A stretch of DNA of 64,000 nt. Origin: an uncultured beta proteobacterium. Its GTDB lineage: Bacteria; Pseudomonadota; Gammaproteobacteria; Burkholderiales; SG8-39. Position numbers and translations under genes: made by a program. The stretch is from positions 49,323 to 113,322 of the forward strand of contig CADEDU010000013.1 of NCBI GenBank assembly GCA_902826155.1, written 5' to 3'. Positions 1 through 64,000 of the stretch are shown piece by piece; the first letter of the stretch is position 1; each line of letters opens with the position of its first letter. The notes below the pieces were generated by a model. The model was given only the letters and a program-made list of their open reading frames with translations. It did not search any database and was not told where the DNA came from.

Positions 1-626
1 CGCCAGCAGTACATGCTGTAGGACAGCTCGTTCAGGTGTTCCTCGAACCAGTAGCGCGTCTCGACGATCAGGATCGTCTCGGGATAGGTATCGCCGGTGA
101 GCGGCTGGCCGATCGCCTTGCGCACGAAGCTGTGGCCGCCATCGGCGCCGATCAGCCAATCCCCCTCAACCTGCTCGATCCGATCGCCGCGTCGCACCTC
201 GATCCGTACCCGATCCACCTCCTGCTTGAGGCCGCATACCTCGGAGCCGAACGCGAACTCGACGTTCGGCATGGATCGCAGCTGCCCGTGGACTTCACGC
301 GCGAGTTTCCACTGCTCGCACTGCAGGCGATACGGGTAGCGCGTTTCGTCCTGCAGCACCGACAGGTCGAATACCGCCCGCTCACCGCTCGGATGCATTC
401 GAACCTGCCAGTGCGGACAAACCATGCCCTGGCGGATCAGTCGCTCGGTCACGCCGAACCGCTCGAACATCTCCAGCGTCGGTGGATGGAAGGTGGATGC
501 CCGGCCGTCCTCGGGCAGCTGGGCAAGTGGATCGAACACGCGCACGCGCGCACCGGCTTCGGCGAGGATCAATGCACAAGTGAGGCCCACCGGTCCGGCG
601 CCGGCGATGAGTACGGTCTGCGTCAT
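1..626 (-). CDS. FAD-dependent monooxygenase, N-terminal part (cut by window start)
   Basis: The visible 208 codons are the amino-terminal part of a class A flavoprotein hydroxylase; the rest lies beyond base 1. The protein begins MTQTVLIAGAGPVGLT, a GxGxxG FAD-binding Rossmann motif near residues 8-13. A second flavin motif, LIGADGGHS, follows around residue 155. These two motifs define the UbiH/MhpA/PheA family, which uses NAD(P)H and oxygen to hydroxylate aromatic rings in the cytoplasm. It is followed downstream on the same strand by further catabolic genes only outside the window; upstream (658 onward) lies a lyase gene on the same strand, 31 bases away. Substrate cannot be inferred because the substrate domain is incomplete. 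Confidence 0.85.
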   Translation of the reverse strand, partial: MTQTVLIAGAGPVGLTCALILAEAGARVRVFDPLAQLPEDGRASTFHPPTLEMFERFGVTERLIRQGMVCPHWQVRMHPSGERAVFDLSVLQDETRYPYRLQCEQWKLAREVHGQLRSMPNVEFAFGSEVCGLKQEVDRVRIEVRRGDRIEQVEGDWLIGADGGHSFVRKAIGQPLTGDTYPETILIVETRYWFEEHLNELSYSMYCW

Positions 627-657
627 CTCGAATCTAAGGAAGGGTTGCCCGTACTGG

Positions 658-1518
658 TCAGCCGTTGTCGTAGTGCTTGCCCAGCTCCAGCATCTGCGGT
701 GTACCGATCAGCTCGTTCAGCGCATTGAAGTCCAGCATGCGCGGCAGGTACGGCTGCGTCGTGCCGTTCCGCTTGAGGCTGGCGTAGTAATCGCCCAGCG
801 CGAACGCCGCCGCGCGCGCCGTGCCGCCCGGAAAGATCACGATGCGATAGCCGAGCCGCTCCAACTCGTCGGCCGGCAGTAGCGGTGTCTTGCCGCCTTC
901 GACCATGTTGGCGAGCATCGGGACGCGTGGAGCGAACCGGGTGAGCGCCTGATTCATTTCGTCGGCAGTGCGCAACGCTTCGACGAACAGTACGTCGGCG
1001 CCGGCTTCGACGAACTTGTGCGCGCGCTCGAGCGCCGGACCGATGCCCTCGACGGCCACCGCGTCGGTGCGCGCGATGATCAGCGTGTCCTCGCTCGCGC
1101 GGGCATCGAGCGCTGCCTTGATCTTGCCCACCATCTCGCCCGCGCTCACCAGCGTCTTGCCGTCCAGGTGCCCGCAACGCTTGGGCAAAGTCTGATCCTC
1201 GATCTGCAGCGCCGTCGCACCTGCGCGCTCGAAGCACTTCACCGTGCGCATCATGTTGAGCGCGTTGCCGAAGCCGGTGTCGGCATCGACGATCAGCGGC
1301 AGCTGCACGCGCTCGCGGATATTGGCGATGGTCTGTTCGACCTCGGAGGCGGTGACCAGGCCGATGTCGGGCCGTCCCAGTCGCGTGTACGCGATGCTCG
1401 CGCCCGACAGGTAGAGCGCCTCGAATCCGGCGCGCGCGGCGAGCAACGCGGTGAATGCATCGTAGATCCCCGGTGCGACGACGATGCGGGGTTGGTTGAG
1501 GCGCTGGGCGAGACTCAT
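658..1518 (-). CDS. Isocitrate lyase/PEP mutase family C-C lyase
   Basis: A 286-residue protein of the isocitrate lyase/phosphoenolpyruvate mutase superfamily (2-methylisocitrate lyase, oxaloacetate decarboxylase, carboxyphosphonoenolpyruvate mutase relatives). The family signature K-R-C-G-H is at residues 113-117, with the catalytic Cys at 115. The Mg-binding segment IVDADTGFG is at 76-84. The usual length is about 285-295, so I start at the ATG at 1518 (MSLAQRLNQP); a longer upstream reading is low-complexity and unlike the family. It sits 31 bases upstream of the flavin monooxygenase on the same strand, so the two are probably cotranscribed. The exact substrate is unknown; cleavage of a C4-C7 dicarboxylate is an inference from the family. 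Confidence 0.85.
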   Translation of the reverse strand: MSLAQRLNQPRIVVAPGIYDAFTALLAARAGFEALYLSGASIAYTRLGRPDIGLVTASEVEQTIANIRERVQLPLIVDADTGFGNALNMMRTVKCFERAGATALQIEDQTLPKRCGHLDGKTLVSAGEMVGKIKAALDARASEDTLIIARTDAVAVEGIGPALERAHKFVEAGADVLFVEALRTADEMNQALTRFAPRVPMLANMVEGGKTPLLPADELERLGYRIVIFPGGTARAAAFALGDYYASLKRNGTTQPYLPRMLDFNALNELIGTPQMLELGKHYDNG

Positions 1519-1826
1519 GGCAGGGGCTTTCGGCGGCTGAGGGTGTGAACAGCGTCGCAGTTTAATGCGGCGTTCGTGCACGTCGATGCACCGACGCGCT
1601 GGCGCGATGCCGATGCGTGCTGCTGAGCGCGTTGCGTCGAAGTGCACGGTGGGGGCGTGCAATAAGTCCCAAGCATCGGTGTGCTCGCCTAGGCCAAATG
1701 GTTATGCGAGACATAGTTGTGATGCGTTTCAAGATGTTGCAGCTAGTGTGCGCGGCGGGGCACAAAAAAATTTGCTGAGCGCGTCGCACCTGGACGTAAA
1801 GGAGGACCACCCCGATAAGGAAGAAC
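1519..1826. other. Intergenic region between divergent genes
   Basis: About 300 bases between the lyase gene on the minus strand and the PEP-CTERM gene on the plus strand. It should hold two divergent promoters, and its middle (about 1670-1780) is less GC-rich than the flanks, but I see no convincing -35/-10 pair or operator. A purine-rich GGAGG lies at 1800-1804 and a second GGAAG lies closer to the next start codon. Confidence 0.4.
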
Positions 1827-2402
1827 ATGAACGTGGTCCGCTCCCTGGCAGTGTCGATTGGGTCCGCTGCCACCTTGCTTTGCGCGACATCCGCGCCCGC
1901 CGAAACCATCGATCTCGTTGTAGGCGAATGGTCTTCGTTCCAGTTCGATCAGGCCGGATCCAACTGGCGACTGCTCGGTCTACCTGGGGCGGCGCAGTTC
2001 GAAATCACCACCGATACGCCCGCCCAGCTTCAAGTCACGGACACATTCGACTCCGGGGATCAGTTCGCCGTGTTTGACAACGGTCGGGCTCTAGGTCTGA
2101 CGAGTGAGGCCGGACGCGGCAACTCGATTCAGAACATACCGGTGCCCGAGGCGTTCGACGTCGCGTACGGCGATCCCAATGCGCGGTGGAGCCGGGGCCT
2201 GTTCGAGCTTTCGCCCGGTCGGCATGTGTTTACCGGGATCGTGATCAGCTCCACCGGCACCGGCACCGGCGGCCTGCGCGTGATGCCGATTCCGTTCACG
2301 GATTCGTCGCGCGTGCCCGAGCCGTCGATGTGGACGCTGCTCATCGCCGCGGTCGGACTGGCCTGGCACCGTTTGTTCGGGAGCGGCCACAGCGTCAGCT
2401 AG
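1827..2402 (+). CDS. PEP-CTERM sorting-signal protein
   Basis: A 191-residue exported protein. Residues 1-26 form a signal peptide ending in the ASAPA-like segment TSAPAET. The C-terminus from about residue 163 carries the tripartite PEP-CTERM signal: VPEPS, a hydrophobic stretch (MWTLLIAAVGLAW) and a basic residue (HR). Proteins of this class are handled by exosortase and archaeosortase-like enzymes at the inner membrane, usually for export with exopolysaccharide. The body (30-160) looks beta-rich and resembles other short PEP-CTERM proteins but has no named domain I recognise. No exosortase gene is in the window, so its partner must be elsewhere. The start is supported by a GGAAG sequence a few bases upstream of the ATG. 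Confidence 0.85.
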   Translation: MNVVRSLAVSIGSAATLLCATSAPAETIDLVVGEWSSFQFDQAGSNWRLLGLPGAAQFEITTDTPAQLQVTDTFDSGDQFAVFDNGRALGLTSEAGRGNSIQNIPVPEAFDVAYGDPNARWSRGLFELSPGRHVFTGIVISSTGTGTGGLRVMPIPFTDSSRVPEPSMWTLLIAAVGLAWHRLFGSGHSVS

Positions 2403-2417
2403 CGATGGTCCAGGCGC

Positions 2418-3191
2418 TCAATCGAGCACCATTCCACCGCTCACGTTGAGGCACGCGCCGGTGATCGACGCGGCGTGTGCCGAGCATAGAAACGCGATCG
2501 TCGCCGCAACCTCGCTGGCCTGCGCGTAGCGACCGAGTGGAATCGCAGTCTTGAGCGCCGCGTGCTCCGCGCTGGTGAGCCGGTCGAGCATCGGCGTGGC
2601 GACCGGCCCCGGTGCCACGCAATTCACGCGAATTCCCTCGGCCGCCCATTCTTTCGCGAGGTAGCGGGTCAGGTTGATGATGCCGGCCTTGGCCACCGCG
2701 TAGCCCGCGCCGGAGAGATGACTGCCTCCATTGCGCCCGTTGGTGGAACTGATGAACACCATCGCCCCGCGTGAGGCGGCCAGGTGCGGATGCGCCGCAC
2801 GCGCCAGAAAAAACGCCGGATCGAGATTCACGGCGAGCGCATCGTCCCAATCCATCTTTTTCGTGTCGACGAGCTTGCCTGCACCAACGCGCCCGGCGGT
2901 GTTGATCACGTAGTCGAGCCGGCCGAAACGCTCGACGGTGCGTTCGACGGCTTGCGCGCAATCGCGCTCGCTCGAAACGTCGCCGGTGATCGGTACCACA
3001 TCGTCGCCGCTGATGCGCCAAAGCACCAGGTCGAACAACCCCGCCCGCGCTCCCGCCGAACGAAACAGCTCTACCGTTGCGCTACCAATCCCGCCCGCAG
3101 CGCCGGCGATCAACGCCACCTTGCCGGTCGCATCGATGAGTACCGGCGGTATCGACGGCGTGGTGGTTTCGGGTGTGCGCGATGTGGCCAT
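2418..3191 (-). CDS. SDR family oxidoreductase
   Basis: A 257-residue classical short-chain dehydrogenase/reductase. The cofactor motif GAAGGIG is at residues 30-36, the NTAG motif at 97-100, the catalytic Ser in FISST around 148-149, and the catalytic Tyr-x3-Lys pair at Y164/K168 (GYAVAKAG). The C-terminus GACLNVSGGMVLD is typical. Such enzymes oxidise or reduce alcohols and ketones with NAD(P). The absence of an acidic residue with confidence at the end of beta-2 leaves cofactor preference open. It is the downstream member of an SDR / PqqC-like / SDR set on the minus strand (2418-4851), suggesting three steps of one pathway. Substrate unknown. Confidence 0.88.
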   Translation of the reverse strand: MATSRTPETTTPSIPPVLIDATGKVALIAGAAGGIGSATVELFRSAGARAGLFDLVLWRISGDDVVPITGDVSSERDCAQAVERTVERFGRLDYVINTAGRVGAGKLVDTKKMDWDDALAVNLDPAFFLARAAHPHLAASRGAMVFISSTNGRNGGSHLSGAGYAVAKAGIINLTRYLAKEWAAEGIRVNCVAPGPVATPMLDRLTSAEHAALKTAIPLGRYAQASEVAATIAFLCSAHAASITGACLNVSGGMVLD

Positions 3192-3265
3192 GGTGGTATG
3201 TCGCGCTTCGGGTCGTCTGGGGTGCGGTGGGTATGCGCTTGGAGTCCGCGACGGGTGCGCTCTGA

Positions 3266-4003
3266 TCAGGCCGCCTTGCGAGCCAACTGCTTCCAGCTGC
3301 CCGACTGCAACGCCGCCCAGATGCCATCGAGCATTGCCAGTCGCTGCGTGGCCGAAGCACTCACCGCGGCGATCGCCTTGCGTTGCAACTCAGGCGTGGT
3401 GGCGTAGCGCCAGGTGATTTCCAGACCTTCGCCTTCGTGGCTCGGATCCTCGTCGATATGGATCTGGAAGAACTCCAGGTCGTCGGTCTTGAAGCCGAGC
3501 TTGCGACAAGCGGCGACGTACTTCGGGAACAGCGTCGGTGTCTGCCCTTCGAGCGCGACCATGATGCCGGCCGCGGCTTCGGCCAGATCGCGAAAGGCCA
3601 CCAGCTCGTAGATCCACGCGCGCATGGCACGGGTGCTGGGCAGGATCTCGCCGCGCGTCTCGGCGCTCTTCACCCTTTCGGTCGATACGCCGCAGGCACG
3701 CGCGAATTTGAGCAACAGATCGGGATGGCGCTTGTGCGGCTTGTTGGGCATCTCCTCACCGATCAGGTTCTCCAGCATGTGCCGGCGCGCGTCCAGATCG
3801 GGCAGCCGGCAGAAGAAGTGGCCGAACTGCTGCGGAATCAGCTCGATGTAGTAGTAGTGCTGCATCGCCCAGAAGCCCAGCTCGGCGCGCGACAGCTCGC
3901 CGTTGGCCCACGCCATCGAAAACGGATGCGCGCCGGAGTGGCGCACGGTACGTGCCTTCACCAACGCCGCGAAGAACTCCTTGCGGCTCATGCCTTTGCT
4001 CAT
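3266..4003 (-). CDS. PqqC/TenA-like, heme-oxygenase-fold protein
   Basis: A 245-residue all-helical protein resembling the PqqC-like/iron-containing redox enzyme group. Recognisable pieces are the HPFSMAWANGELSRAEL segment near residue 24, AMQHYYYIELIPQQFGHFF near 47, LIGEEMPNKPHKRHPDL near 80, and IHIDEDPSHEGEGLE near 180. The conserved Glu/His residues in these segments are those that line the active site or metal pocket in this fold. The ATG at 4003 has a good GGAGG site 6-8 bases upstream. Members oxidise cofactor precursors or small metabolites, sometimes with a di-iron centre; which applies here is unknown. It lies between two SDR genes on the same strand. No other pqq biosynthesis gene is nearby, so a role in PQQ synthesis is unlikely. 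Confidence 0.75.
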   Translation of the reverse strand: MSKGMSRKEFFAALVKARTVRHSGAHPFSMAWANGELSRAELGFWAMQHYYYIELIPQQFGHFFCRLPDLDARRHMLENLIGEEMPNKPHKRHPDLLLKFARACGVSTERVKSAETRGEILPSTRAMRAWIYELVAFRDLAEAAAGIMVALEGQTPTLFPKYVAACRKLGFKTDDLEFFQIHIDEDPSHEGEGLEITWRYATTPELQRKAIAAVSASATQRLAMLDGIWAALQSGSWKQLARKAA

Positions 4004-4053
4004 CGAGATCCTCCGGATGTTGTGATTGACGATCGAGTGCGGGGTGCAATCGA

Positions 4054-4851
4054 TCAGGGAATCAACTGCCCGCCGTTGATGTAGAGCACGGTGCCGGTCA
4101 TGTAGCGCGAGCCCGGTCCGGTAAGGAACAGGATCGGCCCGACCACGTCCTCGGGCAAGCCCAGGCGGCCCATCGGAATCATCGCCTGATAGGCCTTGAA
4201 GTCGACATGAACGTTCAGGCGCTTGCGGCCGGTGCCACCGCGCAGGAACTGCGTGTCGACGGCGCCCGGCGCCACGCAATTGGCGCGGATGTACGGACCA
4301 TTCTCTTTCGCGATCGCCTTGGTGAGCGCGATCACGCCCGCCTTGGCCGATGAGTAGGGCGAGAAACCCGGGCGCACGTTGGTCGCCAGGCCCGAAGCCG
4401 TATGCACGATCGCACCACCGCCGGCCGCGCGCAGCATCGGGATCGCCGAGCGTGCGCACAGGAACGAGCTGCGCAGGCTGCCCGCAAGAATGTCTTCGAA
4501 CTCGGCGAGCGAATACTTCTCCACCGGCGTGAGCGTGTTCATGTAGCCGGCGAGATTGACGTGCGCATCGAGCGACGACCAGCGCCGCCCCAGCGACTTG
4601 AACGCGGTGCCGACGGACTCCTCGCTGGTGGCATCGACCGGAATCGAAATCACACCCTTGGGCGGTGCGTGCTTCTCCAGCGACGCCGGCAGATCCATCA
4701 CCGCCACGCGCAGGTCGGCCTTGAGCGCTGCGGAGACGAGCGCGCGGCCGATGCCGCCGCAGCCGCCGACCACCAGCATGCGTGCGCCCGCGCGCGGACC
4801 GAGCCGGGCGGGGTTGAGAGCATCGAGCGAAACGTTGCGCGGTTTGGGCAT
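4054..4851 (-). CDS. SDR family oxidoreductase
   Basis: A 265-residue classical short-chain dehydrogenase. The cofactor motif GGCGGIG is at residues 29-35, NLAG at 99-102, catalytic Ser153 in HTASG, and Tyr166/Lys170 in PYSSAKAG. The C-terminal segment MTGTVLYINGGQLIP is typical of the beta-oxoacyl-ACP-reductase-like subgroup. It is first in a three-gene minus-strand set with the PqqC-like protein and a second SDR; gaps of 50 and 74 bases suit one transcript. Both SDRs keep complete catalytic residues, so both should be active; the substrate is not evident from sequence. Confidence 0.88.
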   Translation of the reverse strand: MPKPRNVSLDALNPARLGPRAGARMLVVGGCGGIGRALVSAALKADLRVAVMDLPASLEKHAPPKGVISIPVDATSEESVGTAFKSLGRRWSSLDAHVNLAGYMNTLTPVEKYSLAEFEDILAGSLRSSFLCARSAIPMLRAAGGGAIVHTASGLATNVRPGFSPYSSAKAGVIALTKAIAKENGPYIRANCVAPGAVDTQFLRGGTGRKRLNVHVDFKAYQAMIPMGRLGLPEDVVGPILFLTGPGSRYMTGTVLYINGGQLIP

Positions 4852-4919
4852 GGGAGATCGTCCTTTTTATTGGAGTGCGGTTGGGGTGGGTGATTGGATT
4901 GTGCGGTTGCAGTGCGCGA

Positions 4920-5105
4920 TCAGCCGGCGCGTGCGATGCGCGCGGCTTCGTGTTGCGGAAATTCGTGCTGGCAGTGCGGGCAATGTAGCGGGATCTCGGC
5001 GCGCGCGAGCAGGCTGGCGCCGACCGCGAACCATTGTGCGCATTTCGGACATTGCACGAAGTTCGCGTTGCCGCGTTTCTCGGCTTGCAGCGTGGTCGAG
5101 TTCAT
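4920..5105 (-). CDS. Small zinc-ribbon protein
   Basis: A 61-residue protein with two CxxC pairs, CPKC near residue 19 and CPHC near 42, the arrangement of a single zinc ribbon. The C-terminal EFPQHEAARIARAG is charged. I start at the ATG at 5105 because upstream codons overlap the UbiD gene and look non-coding; no clear ribosome-binding site is present. It begins 25 bases after the UbiD-like decarboxylase stop on the same strand, so it is likely cotranscribed. Its position beside a UbiD gene suggests a small accessory subunit, as small extra subunits occur in some UbiD-type (hydroxy)benzoate decarboxylases, but this is inference. Confidence 0.6.
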   Translation of the reverse strand: MNSTTLQAEKRGNANFVQCPKCAQWFAVGASLLARAEIPLHCPHCQHEFPQHEAARIARAG

Positions 5106-5130
5106 TGCGTGTTTGCGCCCGTGCAGTCGA

Positions 5131-6546
5131 CTAAAGCGTCGGCCAACGTGCCGCATCCGCGCTGGTCAGCAGCGCCTGCGCGCGTTCCAGTGCAGCTTGA
5201 AGCACCGTCGATCGCTGCGGGAACGGTTTGGGCACCGAAGCATCGAGCGCCGGCGGCATCGTGGCATCGACACCGATCTTCGAGGTGGTGCGAGCACCCG
5301 GCGGCCACGACGGATCGAGCGAGGAGCCCGACATGCCGGCGAGCTGGAACGAATCACGATCCCATTGCACACGCGTCGCCAGCGCCCACAGCAGCGCGTG
5401 CTCATCGAAGATGTCGACGTCATCGTCGACGGCGAACACCGCCTTGACCCGGCGGTAGGCCAACGCGGCCGTCAATGCGTCGCGCGCTTCGCCCGGTTGC
5501 GGATCGTGCAGTTGCAGATAGGCATGCATGCGTCGCCCCGACACCGGCACGTGGACGTTGCGCAGGCTCGGCGCGATCGCGCGCACCAGCTCGTACAGCC
5601 GCGCCTCCATCAGCATGTTGTCGGGCACCAGCATGTCGGCCAGGCCCGAGCCGTAGTCGTGATAGATCGCATCGGTGCGCCGCGTCACGCAACGCACGTC
5701 GATCATCGGTGCGGCGATCTGCGGACCGAGGTAACCGGTGAATTCGCCGAACGGTCCGTCGGCCGCGAGCCGCTCGCGCGGTGCCACGCCTTCGATCACC
5801 AGCTCGGCATCGGCCGGCACCATGATGCGATCGCCGAACGTGATCGATGGCACCAGTCGCAGCGCCTCGCCGATCATGCCGCCGGCGGCCGACCAGTGGC
5901 TCTCGGGGTAGCGCAGCTTCGAGTTGCTCGCCACCGACACGGCGGGGTGGTGACCGATCCACAGCACGACCGGACAGTCTTCGCCGCGCGCCCAGAATTT
6001 GCGCAGGTTGCGCGCGTTGTGCGACGACGGATACGGATAGAAGCTGAGCGTGCGCGCGCCCTTGATCCAGCAACGTTGGATCGCGGTGTTGTCGATGCCC
6101 GAATCGGGATCGACCGTGGTGGCATGCGCCGCGGTGAGATATGGTCCCGGATCGCCCAAGTGCTGGGTCAGCGCGGGCAGCGCGCGCAGATCGATGGCGT
6201 CGCCCGCCTGCACCACCGCCTGCACCGGCGCGTCGACGCGGTTGACGATGCTTGGCGCAATCGGCCGGGTTACGCGCGCCGAGAGCGCCTGCGCGGCGTG
6301 GCGATGATCGTCGAGCCCGAACGCCCGCGCCGTCACGACACGGCTGGCGGTGAGATTGCACACCAGCGGCATCGTGCTCACGCGCCCGTCGGCCAGTCGC
6401 GGTTGCGCGACGTGCACGATCGGCCGCCGGCCGGCGCGCTCGAGCGCATGTTGAAGCGCGGTGATCTCGTGCACGACCGACAACGCCTGTGCCGGGCGGT
6501 AGACGTAGTCGCCGACCGAGGCGAGGAACGCGCGCAGATCAAGCAC
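5131..6546 (-). CDS. UbiD-family prenyl-FMN decarboxylase
   Basis: About 471 residues matching UbiD-family (de)carboxylases in length. Typical segments are RPIVHVAQPRLADGRVST near residue 40, NTAIQRCWIKGAR (conserved Asn and catalytic Arg five residues later), GHHPAVSVAS, ELVIEGVAPRERL, and ADGPFGEFTGYLGPQ. In characterised members the active site is Arg-Glu-Glu with the pattern EGPxGE; here the first Glu is Asp (DGPFGE). The family needs prenylated FMN made by a UbiX flavin prenyltransferase, which is not in this window. I use the GTG at 6546 because upstream codons overlap the amidohydrolase; the two overlap or abut by about 10 bases, suggesting one transcript. Likely acts on an aromatic or unsaturated acid. 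Confidence 0.85.
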   Translation of the reverse strand: MLDLRAFLASVGDYVYRPAQALSVVHEITALQHALERAGRRPIVHVAQPRLADGRVSTMPLVCNLTASRVVTARAFGLDDHRHAAQALSARVTRPIAPSIVNRVDAPVQAVVQAGDAIDLRALPALTQHLGDPGPYLTAAHATTVDPDSGIDNTAIQRCWIKGARTLSFYPYPSSHNARNLRKFWARGEDCPVVLWIGHHPAVSVASNSKLRYPESHWSAAGGMIGEALRLVPSITFGDRIMVPADAELVIEGVAPRERLAADGPFGEFTGYLGPQIAAPMIDVRCVTRRTDAIYHDYGSGLADMLVPDNMLMEARLYELVRAIAPSLRNVHVPVSGRRMHAYLQLHDPQPGEARDALTAALAYRRVKAVFAVDDDVDIFDEHALLWALATRVQWDRDSFQLAGMSGSSLDPSWPPGARTTSKIGVDATMPPALDASVPKPFPQRSTVLQAALERAQALLTSADAARWPTL

Positions 6547-6557
6547 CGGTGCCGAAC

Positions 6558-7424
6558 TCAGAAGCCGTACAGCCGCGCCGGGTTCTCGACCAGGATCCTC
6601 CGCTGGAGCGCGGCGTCCGGCATGAGCAGCGGGATCAGATCGACCAGCGCGCCGTCGTTGGGCATGTGCTTGCCGACGTTGGGATGCGGCCAGTCGGTGC
6701 CCCACAGGATGCGATCGGGCGCCGCTTCGATCAGCTTGTGCGCGAACGGGGCGGCGTCGGTGAATGGCGGCCCGCTCGAGGACACGCGCTCCGAGCCGCA
6801 GATCTTCACCCACGCTTTCTCGTCCTTCATGAAATCGAGCAGCACCTTGAACGGCGCCTGCTCCAGACCGTCGGCGGCGCGCACCCGGCCCATGTGATCG
6901 ATCACGAAAGGCAACGGCAGCCGCGCGAACATGTCCTTGAATTCCACGATGTCCTGCGCGTCAAGATGCAGGATGAGATGCCAGCCGAGCGGCGCGATGC
7001 GCGCCACCGTGCGCTGGAACAACGCCATGTCGGGCCGCCCACCCAGGTGCTGCACGAAATTGAACCGCACCGCGCGGATGCCGCCCTGGTGCATGCGCTC
7101 GAAATCAGCGTCGGTGTACGACTCGTCGATGATCGAGGTGCCGCGAAACCGCTGCGGAAAGCGCGCGATCGCATCAAGCGTGGCGCGCATGTCCGCGCCG
7201 TGGCAGCTCGCATGCACGATCACCGCGCGCTCGATGCCGAGAAAATCGTGCAGCTTGATCAGTGCCTCCACCGAGGCGTCGGGCGGGGTGTAGGCGCGAT
7301 CGGGTGCGTACGGAAATTTCGCCGCCGGGCCGAACACGTGGCAATGGGCGTCGCACGCCTTGGGTGGGGGCACGAAGCGCGGCTTGATCGGCTGCGGATC
7401 GGGGCCGGGGATGGGTTTGGTCAT
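6558..7424 (-). CDS. Amidohydrolase-superfamily lactonase-like enzyme (LigI-like)
   Basis: A 288-residue TIM-barrel hydrolase closest in motif pattern to 2-pyrone-4,6-dicarboxylate hydrolase (LigI) and related lactonases. The first strand holds DAHCHVFGP (residues 24-32), later strands hold HASCHGADM, RGTSIIDE, LHLDAQD, FVIDHMGR and the terminal WGTDWPHPN around residue 240. These His/Asp residues make the superfamily active site. It is the first gene of the minus-strand group with the UbiD decarboxylase and zinc ribbon. A ring-opening or ring-hydrolysing step in aromatic acid breakdown is a reasonable inference; the true substrate is not fixed by sequence. Confidence 0.82.
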   Translation of the reverse strand: MTKPIPGPDPQPIKPRFVPPPKACDAHCHVFGPAAKFPYAPDRAYTPPDASVEALIKLHDFLGIERAVIVHASCHGADMRATLDAIARFPQRFRGTSIIDESYTDADFERMHQGGIRAVRFNFVQHLGGRPDMALFQRTVARIAPLGWHLILHLDAQDIVEFKDMFARLPLPFVIDHMGRVRAADGLEQAPFKVLLDFMKDEKAWVKICGSERVSSSGPPFTDAAPFAHKLIEAAPDRILWGTDWPHPNVGKHMPNDGALVDLIPLLMPDAALQRRILVENPARLYGF

Positions 7425-7619
7425 GGCCTGGACTGGGGCGAGCGCGCGCGCTCGACTGCATGCACCGCAAGGAATGGATCGCGAGTCTACCCGCCGTGCC
7501 GACCGCTGCGCGAGCGGCGTGCGGCCGGTGCGCCAGATGCAGACGGTGTGACGCTATGATTGGCTGATGCTGCGGGTAATCGCCCGCCGCGGCTTCCAGG
7601 GCGCACAGAGGAGAACCGC

Positions 7620-8582
7620 ATGTCGAACATTTCGATCCAGCGCATCGGCTACGCGTGCGGCGCGCGCGTGACCGGCATTGATCTTTCCAGGCCGCTGCCG
7701 CAATCCGCGCTCGATGCGATCCACGCGGCGTGGCTCGAGCATCTCGTGCTGGTGTTTCCGGGCCAGCAGCTCGATCCGCAACGGCTGGTGCAGTTCACGC
7801 GGCTGTTCGGCGAACTCGACGACTACGCCACGCAGCCGTTCAATCGCCACCCCGACATCAATGAAGTCATGGTCCTCACCAACAAGTGGACCAACGGGCG
7901 GCCCTCGAAAACCTACAACGCCGGGCAGAACTGGCACACCGATCTTTCCTACACGCTGCGGCCAGCCAAGGCGACCAGTGTGTACTGCATGGAGAAACCA
8001 TCGGTCGGCGGCGACACGATGTTCGCCAACATGTACATGGCCTACGAGACCTTGTCGCCGAAGATGCGCGAGTTTCTCGACGGGCTCGAAGCCGTGCACG
8101 ACGCGAGCCTGATCGAAGGGCTGGACAAGCGCGGGCCGGAGGTCGCCAACGAGTTTCGCCGGCTGAATCCGCCGGTGGTGCATCCGGCGGTGCGCCTGCA
8201 TCCGGAGTCGGGCCGCAAGGCGCTCTACATCAACGAGCGCGTGCGCAACTTTCTGGGGCTGTCGGAGGCCGAGAGCAAACCGATCGTGAAGTTCCTGTGC
8301 GAGCACTCGATCGCGCCGCGGTTCACCTACCGCCACTACTGGAGCGTCGGTGATCTGGTGATGTGGGACAACCGCTGTCTGGTGCACGTCGCGCTGGGCG
8401 ACTACGACCCGAATGAGATTCGCCACATGATCCGCACCTCGGGCATGGGCGATTACTACGGTCGGTACCTCGATCCGGAGCAGGCGGCGCGACAGATGGG
8501 GTCAGCGCCCGCAGTGCTCCAAGGTGCAACGGATGCGAAAGGTGCGGCCGATGCGAAGGCCGTGGCGTCGCTGCACGACTGA
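7620..8582 (+). CDS. TauD/TfdA-family alpha-ketoglutarate dioxygenase
   Basis: A 320-residue Fe(II)/2-oxoglutarate dioxygenase. The iron triad is visible: His106 and Asp108 in NWHTDLSY, and the distal His256 in RCLVHVALGDYD; Arg272 (HMIRTS) is the usual 2-oxoglutarate anchor. A Thr-rich region before the HxD also fits. The start at 7620 has a strong AGGAG site. The C-terminus from about residue 290 is an Ala-rich tail (ATDAKGAADAKAV) not seen in most family members. The gene is divergent from the LigI-like amidohydrolase. Relatives hydroxylate taurine, 2,4-D, sulfate esters or similar small acids; substrate here unknown. Confidence 0.9.
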   Translation: MSNISIQRIGYACGARVTGIDLSRPLPQSALDAIHAAWLEHLVLVFPGQQLDPQRLVQFTRLFGELDDYATQPFNRHPDINEVMVLTNKWTNGRPSKTYNAGQNWHTDLSYTLRPAKATSVYCMEKPSVGGDTMFANMYMAYETLSPKMREFLDGLEAVHDASLIEGLDKRGPEVANEFRRLNPPVVHPAVRLHPESGRKALYINERVRNFLGLSEAESKPIVKFLCEHSIAPRFTYRHYWSVGDLVMWDNRCLVHVALGDYDPNEIRHMIRTSGMGDYYGRYLDPEQAARQMGSAPAVLQGATDAKGAADAKAVASLHD

Positions 8583-8636
8583 CGGGCGCTGCGTGCCGCG
8601 CGCAGAGGGCTCGGGGCGACTCCCGGCCGATGCGCG

Positions 8637-9617
8637 CTACTGGGCTTTGATCCCGGCGTCGCGAATGACGCGTCCCCACTTCTCCTGCTCGTTGCGGATG
8701 TAGGCGGTGGCCTGCTCCGGCGTTCCGCTCATCGGCTCGGCGCCCAGTTCCTGGAAGCGCTGCAGGATCGCCGGCTTGCTCACCATCCGATTGAGTTCGG
8801 CGTTGAGCAATCGCACGACATCGGCCGGTACCTTGGCCGGGGCGAGCAGCGCAAACCATCCCACCACTTCGAATCCTTCCAGGCCCATGCCCGTCTCGGC
8901 GACCGTCGGCAGGTCGGGCAACAACGCGGTGCGCTTGGAACTCGATGATGCGAGCGGCCGCAGCGCCCCCTTGCGGATGTGCGGCATCATGATCGCGAAG
9001 TTCTCGAACATCATCGGGATGCGTCCGGCGAGCAAGTCCGGCATCAGCGCGCCGCTGCCCTTGTATGGCACGTGGACCATGTCGACGCCGGCCATGCGCT
9101 TGACCAGTTCGCCGCCCAGATGCTGCGCGGTGCCCGGGCTGGACGAACCGAATTCGTACTTGCCGGGATTCTTCTTGAGCAGCGCGAGCAGCTCGGCGAA
9201 CGTGTTCACCGGCAGCGTGGGGTGGACGACGAACACGTACGGTGTACTGGCCACCAGACCCACCGGCAGCAACTCGCCCTCGGTGTAAGGCAGGTTGGCG
9301 TAGAGCGCCGCGGCGGTGCCGTGCGTACTTGGAACCATGATCAGCGTGTGGCCGTCGGGCGTCGACTTGGCCACGTTGCCGGTGGCGATGGTGCCGCTGG
9401 CCCCGGCGCGGTTCTCGACGATGAAGGTCTTGCCGGTCTGCGTGCTCAGCTCCTGCGCGACGAGCCTGCCGATGACGTCGGTGGTGCCGCCGGGCGGAAA
9501 GCCGATCAGGATGCGCACCGGCTGCGTCGGATACGACTGCGCCTGGACCGACCAGTTCAGCAGCAAGGCTGCGGCGATACCGACTCCACGGACGAACAGG
9601 CGGACGAACATCGGCAT
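8637..9617 (-). CDS. Bug/TctC-family tripartite tricarboxylate binding protein
   Basis: A 326-residue periplasmic solute-binding protein. An N-terminal signal peptide (residues 1-24, ending SVQAQ) precedes YPTQPVRILIGFPPGGTTDVIGR, the hallmark opening of the Bug family, and VENRAGASGTIAT near residue 65. The start at 9617 is preceded by GAGG at good spacing; a longer reading would displace the signal peptide. No TctA/TctB permease gene is nearby, which is common for Bug proteins in Bordetella, Cupriavidus and relatives. It ends 54 bases from the convergent dioxygenase stop. Ligands are usually carboxylates or amides; this one is unknown. Confidence 0.92.
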   Translation of the reverse strand: MPMFVRLFVRGVGIAAALLLNWSVQAQSYPTQPVRILIGFPPGGTTDVIGRLVAQELSTQTGKTFIVENRAGASGTIATGNVAKSTPDGHTLIMVPSTHGTAAALYANLPYTEGELLPVGLVASTPYVFVVHPTLPVNTFAELLALLKKNPGKYEFGSSSPGTAQHLGGELVKRMAGVDMVHVPYKGSGALMPDLLAGRIPMMFENFAIMMPHIRKGALRPLASSSSKRTALLPDLPTVAETGMGLEGFEVVGWFALLAPAKVPADVVRLLNAELNRMVSKPAILQRFQELGAEPMSGTPEQATAYIRNEQEKWGRVIRDAGIKAQ

Positions 9618-9716
9618 GGAATTACCTCGGCGACCAGATGAGGCGCCTAGCTTGTGGGGTCGGCCCGTCGATTGCAAGTTCGGCGACACGCTGGCGCTAC
9701 CGCTGGCCCGCACGGG

Positions 9717-10886
9717 TCAACCGGTGAATGGCTTGCGCAACCCTGCCTGCTCCATCAGCGGCACCACTTGCTTGATGAACTGCGGCAACTCCTCCTGATA
9801 GTTCACGAAGGAGAGCGCAGTGCCGTCGAGCCCCGCGGCCGACATCATCGCGAGCTTGTCGACGATCTGCTCGGGCGTGCCGACCAGGGGAAAACCGCTC
9901 CACCCGGCAATGAAATGAAACTTGAACTGCTCGAGTACCTCGTTGGGCAGTGCCAGCGATTGGAGCCCGAAGATCTTCACCAGGTTCTCCACCGCTTCCC
10001 AGTCGCCTTTTTCGCGTACGTAGTAGTTGAGGTAGTCCTTCGCTTCTTTTTCCGTTGGGCGGCACACCACGTAGCTCGAGTTCCACACCTGGATGTCGCG
10101 CTTGAACTCGCTGTGCGCAAGATCGCGCAGCGCGCCGACGCGCTTCCTGATCGTCTCGGCGTCGTGCCCTTCGAGCGCAACGAACGCCATGTCGGCCTGC
10201 TTGGCGGCAAAGCGCGTGCCGACCGGCGAGCCGCCCGCGTTCATGATCGCGGGAAACGGCCGCTGGATCGGCTTGGGCTCATGGAAGCCCTTGGTGACCT
10301 TGAAGTACTTGCCTTCATAGTCGAACTCTTCTTCGGCGCGCCACAGCATGCGGATCACATCGATCCATTCCTCGGCATACTCGTAACGGGTGTCGTGCTC
10401 CATGATCGGGGCGCCGAACATTTCCATCTCGGGTTGGAACCAGCCGCACACGATGTTGAGCGCGAAGCGTCCGCCGGAGATGTGATCGATCGTGGTCGCC
10501 TGCTTGGCCGCGAGAATCGGGTGCACGGTCGGCACGTGCGAAGTGGAGAACACGCCGATCTGATCGGTGCAGGCGGCGATACCAGCGGCCCAGGTGTACG
10601 TCTCGAAGCAGCTGCCGTTGAAATTGGTCTTGCCGCCGAAACCCTTCCAGCGACCCACTGGTACCAGTGCTTCAAAGCCGGCGCGGTCAGCGGCGGTGCA
10701 GATCTGCTTCGTGTTGGGCCAAGTGGTCTCCAGCGTTCCCTCGGCCAAGGTCATCGCGCAGCCGTTGCTCAGGTTGCTGCCGAAGATGCCGAGCTTCATC
10801 TTGTTGCCGTTCCACAGCGGGTTGCTCGCGCGCCGGGTGTCTTCGTCGGCGGCGGTGTGCGGCTTGATCGAAGGTTTGGTTGCCAT
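9717..10886 (-). CDS. LLM-class flavin monooxygenase, RutA/SfnG-like
   Basis: A 389-residue TIM-barrel flavin monooxygenase. It carries a RutA-like pattern: MKLGIFGSNLSNG near residue 28, RWKGFGGKTNFNG near 80, TVHPILAAKQATTIDHISGGRF and NIVCGWFQPEMEMFG. RutA opens the uracil ring and SfnG oxidises dimethylsulfone, both using FMNH2 supplied by a partner reductase; this protein is related but I cannot assign either substrate. An AAGGAGG site six bases before the ATG at 10886 fixes the start. It is flanked by two Bug binding proteins on the same strand, which suggests that its substrate is taken up by one of them. Confidence 0.85.
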   Translation of the reverse strand: MATKPSIKPHTAADEDTRRASNPLWNGNKMKLGIFGSNLSNGCAMTLAEGTLETTWPNTKQICTAADRAGFEALVPVGRWKGFGGKTNFNGSCFETYTWAAGIAACTDQIGVFSTSHVPTVHPILAAKQATTIDHISGGRFALNIVCGWFQPEMEMFGAPIMEHDTRYEYAEEWIDVIRMLWRAEEEFDYEGKYFKVTKGFHEPKPIQRPFPAIMNAGGSPVGTRFAAKQADMAFVALEGHDAETIRKRVGALRDLAHSEFKRDIQVWNSSYVVCRPTEKEAKDYLNYYVREKGDWEAVENLVKIFGLQSLALPNEVLEQFKFHFIAGWSGFPLVGTPEQIVDKLAMMSAAGLDGTALSFVNYQEELPQFIKQVVPLMEQAGLRKPFTG

Positions 10887-10990
10887 GCTCAGCCTCCTTG
10901 GTCGGTGGACATCGGGCGATCCAGGGCGCATCGGCGTGCGCGGCGACAGCGGGGGCTGAAACCACGCCCCTCTGCGGAGACAAACGACAG

Positions 10991-11959
10991 CTACTGCACG
11001 TTCAGCTTCGCGTCACGCACCGCGCTCGCGTAACGCTCCAGATCGGTCTTCAGGAGCTTGGCGTAGTGCTCGGTGCCGTTCTCGGCGATCTCCAGCCCCA
11101 GGCCGGTGAGCCGATCGACGACTTCCTTCTCGCGCAGGATCGAAGCAACGGCAGGTTGCAGGCGCGCGATGATCTCCTTCGGTGTGCCCGCCGCGGCCGC
11201 CAGTCCCATCACGCTCGCGACGTCGAAATCGCGTACCCCTTGCTCCAGCAGCGTGGGTACCTCGGGCATCGAGGCCGAGCGCTTCGCGGTACTGATGCCC
11301 AGCGTCTTCAACTTGCCGCCGCGGATCGCCTGCATCACGTTGGGAATGCCCGAGAACCCGCCGGCCACGTCACCCGCCATTACGCCGGCCACCATCGGCG
11401 AGCCGCCCTTGTACGGCACGTGCAGGAACTCCACTCCCATTCGCGCAGCGAAGATGGCCATCGTCAGATGATGGATCGAACCGTTGCCCGCCGAACCGAA
11501 GCTCACTTCACCCGGCCGCGCCTTGGCGCGCGCCACGAGTTCGGCCAGCGAGTTGATGTTCGCGCCTGGATGCAGGATCAGCAGCGTGGGCACGGCCGCG
11601 AGCGCGGTGATCGGTGCCAGATCGCGCAGTGGCTGATAGGGCAGCTTCGGATTGAGCGCGGGTGAAATGGCGAGCGCACCCGAATCGCCGATGAGCAACG
11701 TGTGGCCGTCGGGGAGGGTGCGCGCGACTTGCTCCGTGGCGATCGCGCCGCCCAGGCCGGGCACGTTCTCCGCAACGAACGGGCGTCCGAACGAATCCGA
11801 TAGCTTCGCGGCCAGCACGCGCGCGATGACGTCGGGGTTGCCGCCGGGTGCCGCCGGCACGAGGATGCGTACCGGGCGCGATGGCCAGCCCTGCGCCGAC
11901 ACGCTCCACGACGCGACGGCGATGATTGCGCCGATCGTCCAGCGTGCCAGCGTTCTCAT
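10991..11959 (-). CDS. Bug/TctC-family tripartite tricarboxylate binding protein
   Basis: A 322-residue periplasmic binding protein with a signal peptide ending SVSAQ at about residue 23, followed by WPSRPVRILVPAAPGGNPD and ENVPGLGGAIATEQVA. In the first motif the usual FPPGG is APGGNP. Residues 150-200 hold the SFGSAGNGSIHHL and VPYKGG segments typical of the family. The ATG overlaps the stop of the upstream MetE-like gene as ATGA, so translation is likely coupled to it. It is thus part of a transcript with the cobalamin-independent methyltransferase-like gene and probably the downstream flavin monooxygenase. Confidence 0.9.
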   Translation of the reverse strand: MRTLARWTIGAIIAVASWSVSAQGWPSRPVRILVPAAPGGNPDVIARVLAAKLSDSFGRPFVAENVPGLGGAIATEQVARTLPDGHTLLIGDSGALAISPALNPKLPYQPLRDLAPITALAAVPTLLILHPGANINSLAELVARAKARPGEVSFGSAGNGSIHHLTMAIFAARMGVEFLHVPYKGGSPMVAGVMAGDVAGGFSGIPNVMQAIRGGKLKTLGISTAKRSASMPEVPTLLEQGVRDFDVASVMGLAAAAGTPKEIIARLQPAVASILREKEVVDRLTGLGLEIAENGTEHYAKLLKTDLERYASAVRDAKLNVQ

Positions 11960-13125
11960 TGCGCTCCCCAGACCTTGCGTGCCGTCTCGACCACGAGTTC
12001 CAGCTTGCGGCGTTGATCGTCTTCGCTGAGCAGATTGCCCGATACGTCAGAGGCGAACCCGCATTGCGGACTGATCGCGAGCTGCTCGATTGGCAGGTAG
12101 CGGGCAGCTTCGTCGATGCGCGCGCGCAGTTGATCGACCGTCTCCAGCTGCGGCACCTTGGTGCTCACCAGTCCGAGCACGACCACGCGCCCCTTCGGCA
12201 CGAACCGCAGCGGCGCGAACGAGCCGGCGCGCGGACTGTCGTACTCGAGCAGGAAGCGCTGATGCGGCAGTTCGTTGAACATGCGCTCGGCGATCGCGTC
12301 GTAGCTGCCCTCGCGATGCCACATGCTCTTCTGGTTGCCGCGGCACAGGTGGATGCCGAACGTCACGCCGGGAAAGTCCCGCACCAGCTTCGCCTCGGCA
12401 GCCAGACCCCGCGCGAGGTTGCGCGCCGGATCTTCGCCGCGCGCGCGCATCGCTTCCATCGATGGCGCATCGACGTACGCAGTCAAGCCCGGTGCGTCGA
12501 TGTGCACGTAGCGGCAGCCCGCTCCGACGAGTTGGCTGATCATCTGCCGCTCGACGGCCACGACGTCGTCGACGAACGCATCGGCGTCGGCGTAGACCGC
12601 TCGCGAACCCGGCGCGTCGAAACGCTGGCCGATGCGATCGGGCCCGATGAGACTCACCTTCACCGGATGAGTCGCGACCGATGCGGCGAAGCGATACTCC
12701 TCGAGTGGCAAGTTGCGCGCGAGCGCGATACGCGTCACGGCTGGGCGTCGATGCGTGACCGGTGTGCCCGCCGCGCCGAGATCGGGCATGTCGAACCGAC
12801 GCAGCGCCTGGCCGGTGGCGGCGCGCTGCTCATGCGCGGTCATCGTCATCGGTGCAGCGGCGAATCCGCTCACCGATGCACCGAAGCTGTCCTGAAAGTT
12901 CAGGCGCCGCAGTTCGCCGTCGGTGACGACCTCCAGGCCGAGCGCCTCCTGCAGGCGTATCGCGCGGCGAATTTCGTCATCCTCGATCGCGCGGAACGCG
13001 GCTTCATCGAGAGCGCCGGCATCGAACTGCGCGCGTGCTTCTTTCCAGCGCGACGGGCGCAGCAGACTGCCGACCGTATCGGTGCGCAGCAGATCGAGCT
13101 CGCCGGCTCGGAGTCGACTACTCAT
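11956..13125 (-). CDS. MetE C-domain-like methyltransferase family protein
   Basis: A 389-residue protein equal to the catalytic half of cobalamin-independent methionine synthase, like epoxyalkane:CoM transferase and other stand-alone members. The zinc-binding set is complete: His259 and Cys261 in GIHLCRGN, Glu294 in LLEYDSPRAG, and Cys355 in SPQCGFAS. The opening LLRTDTVGSLLRP and the VVTDGELRR segment also fit. It lacks the N-terminal domain of MetE, so methionine synthesis from methyltetrahydrofolate is unlikely. The family activates thiols for alkyl transfer or lyase chemistry. It precedes and overlaps a Bug protein gene and follows a cupin gene 10 bases upstream, so an operon of three is likely. 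Confidence 0.85.
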   Translation of the reverse strand: MSSRLRAGELDLLRTDTVGSLLRPSRWKEARAQFDAGALDEAAFRAIEDDEIRRAIRLQEALGLEVVTDGELRRLNFQDSFGASVSGFAAAPMTMTAHEQRAATGQALRRFDMPDLGAAGTPVTHRRPAVTRIALARNLPLEEYRFAASVATHPVKVSLIGPDRIGQRFDAPGSRAVYADADAFVDDVVAVERQMISQLVGAGCRYVHIDAPGLTAYVDAPSMEAMRARGEDPARNLARGLAAEAKLVRDFPGVTFGIHLCRGNQKSMWHREGSYDAIAERMFNELPHQRFLLEYDSPRAGSFAPLRFVPKGRVVVLGLVSTKVPQLETVDQLRARIDEAARYLPIEQLAISPQCGFASDVSGNLLSEDDQRRKLELVVETARKVWGAQ

Positions 13126-13135
13126 CGCGTGCCCC

Positions 13136-13651
13136 TTACTGCCGCGGCTTTTGCTGCCCGAGGCTGGAGAAGCCGGTGCCGCGCTCGATCGCCTTCACGT
13201 CATCGGGTCGCGGGAAGGGCGCGGGCGCCACCTCGCCTTCTTGCCGCGGCCGGCCGATTGCGGCGAAGAATTTCTCCAGGCCGCCCGGCAGGATCGTCCA
13301 GGCGAAGGTGAGCGGCTCGGTGCCGGTGTTCACGAACTTGTGCCGTGTGGTCGGCCCCAGGTAGAACAGTGCGCCGGGCACCATCGGATGATCGACATCC
13401 TGCACCACCGCGATGCCCTGGCCCGACAGCACGAAGATCAGCTCCTCCTGGTCGGTGTGCGCATGCTCGCGCACGAAGCATCCCGGCGCGATCGTCTGCG
13501 TGCCCATGGCGACGTTGCCCGAGGCGGTTTGGTCCGCGCGCAGCAGTACGTTCGCATAGCCGTTCGCCGGCACCGGCTGCCAGTACGAAGCTGCCTGCCC
13601 GGGTTGCATCGCGACGAAGGTGGGGTTGGTGCGAGGATCGCGGGCATTCAT
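13136..13651 (-). CDS. Cupin-domain protein
   Basis: A 171-residue protein with one cupin fold. The two cupin motifs are visible: PGCFVREHAHTDQEELIFVL near residue 57 (metal-binding His-His-Glu) and GALFYLGPTTRHKFVNTGTEP near 93 (the second His). The C-terminal 45 residues are Pro-rich. An AGGAGG site precedes the ATG at 13651. Divergent from the neighbouring Tat-exported hydrolase, it heads a minus-strand transcript with the MetE-like and Bug genes. The cupin may be a dioxygenase, isomerase or ligand-binding protein; its function is unknown. Confidence 0.85.
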   Translation of the reverse strand: MNARDPRTNPTFVAMQPGQAASYWQPVPANGYANVLLRADQTASGNVAMGTQTIAPGCFVREHAHTDQEELIFVLSGQGIAVVQDVDHPMVPGALFYLGPTTRHKFVNTGTEPLTFAWTILPGGLEKFFAAIGRPRQEGEVAPAPFPRPDDVKAIERGTGFSSLGQQKPRQ

Positions 13652-13752
13652 CTTTGCCTCCTGGCGAGATTGCGTCGATCGGTCGAGCCGATTAGATTGC
13701 CCGCATCGACCGAAGTCAATTCCAGCTGCGTGCGTCGTCAAAGGAGGCAATC

Positions 13753-14892
13753 ATGGCGAACTATCTCGGAGAGTTGTCGCGTCGCGATCTGCTGCGTATC
13801 GGATCGGCTGCCGCAATGGGCACGATGGCTGCTGTACTGACCGGCGGCGCCAAGCCTGTGCGCGCGCAGGCGTTGAGCGGCCCGGTGCCCGAAGTCGATC
13901 GTCTCGCGGTGCGCATCGTCACCGACTCCTATCATCACGCGTTCGAGCCGAGCCGCAAGGTCGGCGAAGTGCAGGTGCAGCGCTACGCGTTCGAGCTTGC
14001 CAAGGATCGTCCGCCGCGGCGCACGATCCAGAACGAATGGGGCTTCGCGCTGCACTTGGAATCGGCGCGCGGCAGCGAAACGAAGCAGGTGATGATCGAC
14101 TTCGGCTACACGCCTGAAGTGCTCAACAACAATCTGGACATGCTGCGGATCGATCCGGCACAGCTCGACGCGCTGGTGCTCTCGCACGGGCACTACGATC
14201 ACTTCGGCGGCATGGTCGGGTTTCTCGAGCGGCACAAGGCGCGGTTGAAGAAGGGGCTGCCGTTCTATCTCGGCGGCGAGGAATGCTTCTGCACCCGCGA
14301 GGCCGGCGTCGGCGATGCGGCGGGCAGCTTCGGTGCGCTCGATCGCAAGGCGATTGCGGAGGCGGGACTGTCGATCCAGTTCGCCGATCGCCCCTCTGTG
14401 CTCGCTGGTCACGGCTTCACCACCGGCGGGATCGCAGCCGCATCGTTCGAACGCGTGCTCGCACCAACCCGCATGTCGGTGGGCATGCGAGATGGCTTGG
14501 GTTGCGCCCCCGAGGGCTTGCCCGAAGCCAAGCGCAACGCGACGATGGTCCCCGATGATTTCTCGCACGAGCAGGCGACCTGCTACAACGTGAAGGGCCG
14601 CGGTCTGGTGGTGATGACTTCATGCGGCCATCGCGGTGTCGTCAATTCAGTGCGCCGTGCGATGCAGGTGTCGGGTGTCAACAAGGTCCATGCCGTGATC
14701 GGCGGGTTCCATCTGGCGCCGCATTCGCCGGAGTACTGTCGCGACACGGTGATGGCACTCAAGGAAATCAATCCTGATCTGGTCGTGCCGGCGCATTGCA
14801 CCGGCGAGACGTTCATCGCGATCGCGTCGCAGGAGATGGCCGGCAAAGTCGCGCGCTCTTCCACCGGCACGCGGCTGATCTTCGGTGGCTAG
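13753..14892 (+). CDS. Tat-exported metallo-beta-lactamase-fold hydrolase
   Basis: A 379-residue protein. The amino end has a twin-arginine signal, SRRDLLRIGSAAAMG (residues 9-23), with cleavage expected near ARAQA (37-40). The mature domain has the metal-binding HxHxDH motif HGHYDHFGG at residues 145-153, and later metal ligands in GHRG and GGFHLAPHSPEY. A strong AGGAGG site precedes the start. Members of this group (such as 7,8-dihydropterin synthase-like and MBL-fold metallohydrolases) act on phosphorylated or lactone substrates. Export to the periplasm by Tat implies folding with metal in the cytoplasm. Divergent from the cupin operon. Substrate unknown. Confidence 0.88.
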   Translation: MANYLGELSRRDLLRIGSAAAMGTMAAVLTGGAKPVRAQALSGPVPEVDRLAVRIVTDSYHHAFEPSRKVGEVQVQRYAFELAKDRPPRRTIQNEWGFALHLESARGSETKQVMIDFGYTPEVLNNNLDMLRIDPAQLDALVLSHGHYDHFGGMVGFLERHKARLKKGLPFYLGGEECFCTREAGVGDAAGSFGALDRKAIAEAGLSIQFADRPSVLAGHGFTTGGIAAASFERVLAPTRMSVGMRDGLGCAPEGLPEAKRNATMVPDDFSHEQATCYNVKGRGLVVMTSCGHRGVVNSVRRAMQVSGVNKVHAVIGGFHLAPHSPEYCRDTVMALKEINPDLVVPAHCTGETFIAIASQEMAGKVARSSTGTRLIFGG

Positions 14893-14987
14893 ATCGTGAC
14901 CGCTGCGCTGCGCGCTGCCAGCGGGCCGGCGATGTCCCTCGCTGGCCGGCCGGCCATGCGTCATGCGCTCGATGTCGGGGCGCACCG

Positions 14988-15902
14988 TTGACCCCGCCCG
15001 ACTGGCTGTGGATCCCGATCACCATCCTCGCCGCGGCAGCGCAGACACTGCGTAACGCGGCGCAGCGCCATCTCACTTCATCGTTGGGAACGCTCGGCGC
15101 GACGCTGGTGCGTTTCCTCTACGGCTTGCCGTTCGCCGCGCTGTGGCTGTGGAGCCTGCACGCGATCGGCGGTCATGCATTGCCCTGGCCACCGTGGACG
15201 TTCTGGGCGTGGATCTTCTTCGCTTCGTTCGCGCAGATCTCGGCCACCGCCTCGCTGTTGAAGGCGATGGAGGCGCGCAACTTCGCGCTCGCGGTCGCCT
15301 ACGGCAAGACCGAGATCATCCAGGTGGCGCTGTTCGGCCTCGTTTTTCTGGGCGATCGGGTGCCGCTCGCGGTGCTGCTTGCCATTCTGTTGGGCATGGC
15401 CGGCACGTTCCTGCTCTCGCCGGTGGATCCGAAGCGACCGTTCCGATCGTTGCTCGAAGGCCTGACCGCGCCGCCTGCGCTGCTGGGGATCGCTGCGGGC
15501 GCCGGGTTCGGGTTGTCAGCGGTGTTCTATCGCGGCGCGGCGCAGACGCTGCCCGACACGCCGTTCCTGGTTGCCGCGGCCTGCGTGCTGGTCGGCGCGC
15601 AGCTGCTGCAGTCGGTGATGCTGGGTGGCTGGCTGTTGCTGCGCCAGCCCGAGGTGGTGCGCAACGTGCTGCGGGCATGGCGCGCGTCGCTGTTCGCCGG
15701 ATTCATGGGCGCACTCGCCTCTGGTGCGTGGTTCACCGCATTCGCGATCCAGACAGTGGCGCACGTGCGTACGGTGGGCTTGATCGAGATCTTCTTTTCG
15801 CTGCTGGTCTCGCGCCGCTTCTTTCGCGAGAAGATCACGCTGCTCGAGCTGGCCGGCATGGCGCTGCTCGGTTTGAGCCTGGCGCTCGTATCGTTGCGTT
15901 GA
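14988..15902 (+). CDS. EamA-family membrane transporter
   Basis: An about 304-residue membrane protein with around ten hydrophobic segments, two EamA-type halves of five each; the KAMEARNFALAVAYGKTEII segment near residue 85 and the end VGLIEIFFSLLVSRRFFREK near 265 are typical of the drug/metabolite transporter superfamily. No good ATG is present: I take a TTG at 14988, because the reading frame upstream is not hydrophobic and overlaps the preceding gene. The start is the uncertain part. It follows the Tat hydrolase by 95 bases on the same strand. Confidence 0.75.
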   Translation: MTPPDWLWIPITILAAAAQTLRNAAQRHLTSSLGTLGATLVRFLYGLPFAALWLWSLHAIGGHALPWPPWTFWAWIFFASFAQISATASLLKAMEARNFALAVAYGKTEIIQVALFGLVFLGDRVPLAVLLAILLGMAGTFLLSPVDPKRPFRSLLEGLTAPPALLGIAAGAGFGLSAVFYRGAAQTLPDTPFLVAAACVLVGAQLLQSVMLGGWLLLRQPEVVRNVLRAWRASLFAGFMGALASGAWFTAFAIQTVAHVRTVGLIEIFFSLLVSRRFFREKITLLELAGMALLGLSLALVSLR

Positions 15903-16004
15903 TCAGACACCGTTGCCGCTACACTGCCGCGCTTCGGCAAGTCGGCATCGCGGTTGCGCTATCGGTATCCGGCTCGACCGCCAATAAAACGGGAGGCGTA
16001 CGCG

Positions 16005-17462
16005 TTGGTTCGAGTGCTGTCGGTCGTGCACGTGATGGGGATGATCGTCTTCATTTTCGGGCTGACCATCTTCGTTCCTTTGACCCTGTCCTTCGTCTTC
16101 GATGACGGTGCGCTGGTCGCGTACGACGAGTCGCTGGCGATCTGCCTGATCGGCGGCTTCGCGATGTGGTGGCTCACGCGCCGGCGCCAGCGCGAGCTCT
16201 CGCCCCGCGACGGCTTCCTGCTGGTGGCGCTGATCTGGATCCTGCTGCCGGCGATCGGCACGCTGCCGCTCTACCTGCAAATCCAGGGCTTGAGCTTTAC
16301 CGATGCCTACTTCGAGGCGGTCTCAGGCCTGACTGCCACTGGCGCAACAGTGCTCTCGGGCCTGGACAAGCTGCCGCCTTCGATCAACTTCTGGCGCGTG
16401 CAACTGCATTGGTTGGGCGGACTGGGCATCATCGTGCTGGCGGTGGCGATCCTGCCGATGCTGGGCGTGGGCGGACGACAGATCTTCCGCGCCGAGACGC
16501 CGGGTCCGTTCAAGGACGCCAAACTCACTCCACGCATCACGCAGACCGCGAAGGCGTTCTGGCTCATCTATACCGCGCTCACTGCGGCGTGCGCGCTCGC
16601 CTATCACGTCGCCGGCATGGCGTGGTTCGACGCGATCGTGCACGCCATGAGCACGATCTCGCTCGGCGGGTTCTCGTCGCACGACGCGAGCATCGGCCAC
16701 TACAACTCGCCGGCGATCGAGGTGGTGGGCATCGTGTTCATGCTGATCTCGGGGATCAACTTCGCCACCCACTTCCTGATGATCACGCGTCGCAGCGTGC
16801 GTCCGCTGCTCGCCGACACCGAAGCGCACTGGTTCCTGGCGATCCTGGCGGCGAGCTGCGTCGGGATCGCGATCTATCTCTGGAGCAATGGCGTCTACGC
16901 GGAGTTCTGGACCGCACTGCGCTACGCCACCTTCAACACGATGTCGGTCGCCACCACCCTCGGCTTTGCGAGCACCGACTACGGCCAGTGGCCGATCTTC
17001 GCCGGGCTGTGGATGCTCTACCTGTGCGGCTTCGTTACCTGCGCCGGCTCCACCGGTGGCGGCATCAAGCTGGTCCGCATGCAGATCATGGTCAAGCAGA
17101 TGACGCGCGAGACCACGCTGCTGCTGCATCCGCAGGCCAACGTTCGGCTCAAGCTGGTCGGACGGGTCGTGCCCAACCAGGTCGCGTTCGCGGTGCTGGC
17201 GTTCATGTCGTTCTACGGCGCGAGCATCGTCGTGTTGATGTTCGCGATGACGATGACGGGGCTCGACCTGCTCACCGCACTCTCGGCGGTGCTCGCCTGC
17301 GTCAACAACACCGGTCCGGGCCTGGGCATAGTCGGGCCGGCGAGCACATACGAGCCGTTGTCCGACGTGCAGACCTGGCTCTGCAGTATCGCGATGCTGC
17401 TCGGACGACTCGAACTGCTCACGCTGTTCGTGGTGCTCTCGCCGGGCTTTTGGCGCCGCTGA
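16005..17462 (+). CDS. trkH: TrkH-type potassium transporter
   Basis: A 485-residue channel-forming subunit of the Trk/Ktr system, importing K+ across the inner membrane. Four pore-loop repeats are visible with a filter glycine each: LTATGATVLSG near residue 108, STISLGGFSS near 218, MSVATTLGFAS near 314, and NNTGPGLG near 432. The length matches E. coli TrkH (483). The start is TTG at 16005, selected because GGGAGG lies about 8 bases upstream and codons further upstream are less hydrophobic and unsupported. The cytosolic regulatory partner TrkA is not in the window. Confidence 0.92.
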   Translation: MVRVLSVVHVMGMIVFIFGLTIFVPLTLSFVFDDGALVAYDESLAICLIGGFAMWWLTRRRQRELSPRDGFLLVALIWILLPAIGTLPLYLQIQGLSFTDAYFEAVSGLTATGATVLSGLDKLPPSINFWRVQLHWLGGLGIIVLAVAILPMLGVGGRQIFRAETPGPFKDAKLTPRITQTAKAFWLIYTALTAACALAYHVAGMAWFDAIVHAMSTISLGGFSSHDASIGHYNSPAIEVVGIVFMLISGINFATHFLMITRRSVRPLLADTEAHWFLAILAASCVGIAIYLWSNGVYAEFWTALRYATFNTMSVATTLGFASTDYGQWPIFAGLWMLYLCGFVTCAGSTGGGIKLVRMQIMVKQMTRETTLLLHPQANVRLKLVGRVVPNQVAFAVLAFMSFYGASIVVLMFAMTMTGLDLLTALSAVLACVNNTGPGLGIVGPASTYEPLSDVQTWLCSIAMLLGRLELLTLFVVLSPGFWRR

Positions 17463-17591
17463 GCCAAGCACATGTGAAGCAGGTGAGGGCCCTTCGGCCG
17501 GCGTATTGGTTGTAGGCTACGCGCGGCTGAACATCCCGCAACGTATGCCTGCCGCTGCGCGCGCGCCGGCACGTCACAAAGGAGATCCACC

Positions 17592-18209
17592 TTGATCTAC
17601 GAAATCCGGACTTATCAAGTCGCCGCCGGCAGCGTGCCGGAGGTCCAGAAGCGCTTCGCCGAAGGCTACGAGCATCGCAAGAAGCTCTCGGAGATCACCG
17701 CGTTCCTGTACACCGAACTCGGTCCGCTCAACGAGATCGTGCACATCTGGAAGTACCGCGATCTGGCCGAGCGCGATCGCATCCGCGCCGAGGCGGGCAA
17801 GACCGGCCACTGGCCGCCCAAGATCAGCGAGTTCATCCGCACCATGCGCTCGGAGATCGTCGTGCCGTTCACGTTCCTGCCGGAGCTGCCGCCCGGGCCG
17901 GTCGGACCGTACTTCGAACTGCGCTACTACACGCTGCGCGCCGGCAAGTTGCCCGATCTGCGCAGCGCCTGGGAGGCGCACATCGGCGAGCGTTTGAAGA
18001 TGTCGCCGGTGGTGCTCGCCGGTCCGGTCGAGTTCGGGGTCGCCAACGCGTTCGTGCACATCTGGGCCTACAAGAGTCTCGATCAGCGCATGGCGATCCG
18101 CGCCGAGGCCGCCAAGAAGGGCGTGTGGCCGCCGCCCGGCAGTGGCGACCGGGTGTTCACGCAGGACTCGAAGATCCTGATGCCGGCGTCGTGGTCGCCG
18201 CTGCAATAG
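17592..18209 (+). CDS. Tandem NIPSNAP-domain protein
   Basis: A 205-residue protein made of two NIPSNAP dimeric alpha/beta-barrel units. Unit one opens with MIYEIRTYQVAAGSVPEV, unit two with YFELRYYTLRAGKLPDLRS near residue 106, and each has the HIWKYRDL or HIWAYKSL strand. The start codon is TTG with AAAGGAG at good spacing. NIPSNAP proteins often accompany oxygenases and catabolic operons; their biochemical role is unknown. It is the first of three plus-strand genes, followed after 9 bases by a carboxymuconolactone-decarboxylase-like gene and a luciferase-like enzyme. Confidence 0.85.
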   Translation: MIYEIRTYQVAAGSVPEVQKRFAEGYEHRKKLSEITAFLYTELGPLNEIVHIWKYRDLAERDRIRAEAGKTGHWPPKISEFIRTMRSEIVVPFTFLPELPPGPVGPYFELRYYTLRAGKLPDLRSAWEAHIGERLKMSPVVLAGPVEFGVANAFVHIWAYKSLDQRMAIRAEAAKKGVWPPPGSGDRVFTQDSKILMPASWSPLQ

Positions 18210-18218
18210 GAGCCATCG

Positions 18219-18623
18219 ATGTCCGAGAAGGAGCTGAATGTCGGCCGCCAGCTGCGCCGCAAGCTGCTGGGAGATGCGTACGTCGATCGCATCGCCGCGA
18301 CGACGTACAAAGACCCGCAGATGCAGAAGTTCATCGATCTCGCCAGCGAGACGGTGTTCGGCACGCTGTGGACCCGCGTCGGCGTCGACCTCAAGACGCG
18401 CACGCTCGTCACGGTGGTGGCCGATGCGTCGACCGGCCGCGAGCCCGAGCTGGCGATCCATCTGCGCATGGCGCGCCGGCAGGGCTGGTCGGAGGATGAG
18501 CTGATCGAGGTGCTGCTGCATCTGATGGGTTACGTGGGCGCGCCGCTGGTGCGCGATGCGATGCTGGTGGCCACGAAGGTGTTCGCCGAGATGCGCGCAG
18601 AGGGGCCGCAAGCGCTGGAGTAA
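18219..18623 (+). CDS. Carboxymuconolactone decarboxylase-family protein
   Basis: A 134-residue all-alpha protein of the CMD/AhpD superfamily. The core segments WTRVGVDLKTRTLVTVVADAS (residues 51-71) and LAIHLRMARRQGWSEDELIEVLLH are typical. There is no CxxC, so it is not a peroxidase of the AhpD type; gamma-carboxymuconolactone decarboxylase-like chemistry or an unknown isomerase is more plausible. It starts 9 bases after the NIPSNAP gene and 8 bases before the luciferase-like gene, forming a tight three-gene operon. Its substrate is not established. Confidence 0.88.
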   Translation: MSEKELNVGRQLRRKLLGDAYVDRIAATTYKDPQMQKFIDLASETVFGTLWTRVGVDLKTRTLVTVVADASTGREPELAIHLRMARRQGWSEDELIEVLLHLMGYVGAPLVRDAMLVATKVFAEMRAEGPQALE

Positions 18624-18631
18624 GCGTCAAG

Positions 18632-19744
18632 ATGATTCGCGCTTGGCTGTTCACCTTCATGCAGCCGTACATGCGGCAGCATCCCGACCCGTTCGACCCG
18701 GCGATCGCGCAGGCGGCGATCCGCTGGCATATCGACGAGCTGTTTCCGCAAATCGAGGATGTCGGCTTCGAAGGGATCTTCTTCAGCGAGCATCATTTCC
18801 ACGGCAATCTGAGCGCCTCGCCGCATCTGTATCTCGCCGCCACCGCGATGCGCACGAAGCGGGTGCGGCTCGGCGTGATGGGCAGCGTGCTGCCGCTGCA
18901 CAACCCGTGGCGCGTCGCCGAGGAGATCGCCATCCTCGATCACCTCACCGGCGGGCGCCTGGAGATCGGCTATTCAAGCGGTACGGGGCCGCAGGAGCCG
19001 CTGATGGTGGGCTACACCGCTGAGGAGCTGCGGCCGCGCTTCGACGAATCGCTCGACATCATCGATGGCGCGCTGGCCGAACTCGAGCACAGCCACAAGG
19101 GCCGCTACTGGAACTTCGACCGGCTGTGCGTCACACCACGCCTGTTGCAGCAGGCGCCGCCGAAATGGATGACGGTGGTCACCGCCAATTCCGCGCGTAT
19201 CGCCGCCACGCGCGGCTACAAGATCTGCACCGCGTTCATGTCGGCGAAGGACGCGGCCGACGTGTTCGATGCATATCGAGAGGCCGCGGCCGGTGCCGGA
19301 CGTGCGGGCACGCCCGACATGCTCGGCTTGCGCCGGCGCTGTCTGGTGTGGGATACCGATCGCGAGGCCGAGCAGCTCGGGGCGGAAGTGCTGAAGGTCG
19401 GGCTGGAGCGCACCGGTCAGTTGTTCAAGCGCATGATCGAGCACGGCGTGAATCCACTCATCGGCGTGGCGCATCTCGACAAGGCGATCATGGCGTCGCG
19501 CCGCGCCGAAGCCGTCGATGCACCGGCTGCCAAGTTCGTCGCCGAGCCCGACGAGTGGGTGGTCGGATCGCCCGAGACGGTGGCCGAGAAAATCATCGCG
19601 CAGTGCCGCACCACCGGCGCGGGCCACTTCCTCGCCTACACGCTCGGCAGCATGGAACGCGCCGAGATGTCTCACAGCACCGAGCTGTGGCGCAAGGTGA
19701 TGCCGATCCTGGCGAAGGCCGAGGTCGCGGTGCGGGCCGGTTGA
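18632..19744 (+). CDS. LLM-class (luciferase-like) flavin monooxygenase
   Basis: A 370-residue TIM-barrel protein of the bacterial luciferase superfamily. Recognisable segments are GFEGIFFSEHHFHGN near residue 44 (the EHH motif), MGSVLPLHNPWRVAEEIAILD (88-108), and DHLTGGRLEIGYSSGTGPQEP near 107. It would use reduced FMN to oxidise an organic substrate and needs a flavin reductase in trans. It is the last gene of the NIPSNAP/CMD/LLM operon, so the three likely serve one degradation step series. It ends a few bases from the convergent piuC-like gene. Confidence 0.87.
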   Translation: MIRAWLFTFMQPYMRQHPDPFDPAIAQAAIRWHIDELFPQIEDVGFEGIFFSEHHFHGNLSASPHLYLAATAMRTKRVRLGVMGSVLPLHNPWRVAEEIAILDHLTGGRLEIGYSSGTGPQEPLMVGYTAEELRPRFDESLDIIDGALAELEHSHKGRYWNFDRLCVTPRLLQQAPPKWMTVVTANSARIAATRGYKICTAFMSAKDAADVFDAYREAAAGAGRAGTPDMLGLRRRCLVWDTDREAEQLGAEVLKVGLERTGQLFKRMIEHGVNPLIGVAHLDKAIMASRRAEAVDAPAAKFVAEPDEWVVGSPETVAEKIIAQCRTTGAGHFLAYTLGSMERAEMSHSTELWRKVMPILAKAEVAVRAG

Positions 19745-19750
19745 ACCGGC

Positions 19751-20437
19751 CTAGGCCTGCGCCCACATGCGCAACAGGTTGTGATAGCAGTTGGTGAGCT
19801 GAATGACCGGCGCCGATTCGCCCTGCGTGCCGCGCAATTCGAGCATCGCCATGTCCATGTCGAAGAGCACGCGTCGCTGCGCGTCGTCGCGCACCATGCT
19901 TTCCATCCAGAAGAACGATGCGATCCGCGCGCCACGCGTGACCGGTTCCACCCGATGCACGCTCGATGCGGGATAGAGCACCATGTCGCCCGCCGGCAGC
20001 TTGACCTCGCGCGTGCCGAAGGTGTCTTCGATTACCAGCTCGCCGCCGTCGTAGTCCTCGGGCGCCGACAGGAACAGCGTCGCCGATAGATCGGTGCGCA
20101 AACGCATGCCGGTCGGTGGATGGGTGCGGATCGCGTTGTCGACGTGATTGCCGAACGCGTTGGTCGCGCCGCTGTAACGGTTGAATAGCGGCGGATAGAT
20201 GTGTCGGGGCAGCGCCGCGGTGAAGAACAACGCGCTTCGCTCCAGCCCCGCCTGCACGATGGCGCGAGCTGCGCGGGCTGCCTCGCTCGTCTCGGGCAAC
20301 TGCAGATTGTTCTTTACCGCCGCCGACTGGGTGCCCGCCGTGATGCGTCCGTCGGCCCAGTCGGCCTGCGCGATCAGATGCAGACACTGGTGCACCTGCT
20401 CGGCGTTCAGTACCGCGGGAATGTGGATCAGCATCAC
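19751..20437 (-). CDS. piuC: PiuC-type Fe2+-dependent dioxygenase
   Basis: A 228-residue PKHD-type hydroxylase. The Fe ligands are His98-x-Asp100 (GNHVDN) and His161 (SSVHRV), with Arg171 (ARIASFFW) for 2-oxoglutarate. The overall pattern [14 protein letters not shown] and KNNLQLP is characteristic of PiuC/Sbp-like proteins found next to TonB siderophore receptors. The stop of the receptor gene is 13 bases upstream on the same strand, so both are probably under the same Fur-regulated promoter. The biological role in iron uptake is unresolved; hydroxylation of a siderophore or of a membrane protein is guesswork. Confidence 0.9.
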
Positions 20438-20450
20438 GGCACTCCGCGCA

Positions 20451-22847
20451 TCACATGAAGCGATAGCCGAATGTCACCAGCACCGTGCGTAGCGGCCCCG
20501 GGATCACGTGTCCGCCGTTGTCGTACACCTCGGCGTAGTAGCGGCGGTTGAGCACGTTGATCACGTTCAGGCGCACGAAGTGACGCTCGCGTTCGTAGGC
20601 GAGCAGCGCATCGAGGCGGTAGTAGTGCGGGGCCACGTTGGCCTGGATCGGCGCGGTGCCGCCGGTGCCGTACGCCAGCCGGTTGCCCTTGCCCTCGATA
20701 CCGCCGCCGACGCGCCAGTAGTTGAACAGCCGATAGGTGCTCCATAGGCTGTAGGTATAGGGCGGGGCGTTGCGCGGTCGCATGCCCTGCGTGTTGGGAT
20801 TGGCCGTCGGCGCGGCCTCGTCGATCTCGGCGCGCATGAACGCCACGCCGCCGAATACCTCCCAGCGCGATGTGATGCGGCCAGCGGCTTCGAGCTCGAT
20901 GCCGTCGGTGTGGCGCTTCTTCGATAGCAGCGTGGCGGTCTGCGCCGATTCGAAGTCGGTGTTGCGCTCCCAGGTCTTTTCGGCGCGGTAGAGCGCGGAG
21001 CGCAGCGACAGGTTGCCCCCGAACAGTTCCCACTTGGCGCCCAGTTCAGCGGTTCGGCTGCGCTCGGCCCGATAGACGACCGACGCCGCGGTGAACTGGT
21101 ACAGATCGGCAGTGGGATTGAATGAATCACTATAGGCTAAGTAGTAGGTTTGCAGATCGGTGGGTTGGTACAGCAGTCCGCCGCGATAGCTCCATTCGCC
21201 ATAGTCGATGTTCGCACCGTTGCTGTACTCGGCGCTCAGCTGATCGCGTCGCACGCCGCTGAGCAGCTTCCAGCCGCGCACGATCTCGACGGTGTCCTGC
21301 GCGTAGATGCCCAGGGAGCGGCCGTCGTAGGTGTTGATGCCGTTGCGGATCTGATTGCCGTAGCTGGCGGGCAGCGCCGGTGAGCTGTTGGGATCGCCGA
21401 GGGTAGTGGCCGGAGCGATGGCCGCCGCGATGCTGTTGTAGTTCCAGCGGCCGGCGCGTTCCTTGAGCAGTTCGAGGCCCACCAGTCCTTCGTGCTTCAG
21501 ACCCAGTGCGGTGAAGCGCGAGACCAGATCGGTCTGGCTGGTGATGGTGTGCTCCTCGCCGCCGCGCGCCTGGCGGTTGCGGTTCACGACCGTCGCGTCG
21601 CTGATGGTCGTCGTGCCCGCCGCAAGCCGCGGCGCGACGCCCCATAGATCGCGCGCGTAGTCGGCCATCCGCAGGACCGAGCGCAGTTCGGTGCCCGGCG
21701 CGATGCGGAACTTGTAGGTCGCGGTGGCCATCCGCGTCTCGTTCTCTTCGTAGTCCGAAGTGGTGCCGTAGAACCGGCTTGCGGGCACGTCGACCGGACG
21801 CAGATTGAAATAGGGCACGCCGTAGTCGGTGACGTTGCGGGTGTGCAGGTACAGGTAGCCGATCGAGAACTCGTGGCGCGTGCCGATGCCCCAGCTGAAC
21901 GTCGGCGCCACGCCTTCGCGCTTGGAGTGCACCCAGTCGCGCGTGCTGCCGGCGTCGGTCTTCATCGCATTCAGGCGCAGCGCCGCGTTCTCGCCGGTCA
22001 CCCGATTCATGTCGAGCGTGGTACGTAAGTAGCTGTCGGTGCCCAGCGTGGCGGCCACGTCGCTGCGATTGATCAGCAGCGGCTGCTTGCTTACCTGGTT
22101 GATCACGCCACCGGCTTGACCCTTGCCGAACAGCATCGCCGCCGAACCGCGCAGCACGTCGATCTGCTCGAGATAGAACGTCTCGCGGTTGTATTGCGCC
22201 ACGTCGCGGATGCCGTCGAGATAGGTGTCACCGAACGTATAGAAGCCGCGCAGATTGATGTTGTCGCCGATGCGTCCGCCTTCGCCTGCGTTGAACGTGA
22301 GCCCAGGCACATAGCGCAGCGCCTCGCGCATCGTGCCGGCGGCCTGATCCTGCATCAGCGCATTGGGCACGATCGTGAGCGACTGCGGCAGATCCTTCGG
22401 CAGCTGATCGATCTTGCCGGCGCGCGTGGTGCCGCCTTGATAGCCGGTGTTGGCGCTTTCACGCTGGCCCTGCACGTTGACCGGCGGCAGCGCGGTCTCC
22501 GCCGCGGCAGGTGTGTTCTGGGCGCCGGCCTGCGCGAGTGCGCTGTTGGGCGTAAGCGCGATCGCCGTGAGCATCGCGCCGATCGGCATCAGATCGAACG
22601 CGAGGCGTCTCGGCGTAGCCGATGTGCCCGACGCTATCGATCGGCCAGACGCAACCGACGTTTCAAACGCTGCCGACGTTTCAGGTGCGGCCAACGCTCC
22701 GGAAATTGAGTGCTGTTCGCTGGCGTCAGACCGAGCCGCGCGCGATAGGCCGCGCCGGAGCGCGAGGACCAGCGGACACGGCCGCAGCAGACATTGACCC
22801 GAGACCGGGCGTGAGCGGGTAGACACCTTCTTTCTTCCTTTCGTCAT
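20451..22847 (-). CDS. TonB-dependent siderophore receptor (Fiu-like)
   Basis: A 798-residue outer-membrane receptor. The plug domain shows [56 protein letters not shown] and [21 protein letters not shown], and the C-terminus ends [11 protein letters not shown], with the terminal aromatic residue followed by Met. TonB energy from the TonB-ExbBD complex drives ferric catecholate uptake in this family. The N-terminus is odd: about 80 low-complexity residues ([16 protein letters not shown] and similar) precede a hydrophobic signal-like stretch (84-106) ending ALAQ. Either the true start is lower, such as the Met near residue 87, or the signal peptide is of the long type. A Fur-overlapped promoter lies upstream. 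Confidence 0.92.
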
Positions 22848-23336
22848 GGTTCATGTTCTGAACTCGCTACCTGGCGAAAGGCTGGGTGGCTGGGGCCCAT
22901 CGAGTGTCGGACCGGTCGATCAAGAACCTGCCCGGTTGCCGGAAATCATGCTTTGCCAATGATAATCATTCGCATTTAAATCGACAATAGCGCGATACGG
23001 CGAATCGACATTCGTTGTCAGAGCTGCGGTTGTCGCGGCGCTGGACTCAAGGCTGCGTGGGGCCGTCAGCGCACTCATTCGCGACGCGCGCGCTCTTGAC
23101 GCAGTTCGATCAACAGAAGGGCTTCGGACCATCACGCTGTCGCGGCGAAGCCTTCCATCGCCGACGAGCGTGCGCCGATGTGCGCGTGCATGTCTCGCTC
23201 TCCCTGACGGAATCGCGCGCGCGACGAGTGGCCTCGACCGGCTGCGCGATCGACGCCACCATCGGAATGGAATGCGATGCGTGCGTACGACGTGCGCGTC
23301 GCGCGCCGATCGTGAATCTTCCTGACTGATGCGAGT
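22848..23336. other. Divergent intergenic region, receptor and sugar dehydrogenase
   Basis: About 490 bases between the siderophore receptor (minus) and the lipoprotein sugar dehydrogenase (plus). It holds the receptor promoter and Fur box near 22959-22987. The remaining part, 23000-23336, is GC-rich and has no gene I can support on either strand: the frames there look like random translations and lack ribosome-binding sites. Confidence 0.5.
22957..22987 (-). promoter_or_regulatory. Fur-regulated promoter of the siderophore receptor
   Basis: On the minus strand a -35 hexamer TTGTCG (22982-22987) and a -10 hexamer TATCAT (22959-22964) are separated by 17 bases. The sequence AATGATAATCATT (as read on the plus strand, 22959-22971) covers the -10 and is a near-perfect Fur core of the GATAATGATAATCATTATC family. 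Iron-loaded Fur should occlude RNA polymerase, so expression is expected when iron is scarce. The transcript leader would be about 105 nt. Confidence 0.8.
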
Positions 23337-23345
23337 GTGCTGAAC

Positions 23346-25220
23346 ATGAAGTGGGGCTCATCGATATTGAGCGTTGCCCTGTCGGGCTTGGTGCTGACTG
23401 GTTGCCTCAACGACAGTCAGGACTCATCCAACGCGGGCAGCGCGGGCGCGGCGAGTTCCGCCGCCAATTCCAGCGGGAACGCCGGCGCCAACCCGCCCGC
23501 ATCGACGGGCCCTGATGTGCAGGCACCGACCGTCCCGTCCAACGTGATGACCACGGCAGTCTTGCCGACGCGGGTCGATCTGAGCTGGACGGCTTCCACC
23601 GACAACGTGGGCGTGACGGCCTATCGCGTGCTGCGCAACGGGACCCAGGTCGCCACTAGCACCGGTACGACCCACAGCGATACCGGGCTCACGCTCAACA
23701 CGAGCTACACCTATACCGTGATCGCCGTGGATGCGGCCGGCAACGCATCGTCCCCGTCGGCGAGCTTGAATGTGCGCACGCCCGCGGTGGCCGATACGCA
23801 GGCGCCCAGCACGCCCAACGGCCTGGCCGCTACGGCCGCCGCGAGCCAGATCAGCCTTGTGTGGAGTGCCGCAACCGACAACACCGCTGTCACCGGCTAT
23901 CGCGTCGAGCGCTGCCAGGGCGCGGCCTGCACCAATTTCGTGCAAGTCGCAACGCCTAACGCGACGGGCCACGTCGATTCCGGTCTCGCTGCGAGCACTA
24001 CCTTTCGCTATCGCGTGCGTGCGGCGGATGCGGCGGGCAATCTGTCCAACTACTCGAACATCGCCGACGGCACGACGCCCGCTGGATCACCGCCATCTAC
24101 CGTGGTGCCGACGTTGACCCGCACGACGTTCATGGCTGGGCTGAGCTCGCCGTGGGACATGGCCTTCATGCCGGACGGCACGATGTTCTTCACCGAGAAG
24201 TGCCGGGGACTGTCGGTGCGACTGCCCAACGGCACGGTCAACCGACTGCTCGGCATGGGCGGCACTTCAGGCTTCGCCAGCACCGCGGCCGACCTGTTCT
24301 GCGAGGGGCAGAGCGGCATGCACGGCGTGGCGCTCGATCCGGACTTCGCCAACAACCGCACCCTCTATGTTTTCTCTGCATCCAACCTGAGCAACAACCC
24401 CCGCACCAATCGCGTGTTGCGAATGAGCGTCAACGCCGCGTTGACGGCGGTGTCGGGGCGCACCGACATCATCTCCGACATCGCGTTCAAGCAAGTGGGT
24501 ACTGCAGTCGGTGGCTCCGGTGCTCACAGCGGCGGGCGCATCGCCTTCGGCCCCGATGGTTTTCTCTACGTCACCACCGGCGACAATCACAACCCGTCGC
24601 TGCCGCAGGATCCGGTGCGGCTCGGCGGCAAGGTGTTGCGCGTGGACCGCAACGGTGCCGCTGCGCCGGGCAACGGCGTGCCGGCCGGATTCGACCCGCG
24701 GATCTATACCTACGGCCATCGCAACGTGCAGGGCATCACCTTCCGTCCGGGCACCGGCCAGCCGTTCAGCGCAGAACATGGTCCGAATCACAGCGACGAG
24801 GTCACCGCTCTGGTGGCTGGACGCAACGCCGGCTGGGATCCGCAGAATCGCCCTGGGCTGAACTGCCCCGAAAACTACTGCGGCTACGCAGGCAGCGCGA
24901 CCACGATGCCGATGACCGATACGGCGCGCTTCCCCACGGCACTCCCGCCGGCGTGGACCAACTCCGGCAGCTCTCAAGGCATGGGCCCGGCAGCGTTCCT
25001 CAGCGGTGCCCAGTGGAAAGCTTGGGACGGCCGGCTCGCCGTGAGCATCATGGGCGGCAATCGCACCGACATCCTGACGCTGAACGCGGCGGGCGTCGCC
25101 ACCGCGAATGCGAATTCGGGCTTGCCGAGCGCGCGCATGCGATCGCTTGTGCAAGGCCCCGACGGCAACCTGTACGTCGCGACCGACGCCGGGGAAATCT
25201 GGCGCGTGGTGCCGAACTGA
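23346..25220 (+). CDS. PQQ-type aldose dehydrogenase lipoprotein with FN3 repeats
   Basis: About 624 residues, using the Met at 23346 (or the Met three codons earlier). Signal and lipobox are clear: SGLVLTGC with Cys at about 20. Two fibronectin type III domains follow (TVPSNVMTTA to SLNVRTP, and STPNGLAAT to YSNIADG). The rest is a six-bladed soluble quinoprotein glucose/aldose dehydrogenase propeller: PWDMAFMPDGTMFFTE, MHGVALDPDF, HSGGRIAFGPDGFLYVTTGD, YGHRNVQGITF and EHGPNHSDEV. It should oxidise sugars in the periplasm or outside, if PQQ is available; no PQQ gene is in the window. The FN3 module probably binds a surface or polysaccharide. Its link to adjacent iron genes is unclear. Confidence 0.87.
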   Translation: MKWGSSILSVALSGLVLTGCLNDSQDSSNAGSAGAASSAANSSGNAGANPPASTGPDVQAPTVPSNVMTTAVLPTRVDLSWTASTDNVGVTAYRVLRNGTQVATSTGTTHSDTGLTLNTSYTYTVIAVDAAGNASSPSASLNVRTPAVADTQAPSTPNGLAATAAASQISLVWSAATDNTAVTGYRVERCQGAACTNFVQVATPNATGHVDSGLAASTTFRYRVRAADAAGNLSNYSNIADGTTPAGSPPSTVVPTLTRTTFMAGLSSPWDMAFMPDGTMFFTEKCRGLSVRLPNGTVNRLLGMGGTSGFASTAADLFCEGQSGMHGVALDPDFANNRTLYVFSASNLSNNPRTNRVLRMSVNAALTAVSGRTDIISDIAFKQVGTAVGGSGAHSGGRIAFGPDGFLYVTTGDNHNPSLPQDPVRLGGKVLRVDRNGAAAPGNGVPAGFDPRIYTYGHRNVQGITFRPGTGQPFSAEHGPNHSDEVTALVAGRNAGWDPQNRPGLNCPENYCGYAGSATTMPMTDTARFPTALPPAWTNSGSSQGMGPAAFLSGAQWKAWDGRLAVSIMGGNRTDILTLNAAGVATANANSGLPSARMRSLVQGPDGNLYVATDAGEIWRVVPN

Positions 25221-25257
25221 GGCGTTGTCCGCGCCGCAACCCGCACCACCACGTGCT

Positions 25258-25698
25258 TTATCTCGTGCGGCCGGCGGCCTCCATCGTGTCGGGCTCACTC
25301 ACGAAACCGATGCGAGTCACGCCGCGTCGTGCCGCGTCGGCCATCACGCGCGCGACGTGTTCGTAATGCGTGAGCCGATCGGCGCGCAGATGTAGTTCGG
25401 GTTGCGGCACGGTCGCAGCCACTGCCGCGAGACGTTCGATCAACTCGTCGCGCGTCACCGCATTGCCATTCCACAGCACTTCGCCGGAATCGCGGATCGC
25501 CAGTTGCACATTGTCGGGCTGCGTTACGTTCGGCGTGCTCGTCGCCTTGGGCAGATCGATCTTCACCGCGTGGGTGAGCAACGGCGCGGTGACGATGAAG
25601 ATCACCAGCAGCACCAGCATCACGTCGATCAGCGGGATCATGTTGATTTCGGCGAGCGGCTGATTGGCGCTGCTGCGATGGAGGTCGGCCAAAGCCAT
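25258..25698 (-). CDS. exbD: ExbD, biopolymer transport protein
   Basis: A 146-residue inner-membrane protein with one N-terminal transmembrane segment (residues 20-42) containing the essential Asp in IPLIDVMLVLL, and a periplasmic domain. With ExbB it forms the proton-driven motor for TonB. The gene directly follows exbB after 2 bases on the same strand and is the last gene of the hemP-tonB-exbB-exbD operon. It ends 37 bases from the stop of the convergent sugar dehydrogenase. Confidence 0.93.
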   Translation of the reverse strand: MALADLHRSSANQPLAEINMIPLIDVMLVLLVIFIVTAPLLTHAVKIDLPKATSTPNVTQPDNVQLAIRDSGEVLWNGNAVTRDELIERLAAVAATVPQPELHLRADRLTHYEHVARVMADAARRGVTRIGFVSEPDTMEAAGRTR

Positions 25699-25700
25699 GA

Positions 25701-26414
25701 TCAGCGCGCCTGCATGACGATGCGGCCGAACACGTCGTGCGCGAATCGTTCGAGCGTGGCGATCGTCACCCGATTGCTGCGCACGAACGCGTTGTAGGCC
25801 AGCACAGCGGGAATCGCCACCGCAAGGCCGAGTGCGGTCATGATCAGCGCTTCACCCACCGGCCCGGCAACCTTGTCGAGCGTGCCCTGGCCCGACAGTC
25901 CGATGGCGAGCAGCGCGTGATAGATCCCCCACACCGTGCCGAACAGCCCCACGAAGGGCGCGGCCGAGCCGACCGAGGCGAGGATGGTCAGCCCCGATTC
26001 GAGCTGAGTCGTCGTGGCCGCGATCGAGCGGCCGAGTGCGCGCGTGACGAACTCGTTGGTCGCACCGGGATCCACCACCGTGCTGCCGCTCGCGCCGCGC
26101 ACCTGCTCAACGGCGCTCGATGCGTCGCGGACCAGTTCGGCGAAAGGATCGCGTGGCTGCGATTCGCGCAGGCTGGACTGCACGCTGGGCAAATCCGATG
26201 CTGAGCGAAACGCCTGCACGAACCGGCGCGACTGCAAGTGACGCAGCGCAAGCCGCACGCTCTTGACGATGATCACCGTCCAGCTCGCGATCGACATGAT
26301 CAGCAGCAGCGCCAGCACGGCGCGGCCGACCAGATCGGTCTGGCCGATGAAGTGGGCCACGCCAAGTGATTGCTGGAATGCCCCGAATGGTTCGGGTTTC
26401 AAGAGTTCCTGCAC
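25701..26414 (-). CDS. exbB: ExbB, MotA/TolQ/ExbB proton-channel protein
   Basis: A 237-residue membrane protein with three transmembrane helices (about 31-50, 150-172, 190-212) and the family motifs VGSAAPFVGLFGTVWGI and LIMTALGLAVAIPAVLAYN. It forms the motor channel with ExbD and energises TonB. I start at GTG 26414 because AAGGGAG lies six bases upstream and the TonB stop codon is immediately before it; an alternative GTG five codons further upstream would lie inside tonB. Downstream of tonB in one transcript. Confidence 0.92.
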   Translation of the reverse strand: MQELLKPEPFGAFQQSLGVAHFIGQTDLVGRAVLALLLIMSIASWTVIIVKSVRLALRHLQSRRFVQAFRSASDLPSVQSSLRESQPRDPFAELVRDASSAVEQVRGASGSTVVDPGATNEFVTRALGRSIAATTTQLESGLTILASVGSAAPFVGLFGTVWGIYHALLAIGLSGQGTLDKVAGPVGEALIMTALGLAVAIPAVLAYNAFVRSNRVTIATLERFAHDVFGRIVMQAR

Positions 26415-26415
26415 G

Positions 26416-27159
26416 TCAGCTCCCTTCACGCAGATTGAAATGGATCGGAATCAGCACCCACGCGGCGATCGTCTTCTCGCCCTGACGCGCCGGCACGAAC
26501 TTCCAGCGCTTCACTGTCGCGATGGCCACGTCGTCGAGTCGGTCGAAGCCGCTGGTGCTGCGCAACTCCACGCGTTGCGCCAGACCCTGCGTATCGACGT
26601 ACACGCGCAGTACCACCTTGCCCTGCTCGCCCATGCGCCGCGACAAGTTGGGATAGGGCGGTGCCGGGTTGGCGAGATAGCCGGCGTTGAACAGCGGCGG
26701 TTTGATCGGCTCCGGCGTGGACGGTGCCGGGAGCGCGGGCACAGGTGGGGATGGTGTTGGTGCAGCGAGCACGGGTTCTGCAGTGGGTTGCGGCGGAGTG
26801 GGGTGCTCCTGGGCGCGCACCGATTCCGACGGTGCAACGGGCGCTTCCGCGACCAGGTTGTGCATCGGCACCGATTCGGCGACGAGTTGTGGCGGCGGTG
26901 GCGGTAACGGCGCGACCTTGCGCACGACCGGCTTGAGCGGAACCGGCGCGACGGGTTTGGGCTCGGGCGACTTGATGACGGGTTGCGGCGGTTGCGGTGA
27001 TGTCGGCGCCAGCAACATCGCCTGAATCGGGTGCGGCGGCGTGGGTACGCGCAATGCGGGGCGAAGCGAGGCGAGCCAATGCAGAGCGAACGCGTGCGCG
27101 ATCAGCACCACGACCAGTGCGGGCCAGATATCGATCGAATGCCAGCGGGAGCCGCGCAT
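26416..27159 (-). CDS. tonB: TonB energy transducer
   Basis: A 247-residue protein with one N-terminal transmembrane segment (residues 12-30), a Pro-rich periplasmic span (VPTPPHP to PEPIKPP, residues 38-160) and a C-terminal TonB domain (GYLANPAPPYPNLSRRM to PIHFNLREGS) with YPxxxR and a GKVVLRVYVD strand. It carries energy from ExbBD to outer-membrane receptors such as the siderophore receptor at 20451-22847 and BtuB at 41910. It follows the 82-residue hypothetical gene by 24 bases. Confidence 0.92.
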   Translation of the reverse strand: MRGSRWHSIDIWPALVVVLIAHAFALHWLASLRPALRVPTPPHPIQAMLLAPTSPQPPQPVIKSPEPKPVAPVPLKPVVRKVAPLPPPPPQLVAESVPMHNLVAEAPVAPSESVRAQEHPTPPQPTAEPVLAAPTPSPPVPALPAPSTPEPIKPPLFNAGYLANPAPPYPNLSRRMGEQGKVVLRVYVDTQGLAQRVELRSTSGFDRLDDVAIATVKRWKFVPARQGEKTIAAWVLIPIHFNLREGS

Positions 27160-27183
27160 TGCCTGCTTGCCGTCCGAGTGCGC

Positions 27184-27432
27184 TCAGTGCAAACGGGCGG
27201 GTGTCGTGACGGTCGTCGCGCCGGGTGTGACTTGCCACGCCGTGCGCAGGCTTGCGCACATGTCGCGCACGATCGCGTCGGCCTTCGGATGCAGCGCCAG
27301 CCATTGCAGGTGCCCGTCGACGCAGCGCGCCAGGCGCGGGCACTGCGTGCGGCCGTACTGCGTCATCAGATAGATCAGTGACGCGACCACGATTTCGTAG
27401 CGCGCATCGTCGGGAAAGTAGTTCGGATTCAT
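27184..27432 (-). CDS. Conserved small protein of the hemP-tonB operon
   Basis: An 82-residue protein, MNPNYFPDDARYEIVVASLIYLMTQY at its start, with Cys residues at 31, 37 and 59 and a His/Thr-rich tail. A small gene in this place, between hemP and tonB, is familiar to me from Burkholderiales operons, but its function is unknown. A strong AAAGGAG site precedes the ATG at 27432 by six bases. It is predicted soluble; no membrane segment is evident. It sits between hemP and tonB in the same orientation. Confidence 0.7.
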   Translation of the reverse strand: MNPNYFPDDARYEIVVASLIYLMTQYGRTQCPRLARCVDGHLQWLALHPKADAIVRDMCASLRTAWQVTPGATTVTTPARLH

Positions 27433-27577
27433 GGCCAGCTCCTTTCGCTTGTCGGCAATCGGCGGCTGGCTGGTTCGAGCGCGTGAGGCGCCGAACGTGG
27501 CTGGCGTGGAGGGTGCTGCTGCAGCGTCGCTTGCGCACCTCCGACGGCAAGCGATGGGTCGATCAGATCGTGCTCGA

Positions 27578-27802
27578 TCAGGCAGTCAGAATCAGCTTGC
27601 CGTTCTGGGTGATGCGCAACCGGTACTCGCGTCCGGCGTGCTCGATCAGCAACTCGCCGGCGCCATCGAGTAACGCCTCGAGGGTGGTGCGCCGGGGCGA
27701 GCGTGCGGCGGTGCCAGTTTCGTCGCGACGTAACACCAACTCGGCGCGCTTAATTTGCGCCGACGCCGGAACGGTTTGCGGATTCGGTCCTTGACGACTC
27801 AT
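27578..27802 (-). CDS. hemP: HemP, hemin uptake protein
   Basis: A 74-residue protein of the HemP family, whose signature is the C-terminal block IEHAGREYRLRITQNGKLILT. Small HemP proteins are found at the start of heme uptake operons and are required for full heme utilisation in Burkholderia, through control of the hmuR receptor gene; the mechanism is debated. The ATG at 27802 lies directly under the Fur box and -10 of the promoter, leaving no ribosome-binding site (see the promoter entry). It heads hemP-tonB-exbB-exbD. Confidence 0.85.
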   Translation of the reverse strand: MSRQGPNPQTVPASAQIKRAELVLRRDETGTAARSPRRTTLEALLDGAGELLIEHAGREYRLRITQNGKLILTA

Positions 27803-27838
27803 AAGCAAATGATAATGATTCGCATTTGCTGAAGTCAA
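27803..27838 (-). promoter_or_regulatory. Fur-regulated, possibly leaderless hemP promoter
   Basis: On the minus strand a -35 hexamer TTGACT (27833-27838) and -10 TATCAT (27809-27814) are 18 bases apart. The predicted start site lies seven bases beyond the -10, which is the A of the hemP ATG at 27802. A Fur box matching AATGATAATGATTCGCATT (plus-strand reading, 27808-27826) overlaps both. The arms AGCAAAT and ATTTGCT (27804-27810, 27824-27830) form an outer inverted repeat. Thus repression by Fur and leaderless translation of hemP are suggested. Confidence 0.75.
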
Positions 27839-28176
27839 GCCTGAATTCACACCACTTCAAGACGCAGCTTGGTTCCGCAGCCACTGTGTAAAGCACGGGT
27901 AAAGGTTGCGTACTCGACAGCCGCGCATCGCGAAACTGCGCGCCGTGCGGCAACCGCCACGGCGAATCAGTCTCTCGTTGCTGTGCGGCGCGCACCCGCT
28001 GTGGTCCGCATCCCCGGCGGTTCGGCCCTCACCGCGGTGCACCCCTCTCGTAGTCCGCCAAAGCCACGCACCGCGGTGGGTGCCCATTCTTTGGGCCCGC
28101 ATTCGGCAGGCAGCAATGCCGCAAGAGAACGGCGCGGCGCAACTCATCCAACAAACTTCTGTGGAGGTATTCCCTG
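27803..28176. other. Intergenic region upstream of hemP and of the intradiol dioxygenase
   Basis: A 374-base region between divergent genes. The right part holds two exact copies of CACCGCGGTG, a 10-base perfect palindrome, at 28030-28039 and 28069-28078, centred 39 bases apart; chance is possible in such GC-rich sequence, but an operator pair cannot be excluded. The left part holds the hemP promoter and Fur box. GGAGG at 28161-28165 is the ribosome-binding site of the dioxygenase-like gene. No further gene is evident. Confidence 0.5.
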
Positions 28177-29019
28177 ATGTCGATGCATCGCAATCGAATT
28201 CCGGCACTCAGCGCGCGTCGCCAGGCGCTCGCGTTACTTGGCACGCTTGGCACCAGCACCCTGCTCGGCTGTCTCGGCTCGAATGACAGCTCGGGTGATG
28301 GCAGCACCAGCGGTGCCAGCACGACGAGCACCACCACCGGATCGACCGCGACCGGATCAACCACCACCGGGTCGACGACCACGGGATCAACCACCACCGG
28401 CTCCACGACCACTGGCTCGACAACCGCGGCCGGCTCGTGCGTGCTCATCCCGCAGGAGACTGTTGGGCCCTATCCACTCGACCTGAGCGCGAACCCCGCC
28501 TTCTTTCGCCAGGACATCACCGAAGGCAAGACCGGTGTGCCGCTCACGCTGACTCTAAATCTGGTGAACACGTACGCCAGTTGCGGGCCGATCGCCAACG
28601 CGCGGGTCGACGTCTGGCATTGCGACAAAGACGGTCTGTACTCGGGCTACAACCAGAGTGGGGCGAACACGGTTGGCCAGACGTTCTGCCGCGGCATCCA
28701 GCTGAGCGATGCCAACGGCGCGGTGAAATTCACCACGATCTATCCGGGCTGGTATCCCGGGCGCATCACGCACATCCACTTCCAGGTCTACTTGAACAAC
28801 GGGTTGGTCGCGACCTCGCAGGTCGCGTTTCCCGAAGACATCACCCGCGCGGTCTACGCCACCGCGCTCTACGCCGCGCGCGGCCAGAACACCTCGGTGA
28901 CCAGTTTTGCGATGGACAACGTGTTCAGCGACGGCACCCAGTACCAGATGTGCACGATCAGCGCCAACGCCGCCACCGGCGGCTACGATGCGACCCTGAA
29001 CGTGGGCATCATCGCGTAG
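28177..29019 (+). CDS. Intradiol dioxygenase-like lipoprotein with TTTGS repeats
   Basis: A 280-residue exported protein. The N-terminus has SARRQALALLGTLG and LLGC (lipobox, Cys near 30; an ARR pair resembles but does not fully match a Tat motif). A linker of GSTTT repeats (about residues 43-90) follows. The body is an intradiol ring-cleavage dioxygenase fold: QETVGPYPLD, DVWHCDKDGLYSGYN, and YPGWYPGRITHIHFQVYL, with the Fe(III) ligands Tyr-Tyr-His-His present as in protocatechuate 3,4-dioxygenase. Exported intradiol-like proteins are known but their substrates are mostly unclear. It is followed by a response regulator and sensor kinase. A GGAGG site precedes the ATG. Confidence 0.87.
   Translation: MSMHRNRIPALSARRQALALLGTLGTSTLLGCLGSNDSSGDGSTSGASTTSTTTGSTATGSTTTGSTTTGSTTTGSTTTGSTTAAGSCVLIPQETVGPYPLDLSANPAFFRQDITEGKTGVPLTLTLNLVNTYASCGPIANARVDVWHCDKDGLYSGYNQSGANTVGQTFCRGIQLSDANGAVKFTTIYPGWYPGRITHIHFQVYLNNGLVATSQVAFPEDITRAVYATALYAARGQNTSVTSFAMDNVFSDGTQYQMCTISANAATGGYDATLNVGIIA
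28339..28428 (+). repeat. Six 15-bp tandem repeats coding GSTTT
   Basis: Six imperfect copies of a 15-base unit, typically ggatcaaccaccacc, each coding five residues of a Gly-Ser-Thr-rich linker in the dioxygenase-like lipoprotein. Units diverge mainly at third codon positions, so the repeat is maintained at protein level rather than being a recent expansion. Repeat number could vary between strains through replication slippage. Confidence 0.85.
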
Positions 29020-29142
29020 CTGTCGCGAGCACAACGCATGCGCATCGAGCAGCTGCTTGTGGTCACCGTGTACCCGCCCTACGTTGACGAAGCGCCTGCC
29101 ATGCGAAAAGAATCGCTCGATGCGCCCGAACCCTGCCTCGCC

Positions 29143-29865
29143 ATGAATCACGGCGCGACGCCCCGAATTCTGCTGGTCGACGACGATCGCAAGCTTGCCC
29201 GCATGCTGGTCGAGCTGCTGCTCGCCAACGGCCTGAACGCCACTGCCGTGCACGACGGGCAGGCCGGAATCGAACGGGCGCGCGAAGAGCAATGGGACCT
29301 GATCGTGCTCGACGTGATGCTGCCCAGCATCGACGGATTCAAGCTGCTCAAGCGTCTGCGCACCACCTCGCAGGTGCCGATTCTCATGCTCACGGCGCGC
29401 GGCGGCGAGGCCGATCGGGTGGCGGGGCTCGAAGACGGCGCCGACGACTATCTGCCCAAGACGGTGTCTGCGCGCGAGCTGCTGGCGCGCATCAAGGCGT
29501 TACTTCGCCGCGCCGCCGCACGCAGGTACGAGGCCGATCAAGAGCGCACGACGCTGCAGGTGGGCGAGCTGCTCATCGACGTGTCTGGTCGTAAAGCCGC
29601 CTTGGCCGCCACCGCGCTGTCGCTCACGCCGGTGGAATTCGATCTGCTGTGCGCGCTGGCCCGGCGCCGTGGCACGGTGTGCTCGCGCGACGAACTGATG
29701 GAACAGGTACGCGGGCGCGAGCTCGATGCTTTCGATCGAGCCATCGACGTGCACATCGCGGCGCTGCGCCGCAAGCTCGGCGACGATCCGCGCGCGCCGC
29801 GTTTCATCCGTACCGTGCGTACGGCGGGTTACGTACTCGACGATCCGGGCGCGCCCGCGTCGTGA
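29143..29865 (+). CDS. OmpR-family response regulator
   Basis: About 240 residues. The receiver domain holds the acidic pocket VDDD (13-15), the phosphorylation Asp57 in LIVLDVMLPS, and Lys in DDYLPKTVSAREL. The C-terminal winged helix (LTPVEFDLLCALARRRG, DELMEQVRGRE, IDVHIAALRRKLG, IRTVRTAGYVL) binds DNA. I start at the ATG at 29143; upstream Mets exist but precede atypical sequence. The stop overlaps the GTG start of the sensor kinase, so they form a translationally coupled two-component pair. Target genes could include the neighbouring dioxygenase-like lipoprotein, an inference from position alone. Confidence 0.88.
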   Translation: MNHGATPRILLVDDDRKLARMLVELLLANGLNATAVHDGQAGIERAREEQWDLIVLDVMLPSIDGFKLLKRLRTTSQVPILMLTARGGEADRVAGLEDGADDYLPKTVSARELLARIKALLRRAAARRYEADQERTTLQVGELLIDVSGRKAALAATALSLTPVEFDLLCALARRRGTVCSRDELMEQVRGRELDAFDRAIDVHIAALRRKLGDDPRAPRFIRTVRTAGYVLDDPGAPAS

Positions 29866-31382
29866 AACCCGCGCTGCCGCTGTTCGGCAAACTGTTTGCG
29901 CTATTGGCGATCAACGCCTTATTGATTGCGCTGCTCTATTGGTTGATGCCGGGCCGTGGCAACGTCGGCTGGGATGCGCTGCTCACTACCGCGGTTCGCG
30001 ACCGCCTGGTGTCGATCGGGGCATCGATCGGTCGGGAGCTCGCCGCCGTCGACCAGGCCGAGTGGAACGAGATCCTCGAGGCCAACGGCCAGATCCACGG
30101 CGTCGCCTTCACCTTTGCGCGTGTGGGTGGACCCGGAGCACCGCCGCCGCCCGGGGAGCGCCCGATGAGGCCGCCACCGCATGAGCCGGGCCCGACCGCG
30201 CACGACGCACGCCCTCGCGACAAGCCCCCGCCACCGCCGCACGATCACGGCGAGCATCAAAAGGGCCCGCCGCCTCCAGGCGGCAAGCGCGACCGACCGC
30301 CGCCCCGGGCAGAGCGCGAACGCGCGCTTGCTGAAGTACGCGTGGTCGGCACTACGGTGCTCGGACCGTATCGCGTCGAAGTTCCCGTCAACGTGTGGCG
30401 TACAGGTGGTCCGCCTCGCAACATCCACCTGCATGCCACCACCGCGAATCTCGTTCCGTTTCTGCGCTTTCTCGGCGTGACCGAGTGGCTCGCGTTTCCA
30501 GCGACCGCGCTGTTGCTCAGTTTGCTGTTGTGGGCGCCGTTCATGTGGCGCCTGACGCGCAGCATCCGCCAGATGACCGACGTGACCGAGCGCATCGCGA
30601 TCGGGCGGTTCGACGCACGGGTCACCACTGAAAGGCGCGACGAGTTGGGCCGCCTCGGTCAATCGGTCAACCGCATGGCCGAGCGGCTGGGCGATCACCT
30701 CAACGCGCAGAAGCGCTTCGTCGCCGATGTCGCGCACGAAGTCACCTCACCGCTTGCGCGCGTGCGCATGGGGCTGGGTCTGCTCACTCCGCGCGTGCCG
30801 ATCGAGGCGAGCAGCGCGCTCGCCGATATCGAGGAAGACGTCGAGCAGATGTCGCAGATGCTCGACGAGTTACTGCTGCTGTCACGCGCCGACCTGCAAT
30901 CCGATCGTGCGCCGCTGGTGCCGGTCGATCTGGCGGTACTCGTCGACGAGGCGCTGCATGCAGAGAATGCGATCGAACGCATCAGTGCGAACATCGCGCC
31001 CGGTTTGATCGTCGCGGCGCAGCCGACGCTGCTCAAGCGAGCGCTGGCGAACCTGATTCGCAATGCCATGCGCTATGCCGCCGATGCCGAAGGGCCGATC
31101 GAGATCGTGGCAGACCGCGCAGACGAACAAGTGCGCGTGGTGGTTCGCGATCGCGGTCCGGGCGTGCCCGCGAGTGCCGTGCAGCACCTGGGCGAGCCGT
31201 TCTATCGGATCGAAGCTTCGCGGACGCGCGATCGCGGCGGGTTCGGCTTGGGCCTGGCGATCGTCAAGCGCTGCACCGAGGCCTGCGGCGGGCGCTGCGT
31301 GTTCCGCAATCGAATCGGTGGTGGTTTCGAAGCCGAGCTGTGGCTGCGGCACGCGGCGCAGGGCAGCGTGCCGGCGCGATGA
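29862..31382 (+). CDS. Sensor histidine kinase with Pro/His-rich periplasmic domain
   Basis: A 506-residue membrane sensor. Two transmembrane segments (about 9-27 and 202-224) flank a periplasmic region unusually rich in Pro, His and charged residues (PPHEPGP, PPPPPHDHGEHQKGPPPP, GGKRDRPPPR). A HAMP region follows, then the histidine-kinase dimerisation motif ADVAHEVTSPLARV with His292, and the ATPase boxes LIRNAMRYA, DRGPGVP, and GFGLGLAIV. GTG start, overlapping the regulator stop by 4 bases. The His-rich loop invites a metal- or envelope-sensing role (as in copper and CpxA-like sensors), which is inference. Confidence 0.9.
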   Translation: MKPALPLFGKLFALLAINALLIALLYWLMPGRGNVGWDALLTTAVRDRLVSIGASIGRELAAVDQAEWNEILEANGQIHGVAFTFARVGGPGAPPPPGERPMRPPPHEPGPTAHDARPRDKPPPPPHDHGEHQKGPPPPGGKRDRPPPRAERERALAEVRVVGTTVLGPYRVEVPVNVWRTGGPPRNIHLHATTANLVPFLRFLGVTEWLAFPATALLLSLLLWAPFMWRLTRSIRQMTDVTERIAIGRFDARVTTERRDELGRLGQSVNRMAERLGDHLNAQKRFVADVAHEVTSPLARVRMGLGLLTPRVPIEASSALADIEEDVEQMSQMLDELLLLSRADLQSDRAPLVPVDLAVLVDEALHAENAIERISANIAPGLIVAAQPTLLKRALANLIRNAMRYAADAEGPIEIVADRADEQVRVVVRDRGPGVPASAVQHLGEPFYRIEASRTRDRGGFGLGLAIVKRCTEACGGRCVFRNRIGGGFEAELWLRHAAQGSVPAR

Positions 31383-31427
31383 GCCGCGGCCGACGGGTCG
31401 CGGTGCGATCCGTCGGAGCCGCGAAGG

Positions 31428-32486
31428 CTAGGCGCGAAGACGCGGCAGGATTCGCAGCGCGTTGCCCCGATCGATCGCGTGCAGGTCGGCGCCGCCGAAC
31501 AGCTCGGTCAGCCCCTTCACGTGATCGGCGCCGGTGCGATACGGGTAATCGGTACCGAACACGATCTGCGAGGTCGGCACCATTTTCGTGAGCGAGGCCA
31601 TCGCCACCGGATTGGAAGCCTGCGCGGTGTCGTAGTAGAAGCGGCGAATTTCCTTCCATACGCCTTCGCTGGTGAAGCCACGCTTCTGGAACGGCGGGAA
31701 CATGATGATCTGAGTGGTGAAGCGCTCGGTCAGCGCCGTGAGCGTGCCGCCGCCATGGGAGAAGATCCAGTTGATGTTCGGGAACTTCGCCGAGGCGCCC
31801 GAGAAGATCAGGCTGGCAATGGTGCGCGTGGTGTCGGTGCCGTACTCGACGATCACCGATGGCACCGCGGTGGCCAGGTTGCGACAGCACGCGGGCTCGT
31901 TCGGATGCGTATAGGCGGTCGCGTTGCGGCGATTCAGTTCTTCCAGCACCGGCGTGAAGGCCGCGTCGCCGAGGAACTTGCTGTCGTAGCTCGTCATGAA
32001 CGCCACGCCGTCGCACTTCAACACGTCGAACGCGTAGGCGATTTCCTTCAGCGTTTCGTCGACGTGCGGCATCGGCAATAGCGCGAACATGCCGAAGCGG
32101 CCCGGATGATCGCCGGTGAGCTTGCGTGCGTAGTCGTTCGAGGCGCGGGCGACGTCAGCGGCGTCTTTCGGTCCGAGGAAACCCAGTGCAGGCAGCGTCG
32201 GCGAGGTCATCGACGTTGCGATGCCTGCCTTGTCCATATCGTCGAGCGACTGGCGCGGGGTCCAGTTGTTCACCGGCGGCGAGTCGAGCTTGGCCGCCTT
32301 CAGCGCGTTGACCCACGCCGGTGGCGAGATGTGGTGATGCACGTCGATCCGATGCGGCCCGGCGGGCGCCATCATGTTGGCGCAACCTGTGGCAGCAAGC
32401 GTGCCCATTGCTCCCATCGCACTCAGGAAGCCGCGGCGGGTGAAGCCGGCGCCGCAGGCACACAGCGCGTTGTGCTGATTGCTCAT
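31428..32486 (-). CDS. Tat-exported amidohydrolase-family decarboxylase-like lipoprotein
   Basis: A 352-residue protein with a Tat signal TRRGFLSAMGAMGTLAATGC (residues 16-35), its Cys being a possible lipidation site. The mature domain is an ACMSD-type amidohydrolase: IDVHHHISP at the start, AYTHPNEP and SHGGGTLTA later, and GTDYPYRTGADHVKGL with the terminal Asp. Relatives decarboxylate or hydrolyse aromatic acids using a metal ion. It converges on the sensor kinase and is divergent from the flavin reductase-like gene. Periplasmic location is unusual for the ACMSD family. Confidence 0.87.
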   Translation of the reverse strand: MSNQHNALCACGAGFTRRGFLSAMGAMGTLAATGCANMMAPAGPHRIDVHHHISPPAWVNALKAAKLDSPPVNNWTPRQSLDDMDKAGIATSMTSPTLPALGFLGPKDAADVARASNDYARKLTGDHPGRFGMFALLPMPHVDETLKEIAYAFDVLKCDGVAFMTSYDSKFLGDAAFTPVLEELNRRNATAYTHPNEPACCRNLATAVPSVIVEYGTDTTRTIASLIFSGASAKFPNINWIFSHGGGTLTALTERFTTQIIMFPPFQKRGFTSEGVWKEIRRFYYDTAQASNPVAMASLTKMVPTSQIVFGTDYPYRTGADHVKGLTELFGGADLHAIDRGNALRILPRLRA

Positions 32487-32683
32487 GTCATCCCCCTTTG
32501 GTGGTCATTCGATACGAACGCTCGCCTGCGCGAGGCGTGCGGCGATCTTGATTCGCGGTGAGCCGATACGTCAACCGCAATCGCTGGCCACGCCCGCCTC
32601 GACCTTCGCGCGGGCAGCGATTGATTCGATGAGTGCACTGGGCGAATATCTCGACCTTTCGACGACACCGAGGAGGACACCTC

Positions 32684-33190
32684 ATGGATGCCGATGCCAA
32701 GAAGACTGCGCTACGCATGATTCCGTACGGCCTGTACGTGCTCACCGCCAAGGGCGCCGACGGTCAGGTTGCCGGAGCCACGATCAACTGGGTGACGCAG
32801 GTGTCGTTCGCCCCGCCGCTGATCGTCGCCGGCGTGAAGGCCGATTCGGGCGCGCACGCGATCGTCGATCAGACCAAGGAGTTCGTGCTCAACGTGCTGG
32901 GCAAGGGCGGCAACGGCATGGCATTCACGTTCTTCAAGCCGGCGGTGGTCGAGGGCAACAAGCTGAGCGGCGAGCCGTTCTCACTCGGCAACACGGTCAA
33001 GGCGCCGGTGCTCGACAACTGCCCCGCGCACATCGAGTGCAGGGTGGTTGATGCGGTCAAGCGCGGCGATCACACCGCCTTCGTCGCCGAGGTGGTCGAT
33101 GTGCGCGTGAAGACACCGCCCACCGGCCGCGCCGACGACGCGATTCTGTGGATGAAGGATCTGGGTGAGAAGGTGTTCTACGGCGGCTGA
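32684..33190 (+). CDS. Flavin reductase-like FMN-binding protein
   Basis: A 168-residue protein with the split-barrel flavin reductase fold: ALRMIPYGLYVLTAKGADGQVAGATINWVTQVSFAPPLIVAGVK near residues 9-52 and FVLNVLGKG near 68. It could supply reduced flavin to the LLM monooxygenases of this window, but it is not adjacent to any of them. A GGAGGA site supports the ATG at 32684. Divergent from the amidohydrolase. The next gene on the same strand starts 30 bases later. Confidence 0.85.
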   Translation: MDADAKKTALRMIPYGLYVLTAKGADGQVAGATINWVTQVSFAPPLIVAGVKADSGAHAIVDQTKEFVLNVLGKGGNGMAFTFFKPAVVEGNKLSGEPFSLGNTVKAPVLDNCPAHIECRVVDAVKRGDHTAFVAEVVDVRVKTPPTGRADDAILWMKDLGEKVFYGG

Positions 33191-33220
33191 AGCGTTTGCG
33201 GAAAGTCTTGCACTCATCCG

Positions 33221-33700
33221 GTGGCCATCGATCCCACTGACTATCTCGCCAGGCTCGGAGTGACGATCGATGTCACTCCGACGCACTGCATGGTCGCGCA
33301 TGGCGCAGGCAGCGCCATGTTTCCCGGCATCGCGCCGGACACGCTGCGCGACAAGCTGAACGACGCGATGCATGACGCGGTGATCCACTACGACGCCACC
33401 GTCGCGCGCACCGACGTGCAGATCTCCCGAACGCAGATCGAGGAAGCCGCGCTCGCCGTCGTCATCAGCACGTTGTATGTCTACAACCAGTGGCGCCAGA
33501 TCCATGCCGAGCACCGCGATCATCCGCTTCGCCTCGCGCCATCGGATCTCACTTCAGTGCAGGCGCACGATCAATGCTGGTTCTATTGCCAGCGGGTGTT
33601 CGGCAAGCGCTACCTGCCATACGCAGCGGCCCTCACGGGGATGTCGCAGGACGCTTTTCAACAGTACGAGCAAGGTCGACGCCGCTACTTCGACCGCTGA
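33221..33700 (+). CDS. Hypothetical protein
   Basis: A 159-residue protein beginning at GTG 33221. I do not recognise a domain. It has an acidic, helical character with Cys at 23, 119 and 122 (CWFYCQ), no signal peptide and no membrane segment. The stretch SKI-like is absent; a Tyr/Arg-rich end (YEQGRRRYFDR) closes it. No strong ribosome-binding site precedes the GTG. It lies between the flavin reductase gene and the TPP riboswitch of thiC. Codon usage looks like that of its neighbours, so I take it as real. Confidence 0.6.
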   Translation: MAIDPTDYLARLGVTIDVTPTHCMVAHGAGSAMFPGIAPDTLRDKLNDAMHDAVIHYDATVARTDVQISRTQIEEAALAVVISTLYVYNQWRQIHAEHRDHPLRLAPSDLTSVQAHDQCWFYCQRVFGKRYLPYAAALTGMSQDAFQQYEQGRRRYFDR

Positions 33701-33816
33701 GCGGGAGGTTGCTCGCGCAATGGGTTCCATGGGGTCAAGCGTGGACCGCGCGTCATCGTGCGCGCCCGGCGCAGTCGAAATTGCGCGGGGCGATCAATCG
33801 GAGTAGCCTCGCTTGC

Positions 33817-35882
<2,066 letters not shown>

Positions 35883-36117
35883 TGCTGACGCGCCAACACA
35901 TCTGAAAGGTCGGTTCGACGCGCGCGAAATTCCCGCCAGCGCATCGCCGACCCGTCCTGCAAAGGCACAGTGCCTCATCGGCGTGCGAAAGCGCGCCTGC
36001 ACTCTACGCGGCGGCGTACACTCGTTTCGCGCTGTTTGGATGATTGCCGACTCGTGTTGATGCACCGGGTCGGCAGGTGCGCGGTGATTCGAACGCATCG
36101 CCACGACCGAGGACACC
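35883..36117. other. Intergenic stretch between thiC and a small gene
   Basis: A 235-base region with no gene I can support. No rho-independent terminator with a T-run was found after thiC. Confidence 0.4.
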
Positions 36118-36339
36118 ATGGACGCGCGACTTGCCTTTACCTCCGGCGGCATGCAGGTTTTCAACGCTGACGGCAGCGGGCGCATCGTGCCCGCCGGACC
36201 CTGCTACATCCTGCCGCCGTCCGCGCCGTCGCAATCCAGCACCGTGCGCTGGGAAGAAGGCGGCATCACCCGTAGCGCAACCATCTCGCCGCAGGCATTG
36301 CGCGGCTATCTGATGGGCTGCATCGTGCAGTATTCGTAG
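36118..36339 (+). CDS. Small hypothetical protein
   Basis: A 73-residue protein starting at ATG 36118 with GAGG about 8 bases upstream. It has no signal peptide, a Pro/Ser-rich middle (YILPPSAPSQSS) and a short hydrophobic end (LRGYLMGCIVQYS). I do not recognise it. It ends 49 bases from the stop of the convergent TRAP permease gene. Its start, ribosome-binding site and codon use are consistent with a real gene, but short length keeps confidence moderate. Confidence 0.5.
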   Translation: MDARLAFTSGGMQVFNADGSGRIVPAGPCYILPPSAPSQSSTVRWEEGGITRSATISPQALRGYLMGCIVQYS

Positions 36340-36388
36340 AGCGGGCGCACCGCACCGAACTCGACCGGATATCGTTCAAGGCTTCAGT

Positions 36389-37684
36389 TCACGGCTTCAG
36401 ATAGCCCGACCAGCGCGGCAACGCCGTCACCAGATCGGGCACCAGTACCATCAGGAACAGCAGCGCCATCAAGACACCGATCAGCGCCCAGCTCTCGCGG
36501 ATGATTTCGCGCAGCGGAATCCTGGCAAGCGCGGCGAGCACGAACAGCAGCAGGCCATAGGGCGGCGTCACCAGTCCGATCGTGACATTGAAGATGATCA
36601 CGACGCCGAAGAAGACCGGGTCGATCTTCAGCGCCAGCACGCTCGGAATGAGCACCGGTACCAGTACGAGCAGCATCGTGGTCGCGTCGATCAGGCATCC
36701 GAGCACCAGGAACAGCACGTTGACCGTGAGCAGGAAACCGAGCGCCGACAAGCCCAGGCCGCCGATCCACGCCGCAAGCGTCTTGTCGAGCTGCTCAGCG
36801 GTCACCGCGTAGTTGATCGCGAACGCGCCGCAGATCATCAACAGAATCACCGACGTCTGCCGCGCGGTTTCGACGAACACGGCGAGCAGCTTCGTCGCGC
36901 TCAGCTCGCGATAGATCGCCCCCGCCAGTACCAGCGCGTAGAGCGCGGCTACCGCCGCCGATTCCGTGGGCGTGAACTTGCCCGAGTAGATGCCACCCAG
37001 CAGCACCACCGGCATCCCGAGCGGCGCCAGCGCGCGCAGGACGAGGCGCCTGCGCTCCATCTTGCCAACCGCGTGTTCAACGGGGAAGCGACGCCGCACG
37101 GCGGTAAGGTAGACCACGATCATCATCGCCGCCGCCATCAGCAGACCCGGAATCACGCCGGCCAGAAACAGTGCGGCCACCGACACGTTGGCGATCAACG
37201 CGTACAGGATCATCGGGATCGACGGCGGGATCATCGGTCCGAGCGTGGCCGAGGCGGCGACGATGGCCGCAGCGAATCCGCGCGGATAGCCCGCCTGCGT
37301 CATCGCGCGAATGGTGACCAGGCCCGGACCCGCAGCGTCGGCCACTGCGCTGCCGCTCATGCTCGCGAACAGCACGCTCACGACCACGTCGACCTGCGCC
37401 AGCCCGCCGCGGATACCTCCGACCAGGGCATGGCAAGCCGCGAACAATCGATCCGAGATCGAGCCCGCGTTCATCAGATTCGCCGCGAGCATGAACATCG
37501 GGATCGCGAGCAGCACGTAGTTGTTGGCGAGCGTGTTGAGGATCTGATCGGCGAGCAGTCCGACATCGCGCCCGGCGGCATACAGGTACGCGAGGCTCGC
37601 GACGATCATCGCCAGCGCGATCGGCACGCGCACGAGCGACAGTGCGATGAACACCGCCAGCAACAGCAGGAACGCGCCGCTCAT
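36389..37684 (-). CDS. dctM: TRAP transporter large permease, DctM-like
   Basis: A 431-residue inner-membrane protein with about 12 hydrophobic segments. It carries the DctM sequence pattern, including GSISDRLFAACHALVGGIRGGLAQ, SGSAVADAAGPGLVTIRAM and IPPSIPMILYA. The protein is the ion-coupled permease that moves the ligand released by DctP. The gene is the last of the three-gene TRAP operon; a 9-base gap follows dctQ. Confidence 0.93.
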   Translation of the reverse strand: MSGAFLLLLAVFIALSLVRVPIALAMIVASLAYLYAAGRDVGLLADQILNTLANNYVLLAIPMFMLAANLMNAGSISDRLFAACHALVGGIRGGLAQVDVVVSVLFASMSGSAVADAAGPGLVTIRAMTQAGYPRGFAAAIVAASATLGPMIPPSIPMILYALIANVSVAALFLAGVIPGLLMAAAMMIVVYLTAVRRRFPVEHAVGKMERRRLVLRALAPLGMPVVLLGGIYSGKFTPTESAAVAALYALVLAGAIYRELSATKLLAVFVETARQTSVILLMICGAFAINYAVTAEQLDKTLAAWIGGLGLSALGFLLTVNVLFLVLGCLIDATTMLLVLVPVLIPSVLALKIDPVFFGVVIIFNVTIGLVTPPYGLLLFVLAALARIPLREIIRESWALIGVLMALLFLMVLVPDLVTALPRWSGYLKP

Positions 37685-37693
37685 GGCGGGCGC

Positions 37694-38191
37694 CTAGAGG
37701 CGGTCCTGCCAGCCGGCGCGCAGCAGCGTGGCCGCGCGGGCAAGCAGGCGCAGCGCCACGGCCACGACAAATACCACGAAGCAGAAGTACACGAAATCGA
37801 GACGCCACTGCAGCGCGGCGGTGCGCTCGCGCCACAGGAACACGATGAAGTCCGCAATCTTGGGTGCGGCGGCCAGCAGCACCAAGCCTGCGAACCCGCA
37901 TCCAAGTACGCCAACCCAGCGTCGTGCCGCGCTCGGCAGCGTCGAATCCAGCAATTCGAACGCAACGTGATCGGCTAGCCGTACCGCGAACGCGCCGGTG
38001 ATGAATACGCACCACAGAAACAGCACGACCGCCAGCTCATCGATCCACACCAGCGGCGCGCCGAACAGATAGCGGCGTACGACCCCGAGGAGTATCGCGA
38101 CGAGGACACCGGCGAGCAACAGCGCGGCCACCCATTCGCCACCACGCTGCAGCCAGAGAAACGCAGAACGCCGGTCCGCGCTAGCGGACAC
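37694..38191 (-). CDS. dctQ: TRAP transporter small permease, DctQ-like
   Basis: A 165-residue membrane protein with four transmembrane helices and the DctQ core RYLFGAPLVWIDELAVVLFLW. It pairs with the DctM protein. The start is GTG 38191, inside the end of the dctP gene (11-base overlap). DctP-DctQ-DctM together import an organic anion with Na+ or H+ gradient. Confidence 0.9.
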   Translation of the reverse strand: MSASADRRSAFLWLQRGGEWVAALLLAGVLVAILLGVVRRYLFGAPLVWIDELAVVLFLWCVFITGAFAVRLADHVAFELLDSTLPSAARRWVGVLGCGFAGLVLLAAAPKIADFIVFLWRERTAALQWRLDFVYFCFVVFVVAVALRLLARAATLLRAGWQDRL

Positions 38192-39173
38192 GCATCACCT
38201 CTTCCATCATCTTGCGATTCCACGGCTTGGCCGCTTCGGCGTTGGCGTACACCTTGTCGGCATTGGCGCGAAAGCCGGCCAGGTCTGGTCGGGCCACGGT
38301 GAGTCCTTTGGCCGCCAGGCCATCGATAACGGTCTTCTCGTCGTTCAGCCGCTGGTCGTCGTTCCACTTCGTCGAGGCAACCGCGGCGCTCTGTACGGCC
38401 TTTTTCTGGTCGGCCGAGAGCTTGTCCCAGAACGGCTTGGCGATCGAGTAGAACACCGGCTGCACCAGGTGGGAGGTGATCACTAGCTGCTTGGTGACCT
38501 CATGGAACTTCGCGGCGTTCATGATCGTCGGTGGATTCTCCTGGCCGTCGATCGTGCCGGTTTGCAGTGCGAGGTAGACCTCGGGCATCGCCATCGGCGT
38601 GGGCGTGACGCCGATCGATTGACCGAGGAGCAGCCAGTCGGGGCCACCGGGCATGCGCATCTTCACGCCAGCGAGGTCGGTGGGACCGCTCACGTTGCGC
38701 GCCGCGCGCAAGTTCACCTGCCGCGTGCCCAGATACGTTGGCGCGAGGATCACGATGCCCATCTTCGCTGCGACCGTGTCGGCGTAGGTTTTGCCGATGG
38801 TTCCGGTGAACGTCTTGTGCGCGTGGTCGTAGTCGCGAAACAGGTAGGCGCGATTGAAGAAACCGAACTCCGGGATCTGCTGCGCGACCTCGAACGTGGT
38901 CATCGTGCTCATCTCGAGATTGCCGCGCTGCAGGGCGGGGACTTCGGTCCCCTGACGAAACAGCTGACTGGCCGGAAACAGCTGCACGTCGATCGCCGGG
39001 GCCGCCTTTTCGACGTCGGCCTTGAACTGCTGCAGCGACCGCGACAGAAAATCCGACGGCGGCGCCGCCGTTGAGAAGCGCAGCACGGTCTTGGTTTGCG
39101 CGATCGCCGCGGACGAAGCGAGCGTGAGCGCGGCAAGGACGATTGCGGAGGTGACGCGACGATTCAATGCCAT
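38181..39173 (-). CDS. dctP: TRAP transporter substrate-binding protein, DctP-like
   Basis: A 330-residue periplasmic protein with a signal peptide (ending SSAAIAQ near residue 25). The mature domain holds TVLRFSTAAPPSDFLSRSLQQF and QRGNLEMSTMTTFEVAQQIPE, and the Arg of LGTRQVNLR, which in DctP proteins usually pairs with a carboxylate of the ligand. AAAGGA is well placed before the ATG at 39173. A carboxylic acid ligand is likely. Confidence 0.92.
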   Translation of the reverse strand: MALNRRVTSAIVLAALTLASSAAIAQTKTVLRFSTAAPPSDFLSRSLQQFKADVEKAAPAIDVQLFPASQLFRQGTEVPALQRGNLEMSTMTTFEVAQQIPEFGFFNRAYLFRDYDHAHKTFTGTIGKTYADTVAAKMGIVILAPTYLGTRQVNLRAARNVSGPTDLAGVKMRMPGGPDWLLLGQSIGVTPTPMAMPEVYLALQTGTIDGQENPPTIMNAAKFHEVTKQLVITSHLVQPVFYSIAKPFWDKLSADQKKAVQSAAVASTKWNDDQRLNDEKTVIDGLAAKGLTVARPDLAGFRANADKVYANAEAAKPWNRKMMEEVMRVR

Positions 39174-39261
39174 GGGGCTCATCCTTTCGTTCTGCAGTGC
39201 GAAGGTGCATCAAGACTTGAATTCAGCGTATCACCAACTCCGTGTCGCGCATGACGCGCGC

Positions 39262-40293
39262 TCAAACCGCTGGCGGCACCAGCACTACCTTGCCCAATCC
39301 CCCGCGCTCGGCCACCAGTCGATGCGCCTCCGCGGCCTGCTCCAGTGGCATCACGCGATCCATGATCACGCGGAATTCGCCTCGCGCTGCCGCGCCCAAC
39401 GCGAGCGCGAGATCCTCGCCGGTGATGGTGCCGACCGAACCTTTGATCATGATCTGATTCAGATACAAAAAACTCACATCCAGCGGAACCGTGCCGCCGC
39501 CATGACTGCCCGCGGTAACGAGGCGGCCGCCACGGGCGAGGCTCTTGAGTGCTCTCGGAAACAGTTCCGGATCGCTGATGTTCTCGAACACCACATCGAC
39601 CCCACGCCCGCCGGTGATCGCTCGCGCCTCGGCGGTGAGATCCTGCTTGCGATAGTTGATGCCGACGTCCGCGCCGAGCGCCATCGCCGCGGCAACTCGT
39701 TCATCGCCACCGGCCGCCGCGATCACTTTCGCGCCGTACGATTTCGCTACCTGAATGCCGGCGCTGCCCAGCCCACCCGAGGCACCCATCACCAGCACCC
39801 ACTCGCCAGCCTTGAGCCCGGCGTCGTCGCGCAGCATCGAGTACGCCACCGGCGCGTGCCGCGCGATCACGGTCGCGACCGGAAAGTCCACGCCATCAGG
39901 CAACGGAAACGTGATGCGCGCCGGAACCTTCACGTACTGCGCGTAGCCGCCCCACACGTGCACGCCGAGAATCACCGGGGGTGCGCTCGGGCCGAACGGC
40001 TTGACGATGAGCGAGGTCACGACGCGATCACCCACGCGCCGATCAGTCACCTGCGTGCCCACTGCCGCGATCACGCCGGTGGGATCCACGCCGAGCACCA
40101 GCGGCGGCTGCACGCGAATCGGATACTTGCCCGATCGCACCACCAGATCGAGTGTGCGATTGACCGACACCGCCTTCACCTCGATCACGACCTCGTCGGG
40201 GCCGGGCTGCGGCGTGGGCACCTCTTCCATCCGCATGACTTCGGGGCCGCCGAACTCGCGGACGACCATCGCTTGCATGGTGGGGTTCAACAT
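39262..40293 (-). CDS. Quinone-oxidoreductase-like MDR family protein
   Basis: A 343-residue medium-chain dehydrogenase/reductase. It has the GroES-like N-domain (VVREFGGPEVMRMEEVPTPQ) and the Rossmann motif VLVMGASGGLGSAGIQVAK near residue 170. The catalytic zinc ligands (GHE/CGxCxxC) are absent, as in zeta-crystallin/quinone reductases, so NADPH-dependent reduction of a quinone or enone is likely. The start at 40293 follows a weak GAAGAG. It is flanked by cobQ downstream in the window order and the TRAP operon. Confidence 0.87.
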   Translation of the reverse strand: MLNPTMQAMVVREFGGPEVMRMEEVPTPQPGPDEVVIEVKAVSVNRTLDLVVRSGKYPIRVQPPLVLGVDPTGVIAAVGTQVTDRRVGDRVVTSLIVKPFGPSAPPVILGVHVWGGYAQYVKVPARITFPLPDGVDFPVATVIARHAPVAYSMLRDDAGLKAGEWVLVMGASGGLGSAGIQVAKSYGAKVIAAAGGDERVAAAMALGADVGINYRKQDLTAEARAITGGRGVDVVFENISDPELFPRALKSLARGGRLVTAGSHGGGTVPLDVSFLYLNQIMIKGSVGTITGEDLALALGAAARGEFRVIMDRVMPLEQAAEAHRLVAERGGLGKVVLVPPAV

Positions 40294-40353
40294 GGGTCTC
40301 TTCGCACGAGAAAGCGTAAGGATATCGCCCGACTCGAATATGACTATCCCTTC

Positions 40354-41820
40354 TCACCCCTCAAGCACCCGCCGCAGCAACGTGGGCTCGAGATGCCGCT
40401 CGATCAGGTCGGCCAGACGATCGAACGTGTGCTCGAGCGAGGGCGCAGTCGCACCGAACAGCGCGCGCAGCACGGCTGGCTGCTCGAACAGCCCGTGCGC
40501 GTACAGGCCCAGCACCGAACCCTGTTGCCAGCCGATCGGCTCGCCGGTGTCGTCGCGCAGCACGACCCCTGTGCCGTCGGTGCGTCCGCAACGGATCTGA
40601 TAGCCGCTTGCCGCGACACCCGCGAGTCCTGCCCACGGTGCGGTAGTCGCGCCGAAATGCATCGCCGACTGCAGCAATTGCTTGTCCGCCTCGAATCGCG
40701 TCACCAGCGGCAACAGCCCAAGACCCGGCAGCGCCTCATAGCGCACGCCATCGTGACCAAGCGGATCGTGCAGCGTGCGTCCGAGCATCTGCAACCCGCC
40801 GCAGATGCCCAGCACTGCGCCACCACGCAGCGCATGGCGGTGAATAGCCGCATCGAGTCCGGTTGCGCGTAGCCAGTCGAGATCACCGCTCACCTGCTTG
40901 CTGCCGGGCAGGACGATCCAGTCGGCGCGCTCGAGCGTCGCCACCTCGCGTGCCCATGCCAGTTGCACGCCGGGCGCCTGTGCTAGTGGCGCGAACTCGT
41001 CGAGATTGCTGATGTGAGGCGGCGCGAGGATCGCGATTCGCAGTGCGGGCTCGCCATGGCCGCGCGACGTGTTCGCGTCGAACAGTCCGTCTTCTTCGGG
41101 CAGGCCGTGATCGCGCTGCATCGGCAGCACGCCGGCCAGCGGCACACCGGTGAGGGCCTGCAACTGCTCCGGCCCCGGCGCGAGCAGCGTTGCGTCGCCG
41201 CGGAAGCGATTGAGCACGTAACCCTGGAGGATCGGCCGGAGATCGGCGGGCAACAGCGCATGCGTGCCATGCACGTGCGCGAACGCGCCGCCGCGATCGA
41301 TGTCGGTGACGAGCAACGCGGCGGTGGGCCCGCTCGCCATCGCCCATCGCGCCGTGCCGAGATTCACGTAGTCATCGGCGGCGAGGTTGATCTCGGCCGG
41401 CGAGCCCGCGCCTTCGACGATGATCAGCTCGTGGCGCGACGCAAGCCGCAGCCAGGCCTCGCGCGCCGCCTGCGCGAGCAGCGGGCTGCGCTCGCGCCAC
41501 GCGAGTCGCCCCAGTCCAGGCGCCACCTTGCCGTGCAGCACGACCTGGCTCGCGGTGTCGTGCTCGGGCTTGAGCAGCACCGGGTTGTGATCGGTGCTTG
41601 GCGCGGCACGCGCCGCGAGCGCCTGGAAGTACTGCGCCGAGCCGATCTCGCCGGCGATGCCGTCGGGCCGTGCAACGACGCGCGCGTTGTTGCTCATGTT
41701 CTGCGCTTTGAACGGTGCCACGGCGATGCCGCGCCGCGCCGCCAGCCGGCATAGCGCGGTGGCCAGGAAGCTCTTGCCGGCACCGCTGCTGGTGCCCCAG
41801 ACGATCAGCGTGCGAGGCAT
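40354..41820 (-). CDS. cobQ: CobQ, cobyric acid synthase
   Basis: A 488-residue cytoplasmic enzyme that amidates adenosylcobyrinic diamide at four carboxylates in cobalamin synthesis. The N-terminal P-loop-like GTSSGAGKSFL (9-19) and QNMSNN segment begin the synthetase domain, VEGAGSPAEINL lies mid-protein, and the class I glutaminase domain has the Cys of LGICGGLQML and the His of LYAHGLFE. It is downstream of btuB (89-base gap) in the transcript controlled by the cobalamin riboswitch, so it is repressed by B12. No other cob genes are present, consistent with salvage or a distant pathway. Confidence 0.95.
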   Translation of the reverse strand: MPRTLIVWGTSSGAGKSFLATALCRLAARRGIAVAPFKAQNMSNNARVVARPDGIAGEIGSAQYFQALAARAAPSTDHNPVLLKPEHDTASQVVLHGKVAPGLGRLAWRERSPLLAQAAREAWLRLASRHELIIVEGAGSPAEINLAADDYVNLGTARWAMASGPTAALLVTDIDRGGAFAHVHGTHALLPADLRPILQGYVLNRFRGDATLLAPGPEQLQALTGVPLAGVLPMQRDHGLPEEDGLFDANTSRGHGEPALRIAILAPPHISNLDEFAPLAQAPGVQLAWAREVATLERADWIVLPGSKQVSGDLDWLRATGLDAAIHRHALRGGAVLGICGGLQMLGRTLHDPLGHDGVRYEALPGLGLLPLVTRFEADKQLLQSAMHFGATTAPWAGLAGVAASGYQIRCGRTDGTGVVLRDDTGEPIGWQQGSVLGLYAHGLFEQPAVLRALFGATAPSLEHTFDRLADLIERHLEPTLLRRVLEG

Positions 41821-41909
41821 GCCGCGATCTCCTGACTAATACGGAACCGGAAAGACGCGCAACTCGAGCGACCCCAATCCGAGCGACTCGCCGGACGACT
41901 GCACGGCGG

Positions 41910-43841
41910 CTACTGGTAGCGCACGCCGACGAACACGTTCGAGCCCGGTGTCGCGAAGTTGGTCGCCAACTCGTACTCCTTGTCGAACACGTTGTTCCAG
42001 CGCGCGAAGATCCGCCACTCGCGATTGAAGCGGTAGCTCGCTACGAGATTCAGCAGGGCGTAGCCATCCAATGGCCGGGTGTTGTTGAGATCGTCGAAGC
42101 GTCGGCCTGAGGCCACGACCTCCGAGGAGAATGACCACGACCCGACTTCGTAGTCGAGCGAGGCGCTGCCGTAGCGCTTGGCTCGCCGCGGCAGCACGCG
42201 GCCGGAGGCACGATCTTTCGGATCGGCGAGATCGAACGTGCCGCGCACCGACCAGTTGCTCGTCAGCCGCGCCTGTGCAGACATCGAGTAACCCGCGAGT
42301 AGTGCCTGGTTCACGTTGACCGGGCAGCCGAATGGTCGGCCCGCCAGCGGGCACACGCCGGTGAACGCGATGAGATCCTCCACGCGATTGCGATAGTAGA
42401 CGGCACTACCAGAGATCCTCTGGCCGTCGTAGTGCACACCGCCTTCGGCATTGCGCGCCTTCTCGGGCACCAGTGTCGGATTGTCGAAGCTCGGAAAGTA
42501 GAGATCGTTGAAGGTCGGCGCCCGGAAGGCCGTGCCGCCGCTCAGCGTGGCGCGCCAGCCTCCGCCGAACCGATAGCCATACGCGAGCGAGCCAGTCGTC
42601 CTGTTGCCGAACTGATTCGAATCGTCGTTGCGCACGCTGCCCTGGAACAGATGCGCGCCCGGCGCCCACTGCAGCACGCCGACGCCGGAGTTGGTGTCGC
42701 GCTCGTTGGTCGAGAACAGCGTGTTCGAGATGACTCGCTCTTCGCGCCGCTCCGCTGCCAGTTGGAGCCTGAGCCCGCCGAAGCGAAGATCGTTCTGCCA
42801 GGCGTATTGGCGCTGCTTGGTGTCGAACCGGCTGGTCGAGAAGGCCGATCTGTTCTCGTTGAGGTCGGCGGTCTCGCCCAGACGCAGGCGGGTGGTCCAA
42901 TTGGGCAGGAGTTGGTGCGCGCTGTGAATCGCGCCGGTGCGTACAGTGGTCTCTGCGCGATCGTCGAAATTCGCGCTCGTGTCGTACTGCGAAACGATCC
43001 GACTCTCGAGGAACTGGACGCCGATCTCGTGGCCGCGCGCCGGCGTGAAGCCGAACTGGCCGCTCGCGTGTGCGCGCCGATAGCCGTCGCGGTCCGGATT
43101 GAAGCCGAATGCGGACGGATTGCGGATGGCGTTGAAGCCGCGGCTGTCTTCCCTGCCGACCTGCACGCTGTAGCGCGCGATGTCGGTGCCGCCCGATACG
43201 CCCGCACCGATGCGCCAGGTGTCGTAGCTGCCGTAGCCGCCTTCGACGTTGAATCGCGTTGGCCCTTCGCCCTTGCGCGTGAAGATCTGCACCACGCCGC
43301 CGATCGCATCGGCGCCGTACAGGCTCGATGCCGGTCCGCGCAGCACCTCGATGCGCTCGATCTGTTCGATCGGTATGGCCTGCCAGCTCGCTGCGCCCGC
43401 GGTGGAGGAGCCGACGCGCTGGCCGTCGATCAGCAGCACCACCTGCGTGCCGTTCGAGCCACGCATGAACACGTTGGTGGTCGAACCAGGGCCGCCGGTG
43501 GTGGAAATCTCGATGCCGCGTTGGCGCCGCAGCACATCGACCAGGTTCGACTGGCCCGACGTTGCAAGCTCCTCGCGCGTGATGATGCTCACGTCGGCCA
43601 CGCTTTCGGCGACCGGCGTCGGCGTGCGACTGCCGGTGACGACGACCTCCGGCAGCGTGGCCCCGGATGCTTGCTGTTGAGCGAGCGCGGAAGGCGTGAA
43701 TCCAACCGACAGGAACGCTGCAGGTATGAATACGGCAGCGTACGCGGCTGCGAGATTGGGTGCGCGCGTGAACGCGAGTTTGGGCGCGTGATCAGACGAC
43801 GGGCAACGCGGCCGACGCCGCGGCAAGGCAGATGTGGACAT
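41910..43841 (-). CDS. btuB: BtuB-like TonB-dependent vitamin B12 receptor
   Basis: A 643-residue outer-membrane receptor. Signal peptide (about residues 26-54) ends TPSALAQ. The TonB box-like LPEVVVTGSRTPTPVAES, the plug VLRRQRGIEISTTGG, NVFMRGSNGTQVVLLIDGQRVG and RGPASSLYGADAIGG are present, and the C-terminus ends VFVGVRYQ. Control by a cobalamin riboswitch upstream supports cobalamin as substrate. Start at 43841 follows AAGGGGAG. Energised by TonB-ExbBD; cobQ lies downstream. Confidence 0.93.
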   Translation of the reverse strand: MSTSALPRRRPRCPSSDHAPKLAFTRAPNLAAAYAAVFIPAAFLSVGFTPSALAQQQASGATLPEVVVTGSRTPTPVAESVADVSIITREELATSGQSNLVDVLRRQRGIEISTTGGPGSTTNVFMRGSNGTQVVLLIDGQRVGSSTAGAASWQAIPIEQIERIEVLRGPASSLYGADAIGGVVQIFTRKGEGPTRFNVEGGYGSYDTWRIGAGVSGGTDIARYSVQVGREDSRGFNAIRNPSAFGFNPDRDGYRRAHASGQFGFTPARGHEIGVQFLESRIVSQYDTSANFDDRAETTVRTGAIHSAHQLLPNWTTRLRLGETADLNENRSAFSTSRFDTKQRQYAWQNDLRFGGLRLQLAAERREERVISNTLFSTNERDTNSGVGVLQWAPGAHLFQGSVRNDDSNQFGNRTTGSLAYGYRFGGGWRATLSGGTAFRAPTFNDLYFPSFDNPTLVPEKARNAEGGVHYDGQRISGSAVYYRNRVEDLIAFTGVCPLAGRPFGCPVNVNQALLAGYSMSAQARLTSNWSVRGTFDLADPKDRASGRVLPRRAKRYGSASLDYEVGSWSFSSEVVASGRRFDDLNNTRPLDGYALLNLVASYRFNREWRIFARWNNVFDKEYELATNFATPGSNVFVGVRYQ

Positions 43842-44515
43842 GTGAGGTGACTCCCCTTTGTTCGAGGCCAGGGAGTGCATCCCCGCACTGCCGTGGCCAG
43901 CAAGACATGTGGGAGCTCAACGAAGCGCTGACAGCGGCTTGTGGCGCCGCACACGTCTTTAACCAGCGGAAGACGGCGAGCGAGCCCAACTGCAGCACCG
44001 TGCGCAGCGACCCCGCAGCGCTCCCGGTCAGCATCGCCGGCCGGTCTCCGGGCTTGCGAGCCCGACGCGAAACCATTGCGGTTCGCGCCGGAGTGTTGCG
44101 CACGGCCTTCCCAAGGTTTTCGCCTCAGTGGCCCGTGGCGTGCGCCGTTTGTGCTCGCCTACCGTTGCGGGGGCAGCGCAGGCGTTGACGCACGAATCAA
44201 TACCGTCGTACGTCGCACCTGCTTCACGTTTCACCCGATGCGCGCTCGGATCGCGCACCAGGCACCGTCGATGACGGCGGAATCTTAGCACCCGTGGAAG
44301 GCGAAGCCGGACGGAGACCGATTTGCGCGTTTCGCTGTTGGTCTGCGGGTGCTGGCTTCATTCGATTCGATATACCGTCCGTAATCCAGACGTAATTTGA
44401 TCCCTTTCTGCGAACCGCGTGTGATCAAGGCGGGATATTCACGGGAAACTGCAGGAGAAAGGCACGCGATCCGGATCAATAAATCTCGCCATAATTATCG
44501 TCATAATTCCAGTCT
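43842..44515. other. Intergenic region, btuB leader and yjjJ upstream
   Basis: A 674-base region between divergent genes. The btuB half carries the cobalamin riboswitch (44020-44268). The right part, 44340-44515, is less GC-rich than the flanks and contains two direct repeats CATAATT (44490-44496 and 44502-44508) just before the YjjJ-like start codon. No further gene is supported. Confidence 0.55.
44020..44268 (-). promoter_or_regulatory. Cobalamin (B12) riboswitch
   Basis: Read 5' to 3' on the minus strand the conserved blocks appear in order: GGTGCCTGGTGC near the upstream end, GTGAAACGTGAAGCAGGTGC, GCTGCCCCCGCAACGGT (44161-44177), GCCACTGAGG (44123-44132), GGGAAGGC, and finally AGCCCGGAGACCGGCC, the B12-box end (44039-44056). 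This matches AdoCbl-class riboswitches. It precedes btuB by about 180 nt, so cobalamin should repress btuB and cobQ. Confidence 0.93.
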
Positions 44516-45895
44516 ATGCGCTCTCCGAACCAAGCCGCCCGCCAGCAGATCGCCGCCGCCCTACGCCGTGGCCCGATCAGTGCACCCGCGCTCGCCGAGG
44601 TGCTGGTGATTTCACCGCGCACTGTCCTGCGATTGATCGGTGAACTCGGTGAACGCGTCGTATCGATGGGCGCCGCGGGGCGACGGCGCTATGCCTTGGC
44701 GCGTCCGCTGCGTGGCGATGCACGGCCGATCCCGGTGTTTGCTGTCGATCGACGGGGAAGCGTGCATGACGCCGGCACGATCCAACTTGTCGATCCAGGC
44801 GGCAGTACGTTCGATCTCGCGACCCTGGGCTGGCCCGTCGACACCTCCGCCCGCGACGGCTGGTGGCAGGGCCTGCCCTATCCGCTCTACGACATGCGCC
44901 CGCAAGGATTCATTGGTCGGGCGTTCGCGCGCCTCGAACATCGCGCACTGGAGGTGGCGAGCGATCCGCGTGCCTGGGGCGATGACGACATCGCCTATGT
45001 GCTGAGTCGGCGCAGCGCTGACGTACCGGGAAGCTTGATTGTGGGAGAGCCGGCGCTGCGCCTTCATCAGGCGCAGCGCGCGCTCGCCGCGGCGCCGATC
45101 AAACCTGCCGCGTTGACCGATGCCTATCCTGCGTTGGCGGAGGCGGCCATCGGGCACGCGGTGCCAGGGAGCAGCGCGGCTGGGGAGTTCCCGAAGTTCA
45201 CCGCGACGCGCACGATGACCGCGGCTCGAACGCCCCATGTGATCGTGAAGTTTTCCGGACAAGCTGGCGGCGATGCAACCCAACGCTGGTCCGACCTGGC
45301 GGTGTGCGAGCACCTCGCGCTCGAGCAGATCGATGAGGTGGGCGGTTTGCAGGCGGCCCGCAGTCGCATCATCCAGGCGCGGCAGCGCACCTTCTTCGAG
45401 TCCGAGCGTTTCGATCGTCATGGGCTGTTCGGCCGCTCGCCGGTGGTCAGCCTGGAGGCGATCAACGGCCATCTGCTGGGGCTGGCCAGCGGTGACTGGC
45501 GCGATCACGCCGCCGCGCTGCTGCGGCTCAAGCTGATCGACGAATCCACCGCGCGATCGCTCGTGCTGCTGTGGTGGTACGGGCGGCTGATCGCCAACAG
45601 CGACATGCACCTTGGCAACCTGAGCCTGATTCCTGCCGATGGCGCGCTGCGCCTGGCGCCGGTCTACGACATGCTGCCGATGGGCTATGCGCCGCTGCCC
45701 GGCGGCGAGGTAACGCGCGCGCCATGGTCGTTCGAGCTGCCGCTGCCGCGCGAGGCGCGTGTGTGGACGCAAGCGTGTACCGCAGCGATCGCGTTCTGGC
45801 GCACGGCGGCCACCGACGCTCGGATCTCATCGCGCTTTCGATCGCTGTGCAATCAGAACGCTGGTGAGTTGGAGCGCTGCGCGGAGAGGTTGTAG
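44516..45895 (+). CDS. yjjJ: YjjJ-type HipA family kinase with N-terminal HTH
   Basis: A 459-residue protein of the YjjJ kind: the N-terminal 60 residues form a winged-helix-like segment (ALRRGPISAPALAEVLVISPRTVLRLI), followed by the HipA kinase fold. Kinase motifs are HVIVKFSG (ATP lysine, about 243), FESERFDRHG (about 300), NSDMHLGNLSL (catalytic Asn/Asp, about 362) and YDMLPM (about 385). Unlike hipBA loci there is no separate HipB; DNA binding is probably fused in. HipA kinases phosphorylate proteins such as GltX; YjjJ targets are poorly known. Upstream CATAATT repeats may serve autoregulation. No strong ribosome-binding site was found. Confidence 0.88.
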   Translation: MRSPNQAARQQIAAALRRGPISAPALAEVLVISPRTVLRLIGELGERVVSMGAAGRRRYALARPLRGDARPIPVFAVDRRGSVHDAGTIQLVDPGGSTFDLATLGWPVDTSARDGWWQGLPYPLYDMRPQGFIGRAFARLEHRALEVASDPRAWGDDDIAYVLSRRSADVPGSLIVGEPALRLHQAQRALAAAPIKPAALTDAYPALAEAAIGHAVPGSSAAGEFPKFTATRTMTAARTPHVIVKFSGQAGGDATQRWSDLAVCEHLALEQIDEVGGLQAARSRIIQARQRTFFESERFDRHGLFGRSPVVSLEAINGHLLGLASGDWRDHAAALLRLKLIDESTARSLVLLWWYGRLIANSDMHLGNLSLIPADGALRLAPVYDMLPMGYAPLPGGEVTRAPWSFELPLPREARVWTQACTAAIAFWRTAATDARISSRFRSLCNQNAGELERCAERL

Positions 45896-45994
45896 GCGGG
45901 GCGGTCGTTTCTAAGATGCTGGAGAACAGGTGGTGGGCGGGGTAAGGCGATAGCCAGACTGATACCCTTCAGGATCCGTGCGTCAACGCCCGCC

Positions 45995-46804
45995 ATGTCC
46001 AGCTTCGTGCGCCTTCTCCTCACCACCGCCCTCGCCACGCTCGTCAGCGCGTGTCGCATCGACGACTACTTCCTCTACTACCCGCAGCCGTTGAGCGAGC
46101 AGGCCGCCGCCGCGATCGCCAAGCGGCACGCGAATGCCGAGGAGATCGTGATCGAGCCGCAGCAGGGCGTGCGGCTGCACGGCTGGCTGATCGGACATCG
46201 CGACGCGGGCACGGCGCGCAAGCCGTTGGTGGTGTACTACAGCGGCAACGCTGAGGAAGTGTCGTGGCTGTTGGAGGAAACGAAGCGCTTTCCGTCGCAC
46301 GCGTTTCTGCTGATGAACTATCGCGGCTATGGGCGCAGTACCGGCAAGCCGCACGAGTCGACGCTCTTCGCCGATGCGCTCGCGGTGTTCGATGCGGTCG
46401 CGCGGCGTCCGGAGCTCGATCGGGATCGCGTGCTGCTCTGGGCACGAAGCCTCGGCACCGGCGTCGCGGTGCATGTGGCCACGGAGCGGCCCGTCGCCGG
46501 TCTGGTGCTGGTGTCACCCTACGACAGCATCACGGCGCTGGCGACGCTGCATCAGCCGCTGCTCAAGGGCCTGCTCACTCAACACTTCGATTCGATCGGC
46601 AAGGCGCCGCGGGTGCGGGTGCCGATGACTGCGCTCGCCGCCATACGTGACACGCTGATTCCCATCGCGCATTCCGATCGCCTGGTCAAGGCGTGGGGCG
46701 GATCGGCGCGCCTCGTGTCGCTGCCGCAAGGCGAACATCAGTCGCTGCATCGCTATCCTGAATACTGGCAGGCGATTGCCGAGGCGTTCAGACGCAAGGA
46801 TTGA
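45995..46804 (+). CDS. Alpha/beta hydrolase lipoprotein
   Basis: A 269-residue hydrolase with a lipoprotein signal (LATLVSAC, Cys20). The alpha/beta hydrolase core has NYRGYGRSTGKPHES near residue 108 and the nucleophile elbow WARSLGTG (Ser152), a slightly atypical G/A-x-S-x-G as found in ABHD17-like depalmitoylase/BAAT relatives. The acid Asp is in AIRDTLIPIAHSDRLV and His in GEHQSLHRYPEY. Location in the inner or outer membrane periplasmic leaflet is likely. It stands alone between yjjJ and the thiolase-like operon; substrate unknown. Confidence 0.87.
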   Translation: MSSFVRLLLTTALATLVSACRIDDYFLYYPQPLSEQAAAAIAKRHANAEEIVIEPQQGVRLHGWLIGHRDAGTARKPLVVYYSGNAEEVSWLLEETKRFPSHAFLLMNYRGYGRSTGKPHESTLFADALAVFDAVARRPELDRDRVLLWARSLGTGVAVHVATERPVAGLVLVSPYDSITALATLHQPLLKGLLTQHFDSIGKAPRVRVPMTALAAIRDTLIPIAHSDRLVKAWGGSARLVSLPQGEHQSLHRYPEYWQAIAEAFRRKD

Positions 46805-46988
46805 TCGTCGCGGTCGAACTTCGGGCTCAAGCGCATGTGGCATGGAGGCGCGCGCGCTACGAATCGCCCGGCCCGCAACTCGCGAAGCAAAACGCGTGGC
46901 TCCATGAATCTCAGCGGTTAAACTTGCCGGCCATGACGTCCACCGATTTGTCGACCGTTCGCGCCGCGGCACGCGCGATCCCAGAGCA

Positions 46989-48158
46989 GTGAAACGCAAC
47001 CGCCTGCGCTACGACGGCATCGTCGTCGCCGTACCGGTGACGGTTCCGTACGTGCGCTATTCGATCCGCTCCGCGCACTGGTTTCTCGGCCGCGCGCTGG
47101 CCGAGCTGATCAAGCGTTCGGGAATCGCCAAGCGCGAAATCGACGGGCTGTGCGTGTCGAGTTTCATGCTCGCGCCAGACACCGCGATCGGCCTTACCCA
47201 GCACCTCGGGGTGAGTCCGCGCTGGCTCGATTTCCTGCCGATCGGCGGGGCGAGCGGCGTGGTGGCGTTGCGTCGCGCCGCGCGCGCGGTGCAGGCGGGC
47301 GATGCCGACGTCGTGGCCTGCATCGCCGGCGATGCCAATCAGACCGAATCGTTTCGCCTGAACGTCTCCAACTTCAGCGTGTTCTCGCGCGACGCGTCGT
47401 ATCCGTACGGCTCGGGTGGTCCGAATGCGAGCTTCGCGTTTCTCACCGCGCACTACATGCGCAAGTTCGGCGCGACGGCGGAAGACTTCGGCCGCATCTG
47501 TGTCGACCAGCGCACCAACGCGCTTTCGTTCCCGCACGCGCTCATGAAAAAGCCGCTCACGATGGACGAGTACTTGAACGCGCGACCGATCGCCGATCCG
47601 ATCCGCCTGTTCGACTGCGTCATGCCTTGTGCGGGCGGCGATGCGTTCCTGGTGCTCCGCGAGGAGCACGCGCGCGATCTGGGTCTGCCGTTCGCGCGGG
47701 TGCTGGGCACGATCGAGCGGCACAACGCGTTTCCCGACGATCCGATCCAGATGCGCGGCGGTTGGGCGATGGATGTCGACGATCTCTACGCGCAGGCCGG
47801 CGTGCGCGCGAGCGATATCGATTTCTTCCAGCCGTACGACGACTATCCGGTGATCGTCGCGATGCAGATCGAGGATCTGGGGTTTTGCGCCAAGGGCGAG
47901 GCGCCGGCGTTCCTGCGTGCCAATACGATGACCTGTGACGGCACGTTTCCGCTCAACACCAACGGCGGACAGCTCTCGGTCGGCCAGGCTGGCGCGGCCG
48001 GAGGGTTTCTCGGACTGGTCGAGGCGATTCGCCAGCTCACCGGCGAGCAGCTCGGTGCGAAGGTGCCCGATGCGAAGGTCGGCATGGTCAGCGGCTTCGG
48101 CATGATCAACTTCGATCGCGGCCTGGCAAGCGGCGCGGCGATCCTCGCACGCGCCTGA
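46989..48158 (+). CDS. Thiolase-fold protein lacking thiolase catalytic residues
   Basis: A 389-residue protein of the thiolase superfamily (SCP-x/lipid transfer thiolase-like group) with a GTG start. The positions of the three catalytic residues are changed: the nucleophile Cys of CASG is Gly (IGGASG, Gly87), the His of GHP is Gln (SVGQAG, Gln333), and the second Cys of CxGxG is Ser (VSGFG, Ser368). Such thiolase-like proteins paired with DUF35 proteins act as retro-aldolases on acyl-CoA side chains (Ltp2 type) rather than thiolases; whether that holds here is inference. A 19-codon ORF (46934-46992) overlaps the start by four bases. The next gene is the DUF35-SDR fusion. Confidence 0.88.
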   Translation: MKRNRLRYDGIVVAVPVTVPYVRYSIRSAHWFLGRALAELIKRSGIAKREIDGLCVSSFMLAPDTAIGLTQHLGVSPRWLDFLPIGGASGVVALRRAARAVQAGDADVVACIAGDANQTESFRLNVSNFSVFSRDASYPYGSGGPNASFAFLTAHYMRKFGATAEDFGRICVDQRTNALSFPHALMKKPLTMDEYLNARPIADPIRLFDCVMPCAGGDAFLVLREEHARDLGLPFARVLGTIERHNAFPDDPIQMRGGWAMDVDDLYAQAGVRASDIDFFQPYDDYPVIVAMQIEDLGFCAKGEAPAFLRANTMTCDGTFPLNTNGGQLSVGQAGAAGGFLGLVEAIRQLTGEQLGAKVPDAKVGMVSGFGMINFDRGLASGAAILARA

Positions 48159-48199
48159 TACTCACGACGAATCGCGCACCGCAGCCAATCGACACCCGC

Positions 48200-49444
48200 A
48201 TGGTCAAACCGCTTACCGCACCGAGGCGCAAGAATCCGATCCTGCGCACGCGCCTGCCGACGTTGCCGCCGGGTGCGCGCAGTCGTCCAGCGCTGGGCAT
48301 GACGGCCGCGGCGGCCGAGGGGCGGTTTGCGCTGCAAACGTGCAAGGACTGCGGCACGGTGCAATACCCGGCGCGCGAAATGTGCGTGAGCTGTTTGTCC
48401 GACAAACTGCTGTGGCGCGACCAGGATGGTGCGGGCGAGCTGATCTCCGAGACGGTCGTGCATCACAGCAACAACTTGTTCTTTCTCGAACGCCTGCCGT
48501 GGCGGCTGGGCATGGTCAAGCTCGATTGCGGTCCGAGCGTGGTCGTGCATCTGCATGCAGACGTGCCGGCGGCGCCCGCTCGCGTGCGCGTGGCTGCGTG
48601 TCTCGATCGCGCGAGCCAGGCGGTGCTGGTGGCATTTCCTCCGGAGGACACGCCCAACATGGCCGATGACCGTCAACTGCGTGAGATGACGTGCGATCCG
48701 AAGTTCCGCAAGGTGCTGGTCACCGACGGCAAGACCGCGGTGGGACAGGCGCTGGTGCAAGCGCTGGCCAAGGCGGGCGCGGGCCTGATCTGGGTGGGTT
48801 ACGCCGAGCCGTGGAAGAAGTATCCCGGGTTGGAAGCCCTAAAGCAGTTGCCGCAGGTGACGCTGGTGCCGCTCGATGTCACCAACGGCCAGTCGGTGAA
48901 GGAACTCGCCGGTGAACTGGGAGCGCGCGTCGACATCCTCGTCAACAACGCCGAAGTTCATCGCGCCTACGGCATCGCGGCGCGTTACGGTACCGACGTC
49001 GCGCGCGCCGAGATGGACGTGAACTACTTCGGCCTGCTGCGGTTGGCGCAGGAATTCGGGCCGGTGATGCGCGCGCGTGGTGCCGATGGACAGAACAGCG
49101 CGGTGGCGTGGGTGAACCTGCTGTCGATCTATGCGCTCTCGAATTTTCCCGCGCACGGAACGTTCTCGGCATCGAAGGCCGCGGCGTACTCGCTGTCGCA
49201 ATGTCTGCGCGCCGAGATGAAACCTTCAGGCGTGCGTGTGGTGAACGTGTTCCCCGGACCGATCGACGACGAGTGGAATCAGATGCTGCTGCCGCCGAAG
49301 GTGGCGCCGGGCGCGTTGGCCGGTGCGATCGTCAAGGCGCTGCAGGGCGGCGTGGAAGACGTCTATCCGGGCGACGTCGCACAGGAATGGCTGGTGCGCT
49401 GGCGCGAGAACCCCAAGGGCCTGGAACGCGAGCTGTCGGAATGA
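48200..49444 (+). CDS. DUF35 OB-fold zinc-ribbon protein fused to a degenerate SDR domain
   Basis: A 414-residue fusion. Residues 42-70 form a rubredoxin-like zinc ribbon (Cys48, 51, 62, 65 in CKDCGT and CVSC), followed to about 150 by the DUF35 OB fold that binds acyl-CoA. From about 170 an SDR domain begins (KVLVTDGKTAVGQAL, NNAE at 249). Its catalytic Tyr is replaced by Phe: Ser309 and the usual Lys326 remain but position 322 is Phe (GTFSASKAA). Hence the SDR part may bind but not reduce substrate. Such fusions are not familiar to me. It directly follows the thiolase-like protein, its likely partner, and precedes a cyclase. Confidence 0.87.
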   Translation: MVKPLTAPRRKNPILRTRLPTLPPGARSRPALGMTAAAAEGRFALQTCKDCGTVQYPAREMCVSCLSDKLLWRDQDGAGELISETVVHHSNNLFFLERLPWRLGMVKLDCGPSVVVHLHADVPAAPARVRVAACLDRASQAVLVAFPPEDTPNMADDRQLREMTCDPKFRKVLVTDGKTAVGQALVQALAKAGAGLIWVGYAEPWKKYPGLEALKQLPQVTLVPLDVTNGQSVKELAGELGARVDILVNNAEVHRAYGIAARYGTDVARAEMDVNYFGLLRLAQEFGPVMRARGADGQNSAVAWVNLLSIYALSNFPAHGTFSASKAAAYSLSQCLRAEMKPSGVRVVNVFPGPIDDEWNQMLLPPKVAPGALAGAIVKALQGGVEDVYPGDVAQEWLVRWRENPKGLERELSE

Positions 49445-49463
49445 GCAGGCAACGGGAGCCGCG

Positions 49464-50249
49464 ATGAGCATGAACACCCTGATGCAACTGGCGAGCGAAC
49501 TGGCGAGCGGACAGATCCGCGTGGTCGATCTCACGCAGACACTGTCGCCGGATTTCCCGCAGATCACCCTGCCGCCCGAAGCCGGTCAGTGCTGGCCGTT
49601 TCGCATCGAGGAGATCTCGCGCTACGACGATCGCGGCGGCGGCTGGTACTGGAACAATTTCTCCTGCGGCGAGCACACCGGTACGCACTTCGATGCGCCG
49701 ATCCACTGGGTGTCGGGGCGCAACCTGCCCAACAACGCCACCGACACGATCCCGGTGCAGAACTTCGTGGGGCCGGCGTGTGTGCTCGATTGCTCGCGCG
49801 AGTCGGCCGCGAATGCCGATTTCCTGCTGACCAAACAATGGGTGCTCGACTGGGAGGCGCGGCACGGTCGCATTCCGGCGCGCGCCTGGGTGCTGATGCG
49901 CACCGATTGGTCCAAGCGCACCGACGCCGAGGCGTTCCAGAATTACGACGAGGAAGGGCAGCACACGCCAGGCCCCGATGCGCAAGTCGTGCAGTTTCTG
50001 GTGCAGGAACGCGATGTCGCGGGCTTCGGCACCGAGTCGATCGGCACCGACGCAGGGCAGGCGATGCATCTGAACCCGCCGTTTCCGTGCCACTACTTCA
50101 TGCACGGTGCGGGGCGCTATGGCCTGCAATGCCTCACCAATCTCGATCAGCTCCCGCCCACCGGTGCGGTGATCTTCGCCGCGCCGCTCAAGATCAAGCA
50201 GGGCAGCGGCAGTCCGTTGCGCGTACTGGCGCTGGTGCCGGGGCGCTAG
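49464..50249 (+). CDS. Cyclase/kynurenine-formamidase-family hydrolase
   Basis: A 261-residue metal hydrolase. The motif HTGTHFDAPIHW (His71, His75, Asp77, His81) is the family hallmark of metal-dependent formamidases and polyketide-cyclase-like enzymes. The ATG at 49464 has GGGAG upstream at good spacing, and it lies 19 bases from the DUF35-SDR stop, so the thiolase-like, DUF35-SDR and cyclase genes form one operon. Amide, ester or ring-closing substrates are possible; identity unknown. Confidence 0.88.
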   Translation: MSMNTLMQLASELASGQIRVVDLTQTLSPDFPQITLPPEAGQCWPFRIEEISRYDDRGGGWYWNNFSCGEHTGTHFDAPIHWVSGRNLPNNATDTIPVQNFVGPACVLDCSRESAANADFLLTKQWVLDWEARHGRIPARAWVLMRTDWSKRTDAEAFQNYDEEGQHTPGPDAQVVQFLVQERDVAGFGTESIGTDAGQAMHLNPPFPCHYFMHGAGRYGLQCLTNLDQLPPTGAVIFAAPLKIKQGSGSPLRVLALVPGR

Positions 50250-50261
50250 AGAGCGCGATGG

Positions 50262-51329
50262 TCAGAAGATCCGGTTGAACCAGAGCAGCGAGAGCAGCCC
50301 TGAAAGTGTCGCCAGGAGTGCGGCAGCCGCAGCAAACAGCGCGGTGATTTCGGTTTCGCGTTTCTCGAACGCGAACTTGGTGTTGAGCGACTGGTAGATT
50401 TTCTTCAGGTCGGCGGCGTTGCCGGCGAACAGATACTCGCCGCGCGTGGTGTTGGCGATCTGCTTGAGCGATTCTTCATCGAGGCGCACGCGGAACGACC
50501 AGCCCTCGAACTGCAGCGTCGTACCCTTCGGGGTGCCGATGCCAACGGTGTAGACCTTCACGCCGCGCTCAGCCGCCATCTTCGCGGCCTTCATCGGATC
50601 GGGACCAGCGGTGTTGTGGCCATCGGAAAGGAGCACGATCGCGGCGCTCTCGAACGAACCCGGCGGCACCGGCTTGACCTCTTCCTTCTTCTCGGCGAAG
50701 CGCTGCGCGAACGGCGTGCCTTTGAGCGCGGCATCGCGTCCGCCACCAAACTGCAATTCGCCCAGGTCGATGCCGGCGTTGGGGAACAGCGTCGCCAGTG
50801 ACAGCACGATGCTGCTGCCGATCGCGGTGCCACGCTGTAGCTGAAACCGGTCGATCGCCGCGAGCACATCGTCGCGATTGGTGGTGGGTGCCTGCGCCAC
50901 GGCCGCTGTGCCGGCGAACGAGACGATGCCGATTTTGGTCGACTTGGGCTGTTCGTTCACGAACGCCTTTGCCGCCGTCTGCGCCGCCGCGAGCCGGTTC
51001 GGTTCGACGTCGGTGGCGCGCATGCTGCCCGAAACGTCCATCGCCAGAATGACGGTCTGGTTCTGCACCGGAAGTGTGACCACCGCTGCCGGCCGCGACA
51101 TAGCACCGATCATCGCCACCAGCGCGAGCAGGAACAAGGTCGGTGGAATCGCGCGACGCAGCGTCGTGCCGACGCCGCCCGCCGGCGCCATGAGCGCGAG
51201 ATTGGCGAACTGCATTGCCGCCTTGCGCTTGCGCCGTTGCAGCCAGAGATACAGCGCGATCAGCAGCGGCAGCGCGGCGAGCAGCCACAGGAACTCCACC
51301 CATTGGAACGTCAGTGGCAGCTTGGTCAT
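50262..51329 (-). CDS. VWA-domain membrane protein, BatA-like
   Basis: A 355-residue protein with an N-terminal membrane segment (about 14-30) and a second near 62-77, a VWA domain whose MIDAS motif is MDVSGSMRATD (Asp98 on), and a C-terminal membrane anchor (ITALFAAAAALLATLSGLLSLLWF). It follows the DUF58 gene on the same strand, the arrangement of Bat/aerotolerance operons. The plus-strand gene at 54757 is a close paralog. Confidence 0.9.
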   Translation of the reverse strand: MTKLPLTFQWVEFLWLLAALPLLIALYLWLQRRKRKAAMQFANLALMAPAGGVGTTLRRAIPPTLFLLALVAMIGAMSRPAAVVTLPVQNQTVILAMDVSGSMRATDVEPNRLAAAQTAAKAFVNEQPKSTKIGIVSFAGTAAVAQAPTTNRDDVLAAIDRFQLQRGTAIGSSIVLSLATLFPNAGIDLGELQFGGGRDAALKGTPFAQRFAEKKEEVKPVPPGSFESAAIVLLSDGHNTAGPDPMKAAKMAAERGVKVYTVGIGTPKGTTLQFEGWSFRVRLDEESLKQIANTTRGEYLFAGNAADLKKIYQSLNTKFAFEKRETEITALFAAAAALLATLSGLLSLLWFNRIF

Positions 51330-51332
51330 GGC

Positions 51333-52307
51333 TTACGAACCCAGATGCTGCGGCAGGCCCCCGCTCGCAGCGAGCCGGCTGCGGCGTTTGCGCAGGTCGG
51401 TGAAACGCATGATGGTGTCGACCAGATCGTCGGCGGTGGACAGCTCCAGCGCATCGACGCCGGCGTTCTGGAACCCGCTGCGCAGTTCGGCCTCGCGTTG
51501 TTCCGCCGCGGCCATGAAGCGCTTGCGGAAACCGCGGTTGTGCGTATCGACGAACAGTTGCTCGCCGGTTTCGGCGTCCTGGATCATCACCATGCCCATG
51601 TCGGGCAGTTCCATCTCCAGAGGATCGTAGAGCCGTACCGCGAGCACCTCGTGTCGTTGCGCCAGGTGCGCGAGCGGCTGCGCCCAGCTGCGGGCGCTGA
51701 TGAAGTCGGACACAAGGAACACGATCGAGCGCCGCTTGATGATCTGGAACGCCTCGCCGACGAACGCCTGCAGATCGGTGCTGTTGGCGCGCTCCGGCTT
51801 CGGTCGGGTCAGCATGCGGTTGAGGATGTGCAGCACGTGGCGTCGCCCGTTGCCTGCCGGGATCACCGTGTCGAGCCTGTCGCCGTACAGGATCGCGCCG
51901 ACGTTGTTGCCGTGCCGGGTGAGCAGCCGCGCCAGCACCGTGACGAACTCGGTCGCGATGTGCGCCTTGTCGGCGCTTTGCGAGCCGAACTGCACCGACG
52001 GGCTCAGATCGAGCAGGAACCAGGCGGTGACTTCGCGGTCTTCGTTGAACTCGCGCACGTACGGCGTTTGCAGCCGCGCGGTGACGTTCCAGTCGATATG
52101 GCGTACGTCGTCGTGGTACTGGTATTCGCGCAGATCGGCCAGATCGAGCCCGAAGCCGCGGAACAGCGTGCGATAGTCGCCGTGCAGCAATCCGTCGAGC
52201 CGGCGGATGACGGTCCACTCCAGCCGCCGCAGCACCCGCTCCGGGTCGGGTTTAGCGGCTGGTTGGGCGGCCGGTTGAGCCGAGGGCTCAGGCCTCTTGG
52301 GGGACAC
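51333..52307 (-). CDS. DUF58-domain protein of a MoxR-type operon
   Basis: A 324-residue protein with the DUF58 pattern (DYRTLFRGFGLDLADLREYQ, DDVRHIDWNVTARLQTPYVRE) and a VWA-like tail. It starts at GTG 52307, overlapping the moxR gene stop by 20 bases. DUF58 proteins work with MoxR AAA ATPases and VWA proteins, probably in assembling or activating metal-dependent envelope complexes; the exact role is unknown. No signal peptide. One transcript with moxR and batA. Confidence 0.9.
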   Translation of the reverse strand: MSPKRPEPSAQPAAQPAAKPDPERVLRRLEWTVIRRLDGLLHGDYRTLFRGFGLDLADLREYQYHDDVRHIDWNVTARLQTPYVREFNEDREVTAWFLLDLSPSVQFGSQSADKAHIATEFVTVLARLLTRHGNNVGAILYGDRLDTVIPAGNGRRHVLHILNRMLTRPKPERANSTDLQAFVGEAFQIIKRRSIVFLVSDFISARSWAQPLAHLAQRHEVLAVRLYDPLEMELPDMGMVMIQDAETGEQLFVDTHNRGFRKRFMAAAEQREAELRSGFQNAGVDALELSTADDLVDTIMRFTDLRKRRSRLAASGGLPQHLGS

Positions 52308-53304
52308 GAACGTGCGTCTCGAGTGGTTTCTCCGGCGCGGGCACGTGCGCCATGATCCGCTCGATCAGCTTGTCGGCGGTCTGACCTTCGGCCAGCGCTT
52401 CGTACGACAGCACCAACCGGTGCCGCAGCACGTCGGGGACGAGATCGGTGACGTCTTCAGGCCACACGTAGGTGCGTCCGCGCAGGAACGCCAGCGCACG
52501 TGCACCTTCGATCAGGTTGATCGTCGCGCGCGGACTCGCGCCGAACGTGAGGAACCGCGCGAAATCCTTCAGGCCGGCGCGCTCCGGATCGCGCGTGGCG
52601 CTTACCAGGCGCACGGCGTACTGGATCAGCGACGGATCGACATACGCGGTGCGGCATTCGCGTTGCAGCGCTGAGAGCTGCTCGGTCGAGGCGACTGCGC
52701 CGACCACCGCGGCCGGGCCGGTCACGCGCTGCACGATCACGAACTCCTCCTCGTCGGAGGGGTAGCCCACCAGCACCTTCATCATGAACCGGTCGACCTG
52801 CGCCTCGGGCAGTGCATAGGTGCCTTCGGTTTCGATCGGGTTCTGCGTGGCCATCACCAGGAACGGCTCGGGCACCCGATGCGTTTCGCCTGCGATCGTG
52901 ACCTGCCGCTCCTGCATCACCTCCAGGAGCGCGCTTTGCACTTTCGCTGGCGCGCGGTTGATCTCGTCGGCGAGCAGCAGGTTGGTGAACACCGGCCCGA
53001 GCGAGGTGTTGAACTCGCTGGTCTTCTGGTTGTAGATGCGCGTTCCCACCAGATCGGCCGGCACCAGATCGGGCGTGAACTGGATGCGCCGGAACGCGCC
53101 GCGCATCGTCTTGGCGAGCGTGTTGACGGTGAGGGTCTTGGCCAGCCCGGGCACGCCCTCGACCAGCAGATGGCCCTGCGCCAGCGTCGCCACGAGCACG
53201 CGCTCGAGAAAATGATCCTGCCCCACCACGACCCTCTTCACTTCGTAGAGGATCTTCTGCATCAGCGCGGCGACTTCGGAACGGCCGGAAGCGGTGTTGT
53301 CCAT
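52288..53304 (-). CDS. moxR: MoxR-family AAA+ ATPase
   Basis: A 338-residue ATPase with Walker A GVPGLAKT (residues 50-57), Walker B LLADEINRAP with Asp113-Glu114, and the sensor segments MATQNPIETEGTYALPEAQ and SPRATINL. MoxR ATPases act as chaperones with VWA proteins. Start at ATG 53304; no clear ribosome-binding site. It is first in the moxR-DUF58-batA operon, with a convergence-free divergent neighbour further right being the HtrA-like gene on the same strand after 96 bases. Confidence 0.93.
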   Translation of the reverse strand: MDNTASGRSEVAALMQKILYEVKRVVVGQDHFLERVLVATLAQGHLLVEGVPGLAKTLTVNTLAKTMRGAFRRIQFTPDLVPADLVGTRIYNQKTSEFNTSLGPVFTNLLLADEINRAPAKVQSALLEVMQERQVTIAGETHRVPEPFLVMATQNPIETEGTYALPEAQVDRFMMKVLVGYPSDEEEFVIVQRVTGPAAVVGAVASTEQLSALQRECRTAYVDPSLIQYAVRLVSATRDPERAGLKDFARFLTFGASPRATINLIEGARALAFLRGRTYVWPEDVTDLVPDVLRHRLVLSYEALAEGQTADKLIERIMAHVPAPEKPLETHVRVPQEA

Positions 53305-53400
53305 GGAGACCCGGTTGGTGGGAACGCTGCGGTGGAATCGCGGAAACGAAACAAGCGTGGGGAGCATCTACTGCGGCAGCAACTACGACAAACGGGGCAA

Positions 53401-54423
53401 CTACATCGGCGACATGCCCATCCCACCGGCGGCGTTTTCGATCGGCACGGCGAAGCCGATGCCCACGAACACGCGCTGCGAAGTCGGATTGAGGATGGCG
53501 GTGACGATGCCGACGACTTCGCCTTGCATTGTCACCAGTGGTCCGCCCGAGCTGCCCGGATTGGCGGCGGCATCGAACTGGATCAGATTGGTCAACAACC
53601 GCTTGCCTTCGGGCGATTGGAATTCGCGTTTGAGGCCCGACACCACACCGGCGCTCACCGAAGGTCCGATGCCGAACGGAAAGCCGACCGCCACCACTTC
53701 GTCGCCGGGTTGCAGATCGCCGGTCGAGGTGAGTGTTGCGGCGACCAGATCATCGGGAATGGTCTTGGCCTGCAGCACCGCCAGATCGTTCTCGGGCTGC
53801 ACCGACACGACGTCGGCGTCGGCTTCCAGCCCGTCGAAGAACACGACCTTCACCTTCTTGGCGCCGGCCACGACGTGCAGGTTGGTGAGGATGATCCCCT
53901 TGTCCACGACCACGACGCCGGAGCCCACGCCGCGTTCGTCTTCCTCCTCGGAGTTCTCGCTCTGGCCGATCCCTTTCACCCTCACTACCGAGGGTCGGAT
54001 GATCTCGGCTGCCTTGGCCGGGCGCGAAGGCAGTGGTTGCGTTTCGAACGTGCGCAACACGGCGGCGTCGATGTCTTCCTGCGTGATCTGACGCGGCATG
54101 GGGCGCTGGCCTGTCAGCAGGCTTGCGAACGCCAGCGCCAATGCCGCACCGGCGCCGATCAACAGCGGACGTTCGAACCGGCGCAGCCAGTTCCGCCATC
54201 GCGAGGGTGAAGCTGCCTTTGCAGGTGATGCTGCAGGCACTTGCGATGCGGCAGCGCGCCCGGAGCCTTTGGCTGGCGCGGCAGCGGCGCTATTGGCGCT
54301 GGCGCTAGTGGCGCTTGCCGCACGCGTGCGCGCGTCGATCGTTGTGGTTTGCCCGTGCGGCAATTGCGACGTGCCCGTTGCACGGGAGCGATTCGAATTG
54401 CTGTAAAGCGCAACGCGTTTCAT
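53401..54423 (-). CDS. Membrane-anchored HtrA-like serine protease without PDZ
   Basis: A 340-residue S1C trypsin-like protease. After a Ser/Ala/Pro-rich cytoplasmic end (1-80) a membrane anchor lies at about 87-104, then the protease domain with the triad His183 (LTNLHVVAG), Asp213 (ENDLAVLQ) and Ser292 (NPGSSGGPLV). The chain ends near residue 340, right after the last barrel strand, so the PDZ domain of DegP/DegS is missing. This suggests regulation other than PDZ ligand binding. It lies upstream of moxR and convergent to nothing; its divergent neighbour is the second VWA gene. Confidence 0.88.
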   Translation of the reverse strand: MKRVALYSNSNRSRATGTSQLPHGQTTTIDARTRAASATSASANSAAAAPAKGSGRAAASQVPAASPAKAASPSRWRNWLRRFERPLLIGAGAALALAFASLLTGQRPMPRQITQEDIDAAVLRTFETQPLPSRPAKAAEIIRPSVVRVKGIGQSENSEEEDERGVGSGVVVVDKGIILTNLHVVAGAKKVKVVFFDGLEADADVVSVQPENDLAVLQAKTIPDDLVAATLTSTGDLQPGDEVVAVGFPFGIGPSVSAGVVSGLKREFQSPEGKRLLTNLIQFDAAANPGSSGGPLVTMQGEVVGIVTAILNPTSQRVFVGIGFAVPIENAAGGMGMSPM

Positions 54424-54756
54424 AGCCGCTCAGACCATCGCATTCGAGGCTGCATGCCGAAGACTATCCGCCATCCGAGGGCGCGGCGCGAGCCATATCG
54501 AGAGATCAACGTACGTCCGAACGGTAACACAGGCCACGACGTTCAGGACTAGCTGGCACGTGCGACATCGACCCCGAAAAAATTCGTTCGGCTGCGAACT
54601 ATTTGCAATGAGCGTGGTCGTGCGGGCGTAGCGGCGGCGTCGGTTCAATCGCGCCGCTCCGCTGCCACTACTCCTGTGTCACGCGCCCGCCGCGCCGAAC
54701 GCGTACGCGCGCCCGAACCGAGGTGCTAAAGTCGTCGCGTCACCGCAAGGATGCCG
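54424..54756. other. Divergent intergenic region, protease and VWA protein
   Basis: About 330 bases separating the HtrA-like protease (minus) from the second VWA gene (plus). No gene is supported. AAGG a few bases before the start of the VWA gene at 54757 is its ribosome-binding site. No convincing operator was found. Confidence 0.4.
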
Positions 54757-55809
54757 ATGAAGTTTCTCTGGCCCCAGTTGCTCTGGCTTTTGCTTGTCTT
54801 GCCGCTGCTCGTGGGGGCTTACGTCTGGCTGCTCCAGCGGCGCAAGCGCGCCGCGCTGCGTTACGCGAACGTCGCCCTGGTAAAGGCGGCGATGGGGCGC
54901 GGTCATCAGATCCGCCGTCACCTGCCGCCGGTGCTCTGGTTGCTCGGGCTGAGCGCCGTGCTGCTTGCGGTGGCTCGGCCCACCGCGACGCTCACGCTCC
55001 CTTCGCAGCAGTTGCGCCTGATTCTGGCGATCGATGTCTCGCTCAGCATGCGCGCGATCGACGTCGAGCCCAATCGCTTGCATGCAGCCCAGGTCGCGGC
55101 CAAGGCGTTCATCCAGGATCTACCCAAGGATGTGCGCCTGGGCATCGTGCAGTTCGCCGGTACCGCGTCGGTCGTGCAGACGCTGTCGAACAACAAGGAG
55201 GATCTGCTCGCGGCGATCGATCGGCTGCAGCTGCAGCGCGCCACCGCAACGGGCAGCGGCATCCTGGTCTCGCTTGCCGCTTTGTTTCCCGATGCGGGCA
55301 TCGACATCGAGTCGTTGGTGTTCAGCAGCAGCTTCTCGCGCTTCGGGTCGCGCAGCGCGCCGATCGAGCAATCGGGCAAACCCTTGGCGCAGGGCCCGCA
55401 GGCGGTGCAGCCAGCATCCAACCAGTCCGCGGCGATCATCCTGCTCTCCGACGGTCGGCGCACGATGGGACCCGATCCGTTGATGGCGGCGAAGATGGCG
55501 GCCGATCGCGGCGTGCGCGTATTCACCGTCGGCTTCGGCACCCATAACGGCGAAACCGGCTTCGGTTCGTGGTCGATCTACATGCGCCTCGACGAAGAAA
55601 CGCTCAAGTCGATCGCCGACATCACGCGCGCCGAGTACTTCCACGCCGGATCCGAGACCGAACTGCGCAAGATCTACGAGCGGCTCACCGCGAAATTCGA
55701 ACTCGAGCGCCGCGACACCGAGATCGGTGCATTGCTTGCCGCCGTCGGTGCTTTGCTTTCACTTGTAGGCGCCGCACTGTCGCTGCTTTGGTTCAACCGC
55801 CTGGTCTGA
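54757..55809 (+). CDS. VWA-domain membrane protein, second BatA/BatB-like
   Basis: A 350-residue protein with N-terminal membrane helices (about 5-24 and 58-73), the VWA MIDAS sequence AIDVSLSMRAID (Asp93 on) and a C-terminal anchor (LLAAVGALLSLVGAALSLLWF). It strikingly resembles the VWA protein at 50262, sharing the opening WL-QRRKR, the DVEPNRL segment and the SDG...GPDP region. It is on the opposite strand to the rest of the moxR group. Start Met at 54757 rather than the Met two codons earlier because of spacing from AAGG. Confidence 0.9.
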   Translation: MKFLWPQLLWLLLVLPLLVGAYVWLLQRRKRAALRYANVALVKAAMGRGHQIRRHLPPVLWLLGLSAVLLAVARPTATLTLPSQQLRLILAIDVSLSMRAIDVEPNRLHAAQVAAKAFIQDLPKDVRLGIVQFAGTASVVQTLSNNKEDLLAAIDRLQLQRATATGSGILVSLAALFPDAGIDIESLVFSSSFSRFGSRSAPIEQSGKPLAQGPQAVQPASNQSAAIILLSDGRRTMGPDPLMAAKMAADRGVRVFTVGFGTHNGETGFGSWSIYMRLDEETLKSIADITRAEYFHAGSETELRKIYERLTAKFELERRDTEIGALLAAVGALLSLVGAALSLLWFNRLV

Positions 55810-56180
55810 ACACGCTTTTGTTCTCACGCCGCTGACCGAATTTCCACGCCCGCCGAAGCAGTGAGTGCGGTGCGATTCAAGTCAGTACTCGCTGCGGAAA
55901 TTCGCGTGGATTTCACAGGACTGCGACGATTCTCGGACGCGCGGACGAGCCCTTCTTTGCGTGAATTTTTGATCACCTGTCGGCTTCTCGCCGACCTTGT
56001 CGCGATACCGATAATCGGCTACGACCTTCTGATGATCGGTCTTGTGACTTTTTCAGGATTTCATTTTCAGATATGTCGCTTGGATGATTGCGGCGCCGTT
56101 ACAGCCCATGCAGCATTTACATCCGTAATCGTTCCCAACCCTTTTGGGTCCGACACACCTAGAACAGAAAGGACTCCGAA
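55810..56180. other. Intergenic region before the small membrane protein
   Basis: A 371-base, less GC-rich stretch. No gene is supported; one plus-strand frame (55861-56184) exists but its codon bias is unlike neighbouring genes. The ribosome-binding site AAAGGA of the small gene lies near 56168. A T-rich portion around 56040-56070 may be part of its promoter. Confidence 0.45.
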
Positions 56181-56390
56181 ATGACCTCCAAGACCTTCGG
56201 CTACATCGTTCTCACCGTCACCCTTGTATTGGTCGGCATGGCTGCCAGCGAGCGCAGCCTGTCGACCATGGAAATCGCACTCTCCGTCATCGGCGTCGTG
56301 GTCTCGCTGATCCTGATCAGCAGCGCCGCGCCGACCCGCACGCGCAAAGTCGTCAAGCCGTGCTTCATGCCGGTGGCGTACAAAGACTAG
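56181..56390 (+). CDS. Small two-helix membrane protein
   Basis: A 69-residue protein with two hydrophobic helices (about 7-21 and 31-48), ending in a basic tail (RTRKVVKPCFMPVAYKD). It is preceded by a good AAAGGA site and followed by an RNA region of hairpins and a strong terminator. I do not recognise the family. Tiny membrane proteins of this kind often modulate envelope proteins; here no neighbour suggests a partner. Confidence 0.75.
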   Translation: MTSKTFGYIVLTVTLVLVGMAASERSLSTMEIALSVIGVVVSLILISSAAPTRTRKVVKPCFMPVAYKD

Positions 56391-56660
56391 AACGAAGGGT
56401 TCCGCGCTGATCAACAGCGCGCGCCGCGGCAGGGAAGGGCCACAGCTTCCCTGCCGTCTGCGAGGAGGCAGTCCCGCGAGGGCACCTGGATTCAGGTGCC
56501 CTCGTTGTTTTTCGGCCCACGGTTCACGCGGCGCGAGCGCCGCGCTGTGTGACAGGCCCGTCGCTCGCGTCCGATAAACTCCGGCGCGAACGACGCCGCC
56601 GCGCGCAACGAGCAGCGCGGCGTGGCAAGGCGTTGAGGCCAAAACGAAGGGGGAGCGAGC
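56391..56660. other. Region with hairpins and terminator
   Basis: Downstream of the small membrane protein, three hairpins follow: GCGCTG/CAGCGC (56404-56420), an 11-bp stem CGGCAGGGAAG/CTTCCCTGCCG (56427-56456), and the terminator stem (56477-56504). The rest, 56514-56660, is GC-rich leader of the next gene with AAGGGGGAG at about 56645-56653. Confidence 0.6.
56477..56513 (+). terminator. Rho-independent terminator
   Basis: A 12-bp perfect stem CGAGGGCACCTG / CAGGTGCCCTCG with a 4-base loop (GATT), followed by TTGTTTTT. This is a textbook intrinsic terminator, ending the transcript of the small membrane protein or of an independent RNA. Confidence 0.95.
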
Positions 56661-57827
56661 GTGTTCGAATATTTTCCGACCAACTACGTCTGGAATCTGG
56701 GCGTCAATCTGGCGATGGGCGCGGGGGCCGCGATCGGCGAAGTCGACGAAGCCTGCCGGGTGCTGCGCGACGCCGCGTATCGCAACGACGACGCCGCGCA
56801 GGAGGAGTGGTTCCAATCGTGGAGCAAGCTCGCGCAGCGGGTCGAAGCGCAGGGCCGCGCCGATGCGCGCGCCGGCAATGAACTGAGCGGCGGTCGCAAA
56901 CTGCTGCGCGCCACGCTCTACTATCAGAACGCCGAGCGCATGGCGCATCCGAAAGATCCACGCAAGCGCATCGCCTATCGCAGCATGATCGATTGCTTCA
57001 AGACCGGCGCGCGTTATCGCGGCGAGCCGTTCGAGTGGGTCGAGATCCCATATCGCGGCGCGTCGATGCCGGCGCTGTTCGTGCCGGCCGAAGGTGGCGG
57101 CAAGGCGCCGTGCATGATCCACTTCGACGGGCTGGACGTGATGAAGGAGTGGATCTACCTGTCGGGCGTGGCCCTCGAGCTGCGCAGGCGCGGGGTTGCC
57201 ACGCTGATCGTCGACCATCCCGGTGTGGGCGAAGCGCTGCGCGAGCGTTCGATGTACAGCTTTCCGGAGATGGAGATTCCGGCGGGCGCCTCGGTCGACT
57301 ATCTGGCCACCCGCGCCGACGTCGACGCCAACCGAGTCGGCATCATGGCGCTGTCGCTGGGCGGCTATTACGCGCCGCGGGTGGCCGCTTTTGAGCCGCG
57401 CATGAAATGCGCGGTGGCCTGGGGCGGCATGTGGGACTGGCATCGCACCGTCGTGGCACGCCTCAACCCCAACGCGACCACGCAACGCTCGGTCTCGCAC
57501 TTCGGCGATCACCTGCAATGGGTGTTCGGCAAGAACTCGATCGAGGAGGTGCTCAAGGTGACCGAGCAGTTCACCCACGAGAAGACCGCGCAGAAGATCA
57601 CCTGCCCGCTGCTCATCGTGCATGGCGAGAACGATAGGCAGATCCCGCTCGTCGACGCCGAGCAGCTCTACAACGCGGCAGTCAGCAGTTCCAAGCGCGA
57701 ACTGAAGGTATTCAAGCTGATCGACAGCGGCGCAGAACATTGCCAGGCCGACAACGGCTCGCTCGCGGTGGACTACATGACCGACTGGATCGCGCAGACA
57801 CTCGGTGGACGGGTGAAGCGCGGTTGA
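56661..57827 (+). CDS. Alpha/beta hydrolase, FrsA/DHPON-hydrolase-like
   Basis: A 388-residue cytoplasmic hydrolase with an N-terminal helical region (1-120) and an alpha/beta hydrolase domain. The nucleophile elbow is GIMALSLGGYYAPR (Ser232), with Asp in LLIVHGENDRQIPL and His in DSGAEHCQADN. This layout matches 2,6-dihydroxypseudooxynicotine hydrolase and FrsA-like proteins that cleave C-C bonds. Start GTG at 56661 with AAGGGGGAG 7 bases upstream. It precedes a Bug binding protein, so the substrate may be one the Bug protein senses or imports. Confidence 0.86.
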   Translation: MFEYFPTNYVWNLGVNLAMGAGAAIGEVDEACRVLRDAAYRNDDAAQEEWFQSWSKLAQRVEAQGRADARAGNELSGGRKLLRATLYYQNAERMAHPKDPRKRIAYRSMIDCFKTGARYRGEPFEWVEIPYRGASMPALFVPAEGGGKAPCMIHFDGLDVMKEWIYLSGVALELRRRGVATLIVDHPGVGEALRERSMYSFPEMEIPAGASVDYLATRADVDANRVGIMALSLGGYYAPRVAAFEPRMKCAVAWGGMWDWHRTVVARLNPNATTQRSVSHFGDHLQWVFGKNSIEEVLKVTEQFTHEKTAQKITCPLLIVHGENDRQIPLVDAEQLYNAAVSSSKRELKVFKLIDSGAEHCQADNGSLAVDYMTDWIAQTLGGRVKRG

Positions 57828-57921
57828 TAATCGAAGCCGCGACCAGCGCAGTGCGTCACGCCGATGGACATGCCGCGTGCCCCGCATGGTCAGGCTGCGT
57901 AGCGCCCGCAAGGAGAGATCG

Positions 57922-58914
57922 ATGAGCAATATCCGCCTGCCCAACCGACTTCGCGTCGGATTCATCGCGCTGCTGGCAGCAGCTGCGACCTGGTCGACGA
58001 GTGCCGTCGCGCAGTCCGCGTATCCGAGCAAGCCGGTTCGTTTTGTCGTCGCGTTTCCGCCGGGCGGTCCCACCGATCTGCTGGCACGCCTGATCGGCCA
58101 GAAAGTCGCCGATGCGGTGGGCCAGCCTTTCGTGATCGAGAACGTGGTCGGCGCGTCGGGCACGATCGCGCACGGGCAAGTCGCCAAGGCACCGCCCGAC
58201 GGCTACACCATCCTCATGGCCTCAGCGAGCAGCCACGTCGCGCCGTACCTGCTCAAGTCGCTGCCGTTCGATCCGATGAAGGACTTCACGCCGGTCATCA
58301 ACGTGGCGGTGCTGCCGATGGCGCTGTTCGTGCATCCGTCGGTGCCGGCGAACACGGTGCAGGCGCTGATCGCGCTGGCGAAATCCAAACCGGGCGAGCT
58401 GAACTACGCCTCACCGGGAAGCGGCAGTATCGGCCATCTGGTGACGGCGAAATTCCTCACCGAAGCCGGCGTCAACGTGACGCATATTCCGTTCAAGGGC
58501 GCGGGTCCGGCGAGCACCGCCGCGATTGCCGGTCAGGTGCAGGTGCTGTTCGACACCATCTCCACGTCCGGTCCGCACCACAAGGCCGGCAAGCTGCGCA
58601 TGCTCGGCGTGACCACCGCCAAGCGTTCGGCGGTGATGCCCGACATCCCCACGTTGCAGGAAGCCGGCGTGAAAGACTTCGATGCGACGATCTGGTTTGC
58701 CGTGTTCGCGCCGGGCAACACGCCCGCACCGATCGTGGCCAGGCTCAACGCGGAGATGACCAAGGCGCTGGGCACGCCGGAATTGCAGGCACGCATTGCT
58801 GCGACCAGCGGCGAATTCATTCCGAACACGCCGGCGCAATTCGCCGAATTCCTCAAGCGCGATACCGACGCCTGGGTGAAGGTGATCCGCGATACCGGGG
58901 CGCGGGTGGAGTAG
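57922..58914 (+). CDS. Bug/TctC-family tripartite tricarboxylate binding protein
   Basis: A 330-residue periplasmic protein: signal peptide ending TSAVAQS (about residue 31), then YPSKPVRFVVAFPPGGPTD and ENVVGASGTIAHGQVAK. The mid segment KPGELNYASPGSGSIGHL and HIPFKGAG complete the Bug pattern. AAGGAGAG lies before the ATG at 57922. Third Bug protein of the window; no permease adjacent. It converges with the luciferase-like gene. Confidence 0.92.
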   Translation: MSNIRLPNRLRVGFIALLAAAATWSTSAVAQSAYPSKPVRFVVAFPPGGPTDLLARLIGQKVADAVGQPFVIENVVGASGTIAHGQVAKAPPDGYTILMASASSHVAPYLLKSLPFDPMKDFTPVINVAVLPMALFVHPSVPANTVQALIALAKSKPGELNYASPGSGSIGHLVTAKFLTEAGVNVTHIPFKGAGPASTAAIAGQVQVLFDTISTSGPHHKAGKLRMLGVTTAKRSAVMPDIPTLQEAGVKDFDATIWFAVFAPGNTPAPIVARLNAEMTKALGTPELQARIAATSGEFIPNTPAQFAEFLKRDTDAWVKVIRDTGARVE

Positions 58915-58931
58915 CGAGCGGAGGCCGGCCC

Positions 58932-59939
58932 TCACCGCAATTTCGGCAGCACCCTCTCGCCGAACAACTCGACCGTCCGCACCGGATCGGCCGCCAGGCT
59001 CACGGTGAACATCAACCGTTCGACGCCGGCGGCCTTCGCGCGCAACGTCTGCGCCAGACAGTCTTCGGCATTGCCCCAAACCGCCAGCCGGCCCGACAGG
59101 TAGTCGAACAGCCCCAGCTCGTCGACCATGCGCGCATCGGCATCGCCCGGCCGCGTGCTGTAGCGCCGGCGCAGCTCCTGCAGTGGACCGATGTACTGCG
59201 CCGGCACACCGCGCGCGGCCAGATCGCCGGTGCCGATCACGTAGCCCGAGACGAACGCGAGGATCGCGCCGATCTTCTTGCGAGCGACTTCGCGATCGTC
59301 GTGGCAGTCGAGGCAGGCGATCTGCCACAGCTCCAGCTCGCCCGGTGCACGCCCGGCGCTTGCCGCGCCTCGCGCGACGTAACCGATCGAGGCGCGCACG
59401 CTGTCCGGATCGAGCCCATAGTTGATGAACACGCCGTCGGCGGCACTGCCTGCCGCTTCCAACGAGCGCGGCAGCGACGCGGCCTGAAACACCTTCGGCG
59501 CGCGCTTCACCCACGGCAGATGCGCCTTGCCACTGTCCCGGCCGCTTTCATACGTGGCCGGTTCGCCGCGCAACAACCTGCGAATGAACGTGACGCCCTC
59601 GCGCAGCGCGTCGGCTTTCGATCCGCCCACGCCGAGGTTCTTCGTGCCGCTGTTGCCCGCGCCGATGCCCAGCACCGCGCGTCCGCCGCTCAGCACGTCG
59701 ATCGAAGCGATCGCAGCCGCAGTAGTGGCCGGATGGCGCGAGGTGAGGTTGGTGACGCACAGCGCTACCTGCGGATGCTTCGTGTGCTCGGCGAGCAACG
59801 TCGCGCTGACCCACGGGTCCATCGCGTTGCCCGGCGTGTCGGCCACGCCGATCATGTCGAAGCCGTACCGCTCGGCCGCCGCTGCCAGACGCATGGTGAG
59901 ATCGACGTTGAACGGCCAGTAGAAGAATCCGATCTTCAT
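58932..59939 (-). CDS. LLM-class flavin-dependent oxidoreductase
   Basis: A 335-residue TIM-barrel protein, KIGFFYWPFNVDLTMRLAAAAERYGFDMIGVADTPG at the start and SRHPATTAAAIASIDVLSGGRAVLGIGAGNSG near 67. This is the third luciferase-like enzyme in the window and is nearer to the F420/FMN methylene-reductase-like branch. Substrate unknown. Its stop converges with the Bug gene. Confidence 0.87.
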   Translation of the reverse strand: MKIGFFYWPFNVDLTMRLAAAAERYGFDMIGVADTPGNAMDPWVSATLLAEHTKHPQVALCVTNLTSRHPATTAAAIASIDVLSGGRAVLGIGAGNSGTKNLGVGGSKADALREGVTFIRRLLRGEPATYESGRDSGKAHLPWVKRAPKVFQAASLPRSLEAAGSAADGVFINYGLDPDSVRASIGYVARGAASAGRAPGELELWQIACLDCHDDREVARKKIGAILAFVSGYVIGTGDLAARGVPAQYIGPLQELRRRYSTRPGDADARMVDELGLFDYLSGRLAVWGNAEDCLAQTLRAKAAGVERLMFTVSLAADPVRTVELFGERVLPKLR

Positions 59940-59964
59940 GCCCGGCTCCGATCTGGAGTGGTCG

Positions 59965-61977
59965 CTACTTCAGGATGCGGTAGACGTTGGAGAAATCGTC
60001 GGTCCACAGGCCGACGCTGCGTTCGGCGGTGAGCTTCTCTGCCTCCTTGCCGAACAGCTCCGAGTTGAACACTTCCGGCGAATTGCCGAGCAGCACCCAG
60101 GTGGCACCATAGGTGCCCAGCGCGTCCTCATCGTCGGTATCGAGCAGCACCGCGTGCTTGCCGTGGTGCTCGGCCGCCGCCAGCAGCACCGGCTTCAGAT
60201 CCAGATAGCGATTGGAGATGTGCACCGCGAGGATGCCCTCGGGCTTCATGTGCTTGAAGTAGATCGCGAACGCCTCGCGCGTGAGCAGATGCACCGGAAT
60301 CGAATCGCTGGAGAACGCGTCGACCGCCAGCACGTCGAACTGCTGCGAGGGCTCGCGCTCGAGCGACAGGCGCGCATCGCCCAGCGCCAACTCGATCGTC
60401 GCCTTGGAATCGTTGAGATACGAGAACTGCTCGCGCGCCAGCTTGATGACCTGCGGGTCGAGCTCGTAGATCCGGATGGTGTCGCCCTGTCGCCCGTAGC
60501 TCGCAAGCGTGCCAACGCCCAGGCCGACCACGCCCAGCTTCACCGGCCCGTTCGCTTGACGCGACAAGATCGAGGTGCCCACGCCCGATTTCTTGCCGTA
60601 GTAGGTTGTCGGCCAACCGCGCTTCTCGCCTTCGAGAAACTGCTTGCCGTGCGTGATGGTGCCGTGCGTCAACACGCGCGCGGTGTTGGCGCCCGAACCG
60701 GTGTCGGAGATGCGCAGGGCGCCGTAGAAATTGCGCACCATCACCAGGTGCTCGCGCTTCGCCCCGGCGTAGCCATACGCCAGGCCGCCGGCCAGCGTGG
60801 CAGCGAAGGCGAGGCTCCAGGCCATGCCGGCACGGGCCAGCCGGCCGTTCTCGCGCGCGAACACCAGCGCCAGCACCAGCATCGTCGCGACGATGCCGAT
60901 CGGCAGCTCGAACAGGTCGGCGAAGAACTTCGGCGCGACCACGCTCACCAGCAGCCCGCCGAGCGCACCGCCCACCGACATCATCAGATAGTACGAGGTG
61001 AGATAGCGCGGATGCGGCTTGGCGCGCGCGAGTTCGCCGTGGCACAGCATGCAGGCGCAGAACAGTCCGCCCATGTAGAGCGGCAGCATGATCGACAGCG
61101 GTTGATTGTGCTGCCCGGGCGAGAGCGTGTAGCCCATGCCCGCGAACGCCGCGACGGTGAGCGGAATGAAGATGCGCCGCTTGTACCAGCCGCTCGACTC
61201 GAAACACAGAATGAAGGTCAGCAGATACAGCGCGAGCGGCAGGATCCACAGGAACGGCATCGGCGCCACGTTCTGCGAGACGTGGCTGGTGATGGCCAGC
61301 AGCAGCACCGACGCGCACGCGGGCAGGGCGATCCACAATCCGTAGTCGCTCGCACTGGGCGGGACGGCGGTGCCGGCGATCGACTCGCGCGGCTCGGGCG
61401 GCAGCGCTCGTCCGCGCCAGGCGATCAGCGCCACCAACAGCGCGAACGCGACGAACAGCACCGACCACACCCAGCCCTGCACGCGGTTGGACAGCCACGG
61501 CTCGATCGCCACCGGGTAGGTCAGCAGCGCCAGCATCGAGCCCAGGTTCGACAGCGCGAACAGCCGGTATGGCATCGCACCATGACGCTCGCGCGAGTAC
61601 CACGACTGCACCAGCGGCGTGGTGGTCGAGAGCAGGAAGTACTGCAGCCCGACGGTGAGCGCGAGCACCAGCAGGATCATGCCGATCGGGTCTTCGCTAC
61701 CGGTGGGCTTCCACGATTCGCGCGGCAGAATCGGCAGCAGCACCGCGGCCACCAGCAGCAGCGCGATGTGCACGACTGCCTGGGTGCGCGGCCGCACGTG
61801 GTGCACCAGCAAGTACGAGTAGAGATAGCCGGCGACCAGCAGCAGCTGGAAGAACAGCATGCAGGTGGTCCAGACCGCTGAAGAGCCGCCGAACCACGGC
61901 AGGATGATCTTCGCGATGATCGGTTGAACCTGGAACAGCAGAAACGCGGACAGGAAAATCGTGAGGCCGTAGAGCAT
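59965..61977 (-). CDS. Membrane protein fused to spermidine-synthase-like domain
   Basis: A 670-residue protein. The N-terminal 430 residues hold about 10-12 transmembrane helices (starting LYGLTIFLSAFLLFQVQPIIAK), the C-terminal part a spermidine-synthase-like methyltransferase fold: GVVGLGVGTLASYGR (SAM-binding-like loop), IYELDPQVIKLA, GDARLSLE and AVDAFSSDSIPVHLL. Such fused proteins are common in proteobacteria; polyamine synthesis activity has not been clear. Start at Met 61977 since the upstream frame is low in hydrophobicity. Good codon use. Confidence 0.88.
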   Translation of the reverse strand: MLYGLTIFLSAFLLFQVQPIIAKIILPWFGGSSAVWTTCMLFFQLLLVAGYLYSYLLVHHVRPRTQAVVHIALLLVAAVLLPILPRESWKPTGSEDPIGMILLVLALTVGLQYFLLSTTTPLVQSWYSRERHGAMPYRLFALSNLGSMLALLTYPVAIEPWLSNRVQGWVWSVLFVAFALLVALIAWRGRALPPEPRESIAGTAVPPSASDYGLWIALPACASVLLLAITSHVSQNVAPMPFLWILPLALYLLTFILCFESSGWYKRRIFIPLTVAAFAGMGYTLSPGQHNQPLSIMLPLYMGGLFCACMLCHGELARAKPHPRYLTSYYLMMSVGGALGGLLVSVVAPKFFADLFELPIGIVATMLVLALVFARENGRLARAGMAWSLAFAATLAGGLAYGYAGAKREHLVMVRNFYGALRISDTGSGANTARVLTHGTITHGKQFLEGEKRGWPTTYYGKKSGVGTSILSRQANGPVKLGVVGLGVGTLASYGRQGDTIRIYELDPQVIKLAREQFSYLNDSKATIELALGDARLSLEREPSQQFDVLAVDAFSSDSIPVHLLTREAFAIYFKHMKPEGILAVHISNRYLDLKPVLLAAAEHHGKHAVLLDTDDEDALGTYGATWVLLGNSPEVFNSELFGKEAEKLTAERSVGLWTDDFSNVYRILK

Positions 61978-62461
61978 GTTCTGAGTTGAGTAGAAGGATT
62001 CGGCGGCGGTGCTGGCGATGGCGCGATAACGGTACCAACGCGGTACCAACGGTGACCCCGGGAGCGGACCTGTCAAGCCGGCCCTGACGATTCCGAGGAG
62101 CTGCTTCCTTGGACGTAGGTAAGACGCCGTCGCCACTCAACGCGGTGAGGCGTGCTTCGGTTGATGCAGGCTGCTTGTCGAGGGATTCGAGCGGGCCGCT
62201 ATTCTGAGCGATATCGAAGGGGAGCGACATCCACGCCGGTCGTCTCGTGACGCAAGTTGGGGAGCCTGACGACTGCGAAGCTGACGTGCGGCACCGCCGG
62301 TGCTCCATTCAGCGGTGGCGATTGCCGGCGCGGTCCTTTAACATCATTGCCATGAATCGAAGCGGCGCCACGCAGCGCCCGCTCGGCAAAAAGGGGGCAA
62401 CAACGTGGCCGCGCGAGCGGCCATCATTCATTGCCTCTCCCTTCCGTTCGAGGTCGAGCCC

Positions 62462-62851
62462 ATGTCGAAGAAGACGATTGCCACCGCTCACGCACCCAAT
62501 GCGATCGGCACGTACTCGCAGGCGGTGATTGCCGGGGGCTTCGTCTACGTGTCGGGTCAGATCGGGCTCGATCCGCTGTCGATGCGACTGGTCGATGGCG
62601 GCATCGAAGCGCAAGCGCACTGCGTGTTCAGGAATCTGCGCGCCATCGCCGAGGCCGCCGGCTCCTCGCTGGCGCAGGCGGTGCGCGTGACGATCTATCT
62701 GCTCGATCTCGATCAGTTTGGGCGCGTCAACGAGATCATGGCCGAGTACTTCCCGCAGCCGTACCCGAGCCGCGCCACCGTGGAAGTGTCGCGCCTGCCG
62801 CGCGAAGCCGAGCTCGAGGTCGACGCGATCCTGCTCGCCGATAGTGCCTAA
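62462..62851 (+). CDS. ridA: RidA family enamine/imine deaminase
   Basis: A 129-residue protein: APNAIGTYSQAVIAGGFVYVSGQIGLDP, then the conserved Arg of PSRATVEVSRLP (about 108) and Glu in AELEVDAILLA. RidA hydrolyses reactive 2-aminoacrylate and related imines. Start Met at 62462. It overlaps recG by 8 bases, so recG may be translated from the same mRNA. Confidence 0.93.
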   Translation: MSKKTIATAHAPNAIGTYSQAVIAGGFVYVSGQIGLDPLSMRLVDGGIEAQAHCVFRNLRAIAEAAGSSLAQAVRVTIYLLDLDQFGRVNEIMAEYFPQPYPSRATVEVSRLPREAELEVDAILLADSA

Positions 62852-64000
62852 GGGGCTGGTTTCCGAACGCAGGCCTGCGCCGCCACAAGCGCGCGCTCCC
62901 GCCACGGCGCTGGCTGCCAATCCGGCGCTCGCCAAGAAGCTCGAAAAACTCGGCGTCCGCATTCCGTTCGATCTCGTGCTGCATCTGCCGATGCGCTACG
63001 AGGATGAAACCGTGCTCACGCCGATCGGCGAAGCGCTCGATGGCTCGATCGCGCAGATCGAGGGCGAGGTGGTACGCACCGAGGTCGCGTACCGGCCGCG
63101 ACGCCAGCTCATCAGTCACATCAAAGACGTCACCGGCGCGGCGGTGCTGCGGTTCTTCAACTTCTACCCGAGTCAGCACAAGGCGCTTGCGGAAGGCGCC
63201 CGGGTGCGCGCGTTCGGTGAGTTGCGAGCCGGCTTCTTCGGCGCGGAAATGGTGCACCCGCGCTTTCGCGTGCTGCGCACCGACACGCACGATGCACCGC
63301 TGCCCGAGACGCTCACGCCGGTGTATCCCAACACCGCCGGCGTCTCGCAGTATCAGCTGCGCGTGCTCATCGGCCAGGCGCTGCAAACCGAATCGCTGGA
63401 CGACACGCTGCCCGAACCCATCCGCGCCGAGGCGGGGCTGATCGAGTTCTCCGAGGCGGTGCGCACGCTGCACCATCCGCCGCCCGACGTCGACGAGCAG
63501 GCGCTGCTCGATCGCTCGCACCCCGCGTGGCGGCGCGTGAAGTTCGACGAGCTGCTCGGCCAGCAGTTGTCGATGCGCATGCACTATCGTGCGCGCCAGG
63601 CGCTGGCCGCACCGGCGCTGCCGGCGCGCAAGTCGCTGATCCCGAAACTGCTCGAAGCGCTGCCGTTCAAGCTCACCGGTGCGCAGCGGCGCGTGTGGAA
63701 GCAGATCGGCGACGATTTGGCACGATCGCATCCGATGCATCGTCTGCTGCAAGGCGATGTTGGCAGCGGCAAGACCATCGTCGCGGCGCTGGCGGCGTTG
63801 CGCGCGGTCGAGAATGGCTATCAGGCCTCGTTCATGGCACCCACCGAGATCCTCGCCGAGCAGCACTATCGCAAGCTGTCGCAGTGGATCCGTCCGCTCG
63901 GCGTGGAGATCGCCTGGATCTCCGGCGGGCAGAAGAAGTCCGAGCGCAACCGCATCGCGCGCGGCGTGGCCGACGGCTCGATCGCGATCGTCATCGGCAC
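62844..64000 (+). CDS. recG: RecG ATP-dependent DNA helicase, N-terminal part (cut by window end)
   Basis: The reading frame open from GTG 62844 to the window end encodes 385 residues of RecG. It has the wedge domain (QIEGEVVRTEVAYRPRRQL, GVSQYQLRVLIGQAL) and the helicase Walker A GDVGSGKTIVAAL, followed by MAPTEILAEQHYRKL (motif Ia) and ISGGQKKSERN. RecG remodels stalled replication forks. It starts 8 bases before the ridA stop codon; the GTG is inferred from that coupling and the family start. Remaining helicase motifs lie beyond the window. Confidence 0.95.
   Translation, partial: MPKGLVSERRPAPPQARAPATALAANPALAKKLEKLGVRIPFDLVLHLPMRYEDETVLTPIGEALDGSIAQIEGEVVRTEVAYRPRRQLISHIKDVTGAAVLRFFNFYPSQHKALAEGARVRAFGELRAGFFGAEMVHPRFRVLRTDTHDAPLPETLTPVYPNTAGVSQYQLRVLIGQALQTESLDDTLPEPIRAEAGLIEFSEAVRTLHHPPPDVDEQALLDRSHPAWRRVKFDELLGQQLSMRMHYRARQALAAPALPARKSLIPKLLEALPFKLTGAQRRVWKQIGDDLARSHPMHRLLQGDVGSGKTIVAALAALRAVENGYQASFMAPTEILAEQHYRKLSQWIRPLGVEIAWISGGQKKSERNRIARGVADGSIAIVIG

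Follow-up and report, generated by a model that had tools for sequence, protein, structure and literature searches.

A thiolase-fold, DUF35-SDR and predicted isatin hydrolase gene trio homologous to iadGHI, and a predicted retro-aldol step in auxin degradation

What might a thiolase-fold protein that lacks the residues of a thiolase be doing beside a protein in which a DUF35 module is fused to an SDR domain, with a cyclase as the third member of the row? A preliminary description of this locus had proposed an undescribed complex for cleavage or condensation of C-C bonds in acyl-CoAs, with a metal hydrolase as its third enzyme. The three-gene row, 46989-50249 of the window (the whole 64 kb stretch of DNA analysed here), is borne out by adjacent open reading frames on one strand, in the gene order of iadGHI (Table 1), and by Pfam, which gave Thiolase_C_1 (110 bits) for the first protein, zf-ChsH2, OB_ChsH2_C and adh_short within the single 414-residue chain of the second, just the fusion that had been described, and the cyclase family PF04199 (135.9 bits) for the third. 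The third reading frame was listed from a GTG at 49323; judged by the homologues, the first suitably placed ATG is at 49464. An alpha/beta hydrolase gene and a HipA-family YjjJ gene lie upstream, and the genes downstream, on the opposite strand, are ones that we take to be a MoxR/vWA-type set. A scan of 46700-50400 found no more terminators than chance would give and, on the opposite strand, a single promoter-like site. The window's ThiC shares 88% identity with a protein named from a Betaproteobacteria MAG and 85-86% with Burkholderiales-named proteins, which makes an uncultured bacterium of that group the most probable host.

Table 1. Positions in the window of the three genes and of their predicted functional parts
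Feature	Position	Strand	Remarks
iadG homologue: thiolase-fold protein, predicted acyl-CoA retro-aldolase	46989..48158	+	389 aa, GTG start; Thiolase_C_1
Codons of Y283-D284-D285-Y286-P287, predicted catalytic motif (Tyr base; Asp285 replaces CtSal Cys304)	47835..47849	+	84/84 aligned IadG rows
iadH homologue: zinc-ribbon/OB (DUF35) and SDR fusion	48200..49444	+	414 aa; zf-ChsH2, OB_ChsH2_C, adh_short
DUF35 part of IadH: zinc ribbon (Cys48, 51, 62, 65) and OB fold, predicted partner of IadG	48305..48589	+	Pfam ranges 36-70, 72-130
Degenerate SDR domain of IadH, residues 171-360, predicted non-dehydrogenase	48710..49279	+	TDGKTAVG for TGxxxGxG; Phe322 for the Tyr of YxxxK
iadI homologue: isatin hydrolase, PF04199 cyclase family	49464..50249	+	261 aa; 5nnb match, metal ligands, GLQC

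At the gene level, "undescribed" was wrong, as the trio is homologous to iadG-iadH-iadI of the known iad locus, by which bacteria degrade auxin (IAA) and in which iadGHI form the core for side-chain removal and ring opening. The window proteins, referred to here by the same names, are 64% (IadG), 54% (IadH) and 62% (IadI) identical to the Roseibium iad products, and identity of IadG reaches 75% among genome loci (the best 80 of 551 relatives). These 80 loci on genome contigs, three plasmid loci and the window make up the 84 loci compared below, so that complete conservation across 84 rows partly reflects the closeness of the relatives chosen. Some loci are cut by contig ends and one IadH match (L036) is a fragment; with this in mind, iadG and iadH are adjacent in 83 of the 84 loci, the exception (L035) being a contig that ends just past iadG, and iadH and iadI in 78. 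Genes on the loci were called by codon usage, and as the family labelled IadH also took in IadF by chaining, IadF, IadD and IadJ were counted by direct BLAST: the IadF ligase lies immediately upstream of the trio in 56/84 loci, IadD reaches at least 40% identity in 59 and IadJ at least 45% in 54. In a Variovorax locus (L075) the matches run C-D-E-F-G-H-I-J in that order. On the Sulfitobacter and Roseibium plasmids the thiolase-SDR-cyclase order stands beside a MarR gene, a PDR/VanB reductase, Rieske alpha and beta subunits and a CoA ligase, which is the layout given for the iad auxin-degradation locus (PMC9613470, PMC10374108, PMC12633357), and in Shinella the same order follows a CoA ligase, with no Rieske genes beside it.

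Not every locus is furnished in this way. A molybdenum hydroxylase large subunit directly precedes the trio in L046 and L049 (by Pfam) and in L050 (by gene family), and an Asp/Glu racemase family gene does so in L010, L051 and L083, hinting at other routes to the trio's substrate. Within the 64 kb window IadC, IadD, IadE and IadF had no match at E 1e-10, and IadJ had only a 31% match, at 2421. Two further window genes, a TRAP large permease (36389-37684) and a gene at 38181-39182, reach at best 38% and 31%, respectively, to iad-neighbour genes, too low for them to be included.

The third protein gives a pointer to the chemistry. IadI matches isatin hydrolase A (5nnb) at E 1.1e-113; the Mn ligands of LaIHA (His69, His73, Asp75) correspond to His71, His75 and Asp77, and its proton relay (His79, Asp193, His207) to His81, Asp196 and His210, the ligands and relay residues of LaIHA being those named in PMC6117287. 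None of these residues is missing from more than one of the 83 rows. The GLQC motif lies at 220-223, with its Gln and Cys in 80/83 rows, and of the WxW motif W61 is kept in 75/83 and W63 in all 83. The homology to isatin hydrolase had been missed in the preliminary description, and we predict from these residues that the window IadI is an isatin hydrolase. Isatin hydrolysis has been assayed for LaIHA and RsIHA (PMC6117287). Counted along the alignment, 10 of 257 positions separate the IadI of the Roseibium aggregatum iad locus from crystallised LaIHA (~96% identical), so that the enzyme assayed on isatin lies within 4% of the product of an iad-locus iadI.

If the third enzyme opens isatin, isatin is the likely product of the cleavage that comes before it, and the residues of IadG are in keeping with this. 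Gly87, Gln333 and Ser368, to which attention had been drawn as replacing the Cys, His and Cys of thiolases, do occupy those places: they align to Gly89, Gln352 and Ser387 of CtSal (9myr; numbers from PMC12329534 and by counting along its alignment), the closest solved structure and a DUF35-dependent aldolase. Gly87, Gln328 and Gln333 are invariant in the 84 aligned homologues and residue 368 is Ser in 76; no row has a Cys at position 87 or 88 (Gly87 and Ala88 in the window), and Gln333 stands for the catalytic His in all 84, so that the nucleophilic Cys and the His are still absent after alignment. The more telling residue is Asp285, which stands where SCP2 thiolases and Sal have their catalytic Cys, within a YDDYP motif that aligns with Y302-D-C304-Y of CtSal. 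The Tyr of the aldolase YDx[FY] motif, as in Sal and Ltp2, is Tyr283 in all 84 rows, whereas the second catalytic residue is neither that of Sal (Cys304) nor that of Ltp2 (Tyr344), Asp285 and Gln333 being found there in 84/84. As Sal and Ltp2 already differ from one another at this second residue, we call IadG a predicted variant of the DUF35-dependent aldolases and file it with neither. The preliminary description was silent on Asp285, as it was on the lost catalytic motifs of the SDR domain.

An Ltp2-like thiolase-fold/DUF35 pair that would cleave C-C bonds in acyl-CoAs is therefore supported by the residues, by the fold search and by a tree; the tree, in which several long branches meet, serves as support only, and 30 of 49 matched places were used for the thiolase-like control. 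The alternative of a condensation, also raised at the outset, finds no support here, the identified linked genes being catabolic. IadG as a ketothiolase was set aside, neither Cys nor His being present, as was an acyl transferase of the PhlC or BbsB type, for which the Cys and His are likewise missing and whose structures rank below Sal, a weak argument if taken alone.

IadH would supply the partner. Its four zinc Cys are present in 83/83 rows, with the spacing C-x2-C-x10-C-x2-C in the window, and the best solved match of its DUF35 part is the DUF35 protein of an archaeal thiolase/HMG-CoA synthase complex (6esq, E 5.2e-6), followed by the ChsH2 DUF35 of the Ltp2 complex (6ok1, E 2.9e-5). The SDR domain has fared otherwise. 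In the window it has neither the classical glycine motif, TGxxxGxG reading TDGKTAVG, nor the catalytic pair, with Phe322 and Lys326 at YxxxK. Among 81 IadH rows (83 less two with gaps in the SDR columns) the TGxxxG loop occurs in none, its first Gly being Asp in 79 and Gly in 0; residue 322 is Trp in 34, Phe in 27, Tyr in 16, Val in two and Thr in two, hence aromatic in 77; the Lys is kept in 45, Tyr and Lys together in six, and the catalytic Ser (Ser309) in 79. As a control we took, from the same ten genomes, 30 of the 33 proteins matched by the nearest SDR profile, ten of them IadH and 20 stand-alone SDRs: all 20 of the latter have Tyr and Lys, and 14 of the 15 with letters at that place have the first loop Gly. 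YxxxK was also found, by pattern match, in the SDR IadJ of 53 of 54 loci. In Variovorax sp. DXTD-1 (L075), a relative of the species studied in the preprint discussed below, IadH has Phe at the Tyr place and the loop TDGKTETG.

These residues led us to discount IadH as an active dehydrogenase, and the SDR domain is predicted no longer to work as one. There is a caution in its closest solved relative, 5u4s, which has Leu at the Tyr place by alignment, keeps its glycine loop and is NADP-bound according to its title: as an SDR without the Tyr still binds NADP, loss of the Tyr alone is no proof of a dead domain. Nor need the IadH pocket be idle, given the six rows with Tyr and Lys, the retained Ser and the aromatic residue 322. 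The domain has been retained, at a conservation only slightly below that of the DUF35 part (mean frequency of the commonest residue 0.69 versus 0.71), and therefore has some role, probably a structural or docking one. The structure model of IadH is mediocre (pLDDT 73) and its 50 listed fold matches are SDRs; it was used for no inference on the DUF35 part.

The genetics come from a 2025 preprint (PMC12633357), which assigns IadG as a ketothiolase and IadH as an alcohol dehydrogenase from annotation. It reports that deletion of iadG, iadH or iadI each significantly lowers anthranilate in V. paradoxus, that loss of iadF, iadG, iadH or iadI leads to the same C10H9NO4, and that C8H7NO2 (the formula of dioxindole), not isatin, accumulates without iadI; that IadF makes the CoA ester of dioxindole-3-acetate is inferred there. 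If IadF does provide a CoA ester and IadI starts at isatin, the step between must yield isatin and a two-carbon CoA ester, and with a tertiary beta-hydroxyacyl-CoA as substrate such a step is a retro-aldol without redox change. The IadG residues, the DUF35 partner and the lost SDR motifs all agree with this, and the common C10H9NO4 fits IadG and IadH acting jointly.

The reading that we favour, at a probability of roughly 0.77, is thus that IadG, in a presumed complex with the DUF35 half of IadH, would act as a retro-aldolase on dioxindole-3-acetyl-CoA. Tyr283 would take the proton of the 3-hydroxyl, the C3-CH2 bond would break, and Asp285, aided by Gln328 and Gln333, would protonate the acetyl-CoA enolate, so that isatin and acetyl-CoA leave the enzyme with no need of a redox step; the SDR domain would be a pseudo-enzyme, and the Mn-dependent IadI would open isatin to isatinate, on the way to anthranilate. 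The role given to Asp285 is predicted with caution, since C304S and C304H are both dead in Sal. The accumulation of C8H7NO2 without iadI is a poor direct fit, as it calls either for an off-pathway reduction of isatin or for dioxindole as a true intermediate. It is tempting to go further and to see in IadG a thiolase-fold aldolase of a third catalytic type, in which Tyr and Asp of YDDY form the pair, and in the degenerate IadH SDR domain a docking module that passes reactive isatin from aldolase to isatin hydrolase within one metabolon, but this is a tentative extension about which we are rather doubtful.

Other readings can be weighed against this one. The trio in the window organism might act on another 3-hydroxy-oxindole, or a related acyl-CoA, in place of an auxin derivative; the lack of iadC, iadD, iadE and iadF matches within the 64 kb window would suit this, as would the pairing of the trio elsewhere with a molybdenum hydroxylase or an Asp/Glu racemase family gene, but the identity of IadG and IadI to the Roseibium iad proteins and the sameness of the listed active-site residues make it unlikely, and an auxin derivative is the substrate that we would expect here too. 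It is less likely again that the retro-aldol is right and the SDR domain is nonetheless an active isatin reductase of unusual mechanism, with dioxindole on the pathway. Dioxindole or its formula has been found in vivo (PMC9613470, PMC12633357), and the retained Ser309, the aromatic residue 322 and the NADP-binding 5u4s are all compatible with such an enzyme; against it stand the Asp that replaces the first loop Gly and the use of isatin itself by isatin hydrolase, which means that a reduction would have to be undone. Least credible is the assignment of the preprint, in which a ketothiolase IadG, an alcohol dehydrogenase IadH and IadF together take off the side chain by reduction, giving C8H7NO2: the build-up of that compound without iadI (PMC12633357) and the thiolase-family and SDR-family annotations of the records speak for it, but it would need catalytic residues that are missing from every IadG row and nearly every IadH row, and that the control SDRs keep.

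The genes, then, are known, and what is new is the reading of their chemistry, as a YDDY variant of the DUF35-dependent aldolases with an SDR-fused partner, feeding an isatin hydrolase. In the literature searched, annotation is the sole basis on which the removal of the side-chain acetate from the oxidised auxin ring has been assigned. Among the PMC matches listed, there was neither an aldolase proposal for iadG nor a paper that brought 'isatin hydrolase' together with 'auxin' or 'iad'; other papers, subscription ones included, could hold such a proposal. If true, a retro-aldol step with a pseudo-dehydrogenase partner would mean new assignments for two iad genes that the pathway needs. It would also show to which pathway the crystallised isatin hydrolases belong, and extend the DUF35-dependent aldolases by a branch outside the steroids.

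How the trio compares with known systems can be set out briefly. The iad locus of Variovorax and Bradyrhizobium has the same three proteins in the same order as the window, which differs in giving no iadCDEF match within its 64 kb, and in print IadG and IadH have been assigned otherwise than here. The bile acid aldolase Sal-Shy(DUF35) (9myr) resembles IadG in its thiolase fold without a nucleophilic Cys, in its Tyr base, in Gln347 and Gln352, which match the two Gln of IadG, and in having its DUF35 partner on a separate chain. It differs in Cys304 in place of Asp285, in a partner fused to MaoC rather than to an SDR domain, in a Cys3His rather than a Cys4 zinc ribbon, and in a bile acid substrate where that of IadG is, we infer, an indole derivative. 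Ltp2-ChsH2(DUF35), the steroid aldolase of 6ok1, shares the fold, the Tyr base and a Cys4 DUF35 partner with IadG and IadH, but its motif is YDHF, not YDDY, and the place of its acid Tyr344 is taken by Gln333. The cleavage by which Ltp2 turns a tertiary beta-hydroxyacyl-CoA into a ketone is of the kind proposed for IadG. Like the IadH SDR domain, the Burkholderia cenocepacia SDR 5u4s is without the Tyr, yet it has the glycine loop in which IadH has lost the first Gly to Asp. The assayed isatin hydrolases A (LaIHA, 5nnb; RsIHA, 5nmp), finally, have the metal and relay residues, the WxW and the GLQC of the window IadI.

In several of the genome loci fetched for comparison, the iadGHI trio (genes for IadG, a predicted thiolase-fold retro-aldolase, the DUF35-SDR fusion IadH and the isatin hydrolase homologue IadI) directly follows a gene of one of two kinds, for a molybdenum hydroxylase large subunit or for a member of the Asp/Glu/hydantoin racemase family (table). 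No Rieske protein with at least 40% identity to IadD was found in L046 or L049, the loci with the molybdenum hydroxylase gene.

Features of the window and of comparison loci (coordinates local to each locus)
Feature	Position	Strand	Remark
TPP riboswitch	window 33814-33914	+	56.2 bits (gathering 54.3); precedes thiC
TRAP large permease gene and TRAP binding protein-like gene	window 36389-39182	-
Cobalamin riboswitch	window 44022-44284	-	81.8 bits
HipA-family protein YjjJ	window 44516-45895	+	NCBIfam 464 bits, exceeding cut-off 401
Molybdenum hydroxylase large subunit gene	L046:15-1304		immediately precedes trio
Same	L049:7493-9799		immediately precedes trio
Asp/Glu/hydantoin racemase family gene	L010:1527-2306		immediately precedes trio
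Same	L051:9174-9965		immediately precedes trio
Same	L083:7621-8400		immediately precedes trio

Achromobacter pulmonis encodes, besides IadG, another thiolase-fold protein with the predicted catalytic motif YDDYP (L114:8276-9756; 37% identity to IadG), followed by a short CxxC...CxxC protein with the zinc-ribbon look of DUF35 and preceded by putative CoA ligase and transporter genes, named by eye from sequence. Perhaps these genes form another aldolase operon.

In the window itself, the cobalamin riboswitch closely precedes the gene for a TonB-dependent receptor (41910-43880), whose top NCBIfam match is the B12 receptor, at 440 bits and under the cut-off of 599.7. One of the window's TRAP-like genes shows 31% identity to a TRAP binding protein encoded close to the iad (auxin degradation) locus of Sulfitobacter, and the kinship of the window's TRAP genes with iad-linked ones is only distant.
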